Source: Candidatus Baltobacteraceae bacterium
GTDB taxonomy: Bacteria; Vulcanimicrobiota; Vulcanimicrobiia; Vulcanimicrobiales; Vulcanimicrobiaceae
NCBI GenBank assembly: GCA_035502855.1
Contig: DATJTX010000025.1
Location: 1 to 64,000, forward strand
Direction of reading: 5' to 3'
Length of the DNA stretch: 64,000 nt
In this document: positions 1 to 64,000 of the stretch, piece after piece
Position numbering within the stretch: the first letter of the stretch is position 1
How the letters are laid out: the number at the start of each line of letters is the position of its first letter
Translations under genes and position numbers: made by a program
The notes under the pieces: generated by a model
The model's database searches: none
What the model saw: only the letters and a program-made list of their open reading frames with translations
Told to the model about the DNA's origin: nothing

Positions 1-2
1 CA

Positions 3-242
3 AAAGTGCGCATCTGGCGCAATCGACATGACCAGCTCTTCATCGAATACCGTGGAGAACAACTGCCCTATCGGCGCGGTACCTCGCACCACCTCACCAC
101 CGTTCTCGATGCAAAAGCGCTTGAAGCACGACCGGCGCTCAATCCGCGCGCGCACCATCCCCAAAAGGCACACACCCCGCCGATGACACACCCCTGGAAA
201 AAACAAACCTACCGGGCGATCTCGACGAAGGGACATCTCTAA
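3..242 (+). CDS. 3' end of a transposase gene (cut by the window edge)
   Basis: This open frame runs in from the left edge and ends at TAA 240-242. Its motif RIWRNRHDQLFIEYRGE followed by a basic tail with HPWKK resembles the C-terminal end of DDE transposases of the ISNCY/IS481-like type, where a short beta segment (W..., EYRG...) and a final HPWR/K stretch follow the catalytic core. No catalytic residue lies inside the window. Just past the stop, the bases ggggacatcc (252-261) repeat a gggacatc copy at 231-238, as at the end of an insertion sequence. From 243 to 320 nothing else is visible before trmD ends. The family assignment is tentative. Confidence 0.55.
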   Translation, partial: KVRIWRNRHDQLFIEYRGEQLPYRRGTSHHLTTVLDAKALEARPALNPRAHHPQKAHTPPMTHPWKKQTYRAISTKGHL

Positions 243-320
243 CGAGTTTCAGGGGGACATCCCAGCCGAGCTTGTACAGGCGGATTGTGGAACCCCCGGA
301 ATTTGAAAGGCGCCTTCAGC

Positions 321-1037
321 CTACGGCTCCACGCCTCCCACTGAGCCGGGGCCCCCTTCGCCGAGCAAGTCTTTCCGCCGCGCGGCGGTCCGCGCCCGGG
401 ACTGTTCACGGCGCCAGGCGGCGATCTTGGCGTGGTCGCCCGAGAGCAAGACCGCCGGCACCTCGACCCCGCGAAAGACCGGCGGCCGAGTGTAGCTGGG
501 ATAATCCAGCCAGCCGTTGGCAAAGGACTCGTGCGCGGCCGAATCGGCGTCGATCACGCCGGGAACCAAGCGGGCTGTTGCGTCGATGATGGCCAGCGCA
601 GCCAGTTCGCCCCCGGTCAGAATGAAGTCCCCAACGGAAAATTCCTCGAGCGGATACAGCTCGGCCAGGCGCTCGTCGATCCCCTCGTAGTGGCCGCAGA
701 TCACGATCAAACGGTCGTGGGCGGCCAAACGAGCTGCGTCGGCGTGGGCGAATGCCTTGCCTGCGGCCGCCGGTACGACGATCGCGCGCCGCTCGCCGGC
801 GGGGGCGCTTGCGATGATCGCGTCCAGCGCGCGCGCGAGCGGTTCGATCCGCAAGACCATGCCGGCGCCGCCGCCGTAGGGCATATCGTCGGCACGTTCG
901 TTTCCTTGCAGCGCGTCGAGCAGATGGTGATAGCGAATCGCGATCGTTCCGGCTTCCACCGCGCGTCCGAGGACCGAGAGCCCGACGAACGGCGCGAAGA
1001 CTTCGGGGAAGAGCGTGATCACGTCGATGATGAGCAT
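321..1037 (-). CDS. trmD: tRNA (guanine-37-N1)-methyltransferase TrmD
   Basis: TrmD methylates N1 of G37 in tRNAs using S-adenosylmethionine and prevents +1 frameshifting. The 238-residue protein starts MLIIDVITLFPEVF and carries DMPYGGGAGMV, ICGHYEGIDER and EFSVGDFILTGGELAA, which form the trefoil-knot SAM site of the SPOUT family. Length is typical. The ATG at 1037 was chosen because AAGGAG lies just upstream; longer readings lack family similarity. TrmD is usually in an rpsP-rimM-trmD-rplS operon, but here neither neighbour is ribosomal: an IS remnant lies downstream and a Clp-N-like gene is divergent upstream. Confidence 0.95.
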   Translation of the reverse strand: MLIIDVITLFPEVFAPFVGLSVLGRAVEAGTIAIRYHHLLDALQGNERADDMPYGGGAGMVLRIEPLARALDAIIASAPAGERRAIVVPAAAGKAFAHADAARLAAHDRLIVICGHYEGIDERLAELYPLEEFSVGDFILTGGELAALAIIDATARLVPGVIDADSAAHESFANGWLDYPSYTRPPVFRGVEVPAVLLSGDHAKIAAWRREQSRARTAARRKDLLGEGGPGSVGGVEP

Positions 1038-1088
1038 GAGCGTCGCTCCTTCGAGGCACCCGTAAAGCGAGCCTCGAATCGCAGGCGT

Positions 1089-1598
1089 ATGGCCGATAGC
1101 GCCGAGCAGATCTTCCTTTCGGATGAGATTCTCGCCCTGATGCGCAGCGCGGCGGCGCTCGCCGGCGGGATGCACGAACCCTTCATCACCGTGCGTACGC
1201 TGCTGCTCGCGCTGCTGGACGATCCGCAAATCGGGCCTGCGCTCACCGAGGTCTTGCCGCGCGAAAAGCTGGAGACGTACGAACTTCCCGATGACGCGGG
1301 AACGCGCCTGACGGCTTCGCGCATTCCCGAACCGCACTTGCAGAGCGGCGAGCGTGCCGCGCTGCTGCGGTTCAATACGCTGGCCTTCAAAGTGCCTGAC
1401 GGCAGTAAGAGCGTGTGGTTGAGCCGTGAGGCCTACGCGGTGTGGAACGAGGCCGCGCGGCGGGTGGGAGAAGGCGAGCAATTTCTGCCCAAACATCTGG
1501 CCTTCGGGATTGCAGCCGACGCGATTCGTTCGCCGGGTGTGCTCAGCGCCATGCGGGTGTCCCCCGGCGACGTCACCGACGCGTTGCTAAAACTTTAA
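1089..1598 (+). CDS. orphan Clp N-domain-like protein
   Basis: A 169-residue soluble protein. Residues 1-60 (EQIFLSDEILALMRSA ... PFITVRTLLLALLDDP ... ALTEVL) resemble a Clp repeat, the helical N-domain of ClpA/ClpB/ClpC that binds substrates or adaptors. No AAA+ module, Walker motif or protease follows, so this would be a stand-alone N-domain protein. The rest is Arg/Glu-rich with no motif I recognise. It is divergent from trmD, with 51 bases between the start codons. It might act as an adaptor or decoy for a Clp ATPase, but that is inference. The start is ATG 1089; no strong Shine-Dalgarno is visible. Confidence 0.55.
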   Translation: MADSAEQIFLSDEILALMRSAAALAGGMHEPFITVRTLLLALLDDPQIGPALTEVLPREKLETYELPDDAGTRLTASRIPEPHLQSGERAALLRFNTLAFKVPDGSKSVWLSREAYAVWNEAARRVGEGEQFLPKHLAFGIAADAIRSPGVLSAMRVSPGDVTDALLKL

Positions 1599-1603
1599 AT
1601 TTA

Positions 1604-2074
1604 TTAGGTTTTGGAGGCTTCGACGGCGGTGAGTTCTTCGAGATATTCGAAGAGCTGCGGAAGCGTGATTTTTTCGAGCGCGGTCTGTGCCTTGACGTGG
1701 TCCGCGTCTTCGCCTTCGTCGCGAATGTAGCAGCGCGTCTCGACGCCGTTGTCGCTTTCGCTGATGAACGAAACCGCGAACCCGCGCCCAGGCATCTCGT
1801 CGTAGATGCGCATCGTTTGCGGATTGAGAATCTCGATCGAGTGTGACGCGTTGTTGGCGTCGAAGATCAAAATTTTGAGATGCTCGTAATTGGTCACCTC
1901 GATCGAACCGACGACGAAGACGTTCTTGGCAGAAAAGAACTCGTGCCCACGCTTGCTGCGGCTCGAGACTTCGTAAAAGACTCGGTGGGCAACGAAGCGC
2001 TGCAGGATCTTGCGTAGGGTCGCCAACGAGGCGAGGGTTTCGGTCCGGTTGCCTCGTGTGTAGATGATCTTCAC
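1604..2074 (-). CDS. hypothetical protein, 156 aa
   Basis: I do not recognise this protein. It is soluble, begins VKIIYTRGNRTETLASLATL (GTG start) and ends in an acidic helix (ALEKITLPQLFEYLEEL). It has no signal peptide or membrane segment and no obvious catalytic motif. The regular alternation of short strands (NVFVVGSIEV, LKILIFD, RCYIRDEG) suggests a small alpha/beta fold. It ends 5 bases from the convergent Clp-N-like gene and is divergent from tatB, whose start lies 92 bases away. Codon use matches the surrounding genes, so it looks native rather than acquired. Confidence 0.6.
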   Translation of the reverse strand: MKIIYTRGNRTETLASLATLRKILQRFVAHRVFYEVSSRSKRGHEFFSAKNVFVVGSIEVTNYEHLKILIFDANNASHSIEILNPQTMRIYDEMPGRGFAVSFISESDNGVETRCYIRDEGEDADHVKAQTALEKITLPQLFEYLEELTAVEASKT

Positions 2075-2166
2075 GCGGACGTGCCCGCTTGTACAGCCGC
2101 AGGAGGAGTTCCTCCCTGTCCTCTGCGAGCGGACCGAGGCCGCCGCAAGCGAAGACGAATCGAGCG

Positions 2167-2376
2167 ATGTTCTCTGTTCCCGATATCATGGTCGTCTCGG
2201 TGCTGGCGCTGCTGCTGTTCGGTCCCGATCAGCTGCCCAAAATCATGCGTCAGAGCGGGCGGCTGATGCGCGAGATCCAGAATACCTCGCACTCGTTCAT
2301 TGCCGAGATGGAACGCGCCGCCGAGATCAGCGAGGCTCAGAGCGAGCCGCGGCCGCCGGTCGACGAGCCCAAATAG
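2167..2376 (+). CDS. tatB: TatA/TatB-family twin-arginine translocase subunit
   Basis: A 69-residue single-pass membrane protein. An N-terminal hydrophobic helix (SVPDIMVVSVLALLLFGPDQ) is followed by the FGP-x-x-LP hinge and an amphipathic helix (KIMRQSGRLMREIQ), the signature of TatA/B/E. These subunits form or recruit the Tat pore that exports folded, cofactor-loaded proteins. The longer helix with acidic residues leans towards TatB, but TatA cannot be excluded. The ATG at 2167 was chosen because everything upstream in frame is Arg/Ser-rich and unlike the family. No tatC is adjacent. A Rieske protein and an SsuA-like protein with twin Arg elsewhere in the window are possible clients. Confidence 0.8.
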   Translation: MFSVPDIMVVSVLALLLFGPDQLPKIMRQSGRLMREIQNTSHSFIAEMERAAEISEAQSEPRPPVDEPK

Positions 2377-2401
2377 CAGGCGCGCAGGCGAAGCTGCGCG
2401 T

Positions 2402-2686
2402 CTAGATGTTGAAGTTCTGGCGCAGTTCGGTAATGCGCTGCGCGACGAGCGTCCGCACCTGCGCGTGTAGGCGTTCTTTCTGCTCCTCCGGCAGCCGGCG
2501 GTAGACCATGTACCCCGCGGCCGAGGCCAAGCCGCCGAGCAATCCGATGAGAAGCGCCTTGCCCACTTCGTTCTCGCCCTCTTCCGAGCGCGGTTCGTCG
2601 CCGAAGGCTCCTTGGTAGCCGTTTCCGGCGGAATTCGAGGCCGACCACGGCTGATCGGGCGGCGTCGTGCGGAACGTGTCAGACAT
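2402..2686 (-). CDS. small membrane-anchored hypothetical protein, 94 aa
   Basis: A hydrophilic Asn/Pro/Glu-rich N-terminus (about residues 1-42) is followed by one Gly/Ala-rich membrane helix (ALLIGLLGGLASAAGYMVY, about 44-62) and a charged C-terminal helix (RLPEEQKERLHAQVRTL). I know no family for it. The start is well supported: AAGGAGG sits 6 bases before ATG. A TAGAAT hexamer at 2711-2716 (minus strand) could be its -10 box, so it may be transcribed apart from the upstream prp. It is convergent with tatB. A role at the membrane, for instance with the translocase, is only guessed from position. Confidence 0.6.
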   Translation of the reverse strand: MSDTFRTTPPDQPWSASNSAGNGYQGAFGDEPRSEEGENEVGKALLIGLLGGLASAAGYMVYRRLPEEQKERLHAQVRTLVAQRITELRQNFNI

Positions 2687-2715
2687 GGGATCCTCCTTCG
2701 GGTACGCTGCCTATT

Positions 2716-3057
2716 CTACCCGGTTTGGCGCGAGCGTGTTACGCGGACGTGAGCCGGGTACTGCCGGGCGAGCTGTTCGCTGGCCAGCTCGGCGGTTGCG
2801 ACGATCGCAATCACCGCGGCGTCGTCTCGCGCGGATTCGGGAACGTTCACGTCGATGAGCCCAGCGCGCATCGCTGCGCCGACCTCGATATTCGCGTGCT
2901 CTTCGAGTCCTGCGCGTGCGGCCTGAAGCACCGCCGAAACGGCCGCGCAGACCAGCGAATACTCATCGGAACTATTCTCGGGGATTTCGACATGACCGGA
3001 TGCAAAAAACCGGGAGAGCCGCCCACGGCCATCCCGGTAAAAGGTCACTTCAACCAT
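2716..3057 (-). CDS. prp: ribosomal-processing cysteine protease Prp
   Basis: Prp removes an N-terminal extension from ribosomal protein L27 in Firmicutes and related lineages. The 113-residue protein has the expected ASGHVE segment (His22) and SLVCAAVSAVLQ (Cys37), the catalytic dyad of the family (formerly YsxB/DUF464). It lies directly downstream of rplU (33-base gap), as in the classic rplU-prp-rpmA operon, but rpmA (L27) does not follow; a small membrane protein does. Presence of Prp predicts that this organism's L27 carries a cleavable N-terminus. Confidence 0.85.
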   Translation of the reverse strand: MVEVTFYRDGRGRLSRFFASGHVEIPENSSDEYSLVCAAVSAVLQAARAGLEEHANIEVGAAMRAGLIDVNVPESARDDAAVIAIVATAELASEQLARQYPAHVRVTRSRQTG

Positions 3058-3090
3058 CGCTCACCCCGGCGCCCTGAGCCTACTCGAGGG

Positions 3091-3402
3091 TTAAAGGCTG
3101 ATTTTCGTGATTTTGACTTCGGCGAAGCGTTGCCGGTGGCCGTTGAGCTTACGCACGCGCTTCTTCGCTTTATAGCGGAAGACCAGGATCTTTTTGTCCT
3201 TGGCTTGGCGCAGCACGGTCCCGGTCACAGTGGCCCCCGCGAGGGTGGGCGTACCGACTTTCACGCCGCTGCCGGTGCTCGCGAGCACGACCTGATCGAA
3301 GGTGACGTCGGCTCCGGCCTCGAGATCGACGAGGTCGGTGCGGATGACGTCGCCCTCGGCAACGCGCATTTGCTTGCCGCCGGTCTGAATGATCGCGTAC
3401 AT
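3091..3402 (-). CDS. rplU: 50S ribosomal protein L21
   Basis: A 103-residue protein beginning MYAIIQTGGKQMRVAEGD and ending with the conserved block KKRVRKLNGHRQ, the L21 signature; length is exactly that of the family. L21 binds 23S rRNA in the large subunit. The ATG at 3402 is preferred over an in-frame GTG at 3411, because L21 starts at MYAII and because the promoter at 3412-3440 places the transcription start near 3405. The mRNA would then have about 3 bases before ATG and no Shine-Dalgarno. prp follows in the same direction. Confidence 0.95.
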   Translation of the reverse strand: MYAIIQTGGKQMRVAEGDVIRTDLVDLEAGADVTFDQVVLASTGSGVKVGTPTLAGATVTGTVLRQAKDKKILVFRYKAKKRVRKLNGHRQRFAEVKITKISL

Positions 3403-3411
3403 GACTGACAC

Positions 3412-3440
3412 ACAGTACCAGGGCTCCCGGGAGCTGTCAA
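3412..3440 (-). promoter_or_regulatory. promoter of rplU-prp
   Basis: On the minus strand TTGACA (3435-3440) and TACTGT (3412-3417) are separated by exactly 17 bases. This gives a consensus -35 and a good -10 (TAnnnT). The predicted +1 is about 3405, three bases before the rplU ATG. The -35 box overlaps the stop codon of the upstream hydrolase gene, so rplU is transcribed separately from it. Confidence 0.75.
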
Positions 3441-5554
3441 CGTCCTGACCCGGCCGCCGGCTCGAGCGTCAACCGGTGCACCGCCGCCGCCTCGACGGCC
3501 GCGTCCGAATAGGGCAGCGGCAGTAGCTTTCCGGCAACCCAGGCGGCGGCTTCGTCGGTGTAGTGGCCGCTGCCCGGCCGTCCCGATTCACCTTGCGGAA
3601 TCGTGATGCCGCCGGCATCCCAGTTCCCGACGTCCCAGACGGCGCGGAAGCTCTGCGAGAACCCGTAGTTCTGAACCTTCACCGTGTAGGCGTCGCCGTC
3701 GCCAGCGAACGTGGTTCCATTCAAGAACGAAAACCCGAGCGCGGCGAGCGGGTGACGCACCTGCACCGCGCCGGCCGTTCCCCAGGGCGTCGGCGAGGGA
3801 TCGCTGACGGCGGCGAGTGCCGTGACGGCCCCCGGCTTCGCGCGTGAGGCGAGCATCGTTTCGGTCATGCCGCCGAACTCGCGCACGAGCGCCCGGCGCA
3901 GGTAGTACGCGGCGGTCGCGTCCCGCGAGACCGGCGTGAAGCGGCCGTCCCACGCGGCGAGCTGCGGGACGTGCGCCGCGAGCGCACGTTCGCAAACCGA
4001 GAGCACGTCCATCTGCATCGCCGCGAAATATGCGATGTCGTACGTCGTGCGGGCGCGCAGCATCCGGGCAACGCGATAGGCTCGGCACGGTGCGATGAAT
4101 GCCGGCGAGAGCCTGAGCGGATACGACGGTCCGTACATCTTGTTGTTCGACGTCCACACGATCGCCGTGCGCGCGGGCGCAACGTGCGGCAGCTCGTCGA
4201 ACGGAACCGGCGGATAGACGTTGCGCAGATCGCTTGCCGGGTGAATGCCGCGCGACCACAGCGGATCGTCCGGTATCGAGCCGGCAAGCTGATAGGCGAC
4301 GCGGCCGCTCACGCCGGCAAGTTCGAAATTCTGCGTCGGTCCGGGATAGGTGCGCAGCGCCGCCAGCGCGTCTTCGATGCTGCGCGCGCGATCGAGCGCT
4401 TCGAACGTCGTCAGTGCGGATTGCGGGTCGTCGTATGCGTTCCACCGCACGAGCACAAATCGTCGTTTGGCGTTCACGCTGACCCACGTGCCGAACTCGC
4501 GCGCGCCGCGGTAGTAGCGCTTGGTCACGTCGCGGCCGAAGCGAACGCGGAACTTCTCGGTTTGCCAATCGGCGGGCTCGAGATGTGGCGGCGCATCGAA
4601 GATCGAGAGCGCCGTTACCGCTCCGTTGGTCGCGCCCCACGCGACCTTATCGTTGTGACCGAGCGTGATCCCCGGCGTTCCCACCAGCGTCGCGCCGGCG
4701 GCGTGAAACGTCGGCGCATGCAGATCGAGCAGATACCACACGCCTGGAATGCCGAGCTGCAGATGCGGGTCGTTGGCGAGCAGCGCGCGTCCGCTCGCGG
4801 TGTGCGCTGCCCCGGCCGCCCATTCATTGCTGCCGATCGGCGGCCGCCGGTCGAGAAGCGCGCGGATCAGATCGAGGCGGGCGTCGCGTGTGCTGCAACG
4901 CGCCGGGTCGGCGATGTGCGCGAGACCTTCGGTGACCGGCGCATCGAAGCAGGGATCGGAAAGGGGTTCGTTCTTGCCCACACGGCCGGCGACCTCGTTC
5001 CAATCGTCGGTCAAAACGAGGACGGTTGCGAAAGCGACCGCAAGCGAGTCTTGCGGTCTCCACGGCTGCATCGAATAATGAAGGATCCGAAACTCGACCG
5101 GGGTCGACTCGCGGGACGCCGCCGCGTTGACGCCGTCCGCAAACGCCCGCAGCATCGCACGGTCGCCTCCGTTCAGCCGCGCCCACTCTCGCTCGACGAT
5201 CTCACGCACCGGCACGACGCGTGCTGCTTCGTCGGCCCGCAGCGTCACGGATCCGAGAATCTCGCTGAGATCTCCGTAGACGAACCGGCGCTGCAGGTCG
5301 AGTTGGAAGAGCCGGTCCGCTCCCTCGACGTAGCCTTGCGCAAAGAAGAGATCGTGTTCGTTCTGTGCACGGACATGCGGTACGCCGCGCGCGTCGCGCA
5401 AGATCTGAACCGGTGCGTACAGACCCAGCCCGGCGATCGTGCCGTCGGCTCGCGCACGCGCGTGCATGCCGGCGAACACGTTGCCGGCATAGATCGCGAG
5501 GATCACGGCGATGGCTGCGAGCAGTGCGGCAACGGCGCGGATGACGATCCGCAT
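3437..5554 (-). CDS. penicillin acylase-family N-terminal-nucleophile hydrolase
   Basis: A 705-residue protein with an N-terminal membrane helix or signal (AVAALLAAIAVILAIYAGN), so probably periplasmic. It has the penicillin amidase layout: alpha segment with QGYVEGADRLFQLDL, linker, then GSNEW where Ser242 becomes the N-terminal nucleophile after self-cleavage, then ANDPHL and the block GTPGITLGHNDKVAWG. Such enzymes cleave amide bonds in beta-lactams, acyl-homoserine lactones or other N-acyl compounds; the substrate cannot be told from sequence. Start ATG 5554 overlaps the Rieske stop (TGATG), which indicates translational coupling. The rplU promoter begins inside its stop codon. Confidence 0.85.
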   Translation of the reverse strand: MRIVIRAVAALLAAIAVILAIYAGNVFAGMHARARADGTIAGLGLYAPVQILRDARGVPHVRAQNEHDLFFAQGYVEGADRLFQLDLQRRFVYGDLSEILGSVTLRADEAARVVPVREIVEREWARLNGGDRAMLRAFADGVNAAASRESTPVEFRILHYSMQPWRPQDSLAVAFATVLVLTDDWNEVAGRVGKNEPLSDPCFDAPVTEGLAHIADPARCSTRDARLDLIRALLDRRPPIGSNEWAAGAAHTASGRALLANDPHLQLGIPGVWYLLDLHAPTFHAAGATLVGTPGITLGHNDKVAWGATNGAVTALSIFDAPPHLEPADWQTEKFRVRFGRDVTKRYYRGAREFGTWVSVNAKRRFVLVRWNAYDDPQSALTTFEALDRARSIEDALAALRTYPGPTQNFELAGVSGRVAYQLAGSIPDDPLWSRGIHPASDLRNVYPPVPFDELPHVAPARTAIVWTSNNKMYGPSYPLRLSPAFIAPCRAYRVARMLRARTTYDIAYFAAMQMDVLSVCERALAAHVPQLAAWDGRFTPVSRDATAAYYLRRALVREFGGMTETMLASRAKPGAVTALAAVSDPSPTPWGTAGAVQVRHPLAALGFSFLNGTTFAGDGDAYTVKVQNYGFSQSFRAVWDVGNWDAGGITIPQGESGRPGSGHYTDEAAAWVAGKLLPLPYSDAAVEAAAVHRLTLEPAAGSGR

Positions 5555-5859
5555 CACAGCTCCACGTACAGCTCGCCGGCGTCTTCGCGCACGGGATAGG
5601 TTTGCACCGGCATGACGGCGGGCATCGTCGGGGCGCCGGTGCGCACGTCGAACGTCGCGCCGTGACGCGGGCAAATCACGCACGCGCCCTCGATCTCGCC
5701 TTGGTCGAGCGGGCCGCCGTCATGCGTGCAGACGTCGTCGATTGCGTAGAACGAACCGCCGAGGTTGCAAATCAAGATCTCCACGCCGTCGACGGCAAAG
5801 GATTTAGCCGTTCCCGGCGGGATCTCGCGTGCGGGCGCCACGCGCCGTTCCACGATCAA
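5554..5859 (-). CDS. Rieske [2Fe-2S] ferredoxin-type protein
   Basis: A 101-residue soluble Rieske domain. The ligand motifs are CTHDGG and CPRHGATFD (C-x-H ... C-x2-H), which bind a [2Fe-2S] cluster through two Cys and two His. Stand-alone Rieske ferredoxins of this size pass electrons to oxygenases or act as NirD-like subunits. The start is TTG 5859, overlapping the stop of the upstream secreted-protein gene (TTGA), with an alternative GTG at 5853. It sits between a secreted protein and the penicillin-acylase-like gene in one minus-strand run. A physical link with these is suggested only by coupling. Confidence 0.85.
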   Translation of the reverse strand: MIVERRVAPAREIPPGTAKSFAVDGVEILICNLGGSFYAIDDVCTHDGGPLDQGEIEGACVICPRHGATFDVRTGAPTMPAVMPVQTYPVREDAGELYVEL

Positions 5860-6389
5860 TTACCGATCTTGTGGCAAGGCGCAAGCGTTTTGGGTGTCGT
5901 GCCGAGCGCAACGATATGGAACATGAAGCCCGGTCCGATTTTCACGTTCTTTCCGCTGCGGACCTCGTTGACCGCCGTGCGCACGAGACCGGGGATCGGG
6001 AGATACCCGGTCGCGCGCTCGGCGAGCGTTTCGGCCGGCGCCCAGACCGAGGCGTCGCGGGGATCGATCATGACTTGGTAGGGTTTATTGTTGTAGACGA
6101 GTTCACGCACCTCGAGCACGAGCGAACCGTTACGGTCGTGATTGCTCGCCGCGGTCACTTCGCGTACCACGCCGTAGCCGATCGTTCCCTGCGGAATGAG
6201 CACGTTATCGATGCGTGCGGTTACCGCGAGCTTGAAGCGGAATTCCATACCGGGGAAAGCGGTTCCCGAATCGACCGTATCGACCATGGTCGCCGGGATC
6301 GCGACGATGCAGCCCGTCGCCCACGAACGGGCGGGAGCGGCGCAGATGAACCAGGCAAGTACCAACGCTGCCGCGGCACGCCAAACCAT
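5856..6389 (-). CDS. secreted hypothetical protein, 177 aa
   Basis: A classical signal peptide (VWRAAAALVLAWFICAAPARSWA) ends near residue 25, so the mature protein is exported. The rest is beta-rich: FRFKLAVTARIDNVLIPQGTIGYGVV resembles the 'tunable matrix' beta-barrel pattern of outer-membrane-associated domains, but I do not recognise a family. A Cys follows the signal after a Gly (ATGC), and a second Cys lies near the C-terminus (LAPCHK), so a disulfide is possible. It lies 17 bases after sufB and overlaps the Rieske start, so it probably belongs to the sufB transcript. Confidence 0.65.
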   Translation of the reverse strand: MVWRAAAALVLAWFICAAPARSWATGCIVAIPATMVDTVDSGTAFPGMEFRFKLAVTARIDNVLIPQGTIGYGVVREVTAASNHDRNGSLVLEVRELVYNNKPYQVMIDPRDASVWAPAETLAERATGYLPIPGLVRTAVNEVRSGKNVKIGPGFMFHIVALGTTPKTLAPCHKIGN

Positions 6390-6406
6390 GCCGGGATTTT
6401 CAGCGG

Positions 6407-7885
6407 TTAGCCGACGGCGCCTTCCATCTCCATCTTCACCAGACGGTTGAGCTCGACGGCGTATTCCATCGGCAATTCTTTGACGAAGAAGTCGAAGAAG
6501 CCGTTGACGATCATCGCCGTGGCATCGGCTTCCGAGAGACCGCGCGACATCGCGTAAAACAGTTGGTCCTCGCCGATCTTCGAGACGCTCGCCTCGTGCT
6601 CGACGGTCGAGCGCTGCTCGTGAATCTTCATCGTCGGCTTCGTGTCGCTGGCCGAGCGGTCGTCCATGATCAGCGCGTCGCAGCGCACGCGCGTCTTGGC
6701 GCCGGTTGCTCCCGGAAAGATCTCGACGAGGCCACGATAGGTCGTCTTGCCGCCGTGCGCGCTCACGCTCTTGTTGGTCACGACCGAGGTCGTGTTCGGC
6801 GCGACGTGGATCACTTTGGCGCCGGCATCCTGGTGCTGGCCCTCGCCGGCAAACGCCATCGACAGAATCTCGCCGCGCGCGCCTTCACCCATCAAGTAGA
6901 TCGACGGATACTTCATCGTGAGCTTCGAACCGAGGTTACCGTCCACCCATTCGACCGTCGCGTTCTCGTGCGCCACCGCACGCTTGGTCACGAGATTGTA
7001 GATATTGCGATACCAATTTTGAATGGTGGTGTAGCGAATCGACGCGCCCTCGAGCGCAATCAGTTCGACTACCGCACTGTGCAGCGACGAGGTCGAGAAC
7101 TTCGGCGCGGTACAGCCCTCGATGTAATGGATCTTCGCTCCGGCATCCGCTATGATCAGCGTGCGCTCGAACTGACCCATGTTCTCGGCGTTGATACGGA
7201 AATAGGCTTGCAGCGGCATCTTCACTTCGACGCCCGGCGGAACGTAGATGAACGATCCGCCCGACCAAACGGCGGAGTTCAGTGCCGAGAACTTGTTGTC
7301 CGCGGCGGGAATCACGGTCGCGAGATATTTGCGGACGATCTCCGGATACTGCTTGACCGCGGTATCCATGTCGCAGAAGAGCACGCCCTGCGCGTCGAGT
7401 TCCTTGCTGACGTTGTGATAGACGACTTCCGACTCGTACTGGGCGGAAACGCCGGCCAAGAACTTGCGCTCGGCCTCCGGAATGCCCAAACGATCGAAGG
7501 TGCGTTTGATGTCGTCGGGTACGTCGTCCCACGAACGCTCGGTCTTGTCGGTCGACTTGACGAAATAATGGATGTCCGCGAAGTCGATTTGGGAGAGCAG
7601 CTCGGTGTCGCCCCACGTCGGCATCGGCTTGCTGACGAAGAGCTCGTAAGCCTTGAGGCGGAAGTCCCGCATCCAGTCCGGCTCATTCTTCATCGCGCTG
7701 ATGCGCTCGACGATCTCGCGCGTGAGGCCCTTGTCCGACTTGAAAACGTAGTTTTCCGGGTCGTGGAACCCGTGGCGGTAGTCCTCGGAGACCGGGAGCT
7801 GAGCTGGCGTGGCTGCCGCACGAGGCGGCTGCTGGAGCCCGAGCGCAGGATGCGCGTCCGAGCCGAGCGATGCGGGCGTAGTCAT
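6407..7885 (-). CDS. sufB: Fe-S cluster assembly scaffold SufB
   Basis: SufB with SufC and SufD forms the scaffold on which [4Fe-4S] clusters are built. The 492-residue protein has the full SufB core: [53 protein letters not shown] and the end block [21 protein letters not shown], with RCDALIMDD near the presumed acceptor Cys. It has a longer, Ala/Pro-rich N-terminus than usual. SufC, SufD, SufS and SufU are not adjacent, which is unusual. Upstream lie a TATAAG box and an 11-bp palindrome (7922-7949) that may be the regulator's site. The ATG at 7885 leaves a short leader. Confidence 0.93.
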
Positions 7886-7911
7886 GGCAATCTGAGGGTA
7901 CCACGCCCTCC

Positions 7912-7949
7912 CTTATAGTCAAGATTGTGAAGTAGGAGCTTCAAAATCT
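7912..7949 (-). promoter_or_regulatory. sufB promoter region with operator-like palindrome
   Basis: The plus strand reads AGATTGTGAAG (7922-7932), six bases, then CTTCAAAATCT (7939-7949): an inverted repeat with 10 of 11 pairs. On the minus strand TATAAG (7912-7917) lies right after it, 27 bases before the sufB ATG; alternatively TTGACT (7917-7922) could be a -35. A palindrome abutting the promoter fits a repressor or activator site, for example an Rrf2-type Fe-S sensor. The regulator's identity is inference. Confidence 0.4.
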
Positions 7950-8050
7950 CTTCACTGCTCTGGTATGCAACCAAGCCGCACGACGCGTTCGAACCACCTT
8001 AAGAACTTCTTATCCCAAAGGGGTTTACAGGGGGGGCAAGGGGGGTTATC

Positions 8051-8086
8051 ATGTTCGCCGGACCTGGGGTATTGAGCTTGGTTTGA
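8051..8086 (+). CDS. possible upstream ORF (11 codons) in the speD leader
   Basis: ATG 8051 opens MFAGPGVLSLV and stops at TGA 8084-8086. It is preceded by AAGGGG at a usable spacing. Its codons lie inside a stem formed by GGACCTG (8060-8066) and CAGGTCC (8098-8104), with a nested GGGG/CCCC pair. A translated uORF inside a hairpin upstream of S-adenosylmethionine decarboxylase would be a natural site for polyamine- or SAM-dependent control. It may equally be chance. The rest of the 7950-8273 spacer holds GC-rich segments but no further recognisable element. Confidence 0.25.
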   Translation: MFAGPGVLSLV

Positions 8087-8273
8087 TCCCCGAGCGGCAG
8101 GTCCACGGTATGGGGTGGGCGCGCCCTTTTTGCGCCATCGCGACGAGTCGCCCGTGCACCGAAAAGCGCCGGCAAGAGTTCGTCGATAGGTCGGGGACGT
8201 GACGCTGCACAGCAGGCGCCAGCCGACAAGTCCGGAGGTGGGATTCCCCCGAGGCTCAAGGAGAGCGGAAAAA

Positions 8274-8684
8274 TTGAAGGCACTCGGTACGCACATCGTG
8301 TGCGAGTTGTCGGGCTGCGATGCAGCCGCACTCACCAACGTCGATGCGGTCCGCGAGATGATGATCGGAGCGGCCAATGCATCGCGCGCGACGATTATGG
8401 AAGTCGCATTTCATCGGTTCGAGCCCCAAGGCGTCTCCGGCGTGGTCGTCCTTGCCGAGTCGCACATCTCGATCCATACCTGGCCCGAGACGGGCTACGC
8501 CGCAATGGACTTTTATACGTGCGGCGACCACACCGATCCATGGCTGGCGTGCGAGTTCGCTGCGAAGGCACTGTGCGCCAAGACCATGCTGACCACGGAA
8601 GTGAAGCGGGGCATCGCGCAAAGCAGCGGCGCGTTCACCCACGTCGTTACCCGCGATCACGAAACAACCGCGCTCTCCGCATAA
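8274..8684 (+). CDS. speD: S-adenosylmethionine decarboxylase proenzyme (SpeD/SpeH)
   Basis: This enzyme makes decarboxylated SAM, the aminopropyl donor for spermidine. The 136-residue protein matches the short Bacillus-type SpeH: LGTHIVCELSGCD, EVAFHRFEPQGVSGVVV, then LAESHISIHTWPE, where self-cleavage before Ser63 generates the pyruvoyl cofactor, and the later CGDH. The TTG at 8274 was chosen because AAGGAG lies about 10 bases upstream and the protein then has family length; longer in-frame starts add a basic non-homologous segment. A strong terminator follows. speE lies 0.9 kb downstream. Confidence 0.92.
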   Translation: MKALGTHIVCELSGCDAAALTNVDAVREMMIGAANASRATIMEVAFHRFEPQGVSGVVVLAESHISIHTWPETGYAAMDFYTCGDHTDPWLACEFAAKALCAKTMLTTEVKRGIAQSSGAFTHVVTRDHETTALSA

Positions 8685-8704
8685 TCGAGCTTCGAGCGAA
8701 ACCG

Positions 8705-8737
8705 AAGGATCATCGCGACAGCGATGGTCCTTTTTTT
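8705..8737 (+). terminator. intrinsic terminator of speD
   Basis: AAGGATCATCGC (8705-8716) pairs with GCGATGGTCCTT (8721-8732) around a GACA loop, giving 12 pairs with one G-U, followed by seven T (8731-8737). It lies 20 bases after the speD stop. Confidence 0.9.
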
Positions 8738-8767
8738 ACTCCTCGCTTCTCAGCCGCGGTTCAGGGA

Positions 8768-8789
8768 GGGCGCCCTTGCGGGCGCCCTT
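8768..8789. repeat. GC-rich hairpin before the lipoprotein gene
   Basis: AGGGCGCCC (8768-8776), loop TTGC, GGGCGCCCT (8781-8789): a perfect 9-bp stem 55 bases before the next start codon. No T-tract follows directly. It may stabilise a 5' leader or back up the upstream terminator. Confidence 0.5.
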
Positions 8790-8843
8790 CTCAGATTTTC
8801 GCCGCGGCGCAGGGTACGCGCGTCGAAATCGAAAGCTTTCGGG

Positions 8844-9518
8844 ATGCGTCTGCCCATCATCGGATTCGTATTTTCAGTCTGTGCGCTCGCGCTCGCCGCC
8901 GGATGCGGCGGCAGCGGCAGCGGTAGCTCCACACCGACTACGAGCACCACACCGACCCCAACCCCCACGCCGGCCTATGCGGCGAGCGGCGCACCCGCGA
9001 CGGCCATGCCGATCAGCACGTCGTCGCCGGCGAGCGCCTATGTCGTGACCAACGAGTTCGGCGTCACGGTGAACGTGCAGGCGGCAAGCGCGGGGAGCGG
9101 AACGACGGTCGCGGTCTCCGTTGCGACCGCGGCGCCGGCGGGCCTGACGCCGTTTATCGTCACGCGAGCATCGGGAGCGAAGCGCCGCATGCAAGACGAT
9201 TCGACGGGAACGCCGCTCGTGTACGTCGAGCTGCAGCCGAGCGCTGCATTCACGCTGCCGCAGTATCCGCAGTTCCAGCTCACGCTTCCGCCCGGCTATG
9301 CACCGCAAGGTTATAATTTCTTCGCCGCTTTCCAAACCAACGATCCGTCGTACACGGCGAGCACGGGGTATAACGCCTGGTACGCGCCGCAAGCCGATAT
9401 GGGCGCGGCAACCGACTACAACGGCGGGCAGACGCTGACGTGGGCTAACCCGAGTGGTACGTTCACGTTCGGCAATTACTACTACGTCTATTGTCTTTAC
9501 GAGGTCTCGACGACATAA
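8844..9518 (+). CDS. putative outer-membrane lipoprotein, 224 aa
   Basis: A lipoprotein signal (IGFVFSVCALALAAGC) has a clean lipobox ending at Cys20, followed by a Gly/Ser and then Thr/Pro-repeat linker (SSTPTTSTTPTPTPTP). The mature part is Ser/Thr/Tyr-rich with predicted beta strands and a terminal segment FGNYYYVYCLYEV. I do not recognise a family. The low-complexity linker suggests a surface domain held away from the membrane. ATG 8844 was chosen because it places the signal peptide at the N-terminus; upstream in-frame sequence is basic. It separates speD from speE but has no visible polyamine link. Confidence 0.7.
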   Translation: MRLPIIGFVFSVCALALAAGCGGSGSGSSTPTTSTTPTPTPTPAYAASGAPATAMPISTSSPASAYVVTNEFGVTVNVQAASAGSGTTVAVSVATAAPAGLTPFIVTRASGAKRRMQDDSTGTPLVYVELQPSAAFTLPQYPQFQLTLPPGYAPQGYNFFAAFQTNDPSYTASTGYNAWYAPQADMGAATDYNGGQTLTWANPSGTFTFGNYYYVYCLYEVSTT

Positions 9519-9563
9519 GCGGGCGGGGGCACCTTTCTCCCGCGGCGAAGCCTGCTGCCCGCT

Positions 9564-10451
9564 ATGCCCAAAACCGAGCATTGGCAGTGGTACGTCGAAG
9601 AATCCGCTCCGACCGAGGCGCACCATCACGCCATCGAGACCGTGTTCTTCTCCGGCCGCTCCGACTTTCAACAGGTCGCGGTGATCTCGACGCCGGTTTT
9701 CGGCAAGATGCTGATCCTCGACGGTGACACACAGAGCTCTCAAGGCGACGAAAAGATCTATCATGAGTCGCTGGTGCATCCCGCGATGGCGGCGAGCGCC
9801 GACCGCGCCGAGGTGCTGATTCTCGGCGGCGGCGAGGGTGCGACCCTGCGCGAAGTGCTGCGCCACCCCGGCGTGAAACGCTGCACCATGGTCGATATCG
9901 ACGGGATGGTCGTCGATCTCTCCAAGAAGTATCTGCCCGAATGGGCGAACGGCGCCTTCGAGGAGTCGCGCGCGAACGTGATCATCGGCGACGCCCTCGC
10001 CTACATGCGAGCGCATGACGAGCGCTTCGGCGTCATCATTTCGGATCTGACCGAACCGCTCGAGGACTCGCCCAGCAACATCTTATTCAACGAAGACGTC
10101 TTTCATCTGATCAAGTCGCGCCTTGCGCCGGGCGGCGTCTACGTGCTGCAAGCGAGCACGGCGGCGTTCCACAATTACTCGCTGCATTGCAAGATGGCGC
10201 GCACGCTGCGCCGGCATTATCGCCACGTGACGTCCTTTTTTACCTACGTGCCGGCTTTCGATACCGACTGGGCCTTCCTCGCCTGCAGCGACACGGTCGA
10301 TCTTGCGAGCCTCGACTCGGCCAAGGTCGATGCCTATTGTGCCCAGTTGCGTGGCGAGAATTTCTTCTACGACGGCCAAACCCACCGGCGGCTCTTCTCG
10401 TTGCCGCTCTATTTGCGTCGTGCGCTCGCCGCCGATGGACCCGTGTTTTAG
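9564..10451 (+). CDS. speE: spermidine synthase-family aminopropyltransferase
   Basis: It transfers the aminopropyl group of decarboxylated SAM to putrescine or a related amine. The 295-residue protein shows the spermine/spermidine synthase fold: HWQWYVEE at the N-terminus, QSSQGDEKIYHESLVHPAM, the nucleotide-binding VLILGGGEGATLREVLRH, the acidic VDIDGMVVDLSKKYLPEW, and ISDLTEPLEDSP at the catalytic Asp. DLTEP rather than DSTDP and a slightly long C-terminus recall thermospermine or agmatine-using homologues, so the acceptor amine is uncertain. The stop overlaps the GTG of the next gene (TAGTG). Confidence 0.88.
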   Translation: MPKTEHWQWYVEESAPTEAHHHAIETVFFSGRSDFQQVAVISTPVFGKMLILDGDTQSSQGDEKIYHESLVHPAMAASADRAEVLILGGGEGATLREVLRHPGVKRCTMVDIDGMVVDLSKKYLPEWANGAFEESRANVIIGDALAYMRAHDERFGVIISDLTEPLEDSPSNILFNEDVFHLIKSRLAPGGVYVLQASTAAFHNYSLHCKMARTLRRHYRHVTSFFTYVPAFDTDWAFLACSDTVDLASLDSAKVDAYCAQLRGENFFYDGQTHRRLFSLPLYLRRALAADGPVF

Positions 10452-10882
10452 TGGGCATCGATTTCGCCTCCGCACCGCACCACTGGGAGAAACACAAGTC
10501 GCACTTCGTCGCGCTGCTGGATCTCAAACTGGAAAGCGTCGATCACGGCAAGGCGATCATGCGTATGCCGTATCGTCCCGAGATCTCGAACGGTTCCGGT
10601 GCCGTGCACGGGGGCGCGATCGTCAGTTTGTGTGACACCGTCTTCTACGTTGCGCTCGCATCGATCTACGGGCGGGAGCAAGACACGGTCACCGTTGCGC
10701 TGCAGTGCAATTTTCTCGCGCCGGCGCTTCCGCCGCACGATCTGATTGCCGAAGCGACGGTCCTGCGCGCCGGGCGGCGCATCTGCTACGGCGAGGTCGC
10801 GGTGCGCAGCGACGGCAAGCTGGTCGCGCACGCGACGCTCAATTTCCTGAACAGCTATCCGGAGGAGGCGCCGAAAGCATGA
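10451..10882 (+). CDS. PaaI-family hotdog thioesterase
   Basis: A 143-residue hotdog-fold protein. The segment GSGAVHGGAIVSLCDTVFYVAL is the PaaI/YbgC-type core, where HGG and the following Asp activate water to hydrolyse acyl-CoA. EATVLRAGRRICYGEVAVRSDGKLVAHAT is the typical C-terminal strand pattern. The GTG start shares a base with the speE stop and the stop overlaps the gcvT start (ATGA), so it is translated between polyamine and glycine-cleavage genes. The acyl-CoA substrate is unknown. Confidence 0.85.
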   Translation: MGIDFASAPHHWEKHKSHFVALLDLKLESVDHGKAIMRMPYRPEISNGSGAVHGGAIVSLCDTVFYVALASIYGREQDTVTVALQCNFLAPALPPHDLIAEATVLRAGRRICYGEVAVRSDGKLVAHATLNFLNSYPEEAPKA

Positions 10883-11982
10883 GCACCTCAACGCAACTGC
10901 GCCGCACGGCGCTCTATCACGAGCACGGCAAACACGGTGGGCGCATGGTCCCGTTCGCGGGCTTCGAAATGCCGGTGCAGTACTCGAGCATCTTGAAGGA
11001 ACACGACGCCGTGCGGCATCGCGCGGGACTCTTCGATCTCTCGCACATGGCGCAGTTTCTCATGGAAGGGCCGGATGTGGCGCTCTGGGCCGAGACGCTG
11101 ACGATCAACGCGGTCGACTCGATGAAACCGATGCAGGCGCGCTACAATATCTTTTGCAATCCGCAGGGCGGCGCACACGACGATACGATTTTCTATCGCT
11201 TGAGCGAGCGCTGGCTGCTGGTGGTCAACGGCGCCAACGCCGAGAAGATGTGGAGTCATCTCAACGCAAACATCGCCGGAAGCGTGCGGCTCGAGAACTT
11301 GCACGGCCGCAACGCGCTGATCGCGTTGCAGGGTCCGAAGTCGGTCGCAATGCTGCAGCCGCACGTCGACGTGGATCTCTCCGCCTTGAAATATTACTTC
11401 TGCGCCGAGGGCAACGTCTACGGCCGGCCCGCGATCGTCGCGCGCACCGGATACACGGGTGAGGACGGTTTCGAACTCTTCGTCTTCGGCGAACATGCGC
11501 CCGAGATCTGGACGGCGCTGCTGCGCGATCATGCCGCCGACGGGCTCGAGCCGTGCGGTCTGGGGGCGCGCGACGTCTTGCGTCTGGAGGCCGGCATGCC
11601 GCTTTATGGCCACGAGCTGACCGAGGAGATCACGCCGGTGCAAGCCGGACTGCAATGGGCGCTCAAGACCGGCAAGCCGGAGTTCATCGGACGCAACGCC
11701 TTGATCGAGCAGATGGAGCGCGACGACTACCCGCGCATCGCCGGCCTGATCATGAAGGGCCGTGCGCCTGCCCGCGAAGGGTATCCGGTCTTTTTCGGGG
11801 GAGAGCCGGCGGGGGAGATCCGCAGCGGCTCGATGGCACCGTCGGTGGGCGGTTCGAATATCGCGACCGCGCTGCTCGCCAAGACCGCCGCAACCGTCGG
11901 TGCGAGCGTCGAGGTCGAGATTCGCGGAACGCGGCACGACGCGACGATCGTTCCGTTACCTTTTTATAAGCGTCCGAAGTAG
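10879..11982 (+). CDS. gcvT: glycine cleavage system T protein (aminomethyltransferase)
   Basis: GcvT takes the aminomethyl group from lipoylated GcvH and makes 5,10-methylene-tetrahydrofolate and ammonia. The 367-residue protein has RRTALYHEHGKHGGRMVPFAGFEMPVQ at the N-terminus (shown in part by GKHGGRMVPFAGFEMPVQY), DLSHMAQ, RTGYTGEDGFELF and LGARDVLRLEAGMPLYGHEL, all folate-site motifs. It begins a tight gcvT-gcvH-gcvPA-gcvPB series and overlaps the thioesterase stop by 4 bases. No glycine riboswitch is seen upstream, which fits its position inside a longer transcript. Confidence 0.95.
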   Translation: MSTSTQLRRTALYHEHGKHGGRMVPFAGFEMPVQYSSILKEHDAVRHRAGLFDLSHMAQFLMEGPDVALWAETLTINAVDSMKPMQARYNIFCNPQGGAHDDTIFYRLSERWLLVVNGANAEKMWSHLNANIAGSVRLENLHGRNALIALQGPKSVAMLQPHVDVDLSALKYYFCAEGNVYGRPAIVARTGYTGEDGFELFVFGEHAPEIWTALLRDHAADGLEPCGLGARDVLRLEAGMPLYGHELTEEITPVQAGLQWALKTGKPEFIGRNALIEQMERDDYPRIAGLIMKGRAPAREGYPVFFGGEPAGEIRSGSMAPSVGGSNIATALLAKTAATVGASVEVEIRGTRHDATIVPLPFYKRPK

Positions 11983-11996
11983 GAGGATCGACTAGC

Positions 11997-12377
11997 GTGG
12001 CGGACCCGGCAACGCTGCTGTACAGCAAAGAGCACGAGTGGGTGAACATCGAGGGAGAGACCGCGACGGTCGGAATCACCGACTACGCGCAGGACTCGCT
12101 CGGCGACATCGTCTACGTCGAGCTGCCGCGCGTCGGCAAGCAGATCGAGCAATTCGGCAACATCGGGGTGGTCGAATCGGTGAAAGCCGTTTCCGATCTG
12201 TTCACGCCGGTCGGCGGCGAAGTGCTCGAGATCAACGGTGCGCTCGAAGGTGACCCGGCCGCCGTGAACCGTGATCCGTACGGCGAGGGCTGGATGTTCA
12301 AAGTCAAGCTCAAGGACGCGGGCGAGAAGAACAATCTCCTCACCGCGGCCGACTACGAAAAGATCGCGCACAACTAG
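11997..12377 (+). CDS. gcvH: glycine cleavage system H protein
   Basis: The 126-residue lipoyl carrier shuttles the aminomethyl intermediate between GcvP, GcvT and the dehydrogenase. It has SKEHEWVNIEG, GITDYAQDSLGDIVYVELP and VESVKAVSDL, where Lys63 carries lipoate. GTG 11997 is preceded by AGGAGG 9 bases upstream. It lies 14 bases after gcvT. A 126-base spacer with several hairpins separates it from gcvPA. Confidence 0.95.
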   Translation: MADPATLLYSKEHEWVNIEGETATVGITDYAQDSLGDIVYVELPRVGKQIEQFGNIGVVESVKAVSDLFTPVGGEVLEINGALEGDPAAVNRDPYGEGWMFKVKLKDAGEKNNLLTAADYEKIAHN

Positions 12378-12408
12378 AATGAAACGTGTATTTGGGGTGC
12401 CCCACTTA

Positions 12409-12473
12409 GGCCATCCGGCTTCGCCGGACCGCACGTCGTGTGCTTGGCCATTGCACCGGCATCCGTGCCGGTG
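12409..12473. repeat. hairpin cluster between gcvH and gcvPA
   Basis: GGCC (12409-12412) pairs with GGCC (12446-12449) around TCCGGC-TTC-GCCGGA (12414-12428) and GCAC/GTGC; a perfect stem CACCGGCA-TCCG-TGCCGGTG (12454-12473) follows. The first small hairpin reads GCGAAGC on the minus strand, like the repeats at 14.8 and 21.6 kb. It may be an mRNA processing or stability element, or inserted repeats. It does not match a glycine riboswitch. Confidence 0.5.
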
Positions 12474-12503
12474 GGGTCGTCTGGGGCGGAGCGCCTTTTA
12501 AAC

Positions 12504-13865
12504 ATGTATACGCCCCACACGGAAGCCGATGTTCGGGCGATGCTCGGCGCGATCGGCGTCGGAACGCTCGACGATCTGCTCCAGGTTCCCGAAGCGATCG
12601 CCCTCAAGGGGAGGCTCGACGTCGTTCCCGCTCTTCCCGAATATCAAATCGGCCGGCGTTTCGAACACTTTGCCGCAAAAAATAACGGCGTCGATTACGT
12701 CTCGTTCTTGGGCGCCGGATCGTACCGGCACTACGCGCCGCCGGCCATCGGGGCACTGGCGATGCGCGGTGAATTTCTCACCGCGTACACGCCCTATCAA
12801 GCCGAGGTCTCGCAAGGCTATCTCCAGGCGATCTACGAGTGGCAGACCTACGTTTGTTTGCTGACCGGAATGGATCTGGCCAATGCGTCGGTGTACGACG
12901 GCGCGACCGCGCTGGCTGAGGGCGCGATCATGGCCCTCAACGCCAACGGCCGCAAAAAAGTGCTGATCTCGCGGGCCATCGATCCGAATTATCGCGCCGT
13001 GCTCAAGACCTATTGCGACGGTCTCGACGTCGAGATCGACGAAATCCCGCTCACGCGCGAAGGAACGACCGATCCGGATGCGCTCGCCGCGGCGGTTGCG
13101 TCGAAAGAATATGCGGCGGTGGCGTTACAATCGCCCAATTTTTTCGGGAACGTCGATGTGCTCTCGCCCGCCGCACAGCAGTCGGTTACGGCGAGTGAAA
13201 CCGTGCCGATCGCCGTGGTCACGGAAGCAATGTCGCTCGGCGCTCTGGCCGCGCCGGGATCCTGGGGCGCGCAGATCGTCGTCGGCGAGGCGCAGAGCTT
13301 CGGCGTTGCGATGGCCTACGGCGGTCCGTACGTCGGGTTCATCGCTTCGACCAAGGAACACATGCGCCGGATCCCCGGCCGTTTGGTCGGCAAGAGTGTC
13401 GACGCGCAGGGTCGCACGGCGTACGTGCTGACACTGCAGGCGCGCGAGCAGCACATCCGCCGCGAGCGTGCAACCTCGAACATCTGCACGAATCAGGCTC
13501 ACTGCGCGCTGATCGCCACGATCTATCTCGCCCTCATGGGCAAGACCGGGCTGCGCGACGTCGCCGCACTCAATCTCGAGCGCTCGCGCGAACTCGCCAC
13601 GGCCGTCTCTAAACTGGACGGCGTGAAATTGAAATTCAGCGCGCCGTTCTTCAACGAGATCGTGGTCGACGTGCGCACGAGCGCGCGCGAAGTCTTGGCC
13701 AAGCTGCGCGAACGAAAGATTCTCGGCGGCGTCGATCTCGGCCGCTGGTATCCCGAATTCTCGACCTGCATCTTGATGAATGCGACCGAACTGACCACGA
13801 CCGGCGAGATCGAGAAGCTCGCCACCGCCCTCGGAGAAATCATTCGTGTCCACGCCAACGTTTGA
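12504..13865 (+). CDS. gcvPA: glycine dehydrogenase (decarboxylating) subunit 1
   Basis: The N-terminal half of the split P protein, which decarboxylates glycine with PLP together with GcvPB. The 453-residue protein starts MYTPHTEADVRAML and has FLGAGSYRHYAPPA, TPYQAEVSQGYLQAIYEWQT, NASVYDGATALAEGA and the conserved RERATSNICTNQAHCAL. It has no catalytic Lys, as expected of this subunit. ATG 12504 was chosen on family length; no clear Shine-Dalgarno precedes it. Its last 20 bases overlap the start of gcvPB. Confidence 0.95.
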   Translation: MYTPHTEADVRAMLGAIGVGTLDDLLQVPEAIALKGRLDVVPALPEYQIGRRFEHFAAKNNGVDYVSFLGAGSYRHYAPPAIGALAMRGEFLTAYTPYQAEVSQGYLQAIYEWQTYVCLLTGMDLANASVYDGATALAEGAIMALNANGRKKVLISRAIDPNYRAVLKTYCDGLDVEIDEIPLTREGTTDPDALAAAVASKEYAAVALQSPNFFGNVDVLSPAAQQSVTASETVPIAVVTEAMSLGALAAPGSWGAQIVVGEAQSFGVAMAYGGPYVGFIASTKEHMRRIPGRLVGKSVDAQGRTAYVLTLQAREQHIRRERATSNICTNQAHCALIATIYLALMGKTGLRDVAALNLERSRELATAVSKLDGVKLKFSAPFFNEIVVDVRTSAREVLAKLRERKILGGVDLGRWYPEFSTCILMNATELTTTGEIEKLATALGEIIRVHANV

Positions 13866-15384
13866 CCGCACGGCGAGCCCGCTCATCTTCGAACTCGGGC
13901 AAGAAGGGCGTGCCAACCGCTACGTGGAGCAAGGCAAACCGCTCGAGCAGTTCCTTCCGAAGAACGTGCTGCGCGAGGATCTGCCGCTGCCCGACAACAG
14001 CGAGCTCGACGTGGTGCGTCATTTTACCAAACTTTCGCAGCGTACGTTCGGAATCGACCTGGGTTTTTATCCGCTGGGCTCGTGTACGATGAAGTACAAT
14101 CCGCGCGTCAATGACGCGATGGCGACCAAACGCGAGTTCGCTCAGCTCCACCCGTATACGCCCGACGAATTGGCGCAGGGCGCGCTCCAAGTGATGTACG
14201 AGCTCGAGCGCTCGCTGGCATCGCTTTTCGGCATGGCGGCCTTCTCACTCAACCCCGCGGCGGGCGCGCACGCGGAGCTGGCTGCGCTGCTGATCGCCAA
14301 GAAATATTTCAAGGATCGCGGGGAAGAGCAGCGCGACAAAGTGATCGTGCCCGATACGGCGCACGGTACGAATCCCGCCTCGGCGGCGATGTGCGGATTC
14401 AAGGTGATCTCGCTGCCGAGCGACGAGCGCGGGCGCGTGAGCGTCGACGAGATCGAAAAAGTGCTCGGCCCGGACACCGCCGTCTGCATGATGACCAACC
14501 CGAATACGCTCGGCCTCTTCGAAGATCACATCGCCGAGATCGCGGCGGCGGTGCACGACGTCGGCGGGTTGATGTACTACGACGGCGCGAACGCGAACGC
14601 GATCATGGGCAACGTGCGCCCTGGCGACATGGGCTTCGACCTCATGCACCTCAACACGCACAAGACGTTCACGATCCCGCACGGCGGCGGCGGCGCCGGA
14701 CACGGACCGGTCGGCGTGGCCGCGCATCTGGTCGACTATCTGCCGACGCCGGTCGTTCGTGCTATGGCATCCTTCGAGACGCCTGCTTCGCAGGTTCCTC
14801 AGGATGACAGAGCCCCTAGCGAACGCTTCACCTTTGAGCTCGATTTCGATCGTCCGAAGTCGATCGGACCGATGCGCTCGTTCTGGTGCAACTTCGCGCA
14901 TGCCGTGCGCGCGCTCGCGTACATCTACGCGAACGGCGCCGACGGGCTCAAACGCGTCTCGCAGCTTGCGGTGCTCAACGCGAATTACGTGCGCGTCAAA
15001 GTCGCGGAATTTCTCGAGACGCCCTATCCGGAGATCTGCCGGCACGAGTTCGTCGCCTCGGCCCAGGAGCTCAAGAAGGAGACGGGCGTCAAGGCGCTCG
15101 ATCTCGCCAAGGCGCTGCTCGATCACGGAATGATGGCGCCCACGATGTACTTTCCGCTGATCGTGCCGGAGTGTTTGATGATCGAGCCGACCGAGACCGA
15201 GTCGAAGGAGACGCTCGACAATTTCATCGCCGTACTCCGCGAGATCGTCGAAACCGCGAAGCGCGATCCCGCCGCGCTGATGGCGGCGCCGGTGACGACC
15301 GTCGTCGGGCGGGTCGACGAAACGCGCGCTGCGCGCCAACCCGACCTGCGCTGGGAGCCACCCTCTCCGTCATCCCGAACGTAG
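13846..15384 (+). CDS. gcvPB: glycine dehydrogenase (decarboxylating) subunit 2, with repeat-derived insert
   Basis: The C-terminal, PLP-binding half of split GcvP (512 residues, slightly long). It has FYPLGSCTMKYNP, NPAAGAHAELAALL, VPDTAHGTNPASAAMCGF and DLMHLNTHKTFTIPHGGGG, with Lys273 as the PLP Schiff base. Residues about 306-325 (RAMASFETPASQVPQDDRAP region) have no counterpart in homologues that I know. They are encoded by a palindromic repeat (14765-14818) lying in frame. The last residues (SPSSRT) and the stop TAG are encoded by another repeat remnant. GTG start at 13846 overlaps gcvPA. Confidence 0.94.
   Translation: MSTPTFDRTASPLIFELGQEGRANRYVEQGKPLEQFLPKNVLREDLPLPDNSELDVVRHFTKLSQRTFGIDLGFYPLGSCTMKYNPRVNDAMATKREFAQLHPYTPDELAQGALQVMYELERSLASLFGMAAFSLNPAAGAHAELAALLIAKKYFKDRGEEQRDKVIVPDTAHGTNPASAAMCGFKVISLPSDERGRVSVDEIEKVLGPDTAVCMMTNPNTLGLFEDHIAEIAAAVHDVGGLMYYDGANANAIMGNVRPGDMGFDLMHLNTHKTFTIPHGGGGAGHGPVGVAAHLVDYLPTPVVRAMASFETPASQVPQDDRAPSERFTFELDFDRPKSIGPMRSFWCNFAHAVRALAYIYANGADGLKRVSQLAVLNANYVRVKVAEFLETPYPEICRHEFVASAQELKKETGVKALDLAKALLDHGMMAPTMYFPLIVPECLMIEPTETESKETLDNFIAVLREIVETAKRDPAALMAAPVTTVVGRVDETRAARQPDLRWEPPSPSSRT
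14765..14818. repeat. palindromic repeat inserted in frame inside gcvPB
   Basis: catcct (14768-14773) and aggatg (14801-14806) flank an inner hairpin CCTGC-TTC-GCAGG (14782-14794). It is the same type of element as the units at 27.6 kb (catcctgag.../...gggatgac). It keeps the reading frame and adds about 18 residues between PTPVV and ERFTFELDFDRPKSIG. Confidence 0.75.
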
Positions 15385-15396
15385 GCGTTTGATGAC
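15369..15396. repeat. short palindromic repeat remnant at the gcvPB stop
   Basis: GTCATC (15369-15374) and GATGAC (15391-15396) are the outer arms of the repeat family seen at 14.8 and 27.6 kb, with a short degenerate centre. The gcvPB stop TAG (15382-15384) lies inside it, so the last codons of the gene come from the repeat. Confidence 0.55.
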
Positions 15397-15400
15397 AAGA

Positions 15401-16117
15401 TTACGCTGACTCCTCCTGGCGGGTCTCGTCGCCCGACAGCGCGTGGAAGAGTGCGCTGCGTTCGGCGGTGAGATTGCAGTCGCGGTTGCGGTGCTTGTGC
15501 GGCGGGACGACGATCTCGAGCGCGATCGTCGCCGGCGAACCGTGCAGGAGCACGATCCGGTCTGCGAGGTAGAGCGCTTCCTCGATATCGTGGGTGACGA
15601 GAATTGCCGTCGCACTGACGGCGGCGATGATCTCGGCGAGCGCTTCCTGCAACTGCATGCGGCGTAGCGCATCGAGCGCGGCAAGCGGCTCGTCCAACAA
15701 CAGCACCGAGGGTTTGCGCACCAGCGCGCGGGCGAGCGCGGTCCGCTGCGCCATGCCGCCGGAAAGCGCCTTGGGCAGCGTCGATCGCGCGCCGTCCAAT
15801 CCGGTGAGCTCGAGCACGTCGTCGACGCGCGCGCGCTCATCGGGCGTTCGTGCCGCAAAGCGTACGTTGCGTTCGACGGTCAGCCACGGAAAGAGCCGCG
15901 GCTCCTGAAAGACGTAGCCAACCTCGCCCTCGACCGCGATATCACCGATTGGATGCACGTCGAGCCCCGCAATCGTTCGCAGCAGCGTGCTCTTTCCACA
16001 GCCGCTCGGCCCGAGAATGGCGACGATTTCGCCGCGTTCGACCGTGAGCGAGATTCCTTCGAGCACGCGCAACGCGCCGAAGGTAACGGACAGATCGACA
16101 ATGCGGATCGCGCTCAT
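15401..16117 (-). CDS. ssuB: sulfonate-type ABC transporter ATP-binding protein
   Basis: The ATPase that powers uptake of aliphatic sulfonates or a similar oxyanion/amine. The 238-residue protein has Walker A GPSGCGKST, a Q-loop in VFQEPRLFPWLTVERNV, signature LSGGMAQR, Walker B VLLLDEPLAALD and switch VTHDIEEAL, placing it in the SsuB/TauB/NrtD group. ATG 16117 overlaps the permease stop by 4 bases. It is the last gene of the ssuA-ssuC-ssuB unit and ends 16 bases from convergent gcvPB. Taurine, sulfonate or riboflavin-precursor uptake cannot be told apart by the ATPase alone. Confidence 0.88.
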   Translation of the reverse strand: MSAIRIVDLSVTFGALRVLEGISLTVERGEIVAILGPSGCGKSTLLRTIAGLDVHPIGDIAVEGEVGYVFQEPRLFPWLTVERNVRFAARTPDERARVDDVLELTGLDGARSTLPKALSGGMAQRTALARALVRKPSVLLLDEPLAALDALRRMQLQEALAEIIAAVSATAILVTHDIEEALYLADRIVLLHGSPATIALEIVVPPHKHRNRDCNLTAERSALFHALSGDETRQEESA

Positions 16118-16869
16118 GACCGCAGGCCATCCGTCCACGCGGTGCTTCTCCGCTCGATTGTGCGCATTCCCGATTCGCAGAGTTTGCCGAGGATGGCGAG
16201 CAACAAGATCGCGACCAGGATCTCGTCGGGTCGTGAGATCTGCTGGCCCTCGGTCAGCAAGAATCCCAGGCCGCGCGTCGAGGCGAGCAATTCCGCGGCA
16301 ACGAGGAAAAGCCACGCCTGCGTGAGACCGATCCGCGCGCCGACCAGCAGCGAGGGAAGCGCCGCCGGCAGCACGACGCGAACCGCGATGCCGAACGGAT
16401 GCAGCCCGAGGATGCGCGCGACCTCGACCAACTTGCGATCGACCCCGTGAATGCCGGCGACCAGATTTACGTAGACCGGGAAGAACGCACCGATCGCGAT
16501 CAGCGTGACCTTTGCCGATTCGCCGATGCCGAGCCAAAGTAACAGCAGCGGCACCCACGCGAGCGAAGGCACCGAACGAATCGCTTGCAGCGTCGGGTCG
16601 ATCGCGCGCTCGACCGTACCGTTCAAGCCAACCAGCGTGCCGATGACGATTGCCAGCGCGAGTGCGATCGCAAAGCCGGAAAAGACACGCGCGACGCTCG
16701 CGAGGATGTCTTGCTGCAAGAGTCCACGCTGCCACAGCGAGCCGAGTTCGGCAATGACGCGTCCCGGCGGGGCGAGTTGATCGGGTGCAAACCAATGGAC
16801 GGCGCCGGCGACGATCCACAGGACGAGGATCGCCGCCGGCACAAACCATGCGAGCAGGACGTTACGCAT
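16114..16869 (-). CDS. ssuC: sulfonate-type ABC transporter permease
   Basis: A 251-residue inner-membrane permease of the BPD-transport (SsuC/TauC) type with about six membrane helices. The EAA-like loop reads VARILGLHPFGIAVRVVLPAALPSLLVGAR, with its core EVARILGLHPFGIAVRVVLP at the ATPase contact, and the channel segment SVPSLAWVPLLLLWLGIGESAK is typical. It overlaps ssuA by 8 bases and ssuB by 4, so the three genes are translated as a unit. Confidence 0.9.
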   Translation of the reverse strand: MRNVLLAWFVPAAILVLWIVAGAVHWFAPDQLAPPGRVIAELGSLWQRGLLQQDILASVARVFSGFAIALALAIVIGTLVGLNGTVERAIDPTLQAIRSVPSLAWVPLLLLWLGIGESAKVTLIAIGAFFPVYVNLVAGIHGVDRKLVEVARILGLHPFGIAVRVVLPAALPSLLVGARIGLTQAWLFLVAAELLASTRGLGFLLTEGQQISRPDEILVAILLLAILGKLCESGMRTIERRSTAWTDGLRS

Positions 16870-17851
16870 GGGCGAGGGCGACGCGCGCGGGCGCTGGATC
16901 GGCCAGCGAGCCGAGCGCGCTCTGCACCGCGCCGACGTCGGCGACGAGTTGCTCGGAGCGAATCACCGGAATCGTACCGCCGACCGAATCGAGATACGCC
17001 TTGCCCGGAACGGGATCGGTGAAGCGCGTGCGGTCGTTGATAACCAGGCTCGCGATCTTCACGTCGAGGTTCGATGCTTCGGCGAGAATCTTCGCGGTTT
17101 CGTCCGGGTGCGCTTTGGCATACGCGTGACCGAGCTCGTAGGTGCGCAGCACGGTGCGTACGACGTCGGGATACGCGGTGAGAAAATCCTCGCGCGCGTT
17201 GAGCGCGCCGTACGTGTTCCAGGCAATGTTGCGGTAGAGCAGGCGCGAGCCGGCCTCGAGTTGCGATGCCGCCATGTGCGGGTCCAGTCCGGCCCAGGCG
17301 TCGACTTGGCCGCGTTCGAGGGCGACCCGGCCGTCGGGATGCTGTAGCTCGACGATCTGGACGTCGCTCGAACTCAGGCCCACCGACGCCAGCGCGCGCA
17401 GCAGAAAGAACCACGGATCGGTTCCGCGCGTCGCCGCGATGCGCTTGTCTTTCAGCTCGCGCAGCGACCTCAGCTTGGAGTTGCGGCCGACGACGATCGC
17501 GGTCCACTCCGGCTGCGAGTAGAGAAAAACGGTGTGCAGCGGAACGCCGTTGGCTCGTGCCAGCAGCGCCGCGCTTCCGGCGGTCGAGGCGAACTGCGCC
17601 GAGCCCGAGGCGAGGAATTGATTGGCCTTGTTCGAGCCGAGCGAGAGAACCCAGGAAACGTTCGTCCCGGCCGGTGCGAGCGCGCGCTCGATCCAGCCGT
17701 TCTGCTTGAGGATCAGGCTGACGGGATTGTAGTACGCGTAGTCGAGGGTCAGCGCGTCGAGTTTGCCCGCCGCACGAGCCCGGCCGGGAAGGGCGAGGGC
17801 AGCGAGGGCGGCGCTGGCGAGGCCGATTGCCTCGCGTCGGGTCGGGTCCAT
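16862..17851 (-). CDS. ssuA: periplasmic sulfonate-binding protein (SsuA-like)
   Basis: A 329-residue substrate-binding protein. The signal region MDPTRREAIGLASAALAALAL contains a twin Arg, so export may be by Tat, with cleavage after GRARA. The mature part follows the SsuA/TauA pattern: ALTLDYAYYNPVSLILKQNG, FASTAGSAALLARANGVPLH, KDKRIAATRGTDPWFFLLRAL and LERGQVDAWAGLDPHMA. It delivers alkanesulfonates or a related ligand to SsuBC. AGGAGG (17858-17863) precedes ATG 17851. An intrinsic terminator and a Cys/Met leader peptide lie just upstream, so expression is probably controlled by attenuation. Confidence 0.88.
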   Translation of the reverse strand: MDPTRREAIGLASAALAALALPGRARAAGKLDALTLDYAYYNPVSLILKQNGWIERALAPAGTNVSWVLSLGSNKANQFLASGSAQFASTAGSAALLARANGVPLHTVFLYSQPEWTAIVVGRNSKLRSLRELKDKRIAATRGTDPWFFLLRALASVGLSSSDVQIVELQHPDGRVALERGQVDAWAGLDPHMAASQLEAGSRLLYRNIAWNTYGALNAREDFLTAYPDVVRTVLRTYELGHAYAKAHPDETAKILAEASNLDVKIASLVINDRTRFTDPVPGKAYLDSVGGTIPVIRSEQLVADVGAVQSALGSLADPAPARVALAHA

Positions 17852-17871
17852 TGGTAGCCTCCTAGGAAAGC

Positions 17872-17900
17872 AAAAAGCCCCCGCCGGATCGGCGGAGGGC
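17872..17900 (-). terminator. attenuator in the ssu leader
   Basis: On the minus strand GCCC(T)CCGCC pairs with GGCGGGGGC (17877-17900) with one bulged T, followed by TTTTT, only 10 bases before the ssuA Shine-Dalgarno. An upstream leader segment GATCGGCG (17954-17961 on the complement) is complementary to CGCCGATC in the 5' arm and loop of this hairpin (17887-17894). The two structures are therefore mutually exclusive, as in transcription attenuation. Confidence 0.75.
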
Positions 17901-17925
17901 TTCGGTCATCGAAATTCGTGTCGCG

Positions 17926-18009
17926 CTATTTCGAGATGCGAGAAGCCAACCTACGCCGATCGGGCGCCGGGACGAGGCACATGTGACACATAACGTGCAG
18001 GTTGGACAT
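17926..18009 (-). CDS. Cys/Met leader peptide of the ssu operon, 27 codons
   Basis: ATG 18009 opens MSNLHVMCHMCLVPAP..., with Met-Cys-His-Met-Cys at codons 7-11, and stops at TAG 17926-17928, 26 bases before the attenuator hairpin. Ribosome stalling at these sulfur-amino-acid codons when charged tRNA-Cys or tRNA-Met is scarce would free or mask the antiterminator strand downstream. There is no Shine-Dalgarno. A -10 box TATCGT (18017-18022) puts the transcription start one base before ATG, so it may be read as a leaderless ORF, as reported for cysteine-responsive uORFs in mycobacteria. A second frame from 18026 is also Cys-rich (CPTCTLCVTC) and cannot be excluded. Confidence 0.55.
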   Translation of the reverse strand: MSNLHVMCHMCLVPAPDRRRLASRISK

Positions 18010-18016
18010 GGACCCG

Positions 18017-18022
18017 ACGATA
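18017..18022 (-). promoter_or_regulatory. -10 box of the ssu leader
   Basis: TGC-TATCGT on the minus strand is an extended -10. The predicted start is 18010, one base upstream of the leader-peptide ATG. No good -35 is visible. Confidence 0.4.
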
Positions 18023-18079
18023 GCATGAAGGGGAGAAAGAGGGCTACCCTTCTGGCAGGCGCTTCTTGGGTCCGGACGC

Positions 18080-18117
18080 TATAATGAGGGTAATCAGGGG
18101 GCGCGACACGAGCCCCC
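18080..18117 (+). promoter_or_regulatory. promoter and 5' hairpin of the nudix-scpAB operon
   Basis: Consensus TATAAT at 18080-18085 predicts a start near 18092. The transcript would begin with a stem GGGGGC (18097-18102)/GCCCCC (18112-18117), likely a 5' stabiliser, 30 bases before the Nudix ATG. The -35 is weak. Confidence 0.55.
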
Positions 18118-18147
18118 TTCCCTATCTCCCGCTACGGGTCTATCGAC

Positions 18148-18624
18148 ATGCGAATCAAGTATGAAGTGTCGGCCGGCGGCTTGATGTTACGGCCGCGCGA
18201 GTCTGGCTTCGACGCGCTCTTGATCGGACGCGGTTCGCCGCGCATTTGGACCTTGCCGAAGGGACACGTCGAAGCGCGCGAGTCGAACGAACAGGCCGCG
18301 ATCCGCGAAGTTCGCGAGGAGACGGGGTGCTGGGGCGAGATTCTCATTCGCCTGAGCGAGATCTCGTATTGGTTCTACGTCGGCAAAGCCAAGCACAAGA
18401 AGAGCGTCACCTTCTATCTCATGCGTTATCTCTCGGGCGACCCCGCGCAGCACGACCACGAGGTGGACGAAGCCCGCTGGTTCGAGGCCAACGCGGCACG
18501 CAAGGCGCTCAAGTACGTCAACGAAAAGCGCCTGGTCGACATGGGGCTCGAGTTCGTCGCCGCCAACCCCGCCGTCTTTGGCGACGATGCAACCGTGGCA
18601 CTGGCCGAACAGAAGAGCTCTTGA
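18148..18624 (+). CDS. Nudix hydrolase
   Basis: A 158-residue Nudix enzyme. The Nudix box is intact: GHVEARESNEQAAIREVREE followed by TG, giving G-x5-E-x7-REVxEExG. It begins KYEVSAGGLMLRPRESGFDALLI, as in Ap4A- and MutT-type hydrolases that cleave nucleoside diphosphates linked to another group; the substrate is not evident. It is the first gene of a run with scpA (4-base overlap), scpB, a methyltransferase, nfo and dinB. Confidence 0.88.
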   Translation: MRIKYEVSAGGLMLRPRESGFDALLIGRGSPRIWTLPKGHVEARESNEQAAIREVREETGCWGEILIRLSEISYWFYVGKAKHKKSVTFYLMRYLSGDPAQHDHEVDEARWFEANAARKALKYVNEKRLVDMGLEFVAANPAVFGDDATVALAEQKSS

Positions 18625-19364
18625 CCGACGCCGACGCCCTCCACGTCCGGCTCGACGTTTTCGACGGGCCGCTCGATCTGCTCCTGAGTCTGATCAAAGA
18701 GCAGCAGCTCGACATCGCAACCGTGCCGCTCGCTTCCGTAGCCGAGCAATACCTGGCATACGTGCGTATGATGGAAGCGCTCGACATGGAGCTCGCGGCG
18801 GAGTACCTGGTCATCGCGGCGACGCTGGTCTTTCTCAAATCCAAAGCCTTGCTGCCGCCCATTCCGCAAGAGTTTCTCGACGAGGGTGAGGATTCGCCCG
18901 AAGCGGTCGAGGAGCGGTTGCGCCGCCGGCTCATCGCGTACTCGCGCTATCGTGAGCTCGGCGTTCAGCTCCGCGCCCGGCAAGAGGAAGCGAGCGGTTA
19001 TTACTACCGCGATTCCGGCGATCCGACCAGCGAACTCGTCCAGCACTATCGCGTCGATCCGGAGAAGCTCAAGCGCGCGTTCATCACGATGCTGCAGCAG
19101 GCGCGCCCCGAGAAACGCGAAATCGTGCGCGAGCGCGTCTCGCTGATCGCACAGATGGACTACATCTCTCGCAAAGTGAAGGAACAGGGGCAGGTCTCGT
19201 TCTTCGCCCTCTGCCGCGAGTTGGGAATGACCCGCGACGTCATCATCGTGACCTTCCTCGCCATCTTGGAACTGGTGCGCCGTCACCGCGTCGATTTCCA
19301 ACAACCGGATCACGATGACGACATCCGGCTGTTTCCAATCTCTCACGCCGTTACCCAGGTATAG
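18621..19364 (+). CDS. scpA: segregation and condensation protein A (kleisin)
   Basis: ScpA is the kleisin that bridges the SMC heads and works with ScpB in chromosome condensation and segregation. The 247-residue protein has the diagnostic N-terminus VFDGPLDLLLSLIKEQQLDI, then AAEYLVIAATLVFLKSKALLP and a C-terminal winged helix (VSFFALCRELGMTRDVIIVTFLAILEL). The start is TTG 18621 overlapping the Nudix stop (TTGA), with weak AGAAGAG upstream. scpB follows after 2 bases. smc is not in the window. Confidence 0.93.
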   Translation: MTDADALHVRLDVFDGPLDLLLSLIKEQQLDIATVPLASVAEQYLAYVRMMEALDMELAAEYLVIAATLVFLKSKALLPPIPQEFLDEGEDSPEAVEERLRRRLIAYSRYRELGVQLRARQEEASGYYYRDSGDPTSELVQHYRVDPEKLKRAFITMLQQARPEKREIVRERVSLIAQMDYISRKVKEQGQVSFFALCRELGMTRDVIIVTFLAILELVRRHRVDFQQPDHDDDIRLFPISHAVTQV

Positions 19365-19366
19365 TA

Positions 19367-19984
19367 GTGAACACCCAAGAGTTGAACGATTCAGACTCCG
19401 AGCTCAGCGCCGAAGCGCACGAACTGCGCGCCGCTGCCGAAAGCGTGCAGCCCGCGATCGAGGCCCTGCTTTTCGTCGCCAGCGAAGCACTTGACGCCAA
19501 GCGCATCGCGAAACTGACCGGAGAGGAGGAGCGCGCGGTCGCGCTGGCGCTGCAATCGCTCGAAGAACGCTACAGCAACGGCGGCATCGTGCTGCGCCAA
19601 ATTGCCGGCGGGTACCGTTTCGCGACGTCGTCTGCGGTGCGCGACGTGGTCGAGGCGTACCTCTTGCCGCCGAAGACGACGCTCTCGACGCCGGCACTCG
19701 AGGCGCTTGCCATCGTAGCGCACATGCAACCGGTCACCAAAGGTGAGATCGAAGCAATTCGCGGCGTCAATTCCGATAGCGTCGTCGGCACGCTGCTCGA
19801 TCGCGGCTTGATCGCCGAAGCCGGGCGCAAAGACGTCGTCGGTCGCCCCATCACCTACAAAACGACGCCGCTCTTTCTCGAGTCCTTCGGGCTGCGGTCG
19901 CTCGATGATCTGCCGCAGCTCGAGCTGGAGCCCGGGCAACCGCTCGAGCTGAACCTCATTCTTCCACCGGCGGCGGTCGAGTGA
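19367..19984 (+). CDS. scpB: segregation and condensation protein B
   Basis: ScpB binds ScpA and regulates the SMC ATPase. The 205-residue protein has two winged-helix units: AIEALLFVASEALDAKRIAKLTG at the start of the first and the conserved TLSTPALEALAIVAHMQPVT with KGEIEAIRGVNSDSVVGTLL in the second, ending VVGRPITYKTTPLFLESFGL. GTG start 19367; the stop overlaps the next gene by 4 bases (GTGA). Confidence 0.94.
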   Translation: MNTQELNDSDSELSAEAHELRAAAESVQPAIEALLFVASEALDAKRIAKLTGEEERAVALALQSLEERYSNGGIVLRQIAGGYRFATSSAVRDVVEAYLLPPKTTLSTPALEALAIVAHMQPVTKGEIEAIRGVNSDSVVGTLLDRGLIAEAGRKDVVGRPITYKTTPLFLESFGLRSLDDLPQLELEPGQPLELNLILPPAAVE

Positions 19985-20712
19985 CGTCGTTCGATTCACT
20001 GGTTGCCGAGTACGACGCAGGCCGTCTGGGCTACGCCAACGACGTCTACAACGCGCTGGCGAATTTCGGCTTCTCTCCGCGGTATGCGATTCTCGACATC
20101 GGGTGCGGCACCGGCTTGGCGGGGGGACCGTTGATCGAAAACGACTTCAACGTCACCGGGGTCGATCCGTCCGAACCGATGCTAGCCGTCGCCAAGGAAC
20201 GCTATCCGGAAGCGACGTGGGTGCGCGGGACGGCGGAGTCGCTGCCGTTCGAAGACTCGTCGTTCGACGCGGTGATTTGCGCGCAGGCGTTCCATCATTT
20301 CGACGCAGGCCCGGCGATGGCGGAGCTTCGGCGCGTGCTGCGTGCGGACGGCCGCGTCGGCATCTGGTGGAAGAGTCTGATGAGCGACGATCCCGTGAAG
20401 CAGCTTCGCGACGCAGTCGCGGTGGATATGGGCTTCGCGCCGCTGAACAGCGGATGGCGCGGCGGATTCAGGGAATTCTACTCGGCCGGCTTTTCGCAGA
20501 CGGGCGTTCGCGTGATTCCGTGGAGCACGATCGTCACGTTGAGCCGCTTCCTTCAGTACGAGCGTTCGCGGAAAATCGTACGCGACGCATTCGGCGGGCG
20601 CGACTCCGAATATTTTCAACGGCTCGAAGAGCGGCTGCGCGAAACGCTCGGCCAAGGCGATCCCGTCATGCCGCTCACGTACACGCACTTTCTCTACCTC
20701 GCGAAAAAGTAA
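19981..20712 (+). CDS. class I SAM-dependent methyltransferase
   Basis: A 243-residue Methyltransf_11-type protein. Motif I ILDIGCGTGLAGGPLI, the acidic end of strand 2 (VTGVDPSEPML) and the motif IV region DAVICAQAFHHFD are clear. Such enzymes methylate small molecules, often quinone or lipid precursors; the acceptor is unknown. GTG start 19981 overlaps the scpB stop. It is followed after 9 bases by nfo. Confidence 0.85.
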   Translation: MTSFDSLVAEYDAGRLGYANDVYNALANFGFSPRYAILDIGCGTGLAGGPLIENDFNVTGVDPSEPMLAVAKERYPEATWVRGTAESLPFEDSSFDAVICAQAFHHFDAGPAMAELRRVLRADGRVGIWWKSLMSDDPVKQLRDAVAVDMGFAPLNSGWRGGFREFYSAGFSQTGVRVIPWSTIVTLSRFLQYERSRKIVRDAFGGRDSEYFQRLEERLRETLGQGDPVMPLTYTHFLYLAKK

Positions 20713-20721
20713 CCGCTTCTC

Positions 20722-21609
20722 GTGCGCATCGGGATCCACACGCGCGTCTCCGCCGGTTATGCCAAGGCCGTCGCCTATGCGGCCTCGCTCGGTTGCACGG
20801 CCGTGCAGATCTTCTCGAGCAATGCGCGAAGCTATCGCGTCGCGAAGGTCGATACGTCCGCGCTCGCGGCGTTTTCGCAGCTGCGCGCGGACGCGGGTAT
20901 CGAGCGCTGCGTGATCCACACGGCCTATCTGATAAACCTGGGCAGCGAGGACCCGGCGATCGTGAGTAAATCGCTTGGCCTTTTGCGAGGCGATCTCGCG
21001 GTAGCTGCTGCGGGGAAGATCGACTACGTCAATACGCATCTGGGCTCGTACGGAACTCGCGATCGCGGCGAAGGCTTCGCCGCAATCGTGGCGGCGTTGG
21101 AAGACGCGCTGAGCGATATTGCACCCGGCGTGATGCTGGTGATGGAAAACTCGGCGGGAGCCGGCAATCTCGCCGGCGGTACGCTCGAAGAACTCGGCCG
21201 CTTCATCGCGGCGATCGATCATCCGCAGCTCGGTGTGTGTCTGGACACGGCGCATGCCTGGGCCGCCGGCTATGAGATCAACTCGGCCGACAGCGTGGAA
21301 CGTTTCCTAACGCTGGCCGACCGGCACATCGGGCTAGCACGCATTCCGATGTTTCATTTCAACGACACCCAAGTACCGCTCGGAGCCGCCCGCGATCGGC
21401 ATTTCCACATCGGCGAAGGCCTGATCGGCTTCGAAGGTTTTCGCGCGCTGCTCGCCCACCCCGAGGTGCGCGAGAAAGTGGCGATCCTGGAGACGCCAGG
21501 CGAAGAAGCCGACGACAGGCGGAACATGGAAACCTTGCTCGCGATCCAGAGAGGAATTTCGCCGAGCGGATCGGCCGAAGGCCGAACGCCACAGATTCAG
21601 CGAAGCTGA
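20722..21609 (+). CDS. nfo: deoxyribonuclease IV (endonuclease IV, AP endonuclease)
   Basis: Endonuclease IV cuts DNA 5' to abasic sites using three Zn ions. The 295-residue TIM barrel shows the metal ligands: HTAYLINLGSED, NTHLGSYG, MENSAGAGN, VCLDTAHAWAAGY, MFHFNDTQ with RHFHIGEGLIG, and ILETPGE. The last residues (PSGSAEGRTPQIQRS) are encoded by two small inverted repeats (21572-21612), so the natural C-terminus was probably shorter. GTG start 20722. dinB follows after 6 bases, making a DNA-repair pair. Confidence 0.92.
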   Translation: MRIGIHTRVSAGYAKAVAYAASLGCTAVQIFSSNARSYRVAKVDTSALAAFSQLRADAGIERCVIHTAYLINLGSEDPAIVSKSLGLLRGDLAVAAAGKIDYVNTHLGSYGTRDRGEGFAAIVAALEDALSDIAPGVMLVMENSAGAGNLAGGTLEELGRFIAAIDHPQLGVCLDTAHAWAAGYEINSADSVERFLTLADRHIGLARIPMFHFNDTQVPLGAARDRHFHIGEGLIGFEGFRALLAHPEVREKVAILETPGEEADDRRNMETLLAIQRGISPSGSAEGRTPQIQRS

Positions 21610-21612
21610 ATC
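21572..21612. repeat. two GAA-loop mini-hairpins at the nfo 3' end
   Basis: CGGCC-GAA-GGCCG (21572-21584) and GATTCAGC-GAA-GCTGAATC (21594-21612). The second contains GCGAAGC, a DNA heptamer known for an exceptionally stable mini-hairpin, and it includes the nfo stop TGA (21607-21609). Confidence 0.7.
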
Positions 21613-21615
21613 CGA

Positions 21616-22692
21616 ATGGGATTCGTAGCGCACTTTGACATCGACGCGTTCTACGCCAGCGTCGCGGTTCGCGACGATCCGAGCTTGCGCGGAAAGCCCG
21701 TTGCGGTCGCCGGGTCGCACCGGCGGGCGGTGGTGTTGACCGCCTCGTACGAGGCGCGTCCCTACGGTGTGCGCTCGGCCCTTCCGCTCTATCGAGCACG
21801 CGAACTCTGCCCGCAACTCGTCGTGGTGCGCCCGCAGATGAGTCGGTACAAAGAGATATCGCGCGAGGTGTTCGCGATCTTCGGCGCGAGCGGCCGCGCG
21901 GTCGAGGGACTTTCGCTCGACGAGGCGTTCGTCGATTTCGGCGCCACGTCGCTCGAGGCGGCGCGCGCCGATGCAGCCGCCATCCGTGCCGAAGTCTTCG
22001 CGCAAACCTCGCTGACGGTGAGCGCGGGCGTCGCGACCGGGAAGATGATTGCCAAAATCGCCTCGGACAGCTGCAAGCCCGACGGCCTGCTCGCGATCGA
22101 GCCCGGCGACGAGGCGCGGTTTCTGGCGCCGCTGCCGGCAGCTCGTTTGTGGGGCATCGGCCCGAAGACGGCGGCGCGTTTGCAGACGTTCGGGATCGCG
22201 ACGATCGGACAGGTTGCGGCGCTCGACGAATCGCAGGCGCGCGCGATCTTCGGGTCGTGGGGACCGCAGGTGCGCGATCTCGCGCGCGGCATCGACACCC
22301 GCAGCGTCGAACCCGGCCGCGAAACGAAATCGATTTCGTCCGAGACAACCTTCGAATACGACGTCCGCGACGAGCGCAAACTGATCGAGGTCCTGCGCGA
22401 ACAAGCGGCGGAAATCGCCGAGAGCCTCGAACGCGAGGACTGCAGCGCGACGACGGTCGGGATCAAGATCAAGCGCGCCGATTTCCGCGTCTTTGGACGT
22501 CAGACACATTTGGCCGAACCGACGCGCGACGCCCGCATGATCTACCGGGCTGCGCTGCATTGTTTGCGCCGAGCTCATCTGGCCGGAACGCCGGTCCGGC
22601 TACTCGGTCTTCGCGTCGCCTCGCTTGCGCTCGGTCAGCCCAAGCAGATCAGTTTCTTCGACGGTTCGAGCGGACCGGGCCCAAACGCGTAG
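21616..22692 (+). CDS. dinB: DNA polymerase IV (Y-family)
   Basis: A 358-residue translesion polymerase. It has the catalytic motifs HFDIDAFYASV and LSLDEAFVDF, the YEARPYGVRSALP segment, KMIAKIASDSCKPDG, and helix-hairpin-helix LWGIGPKTAARL; the little-finger domain follows. The C-terminus ends with QPKQISFFDG, a beta-clamp-binding peptide. It bypasses damaged bases in DNA, and pairing with nfo suggests a repair operon. No LexA box is apparent upstream. The stop is 1 base from the convergent GNAT stop. Confidence 0.94.
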   Translation: MGFVAHFDIDAFYASVAVRDDPSLRGKPVAVAGSHRRAVVLTASYEARPYGVRSALPLYRARELCPQLVVVRPQMSRYKEISREVFAIFGASGRAVEGLSLDEAFVDFGATSLEAARADAAAIRAEVFAQTSLTVSAGVATGKMIAKIASDSCKPDGLLAIEPGDEARFLAPLPAARLWGIGPKTAARLQTFGIATIGQVAALDESQARAIFGSWGPQVRDLARGIDTRSVEPGRETKSISSETTFEYDVRDERKLIEVLREQAAEIAESLEREDCSATTVGIKIKRADFRVFGRQTHLAEPTRDARMIYRAALHCLRRAHLAGTPVRLLGLRVASLALGQPKQISFFDGSSGPGPNA

Positions 22693-22693
22693 T

Positions 22694-23650
22694 CTAGATA
22701 TGATCGGTTCCCCAGATGCACTCGTTCTTTGCGGAGGCGGCGCCGGAAACCCATCGCTTCCCCGGCGCACTGAGCCCGGCGGCCATGAGCAGCGCGCTTG
22801 CGCGCTTGCGCACGCTCGCGCGCGGAAGTCGTTCACGCGCCGGTTCGGGCGGAAGCCACCCGGTGATTCGCCGGAGGTCGCCGGCCGCGCTGCGAAGCAG
22901 CGCCGGAATCAGCGCTGCCGCTTCGGCATCGGCGTAGCCGAATTCATCGAGAATGTACGCGTCGTGCTTGGGCGCGCGCGCACCGAGAACGTAGGCCGAG
23001 ATCGCGCGCCCACGACGCACGAGGAGGTTGGTCTCGATACTGCCCGGATGTTCCGAGCCCTGACGCATGCGCAGCCGCAGCCATTCCCACACCAACGGCG
23101 TGCGCACGAACGCACTCGTTCGTTGGTGTTCGCAGAGTTCGAAACAGCGCTGCACGCCGGGCCAGTCCCGTTCCTCGAGCCGCGCCACTTCGACGCGCGT
23201 CTTTGCCAAGCTGTCGGCGCGCAGACTGATCGAGCGCGAGGGCAGCAGCGAGAAGCCGAGCTCGGCGTAAAACTGCGGCCGGATGTCCGAGAAAAGGAAC
23301 GCGAGATCGAAGCCTTCGGCGCGCGAACGGTCGAGTTCCATCGCGAGCATCGCGCTGGCGTACCCGCGGCCGCGTAAGTCGGGCGGCGTAAAGACGGCGC
23401 CGACGCCCAGGGCCCGCAACCGTTCCGAGCCGTTGCGCAGCGTGCGCTCGTATCGTTTGAACGATGCCAGCAGCGCTTTGCCGTTGTAGAGACCGATGGT
23501 GCGATAGTGCCGCCGCCCGTATCCGCTGCGCGCGACTTCGCCGGTGTGCTCGACGTAGCGTTCGAAGGTGCGCTCGCCGCCCCAGAGCGGCGCACTGAGC
23601 GGAAGCACCGTTTCGGCGTAGGTTTCGAAATCGATCGGTTGGAGTTTCAT
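22694..23650 (-). CDS. GNAT-family acetyltransferase (Eis-like N-domain)
   Basis: A 318-residue protein with an N-terminal GNAT fold; the acetyl-CoA loop is VFTPPDLRGRGYASAMLAMEL and is followed by DLAFLFSDIRPQFYAELGF, the pattern of Eis-like and other predicted acetyltransferases. The second half (RTPLVWEWLRLRMRQG..., YILDEFGYADAEAAALIPAL) resembles a second degenerate GNAT domain. Start ATG 23650 overlaps the helicase stop by 4 bases, so it is coupled to the helicase-nuclease pair. Its substrate is unknown. Confidence 0.8.
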   Translation of the reverse strand: MKLQPIDFETYAETVLPLSAPLWGGERTFERYVEHTGEVARSGYGRRHYRTIGLYNGKALLASFKRYERTLRNGSERLRALGVGAVFTPPDLRGRGYASAMLAMELDRSRAEGFDLAFLFSDIRPQFYAELGFSLLPSRSISLRADSLAKTRVEVARLEERDWPGVQRCFELCEHQRTSAFVRTPLVWEWLRLRMRQGSEHPGSIETNLLVRRGRAISAYVLGARAPKHDAYILDEFGYADAEAAALIPALLRSAAGDLRRITGWLPPEPARERLPRASVRKRASALLMAAGLSAPGKRWVSGAASAKNECIWGTDHI

Positions 23651-25677
23651 CGCGCGCGCAGCTCTTCGAGGAATTCCGGCGCGGTGAGGCCGCGCGTGGG
23701 CGGGCCCGAGGCGGTGACCAGGAGTCGTGCGCGCGCTCGCGAGAGCGCGTACTCGAACGCGCAGCGCTCTTGGGCGTTGTATGCTTCGCGTGCTTTGGTG
23801 CGATAGAGATAGTAACTGAACTTGGCGGTGCGCGACGCTTGCGCATCGCCGACGTTCTCGCGCGGGACCATTCCCAACGTCGGGCTCCATAAGAACGAGT
23901 CGGGCACATACCAACGCGGAAACGAGCCGGGCCGCGCATCCGGAATCACGACGACCGCGAACGAGCGCCCGCGGGCTGCGTCGATACTGAGCAGGTGCAC
24001 GAAGCCCGAGTCCTCGACGATCTCGCAGCTCTCGCCGTCGCTCTGTGCCCGTTCGAGGCAGTCGGTCAGCAGATCGCCGAGCGTCGCTTCGGGACGATCG
24101 CGGTGCAGCCGGATCAGCCGCCGCTGCAATCGGCGTAGGATCGGCTGCTGGGCGCGTGCGCGCGCCGATCCGTCGGGACCATCCTGCGCCAGACCCTCGG
24201 CCCAAACCTTACGCACGAACGCCGGGAAAGGCAGCGTGGTCATCGCTTCGATCCATCCCCGGCGCAGCGTGCGAAAGCGTTCTATGCGTGCGCGCGCGAC
24301 GTCATTGAGCAGCGCGTCGTTATCGCCGCGCAATACATTCCACCCGAGCCGCACGTCGCGTTTGGGATTCCAGCGACTCGTGCGGACCGTCGGCGCTTGT
24401 TCTTCGTCGAAATTGAAGAGCGCGGCTTGTGGATCCGGCGGGTCCGAGCACAACGCGGCGACCGACGCATCGGAGAGCGCCATCGCTTTGCCGCTCAGCG
24501 TGCGCAGCAGCCAGTCGTGCCTGAACGGATCCCACACGTTCCAGAGCAGCGCCAGCGCATCGAGAGCGCGGCGGTCGGCGAAGACGTTCACGTCGCCCGC
24601 CGTCGCCGCGGGAACGTTGCGATCGAGCAGTGCATCGAGATAGACTTGCACGTCGGCGCTGCTCCGGAAGAGGAGCGCGATCTCGTCGGGCGGTACGCCG
24701 CGCTCGATCTCTTCGTGCACGCTCTGCGCGATGTATCCCGCTTCCTCAACCGGCGTCTTTGCGCGGTGCAGCGCGAGAGCGGCGCTGGGTGCTTGGCCGG
24801 CGAGTGCGATCGTGCGGCCGGCGCCGGCGAGCGCAACCTCGGGACGCGCGCCCTTAAAGCGGCTGGTGGCGGCTTTCGCATCGCCGGCAAAGGTGACGTT
24901 CTTGAGCGGTGTACCGTAGATCGCGTCGAGCAACGCGCGCTGCGCCGGCGTCGCCTCCTGCATCTCATCGACGAAGACGTGTCCATATCGCGCGCGAACC
25001 GCCGATCCGAGGGCCGGCTCATCGCGCAGCCGCTGCAGCGCCGACGCAATCGCATCGCTCGCACAGAGCGCGCTCTCGGCGGCCGTAGCGGCGACGTATC
25101 CGGCATAGAGCTTGTGCAAGATCTTGACCAGGTCGATTTCGCGCCGGTATTGCCGCTGCAGTTCCTGTGGCGACACGTCGAGCGAGTCGCGATAGGCATC
25201 CTTGGTCGCGGCGATCAAGTCGGCATGCGCGAAGTTCGGCGGCTTGGCATAGAAATCGGTCGCACCGGCGAGCGACTTATCGAGGAAGGTTTGCGGGTCG
25301 ACCGCGCCGTCGCGCAGTTTGCGAATCAAACGATAGGCGGCATCGAGAAAACGCTCCGGCGAGCGCAGCGCGGCGACCTCGGGATCGAGGCTGGCATTCA
25401 GCAACTCGGGCCAGATGAAATCGAAGAGCGGCTCCGCGCAGCGGGCGAACAACCGCCGCGCTTCGATCTCGTCGGAAATTCGAACCGGCGCGCCGGCGGC
25501 TTCGTGGACGGCAATCGCCAGCGCGACCAGTTCGCACGGATGGCGCGCAAAGAGAAAATCGGTCCCGATCTCGCGCTCGTAACGCTGCGCGCGCGCCAGC
25601 AGCGTGGTGGTCTTCCCCGAACGGCTCGGTCCGGCGATTTCGAGCGATTCTTCGAACCCGGCGTCGATCGCCATCAT
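23647..25677 (-). CDS. UvrD-like superfamily 1 helicase, AddA-like
   Basis: A 676-residue SF1 helicase. Motif I is GPSRSGKTTTLLARA, motif II VFVDEMQEATPAQ, motif III VTFAGDAKAATSRFKGA, motif IV IALLFRSS, motif V LLSIDAARGRSFAVVVIPDA, motif VI FEYALSRARARLLV. Motif III lacks the usual GDPDQ Gln (GDAKA), and motif V has DAARG instead of HxAKG, so it is divergent. It is much shorter than AddA or RecB (about 1200 residues) and has no nuclease domain; the nuclease is the upstream gene, 4-base overlap. The pair probably processes DNA ends. Confidence 0.8.
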   Translation of the reverse strand: MMAIDAGFEESLEIAGPSRSGKTTTLLARAQRYEREIGTDFLFARHPCELVALAIAVHEAAGAPVRISDEIEARRLFARCAEPLFDFIWPELLNASLDPEVAALRSPERFLDAAYRLIRKLRDGAVDPQTFLDKSLAGATDFYAKPPNFAHADLIAATKDAYRDSLDVSPQELQRQYRREIDLVKILHKLYAGYVAATAAESALCASDAIASALQRLRDEPALGSAVRARYGHVFVDEMQEATPAQRALLDAIYGTPLKNVTFAGDAKAATSRFKGARPEVALAGAGRTIALAGQAPSAALALHRAKTPVEEAGYIAQSVHEEIERGVPPDEIALLFRSSADVQVYLDALLDRNVPAATAGDVNVFADRRALDALALLWNVWDPFRHDWLLRTLSGKAMALSDASVAALCSDPPDPQAALFNFDEEQAPTVRTSRWNPKRDVRLGWNVLRGDNDALLNDVARARIERFRTLRRGWIEAMTTLPFPAFVRKVWAEGLAQDGPDGSARARAQQPILRRLQRRLIRLHRDRPEATLGDLLTDCLERAQSDGESCEIVEDSGFVHLLSIDAARGRSFAVVVIPDARPGSFPRWYVPDSFLWSPTLGMVPRENVGDAQASRTAKFSYYLYRTKAREAYNAQERCAFEYALSRARARLLVTASGPPTRGLTAPEFLEELRAR

Positions 25678-26936
25678 CGTCCGAAACGCTCGCGCTCGTC
25701 ATGCGGCCGATCGGCGCACGCATCGCGATACGCGCAGTACGTGCAGGCCGACGGGTCGCTCGTCACCGGGAAATGCTCGAGCGACCCCGCCGTCAATTCG
25801 CGGCAGATCTCGACCATGCGGGTGCGAGCGCGTTCCAGCTCGCCGATCGCGATCGTGCCCGTCGGCGCGTCGCTGCGCTTTCCGTTAGGCCCGGCAACGG
25901 GAACGACCTCGAGCGCGATCGGCACGACGTCGAGCAGCGAATCCTTGAGCGGGATCAGCGCCAGCCTCGCCACGCGGTCGCCCGCAGCCGTGCGCGCCCA
26001 GTAATAAAACGGCAGCTGAAAGTCGGCAAAGCGCCGCACTTGGTCGCGGTATTCGGCGGCGCTGGTCGCGATCGATCCGGTCTTGTAATCGAAGATGCTC
26101 ACCGCGCCGGTGCGGTCGTCGCGGTCGAGGCGGTCGATGAATCCGACGAACGCGAAACCGTCCAAGTCGAGTTCGACCGGGACCTCGCGCCCGATGACCG
26201 TAAACGGACCGCGGGCAGCTTCGGCAAGCAGCCAGTCGACATAGCGCTGCGCGGTGCGCAAGGCTCGCCGCTTTTGCAGCTCGAGTTCCACCGCCGTATC
26301 GAACTGCTCGCGAAAGCGCTCGAAGTTCCAGCGGATGTTCTCCGCGATCCGGACCCGCATCGCCGCTTCGTCTTGCGCGTTCGGGCTGGGAAAATCGGCG
26401 TGAAAATCTTCGAGCGCGGCGTGAAAGGCGGTGCCGTACGTCGAAGCGGACGACGGCGCGTCTTCGACCGCGGCGCAAACGTAGCGGTAGTACCACTTTC
26501 GCGCGCAATCCGCGTATGCGTTGAGCGCCGACGCGGAAAAGTGGGGCTGCCGCGCGCGCACGCCCGAGCGCGGATCGGCGCTTTCCGCGAGGGCCAGCGC
26601 AAACTCGCCGCCGCTATCCTCGCTCTCATCGTCGGGCCGCGGTTCGAGGCCGAAGCGTTCGTAGAGGTCGGTTTGCGGGCCGATCGCGCGCACGCGCTCG
26701 GCGAACGAGAGCAGCGCATCGCGTTCCGCGCTCGAGACGGCGAGCAATCCCCGCGCTATTGCGTCCAGGAGCGGCGGCACACGCGTCGCCGCGGTTGCGT
26801 AGGCGGCGGCGGTATCGTGCGGCACGCCCGAGCACGGCGAGCGCAGCGCCCGGACGAGGGGTGCATCCTCTTCGGTCTCGGCCCACGCACGAAGGTCGGC
26901 AACAAAAGCAGCGGCAAGCGAAGCGTCCACAGTCAC
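25674..26936 (-). CDS. PD-(D/E)XK nuclease with Fe-S cluster motif (AddB/RecB-like)
   Basis: A 420-residue protein. Residues about 130-410 form a RecB-family nuclease: SASALNAYADCARKWYYRY (first Cys and QxxxY-like region), GTAFHAALEDFH, FVGFIDRLDRDD with IFDYKTGS (catalytic D...DYK) and QLPFYYWA. The final C-x2-C-x5-C in ACTYCAYRDAC plus the first Cys would hold a [4Fe-4S] cluster as in AddB and Cas4. The N-terminal 125 residues look like a remnant of a longer helicase-like partner. GTG start at 26936. The helicase overlaps downstream, so they probably act together in recombinational repair. Confidence 0.82.
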   Translation of the reverse strand: MTVDASLAAAFVADLRAWAETEEDAPLVRALRSPCSGVPHDTAAAYATAATRVPPLLDAIARGLLAVSSAERDALLSFAERVRAIGPQTDLYERFGLEPRPDDESEDSGGEFALALAESADPRSGVRARQPHFSASALNAYADCARKWYYRYVCAAVEDAPSSASTYGTAFHAALEDFHADFPSPNAQDEAAMRVRIAENIRWNFERFREQFDTAVELELQKRRALRTAQRYVDWLLAEAARGPFTVIGREVPVELDLDGFAFVGFIDRLDRDDRTGAVSIFDYKTGSIATSAAEYRDQVRRFADFQLPFYYWARTAAGDRVARLALIPLKDSLLDVVPIALEVVPVAGPNGKRSDAPTGTIAIGELERARTRMVEICRELTAGSLEHFPVTSDPSACTYCAYRDACADRPHDERERFGR

Positions 26937-27002
26937 GATACAGCGTAGCAGTTACAGGTCGTGGACCAGGCGCCCTTGCATGAGGCGTATAAGGGAGAAA
27001 CC

Positions 27003-27587
27003 ATGCGGCGCATCATCATCGGTATCAGTGGTGCGAGCGGCAGTGCGTACGGCTACATGGCGCTGCAAGCTCTGCGCGCGATCGGCGGCGTCGAGACGCA
27101 CGTCGTCGTGACCGATGCCGCACGCCGTACGATCGAACTCGAGATGGACATGACGGCCGACGACTTTGAAGCGCTCGCCGACGTCGTCCACCGCGGCGAC
27201 GATCTCGCCGCCGCCATCTCGAGCGGATCCTTCGTCACCGACGGGATGCTGATCATCCCCTGTTCGATGAAGAGTGCGAGCGCGATCGCGTATTCGATCA
27301 ACGACAATCTGCTGGTGCGCGCGGCCGACGTTTGCCTCAAGGAGAAGCGCAAGCTGGTGCTGGTCGTGCGCGAGACGCCGCTGCACCTCGGGCATCTGCG
27401 CACGCTCGCGCAACTCGCCGAAATCGGGGCCGTCATCCTGCCGCCGATACCCGCGATGTACGCCGCGCCGCAGAGCGTCGACGACATCATCGCCCACACC
27501 GTCGGCAAGGCGCTCGATCAGTTCGGCATCACCAACGATTTATTCAAACGCTGGCGCACACCGGGCAAGACCCCCTTGTCATCGTGA
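27003..27587 (+). CDS. ubiX: UbiX-type flavin prenyltransferase
   Basis: UbiX prenylates FMN to make the cofactor of UbiD decarboxylases. The 194-residue protein has IIIGISGASGSAYGYMAL, the phosphate-site stretch IIPCSMKSASAIAYSINDNL with LLVRAADVCLKEKRKLVLV, and VRETPLHLGHLRTL. ATG 27003 has AAGGGAGA upstream. Its last residues PLSS and the stop TGA are encoded by the first copy of a repeat (27575-27606). No ubiD is adjacent. Confidence 0.92.
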   Translation: MRRIIIGISGASGSAYGYMALQALRAIGGVETHVVVTDAARRTIELEMDMTADDFEALADVVHRGDDLAAAISSGSFVTDGMLIIPCSMKSASAIAYSINDNLLVRAADVCLKEKRKLVLVVRETPLHLGHLRTLAQLAEIGAVILPPIPAMYAAPQSVDDIIAHTVGKALDQFGITNDLFKRWRTPGKTPLSS

Positions 27588-27712
27588 GCGTAGCGAACGC
27601 ACCCCTCTTGTCATCGTGAGCGTAGCGAACGCATCCCTCTTGTCATCCTGAGCGCAGCGAACGAAGTGAGCGAAGTCGAAGGACCCCTACCGAGGGGCTC
27701 GGGATGACAAGG
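27575..27712. repeat. tandem palindromic repeats, two 32-bp units and one full palindrome
   Basis: Two 32-bp units begin cttgtcatcgtgagcgtagc (27575-27606 and 27607-27638) and differ by one base. The third starts the same way and runs on (27639-27712) to a mirror end gctcgggatgacaag, so its arms CTTGTCATCCTGAGC and GCTCGGGATGACAAG pair at 14 of 15. This is the family whose copies lie in gcvPB and at its stop. The ubiX stop codon lies in unit 1. Confidence 0.85.
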
Positions 27713-27837
27713 ACTATGACGAACGTCATCAGCTTACTTAGCCGTTCGATGCTTGCTGGGTCAAAGGAATCAGCGTACTCCGGAAGCACTTCGGTGATTG
27801 CAGGAAGGATCGCGGTGCTTTCAAATGTGATTCCCAT
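27643..27837 (-). other. doubtful small ORF in the spacer after ubiX, 64 codons
   Basis: From ATG 27837 a frame reads MGITFESTAILPAITEVLP and on to ERLSKLMTFVIVLV, then enters the repeat block. The spacer 27713-27891 is less GC-rich than its surroundings, so this may be the remains of an acquired gene whose end was overwritten by repeats. I see no family and no Shine-Dalgarno. Otherwise the 300-base gap holds only the repeats. Confidence 0.2.
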
Positions 27838-27891
27838 AGCGGGGCAGGGGTATCGTCGTGAGCGGGGGCGTCGGCTAGGATTCGTTAGCCA

Positions 27892-28134
27892 ATGAGCAAG
27901 AATATCTGGGGCGAGAAATACCCGCGCGGCCAATCTCCGATCGAGGTCGCGGCGCGCCATTCACCGTGGTGGTTCTGGATCTCGGGCACTCTCGGGTCCG
28001 CCGTCGTCGTTCCGATGCTGCTCTCGCGCTCGGGGCTTCCGGCCTTCGCCTACGTCTGCGCGGGGATTGGCATCATGGCGTTCGCGTACTCCCTCGCCGG
28101 GCTGGTCGCCAAGATCGTGCAGCGTCGCGGCTGA
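27892..28134 (+). CDS. small two-helix membrane protein, 80 aa
   Basis: A short polar N-terminus (SKNIWGEKYPRGQSPIEVAARH) precedes two membrane helices (WFWISGTLGSAVVVPMLL and FAYVCAGIGIMAFAYSLAGL) and a basic end (VQRRG), so the C-terminus is probably cytoplasmic. I do not know a family. A TAGGAT hexamer at 27876-27881 predicts a transcription start 4 bases before ATG. It is isolated between the repeat block and a convergent gene. Confidence 0.6.
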   Translation: MSKNIWGEKYPRGQSPIEVAARHSPWWFWISGTLGSAVVVPMLLSRSGLPAFAYVCAGIGIMAFAYSLAGLVAKIVQRRG

Positions 28135-28161
28135 CCCACTCTTCGGAGGGCCGGTGCATTG

Positions 28162-28932
28162 CTATGCATCGGCCCTCTCGGAGCTCACCAGCCTCTCCGC
28201 TAACGCGACGTCGCTGGCGCGGTCGACGTTGACGCCGGTTTCGGGGTAGGGCGAGACGATCGCGCACACGCTCGCGCCCAAGAGTTGCGAGGCCCGCCGT
28301 TCGGCGCTGGCGATCGAAAGCCGGCCGAACGCGAACCGCGCCATGACGTCCCATCCGAACAGCGACGCGAGTTGCAGCGGGTTCTTGCGCGCGGCACCGA
28401 GGCGCTCGATGAAGCGCTCGAGCGCCGGGAGCGCGCGCGGTTTGATCGCTATGAGCCCGCCGCCGCAATACGTGCCCTCGCGCAGGCGCGCCCAGGTGTG
28501 CGGAACTTCGGGAAAGAGCGCTTCGTGCACCGTCCGCTCGACGCAGCCGTATCCGATGTCGGCATCCACGTCGTACGCGTGTTCGATGAAATCGTCGACG
28601 CAATCCGGCGTGAGGATCGGAAGATCGGAAGTGCTGACGAGCACGATCTCGTCCGGCGGTAGAAGTGCCAATCCGTTGCTCAGGCTGATCTGAATCTTCG
28701 TGCCGTCGGCGCGTCGTTCGTCGGCGCCGGCGAGTGCGGCATCTGCGTGCACCGCTTGCGGGGCGACGACGATGATGCGGCCGACCAGCGTGCTCGCGCG
28801 CAGCGCGCGCAACGTGCGCTCGACCAGCGCGATGCCGCCGATTCGCACGAACGCCTTGTTGATCGCGCCGGGTTGAAGCGCGGCCACCTCGTCGGGACCG
28901 CCGCCGGCCAACACGACCGCCGTCGTCCTCAC
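28162..28932 (-). CDS. nucleotidyltransferase family protein (MobA-like fold)
   Basis: A 256-residue NTP-transferase: VRTTAVVLAGGGPDEVAALQ gives the LAGG nucleotide-binding loop, NKAFVRIGGIALVERTLRAL the following Lys-containing segment, and VLVSTSDLPILTPDCVDDFI the acidic metal site. It could activate a sugar, MEP or molybdopterin precursor. It overlaps ispE by 4 bases (GTGA), which invites assignment as IspD, but the IspD motifs (AAGxGxR, and conserved Thr/Arg sites) are not evident, so I leave the function open. GTG start 28932. Confidence 0.75.
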   Translation of the reverse strand: MRTTAVVLAGGGPDEVAALQPGAINKAFVRIGGIALVERTLRALRASTLVGRIIVVAPQAVHADAALAGADERRADGTKIQISLSNGLALLPPDEIVLVSTSDLPILTPDCVDDFIEHAYDVDADIGYGCVERTVHEALFPEVPHTWARLREGTYCGGGLIAIKPRALPALERFIERLGAARKNPLQLASLFGWDVMARFAFGRLSIASAERRASQLLGASVCAIVSPYPETGVNVDRASDVALAERLVSSERADA

Positions 28933-29828
28933 GGCGTGCCCTGAGCTTCTCGAAGTGCGACGCCGCCGCGCCAGGAACGCCCGTGCGCGAACGCGGTCCG
29001 CAAGCGAAGATAGTCGGGGCTCAGGTCCAGCCTCGAATCGATCGCGGCGATCTCTTCCGCGCTGCGCGCGAGCGTGAAGACGGCTGAACCGGAACCGGCC
29101 AGCAGGGCATTGCGCGCACCGGCTGCGTGCAGCGCTTCGATCGCGCGCGCGACCGGAGGCGTCGACTCGGCGATCGGATCGTGAAAATCGTTCTGAAGAA
29201 GGCGTTCGACCGTCTCGAAGTCGTCGCGCTGCAGCGCGCTCACCGCCTCGAGCGATACCGACGCGTTGCGCGGGCGCGACGGCCGGCTCGTGCGGTCGAG
29301 CAGCGCATACGCGGCTGCCGTCGAGACCGACGCGGGCGGTTTGACGATCAACACGTGCCACGCCGGCAACGCCCCCACGGCGGTCACGCGCTCGCCTGTG
29401 CCTTCGACGAGCGCGCCGGAATCGGTGAGAAAGAACGGCACGTCGGAACCGAGCGAACGTGCCAGGCCGATCCAGTCCCGAGTGTAACGATGCTCGAACG
29501 CCCCCGACATGGCCGCGCGCAAGAGCGCTGCCGCATCGCTCGAACCGCCGCCCAAACCGGCCTGCGTGGGAATCACTTTGTGCAACGCGATCGCCGCGCG
29601 CGGGAGCGGGTCGAGCGCGCGCGCCGCTTTTACGACGAGGTTATCCTCGCCTTCGAGCGTCGGATCGCTGCAGGTGAACGAGAAGCCGGCGGCGGGCTCG
29701 ACGCGTAAGTCGTCCGCTAGCTCGAGGGGTACGATAACGCTACGCAGCGCATGGTAGCCGTCGTCTCGACGATCGAGCACTTCCAGCGTCAAATTGATCT
29801 TTGCCGGGCAGGCGAAGTTCATCCGCAT
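28929..29828 (-). CDS. ispE: 4-diphosphocytidyl-2-C-methyl-D-erythritol kinase
   Basis: IspE phosphorylates CDP-methylerythritol in the MEP isoprenoid pathway. The 299-residue GHMP kinase has CPAKINLTLEVLDRRDDGYHA, the ATP loop IPTQAGLGGGSSDAAALL, LGSDVPFFL and ALLAGSGSAVFTL. The last residues (LREAQGTP) are encoded by a ccctgagcttctcgaag repeat-like sequence (28939-28955). ATG 29828 or 29822 are both possible starts. It is divergent from the glycosidase, 49 bases away. Confidence 0.92.
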   Translation of the reverse strand: MRMNFACPAKINLTLEVLDRRDDGYHALRSVIVPLELADDLRVEPAAGFSFTCSDPTLEGEDNLVVKAARALDPLPRAAIALHKVIPTQAGLGGGSSDAAALLRAAMSGAFEHRYTRDWIGLARSLGSDVPFFLTDSGALVEGTGERVTAVGALPAWHVLIVKPPASVSTAAAYALLDRTSRPSRPRNASVSLEAVSALQRDDFETVERLLQNDFHDPIAESTPPVARAIEALHAAGARNALLAGSGSAVFTLARSAEEIAAIDSRLDLSPDYLRLRTAFAHGRSWRGGVALREAQGTP

Positions 29829-29877
29829 CAGTTTCCGGCGAAAGGGGCGCCCCCGTCAAGGGCGTAGGAGTCATACG

Positions 29878-32313
29878 ATGGGTCCGAGCTACGACGCGCT
29901 GCGAAACGAGTTTTGCGCCTACGTCCTCCCCGAATCGCAGACGCCCTACGGGCTGTTGCTCGGGAATTACAAGTCCTTCGCGCAATCGACCGCAAAGGGC
30001 GGCGTGCGCGGACTTTGGGACGCCGACTCGGACAAAATCGTCTTTGGGACGCATCACATCGTGTATCGCATCGGCGGCAGCGCGCAGACGCTCCCCCCTC
30101 ACCAGATCGAGCGCGAAATCACCTTCTTGCCCTACGCCCAAATCGGCGAGTTTACGCTGGAACACCGCGTGCACGTCACCGAGGCATTTTACGTGCCGTT
30201 CGGCGAGGCATTCGATCGCGCGGTTTCGTTCGTCGTCGACGTCACGCTCTACAACCCGGGCGCGGCGCCGATCGACGTTTCCGTATTCCCTTCGGCGATG
30301 CTCGTCGGCCAGCGCTTTTACGGTGAGCCCGAAAGCGAAATGACCGCGTGGGCGCAAGGCCGTTTCATCTGTTCGAGAAACAACGAGAACGGCGCTACGC
30401 GTTGGTGGGGCGGTTCGCGCGAGCCGCGCGCGGCGGAACTTTCGTTGCGCGAGCAGGTCTTGGTGGAGAACATCCGGCGCGGTTCGCTGTTGCCCGAAGG
30501 CATTCCGGACTTCGGCCGCACCGCGGCCGAAACGTCCACGATCACCGGCCGCCGCATTTTCGGGGCGTTCGAATACTCGATAGCGATCGCACCCGGGGCC
30601 CGTGAATCGCTGCGCTTGGCCGTCGTCTTTCATAAAGACGGCACCGAACGCAGCCTGCCGGTGCTCGAGCGACTGCTGGCCGACCAGCGAGCGCTGCACG
30701 ATACCCAGCGCTACTTCGCGCGCCGGCTCGCCGACGCGCGCTTCATGACGCCCTCCCCGACGATCAGCCGCGGCGTCGCCTGGGCCAAAGCCAACATGAT
30801 TCGCATCGTCAAGGAGTATCCGCAAGGTTGGGGATCGACCAATTCACCGCCCTCCGACATCCTCGTGTCGCGCGACACGTCGTGGTTCGTGCACGGCTTC
30901 GATTATTTTTGGCCGCAGTTCAGCCGCGACGCGCTCGAGGTCTTCAACCGCAGCGTCGAAGAGTCGGGTTTGATGATCGAGTACGTGCGCGGCGTCAACG
31001 GGTACACGACGGCTTACGATCTGAACATCAACGACGATACGCCGCTGCACCTGGTCGCCATGCTGCACTACTACAACGCCACCCTCGACGACGGCTGGGT
31101 TCGCGAGAAGCTGCAGCTGATCGTCAAGCTGGCCGACTACATGATTTCGCAGCGCGACGATCAAGGGTTGATCTTTTGCCGAGCCAAGGGCGTTGACATG
31201 TACGGCATCTCGTCGTGGCGCAACATCATTCCCTATTACACGCTCGACGGCGCGGTGACCGAGATCAACGCCGAGGGCGTCTTCGCCCTCGAAGCGGCGG
31301 CGATGATGTGTGCCGTGGCCGGCGATTGGGCAAACTGGGAGAAATACGCCAACGAAGCACAGGCGCTGCGCGGCGCGATGATGGATTTTCTGTTCAACGA
31401 CGACACCGGAGCCTTCGTGCTCAACTACGATCAGGATCGCAATTATCAGGACAGCTTTACGGCCGACGAAATCTTTCCGGTGCTCTTCGGCGTCGCCGAC
31501 GTCGATCAGCGGCGTTCGATTCTGCGCCGCTTGCTCGAAGCCGACTTCATTACGCCGGTAGGGTTGCGCACGATTTCGACCGCCGATGCGTGGTACTTCC
31601 CGTCATACGGATTCGGGTTGCTCGGCGGCATCTGGCCCGACCTCACGCTGTGGTTCGCCGTCGCACTCGCGCGCGACGGCTTCGTCGACGAATGCGTGCA
31701 TTTCTTGGACGTCATCTATGGGTCGATGGAAGTCGGCAGCTCGCGAAACACCGTGCCCGGTGAGTTCGCGGAGTGGTTCGATGGCGGCTCGCTCGCGAAT
31801 CGAGGCATGTACCTCTCGCCGTGGACCGGGGCCAAATATCTCTGGGCCGTGGCCGAGACGATCGGGGGGCTCGACGGTTACCGCACCAGCGGCCGGCCGC
31901 ACCTCGCGCCGCTGCGTCCCGAGGGCTGGCAGTGGATCGCGGCCGCGCGCGTGCACTGGGGCGGAAAGCGCTGTAGTTACGTGATCGACTTGCTGCACGA
32001 TCGCATCTACGGCGACATGCCCGAGCTTTCGGCCGAAGAGCCGTTCACGTGCATCTTTGCCGGCCGCGACGTGAGCGACGAGGTGACGATCTCACCGGTC
32101 GAGATCGGTGCGATCGCGTTCGAAGACGAGCGGGGAGCGGTGCGCATCTTCGTCTGCAACATGATGGACCGTTCGCGTCCCGCGCTGGTCGAATTCCGCG
32201 GACACACCGTCCGCGTGCAGATGGAAGCCGGCGAATTGCGCGAGGTGCAGTTGATCGGCCGTCCGACCGAGCGTAAGGCGCGTGCCGCCAAGCTCGACGT
32301 GGTGCCCGCGTGA
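29878..32313 (+). CDS. large six-hairpin glycoside hydrolase-like protein
   Basis: An 811-residue soluble protein without a signal peptide. An N-terminal beta-sandwich (residues about 1-260) precedes an (alpha/alpha)6-type catalytic region with WFVHGFDYFWPQFSRDALEV, GYTTAYDLNINDDTPLHLVAML, WYFPSYGFGLLGGIWPDLTLW and VPGEFAEWFDGGSLANRGM. The acidic residues near NDDTP and PGEFAEW are candidate catalytic acids, as in GH15/GH63/amylo-glucosidase types. A role in glycogen, trehalose or exopolysaccharide breakdown is plausible; family not fixed. GTAGGAG precedes ATG 29878. It overlaps the next gene by 4 bases. Confidence 0.7.
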   Translation: MGPSYDALRNEFCAYVLPESQTPYGLLLGNYKSFAQSTAKGGVRGLWDADSDKIVFGTHHIVYRIGGSAQTLPPHQIEREITFLPYAQIGEFTLEHRVHVTEAFYVPFGEAFDRAVSFVVDVTLYNPGAAPIDVSVFPSAMLVGQRFYGEPESEMTAWAQGRFICSRNNENGATRWWGGSREPRAAELSLREQVLVENIRRGSLLPEGIPDFGRTAAETSTITGRRIFGAFEYSIAIAPGARESLRLAVVFHKDGTERSLPVLERLLADQRALHDTQRYFARRLADARFMTPSPTISRGVAWAKANMIRIVKEYPQGWGSTNSPPSDILVSRDTSWFVHGFDYFWPQFSRDALEVFNRSVEESGLMIEYVRGVNGYTTAYDLNINDDTPLHLVAMLHYYNATLDDGWVREKLQLIVKLADYMISQRDDQGLIFCRAKGVDMYGISSWRNIIPYYTLDGAVTEINAEGVFALEAAAMMCAVAGDWANWEKYANEAQALRGAMMDFLFNDDTGAFVLNYDQDRNYQDSFTADEIFPVLFGVADVDQRRSILRRLLEADFITPVGLRTISTADAWYFPSYGFGLLGGIWPDLTLWFAVALARDGFVDECVHFLDVIYGSMEVGSSRNTVPGEFAEWFDGGSLANRGMYLSPWTGAKYLWAVAETIGGLDGYRTSGRPHLAPLRPEGWQWIAAARVHWGGKRCSYVIDLLHDRIYGDMPELSAEEPFTCIFAGRDVSDEVTISPVEIGAIAFEDERGAVRIFVCNMMDRSRPALVEFRGHTVRVQMEAGELREVQLIGRPTERKARAAKLDVVPA

Positions 32314-32756
32314 TCGATCCATCGAAGCGCTTCGTGACGGCTCTGCTGGCGGCGGGGGTGGCGGTTCTATTGACTGCGATTTTGATCGGCGAGCATATGG
32401 GCGATCGCGTATTGGTCGACGCGGTCGACACCGACAGCACCGCGACCACCCCGCTGATCACGCCGCTGCCCGAACCCTCCAGCAGCGGTCCGTACGGTCC
32501 AGGTTGGAAGAATTCGCAGACGCTGGCGGCCGCGCCCGATCCCGGATTCCCGGATCCGCGGGTGCCGCCCAAGCCCTTACCGACCGCGGCCACGCCCTCC
32601 CCCAAGCCTTCACCCGCCTCGACGTGGACGCCCAATCCGAATCTCCCGATCTGGGATCAGACCCCGCCGCCGAGCCCCGGAGCGTCGCCGACCACCTTCT
32701 CGCAGGAGTCGACGCAAGGCAGCCCCAGCCCGCAGGTCGCCGTTACGCCGCGCTAG
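32310..32756 (+). CDS. Pro/Ser-rich membrane-anchored protein, 148 aa
   Basis: The N-terminus holds a basic start and one membrane helix ([20 protein letters not shown], about 8-27). The remainder is low-complexity, rich in Pro, Ser and Thr ([18 protein letters not shown]), and probably lies in the periplasm as a spacer or wall-spanning tail. GTG start overlaps the glycosidase stop (GTGA). There is no recognisable domain; function unknown. Confidence 0.6.
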
Positions 32757-32793
32757 GCTGCAAATTGTAACTAATGTCTCCGTTGGTTTGTCT

Positions 32794-32802
32794 TGCTACG
32801 AT
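32794..32802 (+). promoter_or_regulatory. extended -10 of pdxS
   Basis: TGC-TACGAT (TACGAT 32797-32802) predicts a start at 32809, exactly the A of the pdxS ATG. ATGTCTC (32774-32780) and GAGACAT (32804-32810) flank it as a perfect 7-bp inverted repeat, a possible operator. Confidence 0.45.
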
Positions 32803-32808
32803 AGAGAC

Positions 32809-33705
32809 ATGGATGAGAAGGCTACCGGAACCGTAACCGTCAAGCGCGGGCTTGCCCAGATGCTCAAAGGCGGCGTCATCATGGACGTCGTCACCCCCGA
32901 ACAGGCCGTCATCGCCCAGGAGGCCGGGGCGGTCGCCGTGATGGCGCTCGAGCGCATCCCGGCCGACATCCGCGCGGCGGGCGGCGTTGCCCGCATGAGC
33001 GCGATCGAATTGATTCAAGGCATCATGGACGCGGTTACGATTCCCGTGATGGCCAAGGTGCGGATCGGGCATTTCGCCGAGGCCCAAGTGCTGCAGGCGA
33101 TCGGCGTCGATTACATCGACGAGTCCGAAGTGCTGACGCCGGCCGACGATCTGTACCACGTCGACAAGCACGCGTTCACCACGCCGTTCGTGTGCGGTGC
33201 GCGCGATTTGGGCGAAGCGTTGCGCCGGATCACCGAGGGCGCGGCGATGATCCGCAGCAAGGGCGAAGCGGGCAGCGGCAACATCGTCGAAGCCGTCCGT
33301 CACATCCGAGCGATCAAAGACGCCATCGCCCAGCTCTCGGTCTCTCCCAAAGAAGAACTGGTCGCGCGAGCGCGCGATCTCGGCGCGAGCTATGAATTGG
33401 TGCGTGACGTCGCGCAAGCGGGCACGCTGCCGGTCGTTCTCTTCTGCGCCGGAGGCGTTTCGACGCCGGCCGACGCGGCGCTGATGATGCAGCTCGGCGC
33501 CGAAGGCATTTTCGTCGGCAGCGGCATCTTCAAGTCGAACGATCCGAAGAAGTTCGCGCGCGCGATCGTCGACGCGACCACGCATTTCAACGACCCGAAG
33601 GTCGTTGCCGAGGCGTGCCGCTCACTCGGTACCGCCGACGCGATGGCCGGGCTCGACGTGCGCAAACTCGACGAAAGCGAGCTGCTCGCGACGCGTGGAA
33701 ACTAA
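32809..33705 (+). CDS. pdxS: pyridoxal 5'-phosphate synthase subunit PdxS
   Basis: PdxS builds PLP from ribose 5-phosphate, glyceraldehyde 3-phosphate and ammonia delivered by PdxT. The 298-residue TIM barrel has [35 protein letters not shown], the catalytic Lys in [12 protein letters not shown] and the second Lys in [15 protein letters not shown]. It overlaps pdxT by 11 bases. The window contains many PLP enzymes (gcvPA/B, bioA, bioF, speA), but that is not evidence of linkage. Confidence 0.96.
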
Positions 33706-34324
33706 CACCCCGGTGATCGGCGTGCTCGCGCTGCAGGGCGACGTCGTCGAGCACGTCGCCGCGCTCGAACGCGCGGGTGCGCATGCGATCGAGGTAAAAA
33801 CGCCGGAACAGCTTGCGCGCGCGCAAGGGCTCGTGATCCCCGGGGGCGAGTCGACGACGGTGATGAAGCTGCTCGACCGCTTTGGTCTGGCCGCACCGAT
33901 CGTCGATCGCACGCGCGCCGGCATGCCGTTGTGGGGAACGTGCATGGGTATGATCGTTACCGCGCACGACGTCGCCGGATTGCAGCAACCCACGCTCGAC
34001 CTCATCGACATTACCGTACGCCGCAACGCGTTCGGACGACAGAACGAATCGGCCGAGATCGAGCTCCCGATCCCGGTGCTCGGACCCGCACCCTTTCCGG
34101 CAATCTTCATTCGCGCGCCGTGGATCGAGCGCGTCGGCCCGGGCGTTGAACTGCTTGCCTCGCGCGACGGTCACGGCGTAATGGTTCGCGAGGGCAACGT
34201 TCTGGGAACCTCGTTCCATCCCGAGCTCAGCGGCGATCCGCGGGTCCACGCGTATTTCCTGAAAATGGTCGGCGACGCGCGCGCGGCAGAAAAAACGGTA
34301 GGGAAGGCTTCCTCGGCCGCGTAA
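33695..34324 (+). CDS. pdxT: PLP synthase glutaminase subunit PdxT
   Basis: PdxT hydrolyses glutamine and channels ammonia to PdxS. The 209-residue class I amidotransferase has [33 protein letters not shown], nucleophile Cys83 in [12 protein letters not shown] (the usual GTCAG appears as GTCMG) and FHPEL with the His-x-Glu pair. The start is either GTG 33695, used here, or GTG 33713 closer to the conserved VIGVLALQG; neither has a good Shine-Dalgarno. The C-terminus has about 15 extra Ala/Lys-rich residues. Confidence 0.93.
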
Positions 34325-34335
34325 CTCTGGCACCG

Positions 34336-34629
34336 ATGAGTTCGCACGCGGAAGCATCCGACGAACACTTGGCCGGATTCCAAGGGCAGATCCCGCCGCT
34401 CGAGCCGCTGCTCACGGAAGTGATCACGACGCTCACGCTGGCGGCGCACGCCTATCTTGCGGACACCGATGGGAAGGAACCGGATTTTCGCTCGGCCGAA
34501 GCCTCGATCGACGTCGCCAGCGTCGCCTTCGACCGCGTCAAAGAAAGGTTGCGGCCCGACGAGAGGTTAGCAATAACGCAGATGCTGACCGAAACTCGAC
34601 TGACGTTCGTAAGAAGGCGAGGCATGTAA
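34336..34629 (+). CDS. DUF1844-like protein, 97 aa
   Basis: A small helical protein. LLTEVITTLTLAAHAYLADT followed by DFRSAEASIDVASVAFDRVKERLRPDERLAITQMLTETRL (e.g. the core AFDRVKERLRPDE) and TFVRR follows the DUF1844 pattern, proteins of unknown function with several short helices often found beside translation or cell-division genes. It lies 11 bases after pdxT and may be cotranscribed. Confidence 0.6.
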   Translation: MSSHAEASDEHLAGFQGQIPPLEPLLTEVITTLTLAAHAYLADTDGKEPDFRSAEASIDVASVAFDRVKERLRPDERLAITQMLTETRLTFVRRRGM

Positions 34630-34661
34630 ATGCCTCGCTTTCATGCATCCGAACGCCTCTC

Positions 34662-35213
34662 GTGTCGCTGCCGGAGACTTCCGTAGTGAGCGACGTGCTC
34701 GTCTTGAATTTTACGTACGAAGCGCTGAACATCACCAGCTTCCAGCGCGCGGTGAAGTTGATTTTCGCGGGCAAAGCCGAGATCGTGCATGACCGCGACC
34801 GCGTGCTTGCATCGACGCGCTACGAAATGCGCATGCCCTCGATCATCCGGATGCTCTACTACATCCGGCGCCCGATGCAAAAAGTCGCGCTGACGAAGAA
34901 GAACGTGCTGATTCGCGACGACCACACATGTCAGTACTGCGGATCGCGGGGCGAGAAGTTGATGACGGTCGACCACGTCGTGCCGCGCAGCCGCGGCGGC
35001 CCCTCGACGTGGGAGAATCTGGTTTGCGCGTGCATGCGCTGCAACAACCGTAAGAACAACCGCACGCCCGACGAGGCGAACTTGAAGCTGAGGCGCAAGC
35101 CGCGTCAGCCCAAGTACATCCCGTGGATTCAGATCAAACGCAACACGCTCCCGGGCGAGTGGGGTAAGTTCTTGTTCCTCTACAACGTTTCGATCGACGA
35201 ACGCGTCGAGTGA
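34662..35213 (+). CDS. HNH endonuclease family protein
   Basis: A 183-residue protein of the common chromosomal HNH type. The N-terminus VLVLNFTYEALNITSFQRAVKL is typical of this family. The Zn and catalytic motif is CQYCG ... TVDHVVPRSRGGPSTWENLVC with CNNRKNNR. It is not linked to a prophage or restriction system here; its role is unknown, possibly repair. Start GTG 34662, or GTG 34686 nearer the conserved LVLN. The stop overlaps the next start (GTGA). Confidence 0.85.
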   Translation: MSLPETSVVSDVLVLNFTYEALNITSFQRAVKLIFAGKAEIVHDRDRVLASTRYEMRMPSIIRMLYYIRRPMQKVALTKKNVLIRDDHTCQYCGSRGEKLMTVDHVVPRSRGGPSTWENLVCACMRCNNRKNNRTPDEANLKLRRKPRQPKYIPWIQIKRNTLPGEWGKFLFLYNVSIDERVE

Positions 35214-36100
35214 AGGGTTTCGAGCAGCGCACGCTGCCCGGGGCCGACGGTGTCTCGATCAACGCGGTGGTCGGCGGCAGCGGGCCGCCGCTTCTGCTGT
35301 TGCACGGCTATCCGCAAACGCACGTCATGTGGCACAAGGTAGCCCCGGTGTTGGCGCGCCGGTTTACGGTCGTCGCAACGGACTTGCGCGGATACGGCGA
35401 CAGCGGCAAGCCGCCGACCGACGCGGACCATGCGCCCTACTCCAAGCGCGCGATGGGTGCCGACCAGCTCGCCGTCATGCGATCGCTCGGGTTCGATTGC
35501 TTTTTTCTCGCCGGCCACGATCGCGGCGGTCGCGTCGCGCATCGTCTGGCGCTCGACCACCCGGACGCGATCTCGCGCCTCGCGGTCCTCGATATCGCTC
35601 CGACCCGCGAGATGTATCGCGGAACGACGATGAGCTTTGCCTACGCCTATTATCACTGGTTCTTTCTCACGCAGCCGTACGATCTGCCCGAACGGCTGAT
35701 CGGCGCGGACCCGGAATATTACATACGCCGGAAGCTCACCGGTTGGTCGGCCGGCGGCGACGTTTCCCGCATCTTCACGCCCGAAGCGCTCGAGGAATAC
35801 ATCCGCTGTTTCAACGATCCGGACGTGGTGCATGCCTCCTGCGAGGATTATCGCGCGTCGATTGCGATCGATATCGCTCACGACGATGCCGACGGCGGAC
35901 GCAAACTCGAACCACCGCTGTTGTGTCTGTGGGGTGCGCGCGGGGTCGTCGAGCGATTGTTCGACGTTCTCGCACTGTGGCGCTCGCGCGCCGAGACGGT
36001 GACCGGAGCCGCGCTTTCGAGCGGACATTATCTGGCGGAAGAGGTGCCGGCCGAAACGGCCGACGCGCTCGTCGCGTTCTTCGGCGATCAGCTCCCGTAG
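35210..36100 (+). CDS. alpha/beta hydrolase, fluoroacetate dehalogenase-like
   Basis: A 296-residue alpha/beta hydrolase with all the active-site residues of fluoroacetate dehalogenase (compared from memory with the Rhodopseudomonas enzyme): nucleophile Asp104 in GHDRGGRVAHR, carboxylate-binding Arg105 and Arg108, Asp128 in VLDIAPT, halide-binding His149/Trp150 in YYHWFF and Tyr214 in CEDYRAS, and base His273 in SGHYLAEE. Oxyanion segment is LHGYPQTHVMW. It would hydrolyse haloacetates, perhaps including C-F bonds. GTG start overlaps the HNH stop; its 3' end overlaps the convergent monooxygenase by 13 bases. Confidence 0.82.
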   Translation: MKGFEQRTLPGADGVSINAVVGGSGPPLLLLHGYPQTHVMWHKVAPVLARRFTVVATDLRGYGDSGKPPTDADHAPYSKRAMGADQLAVMRSLGFDCFFLAGHDRGGRVAHRLALDHPDAISRLAVLDIAPTREMYRGTTMSFAYAYYHWFFLTQPYDLPERLIGADPEYYIRRKLTGWSAGGDVSRIFTPEALEEYIRCFNDPDVVHASCEDYRASIAIDIAHDDADGGRKLEPPLLCLWGARGVVERLFDVLALWRSRAETVTGAALSSGHYLAEEVPAETADALVAFFGDQLP

Positions 36101-37596
36101 GCGGGTGCGAGCGCCCGCAACGCCAGCGCACCGCAGAACGTGCGGTTCCACGCGCGCTCGATGCGCTCGCGCGTCGGTTTCTCGACGACGGCGCCGACGC
36201 ACCCGTCGGGACGCACGATGAGCACAACCGGTGGTTTGACGTGCCATCGCTTCGGCGGAACCTCGATGCGCAGATGCGGAAGATCGAGTTGCAAATCGCC
36301 GGCGAGAAGCAAGATTGGTTCGCCGGCCCGTCGTGCGTTGACGCGCGAACCGTCCGCCAGCCGCAAGTCGTCGATGCGGCGTCCAGCCAGCGGGTGGCGG
36401 CTGTCGACGATCGGCGAGTTCGTGTAGCGGCCGCTGAGCATGCCGATGCCGCGGCAAAGTTTGCGCTGCATGCCCGGCCCCCGCACCGCACGCGAGAACG
36501 CGCGCACGATGAACTGGCGTGCGCGCGAGGGAAACGAGATGCCGACGCGTGTCAAACGATCGGTGAGGCGTTCGACGGTGTCGGTGATGATCTCGCGCCG
36601 CTCGAGATCGTAACTCTTCAAGAGCGCGTCCGCGTGGCGCTCGTCGCGCACGGCGCAGGCGAGCTTCCACGCCAAGTTGGCGGCGTCTTGAATGCCGGCG
36701 TTCATTCCTTGACCGCCGGCGGGGCTGTTGAGGTGCGCGGCGTCACCGGCCAGCACGACCCGTCCCACGACGAAACGCTGTGCCTGGCGACGATGAATCT
36801 TGAACAAACTGCTCCATTCGGTTCGCACCGGCGCTTCGCCGAAGAGTTCGTGCAGCCGTTTCGCGTGCGCGGCCGGCGCGAGCGCGGCGTCATCGCCGAT
36901 CTCCTTCGGAATCGACGCGATCACGCGCCACAGGCGTTCGCCGAAACGAATCGCGAGGCGGGCGCTCGGTAAATCGAAACGCACTCGCGCCGAGACGGCT
37001 TCGGCGAATTCGGCATCTACGGTTTCGTCGCTTAGAACGACGCGCGTATCGTAGGTCGTTCCTTGCAGCGTCAGGCCGATCGCATGCCGCACGACGCCGT
37101 GTGCGCCGTCGCAACCGACGACGAACGATGCCCGCAGCACGCTCGCGCCGGAGGACGTCTCGACCGGCACGTCGACGGCGTTGGGCCGCGCAACCACGCC
37201 GCTGACGTTGATCCCGGTGCGCAGCTCGCACAACGGGTGAGCGCGAACCAGGCTGCGCAGGATCGCTTCGGTTTGACTTTGCGGCAGCATCAGCGCGCCC
37301 GGATCGTCGAAGACGTCGTTGACGGCGGAGAAGTCGATCGTCGCGACCGTACCCTCGGTGCGCGCATTCACCGCGCGAAGCACGCGCGCGAACCTTCCCG
37401 CCTCGCGCAGCGCCGCGTAGGCTCCCCAGTCGCGCAGGATCTCCTGCGTGCGGGGCCAGATCACGGCGGCGCGCGATTCCTTTACCGGCTCCGCGTTGCG
37501 CTCGAGGACGATCGAACGCGCGCCGTAGCGCGCGAGACCAAGCGCGAGGGAAAGGCCGACCGGCCCTCCACCAACGATGATTACCGGTGCGTCCAC
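36088..37596 (-). CDS. FAD-dependent aromatic-ring monooxygenase (PheA/TfdB type)
   Basis: A 502-residue flavoprotein hydroxylase. It has the dinucleotide fold PVIIVGGGPVGLSLALGLARYG, the DG motif VVGCDGAHGVVRHA and the GD motif VVLAGDAAHLNSPAGGQGMN with GIQDAANLAWKLA. These enzymes use NAD(P)H and O2 to hydroxylate phenolic or polyketide substrates. The C-terminal thioredoxin-like region typical of phenol hydroxylases is present in reduced form. GTG 37596 was chosen; TTG 37623 would overlap the divergent bioA start. Substrate unknown. Confidence 0.82.
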   Translation of the reverse strand: MDAPVIIVGGGPVGLSLALGLARYGARSIVLERNAEPVKESRAAVIWPRTQEILRDWGAYAALREAGRFARVLRAVNARTEGTVATIDFSAVNDVFDDPGALMLPQSQTEAILRSLVRAHPLCELRTGINVSGVVARPNAVDVPVETSSGASVLRASFVVGCDGAHGVVRHAIGLTLQGTTYDTRVVLSDETVDAEFAEAVSARVRFDLPSARLAIRFGERLWRVIASIPKEIGDDAALAPAAHAKRLHELFGEAPVRTEWSSLFKIHRRQAQRFVVGRVVLAGDAAHLNSPAGGQGMNAGIQDAANLAWKLACAVRDERHADALLKSYDLERREIITDTVERLTDRLTRVGISFPSRARQFIVRAFSRAVRGPGMQRKLCRGIGMLSGRYTNSPIVDSRHPLAGRRIDDLRLADGSRVNARRAGEPILLLAGDLQLDLPHLRIEVPPKRWHVKPPVVLIVRPDGCVGAVVEKPTRERIERAWNRTFCGALALRALAPAYGS

Positions 37597-37614
37597 GCGA
37601 AGCTCGTGCGGTCC

Positions 37615-38808
37615 ATGATTCAAGCGCTCTCCCGCCTCTGGCTTCCGTTCACTCAGATGCAGTCCTTCGACGCGAGCGCGCGCACGTTTGTTCGCGGGCA
37701 GGGCACGAGCCTGATCGATGCGCGCGGCCGGCGGGTCTTCGACGCGGTCAGTTCGATCTGGACGGTCGTGCACGGCCACTGTCATCCGGCGATCGTCGAT
37801 GCGATTGCGCTTCAGGCCGCGACACTCGACCACGCGACGACCCTGGGCGCGACCAATCCGGTCGCCGAGGCGCTCGCGCAGATGTTGTGTGAGCTATGCG
37901 ATAGCGACTACGCGTTCTTCGGAAGCGACGGCGCCAGCGCGGTCGAGGCGGCGATCAAGATGGCGCTGCAGTATTGGCAAAACGCGGGGGAGCCGCAGCG
38001 CACGCGGTTCGTGCGTCTGGTCGACGCGTATCACGGCGACACCTCGGGAGCGATGAGCCTCTCCGACATTGCGGTGTTCAAGTCGCACTTCGGCGCGATC
38101 AGCTTCGAAACGCGTCCCTACCGGCAGGCCGAGGATCTCGAGGCCGGCGACGTCGCCGCGGTGATCGTCGAACCGATCGTGCAGGCGGCGGCTGGAATGC
38201 GGTTGGTGCCGCCCGAGCAGTACGAACCGCTCAAAACGTGTACGCCGCTGGTCATCGTCGACGAGATCGCTACCGGATTCGGCCGCACCGGAACGATGTT
38301 CGCCTACGAACAACTCGATCTGCGCCCCGATCTTATTTGCCTGGGCAAAGGAATCACCGGCGGGGCGATGGCGCTCTCCGCCGTGCTCGCGCGCGAACGC
38401 ATTTTTCGAGCGTTTCTCGGCGCGCCCGACGAGCGCAAACAGTTCTTCCACGGCCATTCGTATGCGGGCAATCCGATCGCGTGTGCAGCGGCACTCGCAT
38501 CGCTCGAACTGTTCTCCCGCGAGTCGACGTTCGAGCGGGCCGGCAGCATCGAGCGAACGGCGCGCGAACGCGCCGCGGTGCTGAGCGAGCATCCGGCGAT
38601 CCGCGAGATTCGTCAAGCGGGAACGATGCTGGGCATCGAATTGTCCGACGCCACGCGTGCGTGGCCGGTCGCGAGCGCACTCTACGATCTCGGCCACTTC
38701 ACGCGCCCGATCGGCGCGGTCGTGCAACTGGTGCCGCCGCTCTCCTCGAAAGACGAAGAGATTCACGACTTCTTCGACGCGTTTGTCGTCGCGCTGGACA
38801 TCGCGTGA
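37615..38808 (+). CDS. bioA: adenosylmethionine-8-amino-7-oxononanoate aminotransferase
   Basis: BioA transaminates KAPA to DAPA in biotin synthesis. The 397-residue class III aminotransferase has LWLPFTQMQ, SSIWTVVHGHCHP, FFGSDGASAVEAAIKMALQY, AYHGDTSGAMS, DEIATGFGRTG and LICLGKGITGG, with Lys245 binding PLP. HPAI and the W50-region fit BioA rather than other class III enzymes, and context confirms it. ATG 37615; the stop overlaps bioF by GTGA. It heads bioA-bioF-bioD-bioB. Confidence 0.95.
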   Translation: MIQALSRLWLPFTQMQSFDASARTFVRGQGTSLIDARGRRVFDAVSSIWTVVHGHCHPAIVDAIALQAATLDHATTLGATNPVAEALAQMLCELCDSDYAFFGSDGASAVEAAIKMALQYWQNAGEPQRTRFVRLVDAYHGDTSGAMSLSDIAVFKSHFGAISFETRPYRQAEDLEAGDVAAVIVEPIVQAAAGMRLVPPEQYEPLKTCTPLVIVDEIATGFGRTGTMFAYEQLDLRPDLICLGKGITGGAMALSAVLARERIFRAFLGAPDERKQFFHGHSYAGNPIACAAALASLELFSRESTFERAGSIERTARERAAVLSEHPAIREIRQAGTMLGIELSDATRAWPVASALYDLGHFTRPIGAVVQLVPPLSSKDEEIHDFFDAFVVALDIA

Positions 38809-39905
38809 GCTATCTCGACCGCGTCGCCGCGCTGCTCGAGGAGATTCGTTCGCAAGGCCGGCACCGTGAGGTGCGCAGCGGTCCGCCGGGCGGCATGCTC
38901 GATTTCTCGTCCAACGACTATCTTGGACTGGCGACCGATTCGCGTCTGGTCGAAGCGCTCCGGCGCGCGCGGCGCGTCGGTTCGGGCGGCGCGCGCCTCC
39001 TCGGCGGAGCGCAGCGCGAGCACACGCTGCTCGAAGACGAGCTTGCACGATGGCTCGGCCGCGAGCGCGTGCTGCTCTTCTCGTCCGGGTATCACGCCGC
39101 GCTCGGCGCGATCGCGGTCCTCGCGCAAACGGTGAATTGCATCTACTCCGATCGCCTCAATCACGCTTCGCTGATCGACGGCATCCGCAGTGCGCGCAGC
39201 GACCGCGTCGTCTACGAGCACGGCGAACTGCCGCCGCGCGCGCAGCGCCGCCGTCCGGCGCTCATCGTTACGGAATCGATTTTCGGCATGGACGGCGACG
39301 CGGTCGATCTCGACCGTACCTTCGCGGATCTGAACGAAGACGACGTCTTGCTGGTCGACGAGGCGCACGCGCTCGGTGTTACCGGCGTGCAAGGCACAGG
39401 CTGCGCTCGGCGGCTGGCCGATCCGCGCGTGGTCGTGCTGGGGACGCTCTCAAAGGCCTTCGGCGCGCACGGCGGCTTCGTCGCCGGACCGGCCGCGTTG
39501 ATCGATTTGCTCGTCAACACCGCGCGAACGTTCATCTTCGATACGGCCTTGCCGCCCGCGATCGCTCTTGCCGCGCGCATCGCGCTCGTCTTGATTCGTG
39601 ACGATGAATCCGCGCGCTCCCGCCTGCGCGAAAACGTCCGCCGCCTCCGCGCCGGATTACGCTCGCTCGGGTTTGCGGCCGGAGACGATCCGTCCCCGAT
39701 CGTACCGGTCGTGCTCGGAAGCGAGGCGCGAGCGGTAGAAATCGCGCGCCTGCTCGAAACCAACAACATCTACGCACCGGCGATCCGGCCGCCCACGATT
39801 CCGCCCGGGACCTCGCGGCTGCGGCTTTCGGTGCGTGCCAACCATCAGCTCGAACACATGGATGTGTTCGTACAAGGCCTCGCGGAATGCATCGTTACTT
39901 CGTGA
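38805..39905 (+). CDS. bioF: 8-amino-7-oxononanoate synthase
   Basis: BioF condenses pimeloyl thioester with L-alanine to give KAPA. The 366-residue protein has LDFSSNDYLGLATDSRLVEA, GSGGARLLGGAQREHTLLE, LLFSSGYHAALGAI, VDEAHALGVTG and VLGTLSKAFGAHGG, where Lys217 carries PLP. GTG start overlaps bioA; its last 19 bases overlap bioD. No bioC or bioH is in the window, so the pimeloyl source is unknown. Confidence 0.95.
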   Translation: MSYLDRVAALLEEIRSQGRHREVRSGPPGGMLDFSSNDYLGLATDSRLVEALRRARRVGSGGARLLGGAQREHTLLEDELARWLGRERVLLFSSGYHAALGAIAVLAQTVNCIYSDRLNHASLIDGIRSARSDRVVYEHGELPPRAQRRRPALIVTESIFGMDGDAVDLDRTFADLNEDDVLLVDEAHALGVTGVQGTGCARRLADPRVVVLGTLSKAFGAHGGFVAGPAALIDLLVNTARTFIFDTALPPAIALAARIALVLIRDDESARSRLRENVRRLRAGLRSLGFAAGDDPSPIVPVVLGSEARAVEIARLLETNNIYAPAIRPPTIPPGTSRLRLSVRANHQLEHMDVFVQGLAECIVTS

Positions 39906-40534
39906 CCGGTACCGACACCGACGTCGGAAAGACGCGCGTGACCGCGGCGCTTGCGCTCGCGCTCAAGAATCACGGCGTGACGCCGACGATCGTGAAGTTG
40001 GTGCAGACCGGGCTTCCGCCCGGCATGCCGGGCGATTCCGCGCGCGCGGGCAAACTCGCCGGCGTGCGTTCGGTCGAGCTCGCGCGGTTCGAAAAGGCGG
40101 CCGACCCGTGGTCGGCGGCGCTGGCCTACGGGCTGCCGGAAGTGCACGCGCGAGAGCTGGTCGACGCGATCGTGCACATCGAGAACGGGGTGGTAGCCGA
40201 GGGCGCGGGCGGGTTGATGGTTCCGCTCAACGCGCGCGAGCAGATGGGGAACGTCGCGGTGCTCGGCGGTTTCGACACCATTCTGGTCATCGGTCTCAAG
40301 CTCGGCTGCGTGAATCACGCGCTGCTCACGATCACGCAGTGCCAGCAGGCGCACATCCGCCTAGCCGGCGCGGTGCTGGTCGAGCGTTGGGGCCCGACCG
40401 AGGGGAGTTATCGCGACGACGTCGCGCGCACGCTGCAGGGAAAGGTCGAGATTCTTGGCATTCTGCCGTTTGACGAAGACGAGGCGAATTCGGTGAAGAC
40501 GGGTTCGCAAATCTTCGGCTCGCTGTTCAACTGA
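39887..40534 (+). CDS. bioD: dethiobiotin synthetase
   Basis: BioD closes the ureido ring of dethiobiotin with CO2 and ATP. The 215-residue P-loop protein starts HRYFVTGTDTDVGKTRVTAA (the modified P-loop of BioD) and has IVKLVQTGLPPG and VVAEGAGGLMVPLN. It overlaps bioF and is followed after 12 bases by bioB. Confidence 0.94.
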   Translation: MHRYFVTGTDTDVGKTRVTAALALALKNHGVTPTIVKLVQTGLPPGMPGDSARAGKLAGVRSVELARFEKAADPWSAALAYGLPEVHARELVDAIVHIENGVVAEGAGGLMVPLNAREQMGNVAVLGGFDTILVIGLKLGCVNHALLTITQCQQAHIRLAGAVLVERWGPTEGSYRDDVARTLQGKVEILGILPFDEDEANSVKTGSQIFGSLFN

Positions 40535-40546
40535 GGAATTTCTTGC

Positions 40547-41527
40547 TTGCACCCGACGATTGACGCGACGCGCCGGCGCACGCTCGATGAAAAGCTCCCC
40601 GCCGATCGCGCGCTGCTCGAAGCGCTCGCGTCGCTGCCGGACGAGGACCTTCCCGATCTGCTGGCGCTTGCCGACGAGGTGCGGGCCGCGCACTGCGGCA
40701 ACGCGATCGCGGTCGAAGTGCTCTACAACGCGAAGAAGGGCGGCTGCTCGGAAGACTGCCATTTCTGCTCGCAGAGCGCGCGTTTTGCCGGCGAAGTCGA
40801 AGCCGAGCCGCTCTCCAGCGTCCAGGGATTCGTCGACGCGGCGCGCGAGGCACATCTGCGCGGAGCCGGCGAGTTCTGCATCGTCGTCGCGGTGCGTGGG
40901 CCCTCGGCGCGTTTGCTCGAGCGCGTCTGCGAAGCCGTGAAGATCATCAAGGCGCAGCTTCCGCTCAAAGTGGCGGTGTCGCTCGGCATCTTGAGCGCGG
41001 AGCAGGTCGCGCAGCTGGTTGCGGCCGGCGTCGACAAGGTCAATCACAATCTCGAAACCTCGCGGCGCTACTTCCCGCGTGTCTGCACCACGCACACCTT
41101 CGACGAGCGGGTGGAGACGTTGCGGCTCGTGCGCGAAGCCGGTCTCGAAGTTTGCTGCGGCGGTATCATCGGCATGGGCGAGACGGTCGAAGACCGGGTC
41201 GATTTCTTGTGCACGTTGGCAACGCTCGCGCCCGAAGAGGTCCCGATAAACTTTCTCAACCCGCGCCCGGGCACGCCGTTTCAAGATCGGTCGCTGGTGG
41301 AACCGGTCGAGGCGCTGCGCTTCGTCGCGATGGCGCGGCTGGCGCTGCCCAACGCGTTGGTTCGCTTTGCCGGCGGGCGTGAGATCACGCTGCAAGGGCT
41401 GCAGGACCTCGGCATGCGCAGCGGCGCGAGCGGCATCGTGCTCGGAAACTACTTGACGACCAGCGGCCGCAGCGATCAAGATGACTTCGCGATGCTTGAC
41501 CGCCTCGGCTTCGAAGTGATGGCCTAG
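40547..41527 (+). CDS. bioB: biotin synthase
   Basis: BioB is the radical-SAM enzyme that inserts sulfur into dethiobiotin. The 326-residue protein has Cys67-x3-Cys71-x2-Cys74 in KKGGCSEDCHFCSQSARF for the [4Fe-4S] cluster, and VNHNLETSRRYFP, CCGGIIGMGET and NFLNPRPGTPF. TTG 40547 was chosen because GAGGAAT lies upstream at proper spacing and no ATG/GTG precedes the core. It ends 5 bases before the speA-like gene. Confidence 0.95.
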   Translation: MHPTIDATRRRTLDEKLPADRALLEALASLPDEDLPDLLALADEVRAAHCGNAIAVEVLYNAKKGGCSEDCHFCSQSARFAGEVEAEPLSSVQGFVDAAREAHLRGAGEFCIVVAVRGPSARLLERVCEAVKIIKAQLPLKVAVSLGILSAEQVAQLVAAGVDKVNHNLETSRRYFPRVCTTHTFDERVETLRLVREAGLEVCCGGIIGMGETVEDRVDFLCTLATLAPEEVPINFLNPRPGTPFQDRSLVEPVEALRFVAMARLALPNALVRFAGGREITLQGLQDLGMRSGASGIVLGNYLTTSGRSDQDDFAMLDRLGFEVMA

Positions 41528-41532
41528 CACGC

Positions 41533-43020
41533 TTGGACCAGGAGCGCACCCCGTATTTTCAAGCGCTGCTCGAGTATGTCGACTCGGGCGTGCTGCCGTT
41601 CCACACGCCCGGGCACATGCAGGGCCGCGGTGCCGACCGCGCGTTCCGCGAGTTCGTCGGCGATAACATCCTCGCTATCGACCTTACGCCGATGCCGGGC
41701 ATCGACGATCTCTTGCAGCCGACCGAGTCGATCAAGGAAGCGCAGGAGCTCGCCGCCGAGGCGTACGGCGCCGATCACACGTTCTTCTTGATCAACGGTT
41801 CGACCAGCGGCAATCAATGCATGATGATGACCGCGTTGAACCCGGGCGAGAAGATCGCCGTGCCGCGCAACTCGCACAAGTCGATGCTCGGCGGCCTGGT
41901 GATGAGCGGCGCGCATCCGATCTACATGCGTCCGGCAGTCGATCAGGACATGCACATGGATAACGCGGTGACGCCGCAAACGGTCGAGCGCACGATTGAG
42001 GAGCATCCCGATCTCAAAGCGGTCTACCTCGTCTCGCCCACCTACTATGGCGTCGCCGCCGACTTGGCCGCGATCGAACGCATCACCCACAAAGCCGGCA
42101 AACTGCTGTTGGTCGACGAAGCCTGGGGTCCGCATTTCCACTTTCATCCGGCGCTGCCGCTTTCGGCCACGCAAGCGCGGGCGGATCTTTCGATCAACTC
42201 GACCCACAAGATGCTCTCGGCCTTTTCGCAGTGCGCGATGCTGCACCAGATCGGCGACCGCGTGCGGCTGGATCGACTCAAGGCCGTGCTCAAGATGTTT
42301 CTCTCGACCTCGCCCAATCTGCCGATGGTCGCCTCACTCGACGTGGCGCGGATGCAAATGGCGACCCAAGGCGCCGCGCTGCTCTCACGCACGATCGAAC
42401 TCGCGCACGAAACGCGCAGCCGGCTCAATCAGATCGACGGAGTCTACTCTTTCGGCGAAGAAATTCAAGGACGTGAAGGCGTCTTCGATCTCGACCCGAC
42501 GAAGATTACCGTGCGCGTCACCGACTTGGGATACACGGGATACGAAGCGTCGGAGATCCTGCGGCGCCGGTATAACATCCAAGTCGAACTGGCCGATCTC
42601 TTCAACGTCGTCGCGCTTTTCACGATCGGAACGACATCCGAAGCCGCGGATCGCTTCGTCAACGCGTTTGCGGAGATGGCGCGCGACGATCGTCCCCTCG
42701 ACATGTACGCACCCTCGGGCATTCTCGAGCAGCGTCTCCGGCGCGAAACCTACCGGCTCCCGGAGATTCCGCCGATGCGCATGCTCCCGCGCGATGCGTT
42801 CTTGGCCGATACGGAGTTCGTCGACTTTCGCAAGTCGGCCGGGCGTATTTGCGCCGAGACGATCTCGCCCTATCCGCCCGGTATCCCGGTGATCGCGCCG
42901 GGCGAAGAGATCACCGCGGATCTAATCGACTACCTTCGTCTGGAGCTCAAAGCCGGCGTGCGCGTTCAAGGACCGCACGACGATCGGCTGCGCAAAATCC
43001 GGGTTGTCCGCCACCCTTAG
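41533..43020 (+). CDS. speA: Orn/Lys/Arg decarboxylase, Bacillus SpeA type
   Basis: A 495-residue fold-type I PLP decarboxylase of the SpeA/CadA group. It has PFHTPGHMQGRG, DLTPMPGIDDLLQPTE, FLINGSTSGNQCMMMT, VDEAWGPHFHFHP and NSTHKMLSAFSQ with Lys226 binding PLP. Arginine decarboxylase (agmatine for polyamines) is most likely, given speD and speE elsewhere in the window; lysine or ornithine are possible. TTG start without Shine-Dalgarno, 5 bases after bioB. The stop TAG is made from the TA target duplication plus the first G of the MITE-like element that follows. Confidence 0.87.
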   Translation: MDQERTPYFQALLEYVDSGVLPFHTPGHMQGRGADRAFREFVGDNILAIDLTPMPGIDDLLQPTESIKEAQELAAEAYGADHTFFLINGSTSGNQCMMMTALNPGEKIAVPRNSHKSMLGGLVMSGAHPIYMRPAVDQDMHMDNAVTPQTVERTIEEHPDLKAVYLVSPTYYGVAADLAAIERITHKAGKLLLVDEAWGPHFHFHPALPLSATQARADLSINSTHKMLSAFSQCAMLHQIGDRVRLDRLKAVLKMFLSTSPNLPMVASLDVARMQMATQGAALLSRTIELAHETRSRLNQIDGVYSFGEEIQGREGVFDLDPTKITVRVTDLGYTGYEASEILRRRYNIQVELADLFNVVALFTIGTTSEAADRFVNAFAEMARDDRPLDMYAPSGILEQRLRRETYRLPEIPPMRMLPRDAFLADTEFVDFRKSAGRICAETISPYPPGIPVIAPGEEITADLIDYLRLELKAGVRVQGPHDDRLRKIRVVRHP

Positions 43021-43299
43021 GGAAGCTCTGAAGAAGTCCATGCACCGATCGTTATGGCCCCGATGGCCACAGATCCGAGGAGTCGGCGAGGGAGCATAGC
43101 CAGGGTGTTCTGTGACCGAGCCGACGACGATGGAGATGCGCCATCGCGACCATAACCCTTCGGGCAAGGGCATTTTCCGGTGCGGGTCTTCGTTGCATCC
43201 TCGGTCACAGAGCGCGTTGCTATGCTCCCTCGGATGCGCCTCGATTCGCACCGGAAAATGCTCCTTGCGATCGGTACAGCGACTTCTTCAAAGCTTCCC
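43020..43299. mobile_element. 280-bp MITE-like element with TA target duplication
   Basis: The ends are inverted repeats of about 30 bases: left GGGAAGCTCTGAAGAAGTCC... and, read on the opposite strand, right GGGAAGCTTTGAAGAAGTCG..., continuing through (y)ACCGATCG with few mismatches. TA lies at both borders (43018-43019 and 43300-43301). There is no coding capacity. The interior has further perfect inverted repeats: 43087-43100/43219-43232 (14 bp), 43109-43120/43200-43211 (12 bp) and 43170-43184/43247-43261 (15 bp). A Tc1/mariner-type (IS630) transposase would be the expected mobiliser, from the TA target. Confidence 0.85.
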
Positions 43300-43643
43300 T
43301 AGGGCACGCGAATGCGTTGGTTGGCGTTGTTCATGATGTAGATCTTGTCGGCGTGGCGCACGCCGAGCGCCTTCTGATCGTAGATGATGCCGACGTATTG
43401 ACCGTCATGCACGTCCTTCATCTGATACGTCGTCTTACCGTCGGCCGAGAAGACTTGATCGAACGCCGGCAGGATCTCGAAGCTCAGCACCTGCTTCGTG
43501 CGGGGGTCCTCGACCTTGATATTGTTGGTCGAGACGTGAATCGTCAAGCCGTAGAACGTGCTCGCTGCCCACGCCGGGGTCGCGGTCGCGGCGAGCGAGA
43601 GGAACACAAGAGCGGCAAAGCCGCGCAAAAGTACGTGTCGCAT
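43299..43643 (-). CDS. secreted hypothetical protein, 114 aa
   Basis: A signal peptide (HVLLRGFAALVFLSLAATAT, cleavage after AWA) precedes an about 88-residue mature domain rich in beta strands (TIHVSTNNIKVEDPRTKQVL, GIIYDQKALGVRHADKIYIM). I do not recognise a family. Leaderless start: TATAAT (43650-43655) ends 6 bases before ATG 43643. Its stop TAG is formed by the MITE's terminal G and the TA duplication; before insertion it was probably TAA. Confidence 0.7.
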   Translation of the reverse strand: MRHVLLRGFAALVFLSLAATATPAWAASTFYGLTIHVSTNNIKVEDPRTKQVLSFEILPAFDQVFSADGKTTYQMKDVHDGQYVGIIYDQKALGVRHADKIYIMNNANQRIRVP

Positions 43644-43649
43644 GGCTGG

Positions 43650-43655
43650 ATTATA
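43650..43655 (-). promoter_or_regulatory. TATAAT promoter of the secreted-protein gene
   Basis: Perfect TATAAT on the minus strand. With the usual distance the transcript starts on the A of ATG 43643. The -35 (gtttcg region, 17 bases upstream) is poor. Confidence 0.55.
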
Positions 43656-43681
43656 CCTACGCCGAACACGCTCGAAACGAG

Positions 43682-44125
43682 ATGGCAACGCTCTTCGACT
43701 CTCTCCCTGCCGAGGCGACCCTGTTTGCCGACGGCGGCTCTCGCGGTAACCCGGGACCGGCGGCCAGCGGCGCGGTGCTGATCGATGCCGACGGCACGAT
43801 TCTCGACCAAATCGGTCGCTATCTTGGCACGGCGACCAACAACGTTGCGGAATGGACCGCCCTCTGTATCGGGCTCGAGCGCGCGGCCGAGCACGGATTT
43901 CGGCGTATCGCAGTGCGGCTCGACTCCGAGCTGGTCGTCAAGCAGATGCGCGGCGAGTACCGCGTGAAGCACGCCGACCTGCAACCGCTCCATCGCCGTG
44001 CGCAGGCGCTGCTCCGGCGCTTCGAGCACGTCGACATCAAACACGTGCCGCGGAAGCTGAACAAGCTTGCCGACCGGCTCGTCAACGACGTGCTCGACCA
44101 GGAAGCGGTCGCGCGGAATCAGTAA
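43682..44125 (+). CDS. rnhA: ribonuclease HI-family protein
   Basis: A 147-residue RNase H fold that degrades RNA in RNA-DNA hybrids. The catalytic acids are in LFADGGSRGNPGP, NNVAEWTALCIGLE, VRLDSELVVKQM and KLADRLVND. It lacks the basic protrusion of E. coli RNase HI, like the archaeal/Bacillus YpdQ-type enzymes. It is divergent from the secreted-protein gene, with start codons 38 bases apart. Confidence 0.88.
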   Translation: MATLFDSLPAEATLFADGGSRGNPGPAASGAVLIDADGTILDQIGRYLGTATNNVAEWTALCIGLERAAEHGFRRIAVRLDSELVVKQMRGEYRVKHADLQPLHRRAQALLRRFEHVDIKHVPRKLNKLADRLVNDVLDQEAVARNQ

Positions 44126-44136
44126 GGACGCCCCTC

Positions 44137-44799
44137 ATGCTCCGCCGTACGGTCGTCGTTCCTTGGGCCATCTTTATCTTCGTCGTCGTAATGACTGTTA
44201 TCGGGATCAAGATCTACGGCGGCGGCGAGCTCTCGCGGCTCAACGGGGTTGCGCGCATCGTGCAGCAGCCGAGCGCCCTGTACGCGGATCTCACGATCCT
44301 CTACGACAAGCCGCCGATCTACGAAGAAGCGTATCGTACGAAAGACGTCGAGGGAATTTCGACCTTTCAATACGTGATCCGCACGTACGCCGGAAAGCAG
44401 ATCTCGATTACCGCTCCGCGCGAGGTAACCACCGACGTGAGTTACTTCTTCGGAAGGCTCGTCCAGGACGGCGTCTGGGATTTGGTCGATCGCCCGCCGC
44501 GCGGAAACACGAGCGTCCATTACACCGTGTACGTAAAGCAGCTCGCCGACTTCAAGCAAGGGGATCGCACCGTCACCTTTACGGACCCGCACTATTGGGC
44601 GACGACCGCGGGACGGCAGTTCACCATCGATCTGCGCAAAACGAATCCCAACGATCTGCTCAAATTGCGCAGTACGCAGCTCGCCGATCCGCACTACCAA
44701 CAAATCGTCGATGATTTTCGCAACTTCGGCCCGATCGCGTTCCGCGCGAAGATCGCGGCGATACGTGCTTCGCTGATGCGCGGAACGAACGCGAAATGA
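44137..44799 (+). CDS. membrane-anchored hypothetical protein, 220 aa
   Basis: One N-terminal membrane helix (VVPWAIFIFVVVMTVIGI, about 6-25) and a periplasmic domain of about 190 residues with alternating strands (STFQYVIRTYAGKQISITAP, HYTVYVKQLADFKQGDRTV). I know no family. It is followed with a 4-base overlap (ATGA) by a polysaccharide deacetylase, so a cell-envelope role is likely but unproven. Confidence 0.6.
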   Translation: MLRRTVVVPWAIFIFVVVMTVIGIKIYGGGELSRLNGVARIVQQPSALYADLTILYDKPPIYEEAYRTKDVEGISTFQYVIRTYAGKQISITAPREVTTDVSYFFGRLVQDGVWDLVDRPPRGNTSVHYTVYVKQLADFKQGDRTVTFTDPHYWATTAGRQFTIDLRKTNPNDLLKLRSTQLADPHYQQIVDDFRNFGPIAFRAKIAAIRASLMRGTNAK

Positions 44800-45587
44800 C
44801 GTTTGGTGCGCGCGTCGCGATGCAGACGTTGGTAGCCTGCGCGGCCATGGCGCTCCTCGGGTTTTGGTTCTACGAGTTTTCGGAAAGCCCGAGCAATCAG
44901 ATCTTCGGGCGAACGCTGGTGAGCGGACCGCGAGACCAACGGGTTGTCGCGTTGACCTTCGATGACGGACCGAACCCGCCGTACACCAGCGCGATTCTGG
45001 ACGTGCTCGAAAAGGAGCGCGTGCACGCCACGTTCTTCGTCGTCGGCCGGGCGGTGGCAGCCTACCCGGCGGTCGTGCGGCGTGAGGTGCGCGACGGTGA
45101 CGCGATCGGGAATCACACCTGGTCGCACGGGCATCTGATCTGGATGGACGCGGCGCGCGTTCGTACCTCGCTCGCCCGCACCGACGAAGCGATCTATCGC
45201 GCGGCCGGCGTTCGCCCGCGCATCATGCGGCCGCCGTTCGGCGCGCGCGACTGGCTCGTGCTCGACGAAGTGCGGCGCATGGGGTACACGCCGGTGATGT
45301 GGTCGGTGCCGCTCGCCAACGATTGGGAACAACCACCGCCGCAAACGATCGCCGACCGTATCGTTCCCTACGTGCGGGACGGATCGATCGTCGTGCTGCA
45401 CGACGGAAACCGCGGCATCGTCTGCGGCGGCCGTATACCCGCCAAAACGTGCGACCGCCACACCGACATCGAGGCGACGCAGCTGATCATCGACCGGCTG
45501 CGGCGCGAAGGGTTCCGCTTCGTCACCGTACCCGAGCTGCTGGCCCGCGGCGGTGCTACGCATATACGCGCCCGCGGAATCGAATGA
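44796..45587 (+). CDS. polysaccharide deacetylase (NodB homology)
   Basis: A 263-residue exported or membrane-anchored carbohydrate esterase 4 protein. An N-terminal helix (QTLVACAAMALLGFWFYEF) precedes the NodB domain with VVALTFDDGPNPPYT (catalytic Asp and metal Asp), GNHTWSHGHL (metal His pair), RPPFGARD, and IVVLHDG. It removes N-acetyl groups from peptidoglycan or an exopolysaccharide. Its 3' end overlaps the convergent DUF3465 gene by 32 bases. Confidence 0.9.
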   Translation: MTFGARVAMQTLVACAAMALLGFWFYEFSESPSNQIFGRTLVSGPRDQRVVALTFDDGPNPPYTSAILDVLEKERVHATFFVVGRAVAAYPAVVRREVRDGDAIGNHTWSHGHLIWMDAARVRTSLARTDEAIYRAAGVRPRIMRPPFGARDWLVLDEVRRMGYTPVMWSVPLANDWEQPPPQTIADRIVPYVRDGSIVVLHDGNRGIVCGGRIPAKTCDRHTDIEATQLIIDRLRREGFRFVTVPELLARGGATHIRARGIE

Positions 45588-45849
45588 ACCCGCCGGGGTG
45601 ACGATGCGCGGGGTCGTGGTGCGTCCAGTGCACGATCGGCGCCGGCGCGCCGGGGTCACGCACCATCTCGCCGCGTACCTCGATCCGATCGCCCGGGCTC
45701 ACCGGCACGCGGGGCGCGATGTCGACGTTGTCGATTACCTCGATCGGGCCGGCAGCGGTTTGGGCCCAGAACTCCTCGTGTTCGGCGTTGGTGTGCGTCC
45801 CCATGAAGTACGTAGGGCGGCTCGTGACCGTCGCCATCAAATCGACCAT
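45556..45849 (-). CDS. DUF3465-family protein, 97 aa
   Basis: A small protein with the conserved ending IVHWTHHDPAHRHPGGFIRF of DUF3465, an OB-like domain of unknown role; PGDRIEVRGEMV precedes it. No signal peptide is present, although many family members are exported. GAGGAGG lies 6 bases before ATG 45849, so this start is preferred over ATG 45855. It is antisense to the last 32 bases of the deacetylase gene. Confidence 0.75.
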   Translation of the reverse strand: MVDLMATVTSRPTYFMGTHTNAEHEEFWAQTAAGPIEVIDNVDIAPRVPVSPGDRIEVRGEMVRDPGAPAPIVHWTHHDPAHRHPGGFIRFRGRVYA

Positions 45850-45890
45850 CGTCATCCTCCTCTATGCATGGATCACGCGTGCGAGGGAAA

Positions 45891-46454
45891 ATGACTAGGG
45901 CTATGCGGGTCCTCTTGACGGAACGGCTGCGTTTGGTCCCGGTGACCACCCAAAACGCGGCGGTGCTGTGGCAGGTTCTCCAGCAACCGGGTTTGCGCGA
46001 GTTTCAGGATCTGCCTGACGTCGATTTAGCGCAGTTCCGGCGTATGGTTGCGGCGCGGCCGGCACGGCTCGAGCAAGGCGCATGGGGCCGCTTCGAATGG
46101 CTGATTTTTTTTGAAGGCGTGAGCGAGCCCGTGGGTTGGACGTCGCTGCGCGTCGGCGAGCGCGCCACCGGTTCGGCCGAAGTCGGCTACAGCGTCGTGC
46201 AGTCGGCGCGCGGCCGCGGCATCGCAACCGAGTGCGTGCGGGCAATTGCCGCCGAAGCCTTCTCGCGGCTGCACTTGCGCAAGCTGCGTGCCTACTGCGT
46301 GCCCGAGAACCGCTCGTCGCGTGCCGTGCTCGCGCGTGCCGGCTTTGCGGAGGACGGCGTCTTACCGCGCGGCGCCACCGTGCAGGGTCAGCCGGTCGAC
46401 GTCCTCGGCTACGTGCTCGACCGCGAGCAATGGGAAATCCGCCGCTCCGCTTAG
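45891..46454 (+). CDS. GNAT acetyltransferase (RimJ/RimL-like)
   Basis: A 187-residue protein of the Acetyltransf_3 type. TERLRLVPVTTQNAAVL is the usual N-terminus; AEVGYSVVQSARGRGIATECVRAI carries the acetyl-CoA loop; LRAYCVPENRSSRAVLARAGF is the diagnostic C-terminal motif. Possible substrates are ribosomal protein N-termini or small amines. The start is uncertain between 45864, 45891 and 45903. Its stop TAG shares TTAG with the convergent Nudix stop. Confidence 0.85.
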   Translation: MTRAMRVLLTERLRLVPVTTQNAAVLWQVLQQPGLREFQDLPDVDLAQFRRMVAARPARLEQGAWGRFEWLIFFEGVSEPVGWTSLRVGERATGSAEVGYSVVQSARGRGIATECVRAIAAEAFSRLHLRKLRAYCVPENRSSRAVLARAGFAEDGVLPRGATVQGQPVDVLGYVLDREQWEIRRSA

Positions 46455-46912
46455 CCGGCCTCTTCCGGCCAGACGATCGTGACCCCGGCGTCCGCAACGC
46501 CGAAATAGCGCGTCCGATCGCGTAAGTAGCGCATCAGCGGATCGCGCACCACCGCGATCGCGATGCGCGAGGCGAGGCGGTCGATCGCAACCCACTCGAC
46601 TGCGACGATGTGATCGCTGCTTTTGGGTAACGCGATCGTGCCGCGAACGTCGATCGCGAAGGTCGCGTTCATGACGTGCGTGGCGCCGTCATAACTCTCG
46701 CTGATGTACGCGAGCTCGTTCACCGTGGCCGTGAGCCCCGTTTCTTCGCGCACCTCGCGAACGACCGTTTCGGAGAGCAGCTCGCCCGGCGCGACGCGTC
46801 CGCCGGGCAGATTCCAAAGCGGCTGCGAATGCGATGCGTACGTCGAGGCGACGAGCAGCGCGCGTCCGTCCGCGATCGCGAGTCCGCTCGCCAATCGGAT
46901 GCCGGCGCTCAC
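46451..46912 (-). CDS. Nudix hydrolase
   Basis: A 153-residue Nudix enzyme with box GGRVAPGELLSETVVREVRE followed by ETGL. GLAIADGRALLVASTYASHS and LWNLPGGRV fit the ADP-ribose/NADH or nucleotide-sugar pyrophosphatase group; the exact substrate is not given by sequence. The GTG start overlaps the glycosyltransferase stop by 4 bases, so the two are coupled. Confidence 0.87.
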   Translation of the reverse strand: MSAGIRLASGLAIADGRALLVASTYASHSQPLWNLPGGRVAPGELLSETVVREVREETGLTATVNELAYISESYDGATHVMNATFAIDVRGTIALPKSSDHIVAVEWVAIDRLASRIAIAVVRDPLMRYLRDRTRYFGVADAGVTIVWPEEAG

Positions 46913-47943
46913 GATGCAGCCTGCTCCAATATTTCGAGTGTCCTTTCCGCGGTTTGCGTCCACGGCATCGCGGCGGCGCGAAGCCGACCGCGCTCACGCA
47001 GCGAGGCTGCCAGCGCCGCATCGCCGCGGACGCGCGCGATCGCGTCGGCAAGCGCCGCGTCGTCGTCGGGCGGGACGTAGAGCGCTGCATCGCCGGCGAC
47101 CTCGGGTATCGCCGCGACCCGTGTCGTAATAACGGGTGTTCCGTGTGCCATCGCCTCCAGCACCGGTAGGCCGAAGCCCTCGTAGCGCGAGGGGAAGGCG
47201 AAGAGTTCGGCATCGCGATAGAGCGCGGCCAGCGTCCGGTCGTCGATGAATCCGGGCGTTTCCATCGCGATCGTTTCGCCGCCGGTCAAGCCGTCGCCGC
47301 GTGACCCGGCAATCACCAAACGCAGCGATGGGTCGTGCCGCTGGACGCGGTCCATCGCCCGTACCAAGATGTCCACGCCCTTGCGCCGTTCGGCGGTGCC
47401 GACGAAGAGTACGTACGGATGCGCGCGCGCGATCTCGGCGCCACTCGTTTGCGGATCGGCCGGCAGATCGACGCCGAGCGGAACCGGCGTGAGCCGCTCG
47501 AGCGGAATCGAAAGCTCGCGCGCGAGTTCGGTCGCAGAAAAAACCGAATCGGTAATGAGCGAACGGCAATGGGCGACCGCGTTGCGAAAGATCACTTGCG
47601 TTTGCGGTGCGTACCCGGGGATGGCAAAATTGGTCGCATCGTGCAGCGTCGCGACCGCAGGCAGGGTGAAATTCGTCCAACTGCAGCCATTCCACGGAAA
47701 CCAAAGCACGTCGAGCTTGGCGCGACCGTGCAGCGCGCGTGAGACCACCGCGAAATTTTCCCCGTTGGTTTCCCGGCGGTAACGGCTGCGCACCGTCCAC
47801 GTGAGCAGCTCCGGAACGATCAGCGTCACCTTGACACGATCGGCAAACGTTCTGTGCCACTGATGCAGGATCGCGCGCAGGTATCGACCGATGCCGCGGT
47901 GATCGCCGGGAAGGTTCCAGGCATCGACGCCGACTGAAAGCAT
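46909..47943 (-). CDS. GT4-type glycosyltransferase
   Basis: A 344-residue retaining glycosyltransferase. It starts LSVGVDAWNLPGDHRGIGRY, has the donor-site segment PYVLFVGTAERRKGVDILV, and the E-x7-E motif in SRYEGFGLPVLEAMAHGTPV. It resembles mannosyl- or rhamnosyltransferases of polysaccharide synthesis. The start codon is back to back with the divergent GT9 region. Paired with the Nudix enzyme, it may use or recycle nucleotide sugars for envelope glycans. Confidence 0.87.
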   Translation of the reverse strand: MLSVGVDAWNLPGDHRGIGRYLRAILHQWHRTFADRVKVTLIVPELLTWTVRSRYRRETNGENFAVVSRALHGRAKLDVLWFPWNGCSWTNFTLPAVATLHDATNFAIPGYAPQTQVIFRNAVAHCRSLITDSVFSATELARELSIPLERLTPVPLGVDLPADPQTSGAEIARAHPYVLFVGTAERRKGVDILVRAMDRVQRHDPSLRLVIAGSRGDGLTGGETIAMETPGFIDDRTLAALYRDAELFAFPSRYEGFGLPVLEAMAHGTPVITTRVAAIPEVAGDAALYVPPDDDAALADAIARVRGDAALAASLRERGRLRAAAMPWTQTAERTLEILEQAAS

Positions 47944-47984
47944 TGGCAAGTAGTTTCCTACCAAACGGCCGAAAAGCTTGCCGA

Positions 47985-49139
47985 ATGATGCGTCTCTTCG
48001 GTCGCCGCCATACCGCGCCGCCGCCCTATACGATGGAGCTGCCGGTCTATTCCGATGACGGCGGCGCATTCGGCGGGGTAAGGAACCGGCGCGTGCTGAT
48101 CTACTGGCCGCACGGCTTCGGCGACTTCGTACATCTCTCGCACGTCGTGCCGCTCCTCGAACCCTCGAACGAGTATTTCCTCACTCGTTTCGGTGACGAT
48201 TTCGTTCATCTCTACGATGAAGGCGAGCGTGTGCGCCCGCTCTTCTCGGGTTCGCGCGCGCTCGGCGACGGGTCGACGTTCGGCGCGTCGCCGCACTTCG
48301 GAATCGACCTCGATCATCCGCCGGACGGTGCGTGGCGGCTCGACGTACCCGAGCCGCTCAAATCGCGCATGCTCGATCGCGGCATCGATGCGGTGCTCGT
48401 GTGCCGGTATCCGGAGATGACCGGACGCACTCCCTATCCGTGGCAGACCAAAGCCCGCTATCTGGCGAGCCGCATCGTCTCGCCGCAACGGCTTGCCGCG
48501 ACCGACTTCTCGCTGCCGCTGCGCAGTTCGCTCGCCTTTCGGGCCCCCGCCGGCGTGACCGAACGCATCGAAGCGCGCTTGCGCGACTTCGTCGATGCCG
48601 GCGCGCGGCTCTATCTCGTTTCGTCGGGCGGGCACACGCAAGTCGACAAGATCTGGCCCGAGCGCGAAGTTGCGAGCTTCGCGCGCGAGCTGCAGCGGCG
48701 CGATCCGCTGGCTCGGATCATGACGATCGACGAGCGCACCAGTGCGGCGATCGGTCGCGAACGCGGCCTCGCGCCGACGAGCACCGATCTCTTCGCGGAT
48801 CTCGATCTGCCCTTTGCGCACGTGCTGGTGACGCTGATACGCGCGGCGCATGCCTACGTCGGCGTTGCTTCGGGCCCGCTGCATGCCGCGATCGCGATGG
48901 GCGGACGGCCGACGATCGGGATCTGGCTTGCGCATTGGCCGGAATATTACGACGAACCGTCTGCGGAAACGCTGCATTTGGTAGGACCGATGGTCTACCG
49001 CCGCAAGCTCGACCGGCGCATCGGGGCGTTCACCAAAGCGAACGCCGGCGTCCTGAACTACCGCATCGAAGCCTACCGAAGGCATCCACCCTCGAGCACC
49101 GACGTGCTGGATGCACTGGAGCGTTTCTCGGCTAGTTAG
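47985..49139 (+). CDS. GT9 heptosyltransferase-like glycosyltransferase
   Basis: A 384-residue GT-B protein. LIYWPHGFGDFVHLSHVVPL resembles the N-terminal acceptor segment of WaaC/WaaF; LYLVSSGGHTQVDKIWPERE and YVGVASGPLHAAIAMGGRPTIGIW are the nucleotide-sugar site of GT9. It could add a sugar to LPS or another glycan. ATG 47985 was chosen (next ATG 47988); in-frame TTG 47943 would touch the GT4 start. Its stop TAG shares TTAG with the MFS gene. Confidence 0.78.
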   Translation: MMRLFGRRHTAPPPYTMELPVYSDDGGAFGGVRNRRVLIYWPHGFGDFVHLSHVVPLLEPSNEYFLTRFGDDFVHLYDEGERVRPLFSGSRALGDGSTFGASPHFGIDLDHPPDGAWRLDVPEPLKSRMLDRGIDAVLVCRYPEMTGRTPYPWQTKARYLASRIVSPQRLAATDFSLPLRSSLAFRAPAGVTERIEARLRDFVDAGARLYLVSSGGHTQVDKIWPEREVASFARELQRRDPLARIMTIDERTSAAIGRERGLAPTSTDLFADLDLPFAHVLVTLIRAAHAYVGVASGPLHAAIAMGGRPTIGIWLAHWPEYYDEPSAETLHLVGPMVYRRKLDRRIGAFTKANAGVLNYRIEAYRRHPPSSTDVLDALERFSAS

Positions 49140-50647
49140 TCCGCCGCCGCCACCGCGCCGGCGGGAGCGCCGGCCGTTCGCTGCTTCACACGGATGAGAA
49201 ACACGAGCGGCGTCGCCAGCGCAAAAATGATTGCGGTCACGCGAAAGAGATAGTCGTAGGCGATCATCGTCGACTGCTGCGCCACGATCGAGGTCAACGT
49301 GTTGATCGAGTACCCGTGCGTTTGCGTCACGCCGGACGCGAGCTCGTTCCAGGCGACCGCGGTCTGGTGCACCAGCAGCGTGGTGAGAATGGCTATGCCG
49401 AAACTGCCGCCGATTTGGCGAACCAGCGTGTACACGCCGGTTGCGCCGGCCATTTCTGAAATCGGGACGTCGCCGAGCGAAACGGTCGTGAGCGGTACGA
49501 ACAGAAAACCGAGGCCAAAGCCCTGAATGAGCCGCGGCCAGAAAACGTCCCAGTAGCCGGCGTTGGTGTTCAAACCACCGAGCATCCACGTGGAATACCC
49601 GAAAACCAAGAACCCGAATGCGATCGACAGCCGCGGATCGATGCGGTTGAGGATCCGGCCGATGATCAGCATGCTGATCGCGGTCGAGATCGCGCCGGGC
49701 AACAGCGCCATGCCGGTATCGAACGCCGTAAAATTCAGGATCTGCTGAAAGAACAACGGCAAGATGAGGTTGGTCCCGAACAGGCCGAAGCCGCTGATGA
49801 TGCCGAGAATGTTGCCGATCGTGAACGAGCGGTACCTGAAGACGTGCAGGTTCACCAGCGGATGGCGGTCGCGGGTCATTTTCCAGATGAACAGCACGAG
49901 GGCGACGATCGAAACGATCGTCAAGATCGTGATCGTGTTCGAGCTATACCAGTCGTCGTGTTCCCCGCGCTCAAGCACGTACTGCAGCGATGCCAATCCG
50001 ACGGTCATCAGGCCCAGTCCGGTAAAATCGAGGCCGGCCTTCGGCTTCTCGATGTATTTGGGATTGGGAATGAACATCATCGTCATCATGACGGCTGCGA
50101 TGCCGATTGGGATGTTGATGAAGAAAATCAGCGGCCAGCTCGCATTATCCACGATGTAGCCGCCGAGCGTCGGACCGATTGCCGGGCCGACCATCGCGCC
50201 TAGTCCGAAGATCGCCATCGCGGCGCCGCGCCGTTCGGGGGGATAGGTTTCAAAGAGAATCGCCTGCGCGGTCGGCTGCAGCGCGCCGCCGCCGATACCT
50301 TGGATCACGCGATAGATCACGAGCTGGGTGATGCTGGTCGCCGTACCGCACAGAAAGGAAGCGATCGTGAAGAGCGCGAGCGAGGCAGCATAAAAGCGCT
50401 TGCGGCCGAGGAAGGCGGTGAGCCAGCCGTTGAGGGGCATCACGACCACGTTGGCAAGGATGTAGCCGGTCGCGACCCATGAGACTTCGTCGACCGAGGC
50501 GCCCAGATTGCCCCCGATCGTGTCGAGCGCAACGTTCACGATCGTGGTATCGATGATCGCCATGATCAGGCCGAGCATGGTGGTGATCGTGATCAACGCG
50601 ATCGGGGCGTCGTCGCGGTGGGCGAAAGGGTTGCGCATGGATGTCAT
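49136..50647 (-). CDS. DHA2-family MFS drug exporter (EmrB-like)
   Basis: A 503-residue 14-helix major facilitator. TTTMLGLIMAIIDTTIVNVA with the D-T-T-I-V-N motif, GYILANVVVMPLNGWLTAFLG followed by RKR, and GLGAMVGPAIGPTLGGYIVD (motif C of antiporters) identify the EmrB/QacA type, which uses the proton gradient to export drugs or toxic compounds. No EmrA or TolC partner is adjacent. TATACT (50658-50663) predicts a start 4 bases before ATG. It is divergent from the acidic-protein gene. Confidence 0.92.
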   Translation of the reverse strand: MTSMRNPFAHRDDAPIALITITTMLGLIMAIIDTTIVNVALDTIGGNLGASVDEVSWVATGYILANVVVMPLNGWLTAFLGRKRFYAASLALFTIASFLCGTATSITQLVIYRVIQGIGGGALQPTAQAILFETYPPERRGAAMAIFGLGAMVGPAIGPTLGGYIVDNASWPLIFFINIPIGIAAVMMTMMFIPNPKYIEKPKAGLDFTGLGLMTVGLASLQYVLERGEHDDWYSSNTITILTIVSIVALVLFIWKMTRDRHPLVNLHVFRYRSFTIGNILGIISGFGLFGTNLILPLFFQQILNFTAFDTGMALLPGAISTAISMLIIGRILNRIDPRLSIAFGFLVFGYSTWMLGGLNTNAGYWDVFWPRLIQGFGLGFLFVPLTTVSLGDVPISEMAGATGVYTLVRQIGGSFGIAILTTLLVHQTAVAWNELASGVTQTHGYSINTLTSIVAQQSTMIAYDYLFRVTAIIFALATPLVFLIRVKQRTAGAPAGAVAAAD

Positions 50648-50765
50648 TAACCGGCTAAGTATATACGCGGTTTCGGAAAACGCGGCCTTCCGTCCAAAAT
50701 GCCCGGTCTTAACGCCGGTTTAAACAGCATTGACATAGGCTCGAAGTAGTTGAAAGGATGGTGAG

Positions 50766-51059
50766 ATGGAACTCGAAGTCGATGCCCCAACCAATGACGT
50801 GATCGCCATGCACTTGACGATTGCCGCACTCGACCAATGGCTCAAGAACGTCAGCTCCGATCGCAGCGGTCAAGAGCTCGGCCGTGAGATCGCGGCGATG
50901 TACCGCGAGATTCATGCCGCGGTCGACGAGATGTCGCCTGACGAGGAAGAAGACGACGCGTTCGAATTCGACGACGAAGACGACGAAGACGACGAAGACG
51001 AAGACGAAGACGAGGACGAGGACGAGGACGACGAAGAAGAGGAAGACGAGCGAGATTAG
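50766..51059 (+). CDS. small protein with long Asp/Glu tail, 97 aa
   Basis: Residues 1-60 form a helical domain (VIAMHLTIAALDQWLKNVSS, QELGREIAAMYREIHAAVDE) that resembles no family I know. Residues 62-97 are almost all Asp and Glu, encoded by gac/gaa and gac/gag repeats (about 50967-51040). Such tails mimic nucleic acid or bind basic proteins. Start ATG 50766 has AAAGGATGG upstream. The stop shares TTAG with the sensor kinase stop. Confidence 0.7.
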   Translation: MELEVDAPTNDVIAMHLTIAALDQWLKNVSSDRSGQELGREIAAMYREIHAAVDEMSPDEEEDDAFEFDDEDDEDDEDEDEDEDEDEDDEEEEDERD

Positions 51060-52342
51060 TTCGCGGGTAGGAGCAGGCTGACAACGGCTCCACGGCCGGG
51101 TCCGTTCGCCAAACGGACCTCGCCGCCGTGGGCTTCGATCAGAACGCGGGCGATCGAGAGGCCTAGACCCGTTCCGCCGCGCGAGCGCGCGGAGTCCGCC
51201 CGCCAAAATCGTTCGGTCGCGTGAACGAGCGCCTCGCCGCAAAATCCGGGACCGTCGTCGGCGACGTCGACGCGCACCCACCTGGCATCGGCCACGATCC
51301 GTACGCCGATCGTCCCTCCCCCGCCGTGCGTCGCCGCGTTGTGGAGGACGGCGGTCGTTGCGCGCTCGATCGAATCGCCGTGCCCGCGCACGACGGCTCG
51401 GTCGCCATGAACCGCGACCCGAACCTCACGCGCCGTATTTCGCATCCGCTCGGCCACGCGCGTGACGACCGCGGCGACGTTGACGGGTTCGCGCGCCACG
51501 ACCGCGCGATCGCGCATCGTATCCAGCAAGCCGTCGACCAGAAGCTCGATCCGCGTCAACTCGCCGTCGATCGATTCCAGCGCCGCGCGATATTTCTGCG
51601 CGTCACGCGGACGCCGTAATGCCAGATCGGTTTCAGCGCGCGCCACGGCGAGCGGCGTGCGCAGTTCGTGCGATGCATCGGCGACGAAACGGCGCTCGGT
51701 TTCGAAGCTGGCCTCGAGCCGGTCGAGCATGCGATCGAAGCTCGCGCACAGGCGCGAGAGTTCGTCGTTGCCGCCGGTCCGTATCCGTTTGGAGAGATCG
51801 CGCGCTTCGATCTGCTCGGCGAGTTGCGCGATTCGTTCTACCGGACCGAGCATCGCGTTTGCAAGGGCTCGGGAGAAAAGAGCGGCGATTATCACCAGCA
51901 CGACGCCGACCAAGCTGAACGTCGTAAGGCTCGCGCGCGCCACGTCGGCGATCCACCGATCGCTCTGCCAGGTTACGACCGTGCCGAAGCCGGCGGTCGT
52001 CATGTCGAGTTTGGTCGTCCGCGCGAAGCGATAGCCCGCGGCCTGCGCGCCGGTGGGAACGGCTTCGCCGTAGAAAAGGCGACCCTCGCGGTCGAGCACG
52101 GCGATATGCTCTTCCGGCACGTGGAGGCGCTTGATTTGGAGAACATCTCTTGCGTCGATCGAAAGCACGCCGTGGTGAACGTCGGCGATTTCGCCCACCG
52201 CGAGCGCAAGCGTCGTCAGTTTCGCGTCGAGTTCGGCGCGAAGCGTACGTTCCAGTACAACAAGCGAGATCGCGGCGAAGACGATCGAGCTCGCGGCGAC
52301 GAGCACCGTTATCGTGAGCGCGATACGCCGGCGCAGGCTCAC
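51056..52342 (-). CDS. sensor histidine kinase
   Basis: A 428-residue inner-membrane kinase with two membrane helices (about 8-30 and 141-162) flanking a periplasmic sensor, then HAMP (PVERIAQLAEQIEARDLSKR), H-box ADASHELRTPLAVAR with His225, N-box AVLHNAATHGGGG, G1 VADDGPGF and G2 SRGGTGLGLSIARV. This is a classical EnvZ/QseC-like kinase. GTG start overlaps the response regulator stop by 4 bases. Its signal is unknown; the TonB receptor gene nearby is a plausible target. Confidence 0.92.
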   Translation of the reverse strand: MSLRRRIALTITVLVAASSIVFAAISLVVLERTLRAELDAKLTTLALAVGEIADVHHGVLSIDARDVLQIKRLHVPEEHIAVLDREGRLFYGEAVPTGAQAAGYRFARTTKLDMTTAGFGTVVTWQSDRWIADVARASLTTFSLVGVVLVIIAALFSRALANAMLGPVERIAQLAEQIEARDLSKRIRTGGNDELSRLCASFDRMLDRLEASFETERRFVADASHELRTPLAVARAETDLALRRPRDAQKYRAALESIDGELTRIELLVDGLLDTMRDRAVVAREPVNVAAVVTRVAERMRNTAREVRVAVHGDRAVVRGHGDSIERATTAVLHNAATHGGGGTIGVRIVADARWVRVDVADDGPGFCGEALVHATERFWRADSARSRGGTGLGLSIARVLIEAHGGEVRLANGPGRGAVVSLLLPAN

Positions 52343-53013
52343 CCGGTCGGTCCCAACTTGAACCCGATGCCGCGAACCGTGTGGAGCAGCGGCGGCTCGC
52401 CGATCGCACAGAGTTTCATCCGCAACCGGCGCGCATACACGTCGAGGACATTCGAAGCGGGATCGGTGGAACGGTCCCACACCGCATCAATCAATGCCTC
52501 CCGCGTCACCGTACGCCCAGCATTGCGCAGCAGCGTCTCGAGCAAGGCGACCTCCTTGGATGTAAGGTCGATCGGACGCTCGCCGCGGCGAGCTTCGCGC
52601 GAGCGGCGATCGAAGACGAGATCGTCGCAGCGCAGCAGATCGTCGCTCCAGGTCGGCGCGCGGCGGGCGAGGGACCGAAGGCGCGCGTGCAGTTCATCGA
52701 GCGCGAACGGTTTGCGAAGATAGTCATCGGCGCCCGCGTCGAGTCCGTCGACGACGTCGCGAGCATCCACCCGCGCCGTGAGAAGCAGAACCGGCGTACC
52801 GATACCGCGTTCACGAAGCTCGCGAAGCACGGCGAGACCGTCGCGATGAGGAAGATTGAGGTCGAGGATCGCAACGTCGTAACACGTCGCGATCAAATAG
52901 TCAGCGCACTCGCGACCATCGGGGAGCGCGTCGGCGACGTGGCCATCTTCTTGCAGACCCCGAACGATAAGCCGTCGCAACGCGGTGTCATCTTCAACGA
53001 TCATCACGCGCAT
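52339..53013 (-). CDS. OmpR-family response regulator
   Basis: A 224-residue regulator: receiver domain with VMIVEDDTALRRL, phospho-acceptor Asp51 in AILDLNLPHRDG and Lys in DDYLRKPF, then a winged-helix DNA-binding domain (DLTSKEVALLETLLRNAGRT, SNVLDVYARRLRMKL). It controls transcription when phosphorylated by the kinase encoded downstream. It follows a beta-propeller fragment in the same direction. Direct TTAA motifs in front of the TonB gene (53434-53459) may be its site, but this is a guess. Confidence 0.94.
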   Translation of the reverse strand: MRVMIVEDDTALRRLIVRGLQEDGHVADALPDGRECADYLIATCYDVAILDLNLPHRDGLAVLRELRERGIGTPVLLLTARVDARDVVDGLDAGADDYLRKPFALDELHARLRSLARRAPTWSDDLLRCDDLVFDRRSREARRGERPIDLTSKEVALLETLLRNAGRTVTREALIDAVWDRSTDPASNVLDVYARRLRMKLCAIGEPPLLHTVRGIGFKLGPTG

Positions 53014-53065
53014 GAGGCGAGCTCTTCAGAACGCGGGTTCGCGTCCCTTGCTCAGGGCGCGATCC

Positions 53066-53371
53066 TTAATCCTTCGATAAAGTCGCCCCGCCGACGACGA
53101 GCTCGTTCAACCGCGGGCTGAACACCAAAGGATGGTCGTTGGCGATCTGCGGCGTCTTAATGATCTTAATGACTTTGAGCGTGTTGGGATCGACGACGGC
53201 GATGCTAATCGTGGCGATCAATTTCATCGTGCGAACACCGTCGGCGATCACCAACGCCTCGCTACCCGTGTGCGCCGCGTAGACGCGATCTCGCTCTGCA
53301 TCGACCTGGACATAATCGAAGCGGCTTACGATCGGAACCGCGTGCGGCGGCAGTGCTACGAGCATAGGCAC
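53066..53371 (-). pseudogene. truncated YncE-like beta-propeller fragment, 101 aa
   Basis: The first part (FDYVQVDAERDRVYAAHTGS followed by EALVIAD) is a typical first blade of YncE/NHL-type seven-bladed propellers. After ADGVRTMKLIATIS the frame jumps to VVDPNTLKVIKIIKTP and DHPLVFSPRLNELVVGG, which belong to a later blade. An entire propeller needs over 300 residues, so the gene seems internally deleted and cut short. There is no signal peptide. It sits between the response regulator and the TonB receptor, partners with which complete YncE proteins are sometimes found. Confidence 0.5.
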
Positions 53372-53480
53372 GGTCAGAATTCTACGGCGCTACCATGACG
53401 CGGACATGAACGCCGAAAACATAGCTTTTCTTAAGCGCGCGATAAACGCCAGTTAAATTTCGGGCCGTACTGATTCACAT

Positions 53481-56360
53481 ATGAGTGTACGGATTTGTGC
53501 GGCACTGTTGCTCGCATTTTCTTTTGTGCTATCGCCGGCGCTGGCGCAGCCCCCCGCCGCCGGGGCCACCGTTACCGGACGAATTCTCGAAACGAGCGCC
53601 GGGCTGCCGGTGGGAGGCGCGAGCGTCGCGCTTCGCCAAGGCGAAACCGTCGTCGCAACCACGGCGACGGCGAAAGACGGATCGTTTTCCTTTGCCGGCG
53701 TCGGACCGGGCGACTATTCGCTGCTGATTACCGCCAACGGTTACCAGACCACGCTGATCCCGATCTTGCATGTCGAACCGGGACAGGCTGCGGTCGAGAT
53801 GCAGACGGCGCTTACGCCGGCGACGACCGGTCTGAAACAGATCGCCGTCGTCTCGGTAGCCACCAACACCGCGCTGGCAAGCACGGCGACAATCAACAAG
53901 AATCTGAATCCGAGCATTCTGCAAGATCAAAACTACATGCGCGCGGGCGATGCACTGGGAACGGTACCGTTCGTTACATCCACGACCAGCAACTCGGTCG
54001 GCGATGATGAAAATATCCAATTGCGAGGCTTCGATCCCTCGGAGAGCGTCGCATTGATCGACGGCCACCCCGTCGGCCCGCTGGGCGCGTGCCCGGCGGC
54101 GAATAACCCGATCGGCACCGCCCCGTGCCCGTACAATACCAATGGCAGCCTGTTCGACTACCAGCTCGCAGAGTTTTGGGGCATGAGCAACATCGGCGTC
54201 ACACTCGGCTCGGGCGCGACCGGGCTCTACGGCGTGCCGACGCTTGCCGGTTCGGTGAACTTCGAGACGCTCAATCCGACGCCGACGGATCACTTCACGC
54301 TTCTGCAGGGCTACGGCGATCTGAGCAAGCTGATGACCGGATTCTCGTACACGGGAACCGCCGGAAAACTTGGCTTCGCGGGGGCCTATGGCGTCGAAGG
54401 GTCGCAGGGCGAGGTCAACGGCCCGATTTTACAGACCGCGATGCTTTCGGGCGCGGATTTCATCAAATCGCTGGGCGGTAAAGACGCGGCCGATTGTGCC
54501 GGCGTTGGTTCGCCGACGGCGACGCTTTACGGCAAGAGTATGCCGCCATCACTTCTGCCCGATGACGTCGCAGCGTGCACGACGGACGTCGGCAGCGACT
54601 ATATGAACAAGAACGCGCTTGCGAAACTGACGTATCAGGTCGACTCGAAGACCTCGGTGCTCGTCTCATTCTACGGCGCGAATTCCAACGCCAACGGCGT
54701 CGGCAACGGAGAGGCTTATTGGATGCCGTATAGCCAGATGCTCAGCCAGGCCAACAGCTACGCTTCGAGCGGCGGCTACAATTTCAAATTGAAGCCGAGT
54801 GGAACGGAGACGAATTGCGATTCCGCCGCCAACCCGAATCCGATCGCCGTGCTCTACAACAACGCCGCTGGATTCGAGTGTCTCACGGCGCCGCAGTTCG
54901 CATCGGACTTCTCGGGAGCGTGGGACAAGGGGCCGGGCGGTTTTCATAACGATCTAGACCAAGACTATCACGCGCGTATCACGCGCCAAATCGGGGCGGG
55001 AACGCTCACGATCGACGGCTACGTCGACACCTACAGCGAGTACAACGAGAAACCTGACGTGGACGATTATCTGGCTGCGGAACAGGATACGTGGTACACG
55101 CACGGCGGCCTGATCAGCGACGACTACCCCGGCCGGAAGAACGACTTTACGTTCGGCATGTCCTTCCAACACCAGATGCACGAAACGAACCAGTGGCCCG
55201 CCGACGGAGTGCCGTGTTTCGGCAACTGTTACGCCGGGTTTCCGTTCGGCGATACGAACTATTTCATCCACGACACCTATGACGCGAGCAATCACTTCTC
55301 GGTCTTCACGGACTTGACGCTCGACGACTCGAAGGTCTCCGGCACGACGAGCTTCGACCCGCGCGTCTCGCTCGTCTACCGGCCTGATTCGGCGAACGTC
55401 TTGCGCATCACGGGGGGCGCCGCGTCGATCTCGCCCGATCCGGTCCTGTATACCGGCGGCTTGTATCCGAACCCGGGACTCGGCGCGCTCTACTCGCACC
55501 TTTCGGGCGGTATCTTCACCGACATGGTGACGAGCGGCGTTGCTTGCGATGCTCCGGTTCCGGCCGTGAATGCGCCCGGTTCGTCCGTAAGGCCGGAGCA
55601 GGCCGACGACATTGAGGCCGCGCTGGCGCATCGCTTCCCCAATCAGGCGACGGTGGAAGTCGATGCCTACAACACGATCGAGACGAATCCGATCATCTCG
55701 GGTATCGCGCCGCTCTCCGCTGCGCCGGCGGCGCAACTCGCGGCGTTCAACGCGGCGAATCCCGGCTACTTTACGACCGTGCTCGATACGCTCAATGGCC
55801 CCGGCGGCTGCGGCACCGGCTACACGATGAGCAGTCTCGGCGAGATCGTGGCAACGAATTCGGGACAGGCGCAGTATCGCGGCGTGAACGTCTACGCGAA
55901 GTACCCGATCACCCGTCAGCTCGAGATCGACGGCAACTACACCGTGCAAACGGCATACTACATGGGCCTCTCGCAAACGGTGTTGCTGAACAATCCCGGC
56001 TACATCAACGGTCAGCAGTTCTACGGGATTCCGACCGACACGGCGACCCTCGGACTGGGTTACAACAACCGGCAGGGTGCGTGGACGGCCCGGATCGACG
56101 GTTACTACGTCGGCAACAACAACTCATATTATCGTCCGGCCTTCTGGTACGCCAATGCGAACATCTCGAAGACCGTGAAAGATATCACGCTCAACTTCGG
56201 TATCAGCAACCTGTTCAACAACGACGCCGGAATTTACCAATACACGAACGCCGGTACGGTGATTGCTCAGAACGGATACTATCCTCCGCCGAATTCGTAC
56301 AATAGTCTGCTCTCACTCCTCCCCCGTCAGGTCTGGCTGACGACGACCGTCCACCTCTAG
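53481..56360 (+). CDS. TonB-dependent receptor
   Basis: A 959-residue outer-membrane receptor. A signal peptide (about 1-22, ending ALA) precedes a carboxypeptidase-regulatory-like beta-sandwich (TVTGRILETSAGLPVGGASV to VEMQTAL, about 28-112), a plug (about 140-260, with ENIQLRGFDPSESVALIDGH) and a beta-barrel ending ...RQVWLTTTVHL. It imports siderophores, cobalamin or glycans using TonB energy; the ligand cannot be deduced. It proves a diderm envelope. No TonB/ExbBD genes are close; the two-component system on the other side may regulate it. Confidence 0.88.
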   Translation: MSVRICAALLLAFSFVLSPALAQPPAAGATVTGRILETSAGLPVGGASVALRQGETVVATTATAKDGSFSFAGVGPGDYSLLITANGYQTTLIPILHVEPGQAAVEMQTALTPATTGLKQIAVVSVATNTALASTATINKNLNPSILQDQNYMRAGDALGTVPFVTSTTSNSVGDDENIQLRGFDPSESVALIDGHPVGPLGACPAANNPIGTAPCPYNTNGSLFDYQLAEFWGMSNIGVTLGSGATGLYGVPTLAGSVNFETLNPTPTDHFTLLQGYGDLSKLMTGFSYTGTAGKLGFAGAYGVEGSQGEVNGPILQTAMLSGADFIKSLGGKDAADCAGVGSPTATLYGKSMPPSLLPDDVAACTTDVGSDYMNKNALAKLTYQVDSKTSVLVSFYGANSNANGVGNGEAYWMPYSQMLSQANSYASSGGYNFKLKPSGTETNCDSAANPNPIAVLYNNAAGFECLTAPQFASDFSGAWDKGPGGFHNDLDQDYHARITRQIGAGTLTIDGYVDTYSEYNEKPDVDDYLAAEQDTWYTHGGLISDDYPGRKNDFTFGMSFQHQMHETNQWPADGVPCFGNCYAGFPFGDTNYFIHDTYDASNHFSVFTDLTLDDSKVSGTTSFDPRVSLVYRPDSANVLRITGGAASISPDPVLYTGGLYPNPGLGALYSHLSGGIFTDMVTSGVACDAPVPAVNAPGSSVRPEQADDIEAALAHRFPNQATVEVDAYNTIETNPIISGIAPLSAAPAAQLAAFNAANPGYFTTVLDTLNGPGGCGTGYTMSSLGEIVATNSGQAQYRGVNVYAKYPITRQLEIDGNYTVQTAYYMGLSQTVLLNNPGYINGQQFYGIPTDTATLGLGYNNRQGAWTARIDGYYVGNNNSYYRPAFWYANANISKTVKDITLNFGISNLFNNDAGIYQYTNAGTVIAQNGYYPPPNSYNSLLSLLPRQVWLTTTVHL

Positions 56361-56393
56361 CGGACTCCGTCCGATGGACTCGAAGAAGCGCGC

Positions 56394-57335
56394 ATGATTG
56401 CATTGCAGTATGCGCGCTTCGGTGAGCCCGCTGAAGTCGTCGTACCGACCGATGTCCCAGTCCCCGCACCGCGCGAGGGTGAAGAAGTTCTGCTCCGGAT
56501 GGTGCGCTCGCCGATTCACAACCACGATCTGGCGACGATCCGCGGCATCTACGGCGTACGCCCGAAGCTGCCGGCGATCGGCGGCACCGAATTCCTGGGC
56601 CGGATCGGCGATAAGCGGTACGCCGGCACCGCCAAAGGCGCGTGGGCCGAGGACATCGTGGCCAATAGCGCCGCGCTGGTGCCGGTGCCCGAGGGGATCG
56701 ACGACGATCGCGCCTGTCAACTGCTGGCGATGCCGCTCTCGACGCTCGTGCTCTTCGACGACCTGCGCACGCGACCGGGCATGTGGATCGCGCAGACCGC
56801 CGCGAACGGCGCTGTCGGCAAGATGCTGATGTTGCTCGCGCAGCGCCATGGCGTGAACATCGTCAATTTCGTTCGGCGTCCCGAGGCTGCGGAAGAGCTG
56901 AAGAAATACGGCGCGCGGTTTATCGTCGTGACCGATCACGAAGGGTGGGAGAAGGAGGCGCACGAGCTGACCGGCGGCGCGGGATTCGCACGCATCGTCG
57001 ACTCCGTCGCGGGACCGCAGACGGTGGGTCTGCAAAAACTGCTTGCCCAATTTGGCGAGCTGATCGTTTTCGGCGCCCTTTCCGGCTCCTCGATGAAGCT
57101 CGCGCCCGGCTTGATGATCGCTCAGGAGTCGGTCGTTCGCGGTTTTTGGCTGAACGCTTGGATTCAGCGCAACGCGGAAAAGCGCGAAGGCCTGGTCCGC
57201 CGAGTTTTCGAGCTTGCGTTGGCGGGCGAGTTGCCGTTGCCGGTTGCCGGAGTCTATCCCTTGCGCGACGCTTCGGCAGCGCTCAAGGCGGCCGAGGCTG
57301 CGGGACGCGGCGGCAAGGTGCTCTTCGCCGTGTAA
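56394..57335 (+). CDS. MDR-family zinc-type/quinone oxidoreductase (2-enoyl reductase-like)
   Basis: A 313-residue medium-chain dehydrogenase/reductase without catalytic Zn ligands. It has an N-terminal GroES-like domain (PVPAPREGEEVLLRMVRSPI with PIHNHDLATIRG), the nucleotide site AQTAANGAVGKMLMLLAQ, and PLRDASAALKAAEAAGRGGK near the end. This fits trans-2-enoyl thioester reductases or quinone oxidoreductases using NADPH. It lies 33 bases after the TonB receptor. GC-rich hairpins follow the stop. Confidence 0.82.
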   Translation: MIALQYARFGEPAEVVVPTDVPVPAPREGEEVLLRMVRSPIHNHDLATIRGIYGVRPKLPAIGGTEFLGRIGDKRYAGTAKGAWAEDIVANSAALVPVPEGIDDDRACQLLAMPLSTLVLFDDLRTRPGMWIAQTAANGAVGKMLMLLAQRHGVNIVNFVRRPEAAEELKKYGARFIVVTDHEGWEKEAHELTGGAGFARIVDSVAGPQTVGLQKLLAQFGELIVFGALSGSSMKLAPGLMIAQESVVRGFWLNAWIQRNAEKREGLVRRVFELALAGELPLPVAGVYPLRDASAALKAAEAAGRGGKVLFAV

Positions 57336-57397
57336 GCCGCACGATGCGGCTCGAGGTTCGAAGCGCAGGAAGCGCGAGCGCCGAAGGCGCACGAACC
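57336..57397. repeat. hairpin group after the MDR gene
   Basis: GCCGCA-CGA-TGCGGC (57336-57350) directly after the stop; then GGTTCG (57355-57360) pairs with CGAACC (57392-57397) around GCGCC-GAA-GGCGC (57378-57390). No T-tract follows, so it is more like a REP element than a terminator. Confidence 0.55.
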
Positions 57398-57401
57398 GTG
57401 C

Positions 57402-57566
57402 GTGGGCGGATTAGGAAGTCATCACACGCATCCGTATGCGCTGCAGGCGCTGGCATTCGTCGGCTCGCTCCTCTTGCCGGGCGTCCTTTTTGCTCTGCTC
57501 GGCGGAGCGTGGTGGGAGCAGCTCCGGCGCCGGCGCCCCTGGGTGCCTGAGGGCACCGCGGAGTAG
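57402..57566 (+). CDS. small single-helix membrane protein, 54 aa
   Basis: From GTG 57402 a frame gives VGGLGSHHTHPYALQ, a hydrophobic helix ALAFVGSLLLPGVLFALLGG, then WWEQLRRRRPWVPEG and TAG 57564-57566. The pattern (Gly/His-rich start, one helix, WW plus RRRR cytoplasmic end) looks like a genuine bitopic protein rather than chance. The positive-inside rule would put the C-terminus in the cytoplasm. No family is known to me; start uncertain. Confidence 0.5.
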   Translation: MGGLGSHHTHPYALQALAFVGSLLLPGVLFALLGGAWWEQLRRRRPWVPEGTAE

Positions 57567-57601
57567 CCGTTCCTCGAAGTAACCGCTCTCGGAGCCGATC
57601 C

Positions 57602-57630
57602 TTGACGCTGCCTCGGGGCGGTGCTAGACT
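57602..57630 (+). promoter_or_regulatory. promoter of rpoB
   Basis: TTGACG (57602-57607), 17 bases, TAGACT (57625-57630) with TGC before the -10. The predicted start is about 57637, giving a leader of about 136 bases. A five-codon ORF (ATG 57639, MPRGA, TAA 57654-57656) would start at +3. Further on GAGG/CCTC around GAGCTC with TTTT (57697-57720) is a weak possible attenuator. Confidence 0.75.
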
Positions 57631-57772
57631 CTTTACCTATGCCCCGGGGCGCCTAAGCCGCGATAATTAAAGAAGGACGAGTCAGCTCCTACGACGAGGG
57701 GGACGAGCTCGGCCTCTTTTGCTTGTGCAGCACAGCGTGCCCGAACCCTCAAAGGTCAGTAAGAGAGAGATA

Positions 57773-60700
57773 ATGGCGAAAACGACGGCACCCAAAACGT
57801 CCGCGAAAAGTTCCGCGGCGACCAAGGGCAAGTCGAAGCGCACGGAGCGTCCTGCGCCCAATGCCGGCGTAACGACGACCGCCGTGCCCAGCTCGTTCCC
57901 GATGGCGGCGGGAGCGTTCACGATCGAACAGCCGCCGGATCCGGGCCCCAAACGCGGACGGCACACGTTTGCGAAGATTCCGCACGTGCTCGAAATTCCG
58001 AACCTGATCGAACTGCAGAAGGCCAGTTTCGATTGGTTCAAAACGGACGGGCTGGCGGAAGCGTTCGCGTCGATCTCGCCGATCAAAGATTTCACCGGCA
58101 ACCTTATCCTGGAGTTCGGAGAGCATTCGCTCGGCGAACCCAAGTATTCGATCGAAGAGTGCCGAGAGCGCGATATGACGTACAGCGCACCGTTGCGCGT
58201 TCGCGTTCGTTTGATCACGGCGGAGTCGGGCGAAATCAAGGGCATCCCCGACCAAGAGATCTTCATGGGCGATTTCCCGCTCATGACCGACAAGGGCACG
58301 TTCATGATCAACGGCGCGGAACGCGTGATCGTGAGCCAACTCGTGCGTTCGCCGGGCGTCTACTACAGCCAAGACGTCGATACCAACGCGCGCCCGACCT
58401 ACAACGCGACGATCATCCCCAATCGTGGCGCTTGGATCGAGTTCGAGACCGACAACGGCACCAAAAACGACGAGACCGAAGGCACGATCGGCGTACGCAT
58501 CGACAAGAACCGCAAGATCTACGTTTCGACGTTCATCCGCGCGCTTTCGCGTCCGGATCTCGGTTTGAATTGGGAGAGCGACGATGCGATTCTCGCGCTC
58601 TTCGACAATTCGCCGCTGATTCAGAACTCGATCGACAAAGACAAAGACATCAAGACGCGCGAAGACGCTCTCAAGGAGATCTACAAGAAGCTTCGTCCGG
58701 GTGAGCCCGAGAACGCCGAGAACGCGGAGAAGCTGCTCGAGTCGCTCTTCTTTGACGAGAAGCGCTACGATCTAGCCGGCGTGGGCCGCTACAAACTCGG
58801 CGGCAAGTTCCACTATCGCATCGAGAATCCCGACGTCGAGGAACGCGCCGCGACGCCGACGATCCAGATCAACGAGTATCGCGGTCTGGAAGAGCCCTCG
58901 ATCGACGTGCGCTGCCTCACCCGCTCCGACATGATCGCGGTGATTCGCCGCCTGATCAAAGTCGCGACGGGCATCATTGCCAAGGACGACATCGATCACC
59001 TGGGCAACCGCCGCGTGCGCTCGGTCGGAGAACTGCTGCAAAATCAGTTCCGCGTCGGTTTGCTGCGCCTCGAGCGCGTCGTGCGCGAGCGCATGACGGT
59101 ACAAGATATCGAGACAGTCACGCCGCAGGCGCTGATCAACATCCGTCCGGTCGTCGCCGCGATCAAAGAGTTCTTCGGATCCTCGCAGCTCTCGCAGTTC
59201 ATGGACCAGACGAACTCGCTGGCCGAACTGACCCACAAGCGCCGCCTTTCGGCGCTCGGGCCGGGCGGTCTCTCGCGCGAACGCGCCGGCTTCGAGGTTC
59301 GCGACGTCCACCACTCGCACTACGGCCGTATCTGCCCGATCGAAACGCCGGAAGGCCCGAACATCGGCCTGATCGGCTCGCTCGCGACCTATGCGCGCGT
59401 AAACAAGTTCGGCTTCATCGAAACACCGTACCGCGTCGTGCAGGACGGGCGCGTTACCGACGAGATCGTGTACCTCACTGCCGACCGCGAAGACGAATAC
59501 ATCATCGCGCAGGCCAACACTCCGGTCGACGACGTGAGCGGTCGCATCACCTCGGACTCGGTCGTCTGCCGCTATGCGGAAGAGTACATCGAAGAGCCGG
59601 CGTCGCGTGTGCAGCTCATGGACGTCTCGCCCAAGCAGATCGTCTCGGTCGCGACCGCGTTGATTCCGTTCCTCGAGCACGACGACGCGAACCGCGCGCT
59701 GATGGGCGCGAACATGCAGCGTCAAGCCGTGCCGCTGCTGCGTCCCGATGCGCCGATCGTCGGCACCGGCATGGAGTATCGCGCCGCCAAGGATTCAGGC
59801 AGCTTGATCGTCTCCGACGTCAACGGTACGGTTGCGTCGGTCGATGCCAAAGGGATCACGGTCAAACTCGACGACGGTACCGAGAAGGTGTTCGAGCTGC
59901 TCAAGTTCGTGCGCAGCAACGCCGGTACGTGTATCAACCAGCGGCCGATCGTCAAGCTCGGCGAGCGCGTCGTCGCGGGTCAAGTGCTCGCCGACGGCCC
60001 GTCGTCCGACGAAGCCGAGCTCGCGCTCGGACAGAATGTGCTGGTCGCGTTCATGCCGTGGGAAGGCTACAACTACGAAGACGCCATCCTGATCTCCGAG
60101 CGGATGGTCAAGGAGGATCGCTTTACCTCGATTCACATCGAGGAATACGAGTGCGAAGCCCGCGACACCAAGCTCGGGCCCGAAGAGATCACGCGCGACA
60201 TTCCCAACGTCGGGGAGGACGCGCTCAAGGATCTCGACGAGCGCGGCATCATCCGCATCGGTGCGGAAGTTCGTCCGGAAGACATTCTGGTCGGCAAGGT
60301 CACGCCCAAGGGCGAGACCGAGCTGACGGCGGAAGAGCGGCTGCTGCGCGCGATCTTCGGCGAGAAATCGCGTGAAGTGCGCGACACCAGTCTGAAAGTT
60401 CCGCACGGCGAGAAGGGCAAGATCATCGACGTCAAGGTGTTCTCGCGCGAGAACGGCGACGAGCTTTCTCCGGGCGTGAATCACCTCGTGCGCGTCTACG
60501 TCGCGCAGAAACGTAAGATTCTGCAGGGCGACAAGATGGCGGGCCGTCACGGCAATAAGGGCGTCATCGCCAAAGTGCTTCCCGAAGAGGACATGCCGTA
60601 TCTGGAAGACGGTTCGCCGGTCGACATCGTACTCAACCCGCTCGGCGTTCCCTCGCGTATGAACCTTGGCCAGATCATGGAGACGCATCTGGGTTGGGCG

Positions 60701-61660
60701 GCGCGCATGCTGGGCATGCACGTCGCGACACCGGTCTTCGACGGTGCCCACGCCGAAGACATCGCCGAATGGCTGCAGGACGCCGGCATGGCGCCCGACG
60801 GCAAGACTTGGCTGTGCGACGGGCGTTCGGGCGAACGCTTTTCGCGTCCGATCACGGTCGGCATGATCTACATGCTCAAGCTCGCGCACTTGGTCGACGA
60901 CAAGATCCATGCGCGTTCGACCGGACCCTACTCGATGATCACCCAGCAGCCGCTGGGCGGCAAAGCGCAGTTCGGCGGGCAGCGCTTCGGCGAGATGGAG
61001 GTCTGGGCGCTCGAGGCGTACGGCGCGGCCTACACGCTGCAAGAGCTGCTCACGGTCAAGTCCGACGACGTCGTCGGACGCGTGAAGACCTACGAAGCAA
61101 TCGTCAAGGGCGAGAACGTGATGGAACCGGGCGTTCCAGAGTCGTTCAAAGTGCTGATCAAGGAGCTGCAATCGCTTGCGCTCGACGTCAAAGTGCTCAC
61201 CGAGAATCGCGAAGAGATCGACGTGCGCATGCAGGACGACGACATGGGCGATCGCGAGCGTCAGGAGATCGGCCTCTTGATGGGCGACGATCAACCGATA
61301 CCCTCGCAGACGCAGGTCGCGGCACGCGAGGTATTGGCGGAAGCGGCTGCGCAAGAGGGCGTCGGCGATCCCACCGAGATCGATGCCGACGAGGAAGAGG
61401 AGGAAGAGGAAGAGATCGACGACAGCAAACCGCTGGACGCGACGATGCCGCTTCCCGCACCGCCTCCGCTGCCTGCGCGCGAAACGGAGAGTGAGGATCT
61501 CTTCGTTGCCGACGAAGAACCCGAAGAGGAAGACGTCGACGGTCAGCAAGGGTACGAGATCGAAGAAGAAGACGAAGACTCGTACGAGGAAGAGAAGCCC
61601 TTCGAGGACGAGGACGAGGAAACGACGTTCAGCGAGAACCCGATGGAAGACGACTTCTAA
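57773..61660 (+). CDS. rpoB: RNA polymerase beta subunit, with extra N- and C-terminal tails
   Basis: A 1295-residue beta subunit. The rifampicin pocket is standard ([20 protein letters not shown] and [14 protein letters not shown], with Asp, His and Ser at the usual resistance sites), followed by [15 protein letters not shown]. The active-site block [20 protein letters not shown] and the end [20 protein letters not shown] are normal. Residues 1-63 are a Lys/Ala/Thr-rich extension; residues about 1153-1295 form an acidic tail ([23 protein letters not shown]). It has its own promoter and terminator. rpoC, rplL and rplJ are not adjacent. Confidence 0.96.
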
Positions 61661-61663
61661 AGG

Positions 61664-61689
61664 GAAGCCCGGCCGCCCGGCCGGGCTTC
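61664..61689 (+). terminator. intrinsic terminator of rpoB
   Basis: GAAGCCCGGCCG (61664-61675) pairs perfectly with CGGCCGGGCTTC (61678-61689), just 3 bases after the rpoB stop, followed by a weak T-rich run (ttcgctttc). A transcript would therefore end here, so rpoB is a single-gene unit. Confidence 0.75.
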
Positions 61690-61721
61690 TTCGCTTTCAA
61701 CGGGAACCATAGGCCGAAAGG

Positions 61722-63884
61722 ATGAACTTCGAGTCCGTGCGCTCTTTCGCGCCGCGTCCGGATGGCTGGCACAGAACGGCGGTCTATATCGCCGGATTTT
61801 TGCTTGCGTGGCAGATTCTCGCGCCGCTGCCGGACGGCGCCGTCGTCGCGGCCGACGTTCTTCTGCTGCTTTACGCGGGCTGGCGTTGGTGGCCGCTGAT
61901 TCCGCTCGGCGCCTTGGCCCGCTCCGCCGTCCTCGAACACACGCTTCCCGCGCTTTTATCGACGCTCGTGGTGCAGCTCGTCATCGCCGCGGTGTTTGCG
62001 TATGCGGTTGCGTTCGTGCTGACTCGTTTGCGTGTCACGCTCCCGCTGCGCACGCTGCGCGACATCGCCGTCTTTGTCGGTATCATCGGTGTCGCGGCGC
62101 CGGTACTCGCCGGTTCTCTGGGCGTCACGCTGCTGGTCGCGATTGGGCACATCGCAACGGACGACGTACCGCGAGCCTTGGCGCAATCGATTTTGGGCAC
62201 GGTGACGTCGATCGTGGCATTGGTCCCGGCGGTCATCACGCTCGGCGGTTGGCGCGGGCTGAACCCGCCCGCCGAGCATCAGGAGCCGCGCGCGGTCGAA
62301 ATCGCCGGCTTGGTCGCCGGCATTGCGATCCTGGTGTGTGCCGGTGTCTATCTCGAGTCGCTCACCCACGCGCCGATTCTCGAGGTGCCGGTCGTCGTGA
62401 TGTGCTGGCTTGCGATCCGGTACGGCATTCGCGGCGCTGCACTGGCCTCGCTCACGGCATGGGCCAGCGCGACCGCGATGCAGCTTCTGCAGGCGCACTC
62501 CCCGATGCCGGTTCAAAGCCAGGGATTTCTCTTCGCCTCTTCGCTCACGGCGCTCTTGTTGGGGGGGCTGAGCGAAGAACGGTGGGAATTGGTTGCGCGT
62601 CTTTCGCGTCGCGCTTTCGTCGATGAGCTGACGGGCCTGCCAAATCGTGAGCGGCTGGTCGAATGGATCACCCGGCATGCCGATTCCGCGATCGTGCTCG
62701 TGATCATGGACGTCGACGATATGCGTCTGCTCAACCAGGGCGTCGGCCGCGTCGCCGCCGATCACGTGCTTCAGCAGATGGCCATACGCATGCGCGGAAC
62801 GTTTCCGCCCTCGCACATGATTGCGCGGGTCAGCGCCGATGAGTTCGCGGTGGCGGTAGTCGACGATCGCAGCCCGCACGCGATCATGGCGGAACTGCGC
62901 GCCTTTTTCGACGCGCCCTTCGAAGCCGACGGGTCACGCGTCTTCATTTCAGTTTCGATGGGCGCAGTGCGGATGATTCGTGCCGGGTCGGCGGACGAGA
63001 TGCTGCGAAAGGCCGATATTGCGCTCGACCGCGCGAAGGAATCGCCGACGCATGCAATGGTCTATTCACCCGAACTGCAGGTCGGTGAATCGCCGTCGCT
63101 CGTGGGCGAATTGCATCGCGCCGTGGAACGGCGAGAGCTCGTCCCGTTCTTCCAACCGATTTTTGCCTTCGACGAGACGACGCGCGACTGGCGTGTAGCG
63201 GGAGCCGAGGCTCTGCTGCGCTGGATCCACCCCGAGCGCGGAATCGTTACGCCCTCGAGCTTCATCGAACTGCTCGAACGCCTTTCGATCGGCGAGCACG
63301 TCGGCTGGAACGTGATGGAACAGAGTTTGCTGCAAGCCGGGGAATGGCGGCGCGACATTCCGGATTTTGCCGTGTGGGTCAATCTCTTCGCCCGGCAAGT
63401 GCTCCATCGGCATTGTCGCGATCGCATACGGGACCTGCTCGAGCGGACCGCGGTTCCGGCCAGCGCGCTGATCGTCGAGATAAACGAGAGCGTGGTTGCG
63501 AGTGACGAAGGCGACGTGGCCGCGCTCGTGAGTTCGCTGCGCGAAATCGGTGTACACTGCGCGATCGACGATTTCGGCACGGGCGGTTCTTCGCTCGGAC
63601 GGGTGCGCGACGTTCCTGCGAGCGTACTCAAAATCGATCGTTCGTTCGTGACGAAGAGCGAAGTCGACAGTAAAGCGCGTGCGGTCGCCGTTACCGTGAT
63701 GCGCCTGGCTTCGGAACTCGGCATGACGGTCGTCGCCGAAGGCGTCGAGAACACCATGCAGCTCGAAGTGATGCTCGAAACCGGCTGCCAATACGTGCAG
63801 GGCTACGCGCTCGGGCACCCGCTTCCGGCCGATCTGTTCGCGCGCACGTTCCTCACGGCCAGCCGCGCAACCTCATCGCACTAA
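61722..63884 (+). CDS. MASE1-GGDEF-EAL cyclic-di-GMP protein, probably phosphodiesterase
   Basis: A 720-residue membrane protein. About eight helices of MASE1 type (residues 20-290) precede a GGDEF-like domain (FVDELTGLPNRERLVEWI to about 455) and an EAL domain (about 465-715). The cyclase signature is degenerate: RVSADEF near residue 371 replaces GGDEF, so c-di-GMP synthesis is unlikely. The EAL residues are intact: GAEALLRWIHPE, WVNLFARQ, EINES, IDDFGTGGSSL, LKIDRSF and VAEGVEN. It should hydrolyse c-di-GMP, perhaps regulated by the degenerate domain. Shine-Dalgarno GAAAGG precedes ATG. The stop shares CTAA with the next gene. Confidence 0.9.
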   Translation: MNFESVRSFAPRPDGWHRTAVYIAGFLLAWQILAPLPDGAVVAADVLLLLYAGWRWWPLIPLGALARSAVLEHTLPALLSTLVVQLVIAAVFAYAVAFVLTRLRVTLPLRTLRDIAVFVGIIGVAAPVLAGSLGVTLLVAIGHIATDDVPRALAQSILGTVTSIVALVPAVITLGGWRGLNPPAEHQEPRAVEIAGLVAGIAILVCAGVYLESLTHAPILEVPVVVMCWLAIRYGIRGAALASLTAWASATAMQLLQAHSPMPVQSQGFLFASSLTALLLGGLSEERWELVARLSRRAFVDELTGLPNRERLVEWITRHADSAIVLVIMDVDDMRLLNQGVGRVAADHVLQQMAIRMRGTFPPSHMIARVSADEFAVAVVDDRSPHAIMAELRAFFDAPFEADGSRVFISVSMGAVRMIRAGSADEMLRKADIALDRAKESPTHAMVYSPELQVGESPSLVGELHRAVERRELVPFFQPIFAFDETTRDWRVAGAEALLRWIHPERGIVTPSSFIELLERLSIGEHVGWNVMEQSLLQAGEWRRDIPDFAVWVNLFARQVLHRHCRDRIRDLLERTAVPASALIVEINESVVASDEGDVAALVSSLREIGVHCAIDDFGTGGSSLGRVRDVPASVLKIDRSFVTKSEVDSKARAVAVTVMRLASELGMTVVAEGVENTMQLEVMLETGCQYVQGYALGHPLPADLFARTFLTASRATSSH

Positions 63885-64000
63885 CCCGGGGACGCGCGAT
63901 ACGCGGCGAGCCTGCCATTGGAATCGAGGCGCACGACGACGTCCATCGTGCCCTTCGAGAAGTTGGCGCGATACGTGTATTCGTGTTTGCCGGTATCCAT
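63881..64000 (-). CDS. 3' end of an unidentified gene (cut by the window edge)
   Basis: A minus-strand frame runs in from the right edge and ends at TAG 63881-63883. The 39 residues seen include KHEYTYRANFSKGTMDVVVR and LDSNGRLAAYR, which resemble the C-terminal beta module (DUF3887-like) found after some alpha/beta hydrolases and beta-lactamase-type proteins. The main domain lies outside the window. Confidence 0.5.
   Translation of the reverse strand: MDTGKHEYTYRANFSKGTMDVVVRLDSNGRLAAYRASPG

Follow-up and report, generated by a model that had tools for sequence, protein, structure and literature searches.

Attenuators of the enterobacterial trp, his, thr, leu and ilv operons consist of a leader open reading frame (ORF) rich in codons for the cognate amino acid and of mutually exclusive antiterminator and terminator structures, with the position of the ribosome acting as the sensor, and all of these features are shared by the locus described here. 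For mycobacteria, cysteine (Cys) leaders lacking terminators were predicted in 2005 (Seliverstov, PMC1262725), and polycysteine ORFs were detected there by ribosome profiling in 2015 (Shell, PMC4633059). According to Canestrari 2020, as cited in PMC13236596, the mycobacterial Cys leaders are cysteine-responsive translational attenuators. In the Rhodobacterales, uORFC-8-2 has been predicted as an upstream ORF with Cys codons followed by an intrinsic terminator before cysS (PMC8632094). The transcript of the trpL attenuator of Sinorhizobium meliloti starts at the ATG of the leader peptide (PMC7298713). In bacilli, an attenuator named ABC-leader has been predicted upstream of a transporter for alkanesulfonates (Naville and Gautheret 2010, PMC2965389).

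The DNA analysed here, hereafter called the window, is a stretch of 64,000 nucleotides from a Candidatus Baltobacteraceae bacterium. The leader of its ssuACB operon can be regarded with high confidence as a real and conserved ribosome-mediated transcription attenuator that would respond to Cys and probably methionine (Met), with a function deduced from sequence. A preliminary description had proposed a Cys/Met leader peptide with an attenuator before a sulfonate transporter, and this proposal is supported by the anatomy, the conservation, the covariation and the folding response of the leader. Anatomy, conservation of codons and pairings, covariation and folding as a function of ribosome position were computed, and from these we infer the transcription start, the translation of the ORF and its response to Cys and Met. 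All elements of the ssuA leader lie collinearly on the minus strand of the window sequence, from 18022 to 17851, and together with the operon they are as follows.

18017..18022, minus strand: -10 box TATCGT, extended by an upstream TG-C, 7 nt 5' of the leader ATG
17926..18009, minus strand: leader ORF MSNLHVMCHMCLVPAPDRRRLASRISK, 27 codons, predicted to be leaderless
17977..17991, minus strand: sensor codons Met-Cys-His-Met-Cys, seen in the sequence; the Cys/Met cluster stands here in 15 orthologous leaders
17954..17966, minus strand: protector hairpin of segments 1 and 2, CGCC-CGATC-GGCG, seen in the sequence, which a ribosome on the Cys codons would cover
17941..17962, minus strand: segment 2, the 5' strand of the antiterminator, containing GATCGGCG, from pairing and covariation
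17886..17903, minus strand: segment 3, the 5' arm and loop of the terminator and the 3' strand of the antiterminator, from pairing and covariation
17867..17903, minus strand: intrinsic terminator, with a stem (17903-17873) of about -23 kcal/mol and a T-rich tail
17857..17863, minus strand: Shine-Dalgarno sequence of ssuA, AGGAGGC, seen in the sequence
16862..17851, minus strand: ssuA, aliphatic sulfonate-binding protein family (TIGR01728, above cut-off)
16114..16869, minus strand: ABC permease of the SsuC type (PF00528; best NCBIfam match SsuC, below the equivalog cut-off)
15401..16120, minus strand: ABC ATPase in the SsuB position (PF00005)

The main parts of this arrangement had already been pointed out: the 27-codon ORF with Met-Cys-His-Met-Cys is present on the minus strand (18009-17926), the terminator hairpin (stem 17903-17873) lies ahead of the ssuA Shine-Dalgarno sequence (17863-17857), and the -10 box is found as TATCGT, preceded by a TG and separated from the ATG by 7 nt. 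As a correction, no -35 box is recognisable upstream of TATCGT in the window genome. The ORF contains two Cys codons (17988-17986 and 17979-17977) and two internal Met codons (17991-17989 and 17982-17980), and the Cys cluster occupies codons 8-11 of 27. The same -10 position is found in the sister genome (L003) and in 13 other ssuA leaders. The sister promoter reads TTGACC-N17-TATCGT with the -35 box at the expected place, and TTGAC is present in 14 of the 15 ssuA promoters of the family. At 18023-18060 of the window, the match to L003 ends just upstream of the -10 box; since no similarity exists between the two sequences farther upstream, the promoter seems to have been severed there by a rearrangement, and the window promoter, lacking a -35 box, may rely on its extended -10 element. 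The -10 box is separated from the start codon by 7-12 nt in the 15 ssuA leaders of the family, which leaves no space for a Shine-Dalgarno sequence and puts the predicted start of transcription at the ATG or immediately beside it. The ssuA leader ORF is predicted to be leaderless, with a transcript that would start at or beside its ATG, the promoters having been assigned purely by consensus and conservation.

The 15 ssuA leaders contain 14.6% Cys and 9.9% Met, compared with 1.1% and 1.4%, respectively, in 12 window ORFs. When ORFs are called by promoter position and composition is ignored, all of those before ssuA and before the met-type genes for homoserine dehydrogenase (hom) are Cys/Met-rich. 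A short ORF enriched in codons for the amino acids of the pathway is thus located between promoter and gene, as in ribosome-mediated attenuators. Over all leaders, Met is enriched in frame 0 only (155, against 14 and 9 in the other frames), and the high Cys content of the +1 frame (124 Cys) arises from ATG codons with a T or C after them, which read as TGT or TGC one base on. The preliminary description had left the true frame open owing to a second Cys-rich frame from 18026. This candidate is rejected, since its ATG lies inside the -10 element and upstream of the predicted transcript, its Cys residues are a by-product of ATG-Y in the +1 frame, and its C-terminal part is frameshifted by a 2-nt indel in L003. 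The choice of the main frame (18009-17926) for the putative leader peptide can be considered settled, and its sequence differs from that of L003 by only two amino acids.

A search for SsuA in 60 relatives and then in 99 genomes of the family has identified 17 family genomes with SsuA, and the order promoter, Cys/Met ORF, terminator and ssuA is found for 15 of these 17 orthologues. The leader peptides share little besides the Cys/Met cluster, which reads MCHMC in the window and MCMCC, MCICC, CMSMCC, CRMCMC or CTSPCC elsewhere, and the Cys spacing is not conserved. The promoter and terminator are kept at L004, which has no Cys ORF, and the leader element is absent from a distant SsuA homologue (L010) and from a locus of another family (L008). 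The phylum is Candidatus Eremiobacterota, in line with the earlier remark that it is apparently different from the actinobacteria. In 69 further loci (L052-L120), almost all from other phyla, promoter-based calling found only L054, which itself belongs to Eremiobacterota, and the SsuA homologues of Burkholderia, Pseudomonas, Chloroflexota and others show no conserved Cys ORF with a terminator upstream. Three Thermomicrobia loci (L052, L053 and L055) have a conserved short ORF, M[VI]GVF[AS]FWPRIC[ED]C..., about 270 nt before ssuA; the flanking DNA is conserved, a terminator was looked for there and not found, and the ORF is possibly an unrelated Cys-responsive upstream ORF. A known riboswitch (a SAM riboswitch or another Rfam family) was rejected as an explanation because there is no covariance-model match: Rfam gave no match anywhere in the window and only tRNAs in nine related loci.

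The preliminary description had noted that a segment of the ORF can pair with the terminator so that the two structures exclude each other. This is confirmed, and the helix is longer than described: GATCGGCG (17961-17954) is complementary to CGCCGATC (17894-17887), and the full antiterminator pairs 17962-17941 with 17903-17886 at -25.4 kcal/mol (z -4.1 against shuffled leaders). The antiterminator starts 7-14 nt past the last Cys codon in 14 of the 15 ssuA leaders, the exception being L005, where the predicted antiterminator pairing does not exceed chance (z +1.3). Pairing is stronger than in shuffled sequences in 14 of the 15 ssuA leaders (mean z -1.76) and in all 25 hom leaders (mean z -2.27). 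Covariation in relatives, which had been proposed as a check together with codon-level conservation of the peptide, is found as compensatory changes in both antiterminator and terminator, and the codon-level conservation is found as the Cys/Met cluster in 15 ssuA leaders. On MAFFT alignments built without structure information, the ssuA antiterminator shows 9 double-changed cells compared with 3.2 in shuffles (0/500) and the ssuA terminator, more weakly, 5 compared with 2.0 (6/500), while the hom antiterminator shows 8 compared with 3.8 (7/500) and the hom terminator 17 compared with 5.0 (0/500), counts that are inflated because the sequences are related and the changes are not independent events, so that they constitute support rather than proof. 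In the ssuA antiterminator, 86% of the cells are paired, compared with 20-50% in slid registers. Two further features of an attenuator are found in this way, namely an intrinsic terminator between ORF and gene and an antiterminator that excludes it, the latter with covariation.

Each leader was folded with a virtual ribosome in place, using the sequence that begins 13 nt past the A-site codon and ends with the terminator. Averaged over the ssuA leaders, the terminator forms with a probability of 0.64 when the ribosome sits nine codons upstream of the last Cys. This value drops to 0.21 once the A site is three codons short of that Cys, at the first Cys of an MCxCC-type cluster, and recovers to 0.91 with the ribosome at the stop codon, whereas shuffled ssuA leaders stay at 0.84-0.86. 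For the window leader, the values are 0-0.03 as long as the ribosome has not passed the last Cys codon and 0.41-0.48 thereafter. Before the 3' arm of the terminator exists, the 5' arm is paired upstream with a mean probability of 0.77 in the stall and 0.32 at the stop codon for ssuA, and of 0.84 and 0.16, respectively, for hom, the shuffled value being about 0.5. In several leaders, including that of the sister genome L003 and most hom leaders, equilibrium folding favours the terminator even in the stall, so that co-transcriptional kinetics must be invoked; the completed hom terminator is very stable and equilibrium predicts little antitermination there, and therefore the co-transcriptional order must matter. 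In the computed folds, a stalled ribosome frees the antiterminator and a ribosome at the stop codon permits the terminator, clearly so for ssuA and more weakly at equilibrium for hom.

The following mechanism is proposed. Transcription would begin at or next to the leader ATG, and the ORF would be translated without a Shine-Dalgarno sequence. When charged Cys-tRNA, and probably also charged Met-tRNA, is ample, the ribosome would reach the end of the ORF and make segment 2 unavailable, allowing the terminator to form and transcription to end before ssuA. When the charged tRNA is scarce, the ribosome would stall on Met-Cys-His-Met-Cys, leaving segment 2 free to pair with the terminator's 5' arm, and RNA polymerase could continue into ssuA. 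The Cys/Met leader very probably turns on the operon for sulfur uptake in this manner when sulfur amino acids are short.

Similar leaders are found before other sulfur genes. A DNA probe consisting of the conserved box before the ssuA start was used in the family, and in genomes without ssuA it identified hom genes and one cysH, most of which are preceded by the promoter, ORF and terminator known from ssuA; a relaxed search with 3 mismatches gave mostly noise when compared with its reversed control. Met-rich, Cys-containing leaders precede hom-metY-metX in relatives and in the window's own genome, where the leader of this operon reads MFQTSMMTCSMCIMRTHKAGTVIGSTV. The 28 distinct hom leaders contain 17.4% Met and 7.6% Cys (1.4% and 1.1% in the 12 window ORFs), and the gap between the -10 box and the ATG is 7 nt in 26 of the 27 promoter-defined cases. 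A sequence model of promoter and ORF (R1), run on 60 relatives, has added leaders before metY, cystathionine synthase, sulfite reductase and a second tRNA-Cys gene, and Cys/Met leaders also precede cysH-cysI and cysI. Weak R1 matches reading MSLTTMFRKCPMCSSPLA or similar (L265, L273 and L281) were discarded, as they look by eye like the antisense strand of a gene for an aminoacyl-tRNA synthetase. In a different family of the class, a Cys/Met ORF and a terminator are present at two of the three hom genes found (L314 and L316), and the L314 leader has a Shine-Dalgarno sequence. Eremiobacterota probably possess a group of leaderless attenuators of the leader-peptide type that serve sulfur amino acids and sense Met codons besides Cys codons, with Met-rich leaders on hom-metY-metX and Cys-rich leaders on ssu, cysH-cysI and the second tRNA-Cys. 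If this is true, methionine would be sensed here through the ribosome, a task for which most studied bacteria employ SAM riboswitches, T-boxes or repressors.

Several of these loci show peculiarities of their own. The second tRNA-Cys(GCA) lies behind a Cys-rich leader ORF and a terminator, for example MKHVGVCCCACCISPALPCRLGATSA, at L261 (G030), L310 (G020) and L312 (G115). In G020 (L310) and G093 (L311), it heads an operon resembling ssuC-ssuB, and in G093 the Cys leader before it is missing. Because the ordinary tRNA-Cys of many genomes escaped detection at E 1e-6, a tRNA-Cys search at this threshold is uninformative on how frequent tRNA-Cys genes without a leader are. The hom gene at L236 (G006) has an apparently mixed leader on the reverse strand, MTLSMSMAITMSMITTCLRDEAAFSVR, with Met, Thr, Ile and Cys as judged by eye. 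At L256 and L292 (G001, same genus), hom seems to be deleted save for its last codons, and the Met/Cys leader is now before metY. In relatives (e.g. L003, L181-L211 and L139), the conserved box, GCTTTCCCATC[TG]CANNAGGAGGC, immediately precedes the start codons of ssuA, hom and cysH, and most of its 37 distinct sequences fold over the Shine-Dalgarno sequence. It persists where leader and terminator are missing (L190, L201 and L008) and is absent from the window genome; perhaps it is a second, translational layer of control.

Leaders for other pathways are present in the same genomes and act as controls for specificity. On other contigs of the window's own genome (L286, L287 and L289), MLVTSLLLLALALVGRSASNRLGLTTA precedes leuA, MLLTALLIVVLVLISRSSPNRLGLTTA precedes ilvB and MISMFVSTTTTTTTTTTVVRCRVDVG precedes thrC; these leaders, rich in Leu, in Val/Ile/Leu and in Thr, respectively, have terminators and the same near-leaderless promoter layout. 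Paralogues of hom of the thr type have Thr leaders, e.g. MITTTTITTTLGEGRSGLTSA, and DAHP synthase has a Trp-Trp-Trp leader. Within the same genomes, leader composition thus matches the downstream pathway: Leu for leuA, Val/Leu/Ile for ilvB, Thr for thrC and thr-type hom, Trp for DAHP synthase and Met/Cys for hom-metY-metX. The ssuACB attenuator appears to belong to a wider control of amino-acid genes by attenuation in the family. The same promoter type with a five-codon near-leaderless ORF (ATGCCCCGGGGCGCCTAA) is also seen at 57602-57656 of the window, shortly before rpoB, and L293 has a similar start before rpoB.

The match between leader composition and pathway speaks against metal or redox sensing as a general principle. 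Upstream ORFs with Cys motifs that respond to copper are known in other bacteria, and Cys pairs are able to bind metals, so that a Cys-rich nascent peptide or its codons could sense metal or redox stress rather than charged Cys- and Met-tRNA. Such sensing is exceedingly unlikely here, because Met enrichment is as strong as Cys enrichment, the Cys spacing is not conserved, and the leaders of the Leu, Ile/Val, Thr and Trp operons are built alike.

Translational attenuation, in which the leader ORF would govern access to the ssuA Shine-Dalgarno sequence and the hairpin would be a weak or incidental terminator, has a precedent in the mycobacterial Cys leaders without terminators (PMC1262725) and is favoured by the hairpin that is conserved in relatives over the Shine-Dalgarno sequences of ssuA, hom and cysH. 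However, the leaders retain a stable GC-rich stem and a T-rich tail between ORF and gene, and this stem shows covariation; the antiterminator pairs with the terminator's 5' arm and not with the Shine-Dalgarno region; and the window genome is without the hairpin box. These points make the explanation very improbable for ssuACB. Decay of the leader in the window genome, with the operon being constitutive or read from elsewhere, is suggested by the lost -35 box and by the breakpoint relative to the sister genome just upstream of the -10 box. This too is unlikely, since the window genome has an intact ORF, terminator and pair of helices and still carries the extended -10 element, and the peptide differs from the sister leader by two changes only. 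Ribosome-mediated transcription attenuation in response to Cys and Met is the reading preferred for the ssuACB leader.

The proposed attenuator differs from those of enterobacteria in its predicted leaderless ORF, in the sensing of Cys together with Met and in its phylum, Eremiobacterota. With the mycobacterial polycysteine leaders it shares a leaderless Cys-rich upstream ORF before sulfur genes, predicted here from the 7-nt gap. In mycobacteria, the Cys codons are near the stop codon, no terminator was found and translational attenuation is reported (PMC1262725; PMC13236596), whereas here the cluster lies inside the ORF and is mixed with Met, and both terminator and antiterminator are present. 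A Cys-codon upstream ORF and a terminator are shared with uORFC-8-2, which differs in lying before cysS, the gene for Cys-tRNA synthetase, in its bacterial class, in having been found in a single order and in having tandem Cys usually at positions 14 and 15; the target here is ssuA and the phylum Eremiobacterota. The trpL attenuator of S. meliloti has the transcript start at the ATG that is predicted for the present leader but is Trp-specific and alphaproteobacterial. The ABC-leader has the same kind of target, a sulfonate ABC operon, but it belongs to Firmicutes, no leader peptide has been reported for it and its sensing mechanism was left open. S-box or SAM riboswitches likewise control Met and Cys genes by premature termination, through an RNA aptamer instead of a translated ORF.

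In the literature searched, no description was found of a leaderless Cys/Met leader with an intrinsic terminator, and none, within incomplete coverage, of a methionine leader peptide or a Met-codon leader on a met operon. Cys attenuators are already known or predicted elsewhere. What is new, as far as the literature was searched, is the occurrence in this phylum, the pairing of a leaderless Cys/Met ORF with both an antiterminator and a terminator, the targeting of a sulfonate operon and the presence of Met-rich leaders on a methionine operon. Methionine thereby gains a strong candidate for a leader-peptide attenuator, with Met/Cys leaders on the hom of the met operon contrasting with Thr leaders on thr-type hom in the same family. 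Compared with the known systems, the proposed attenuator would couple leaderless initiation with classical terminator control and extend leader-peptide attenuation to a phylum known almost only from metagenomes.
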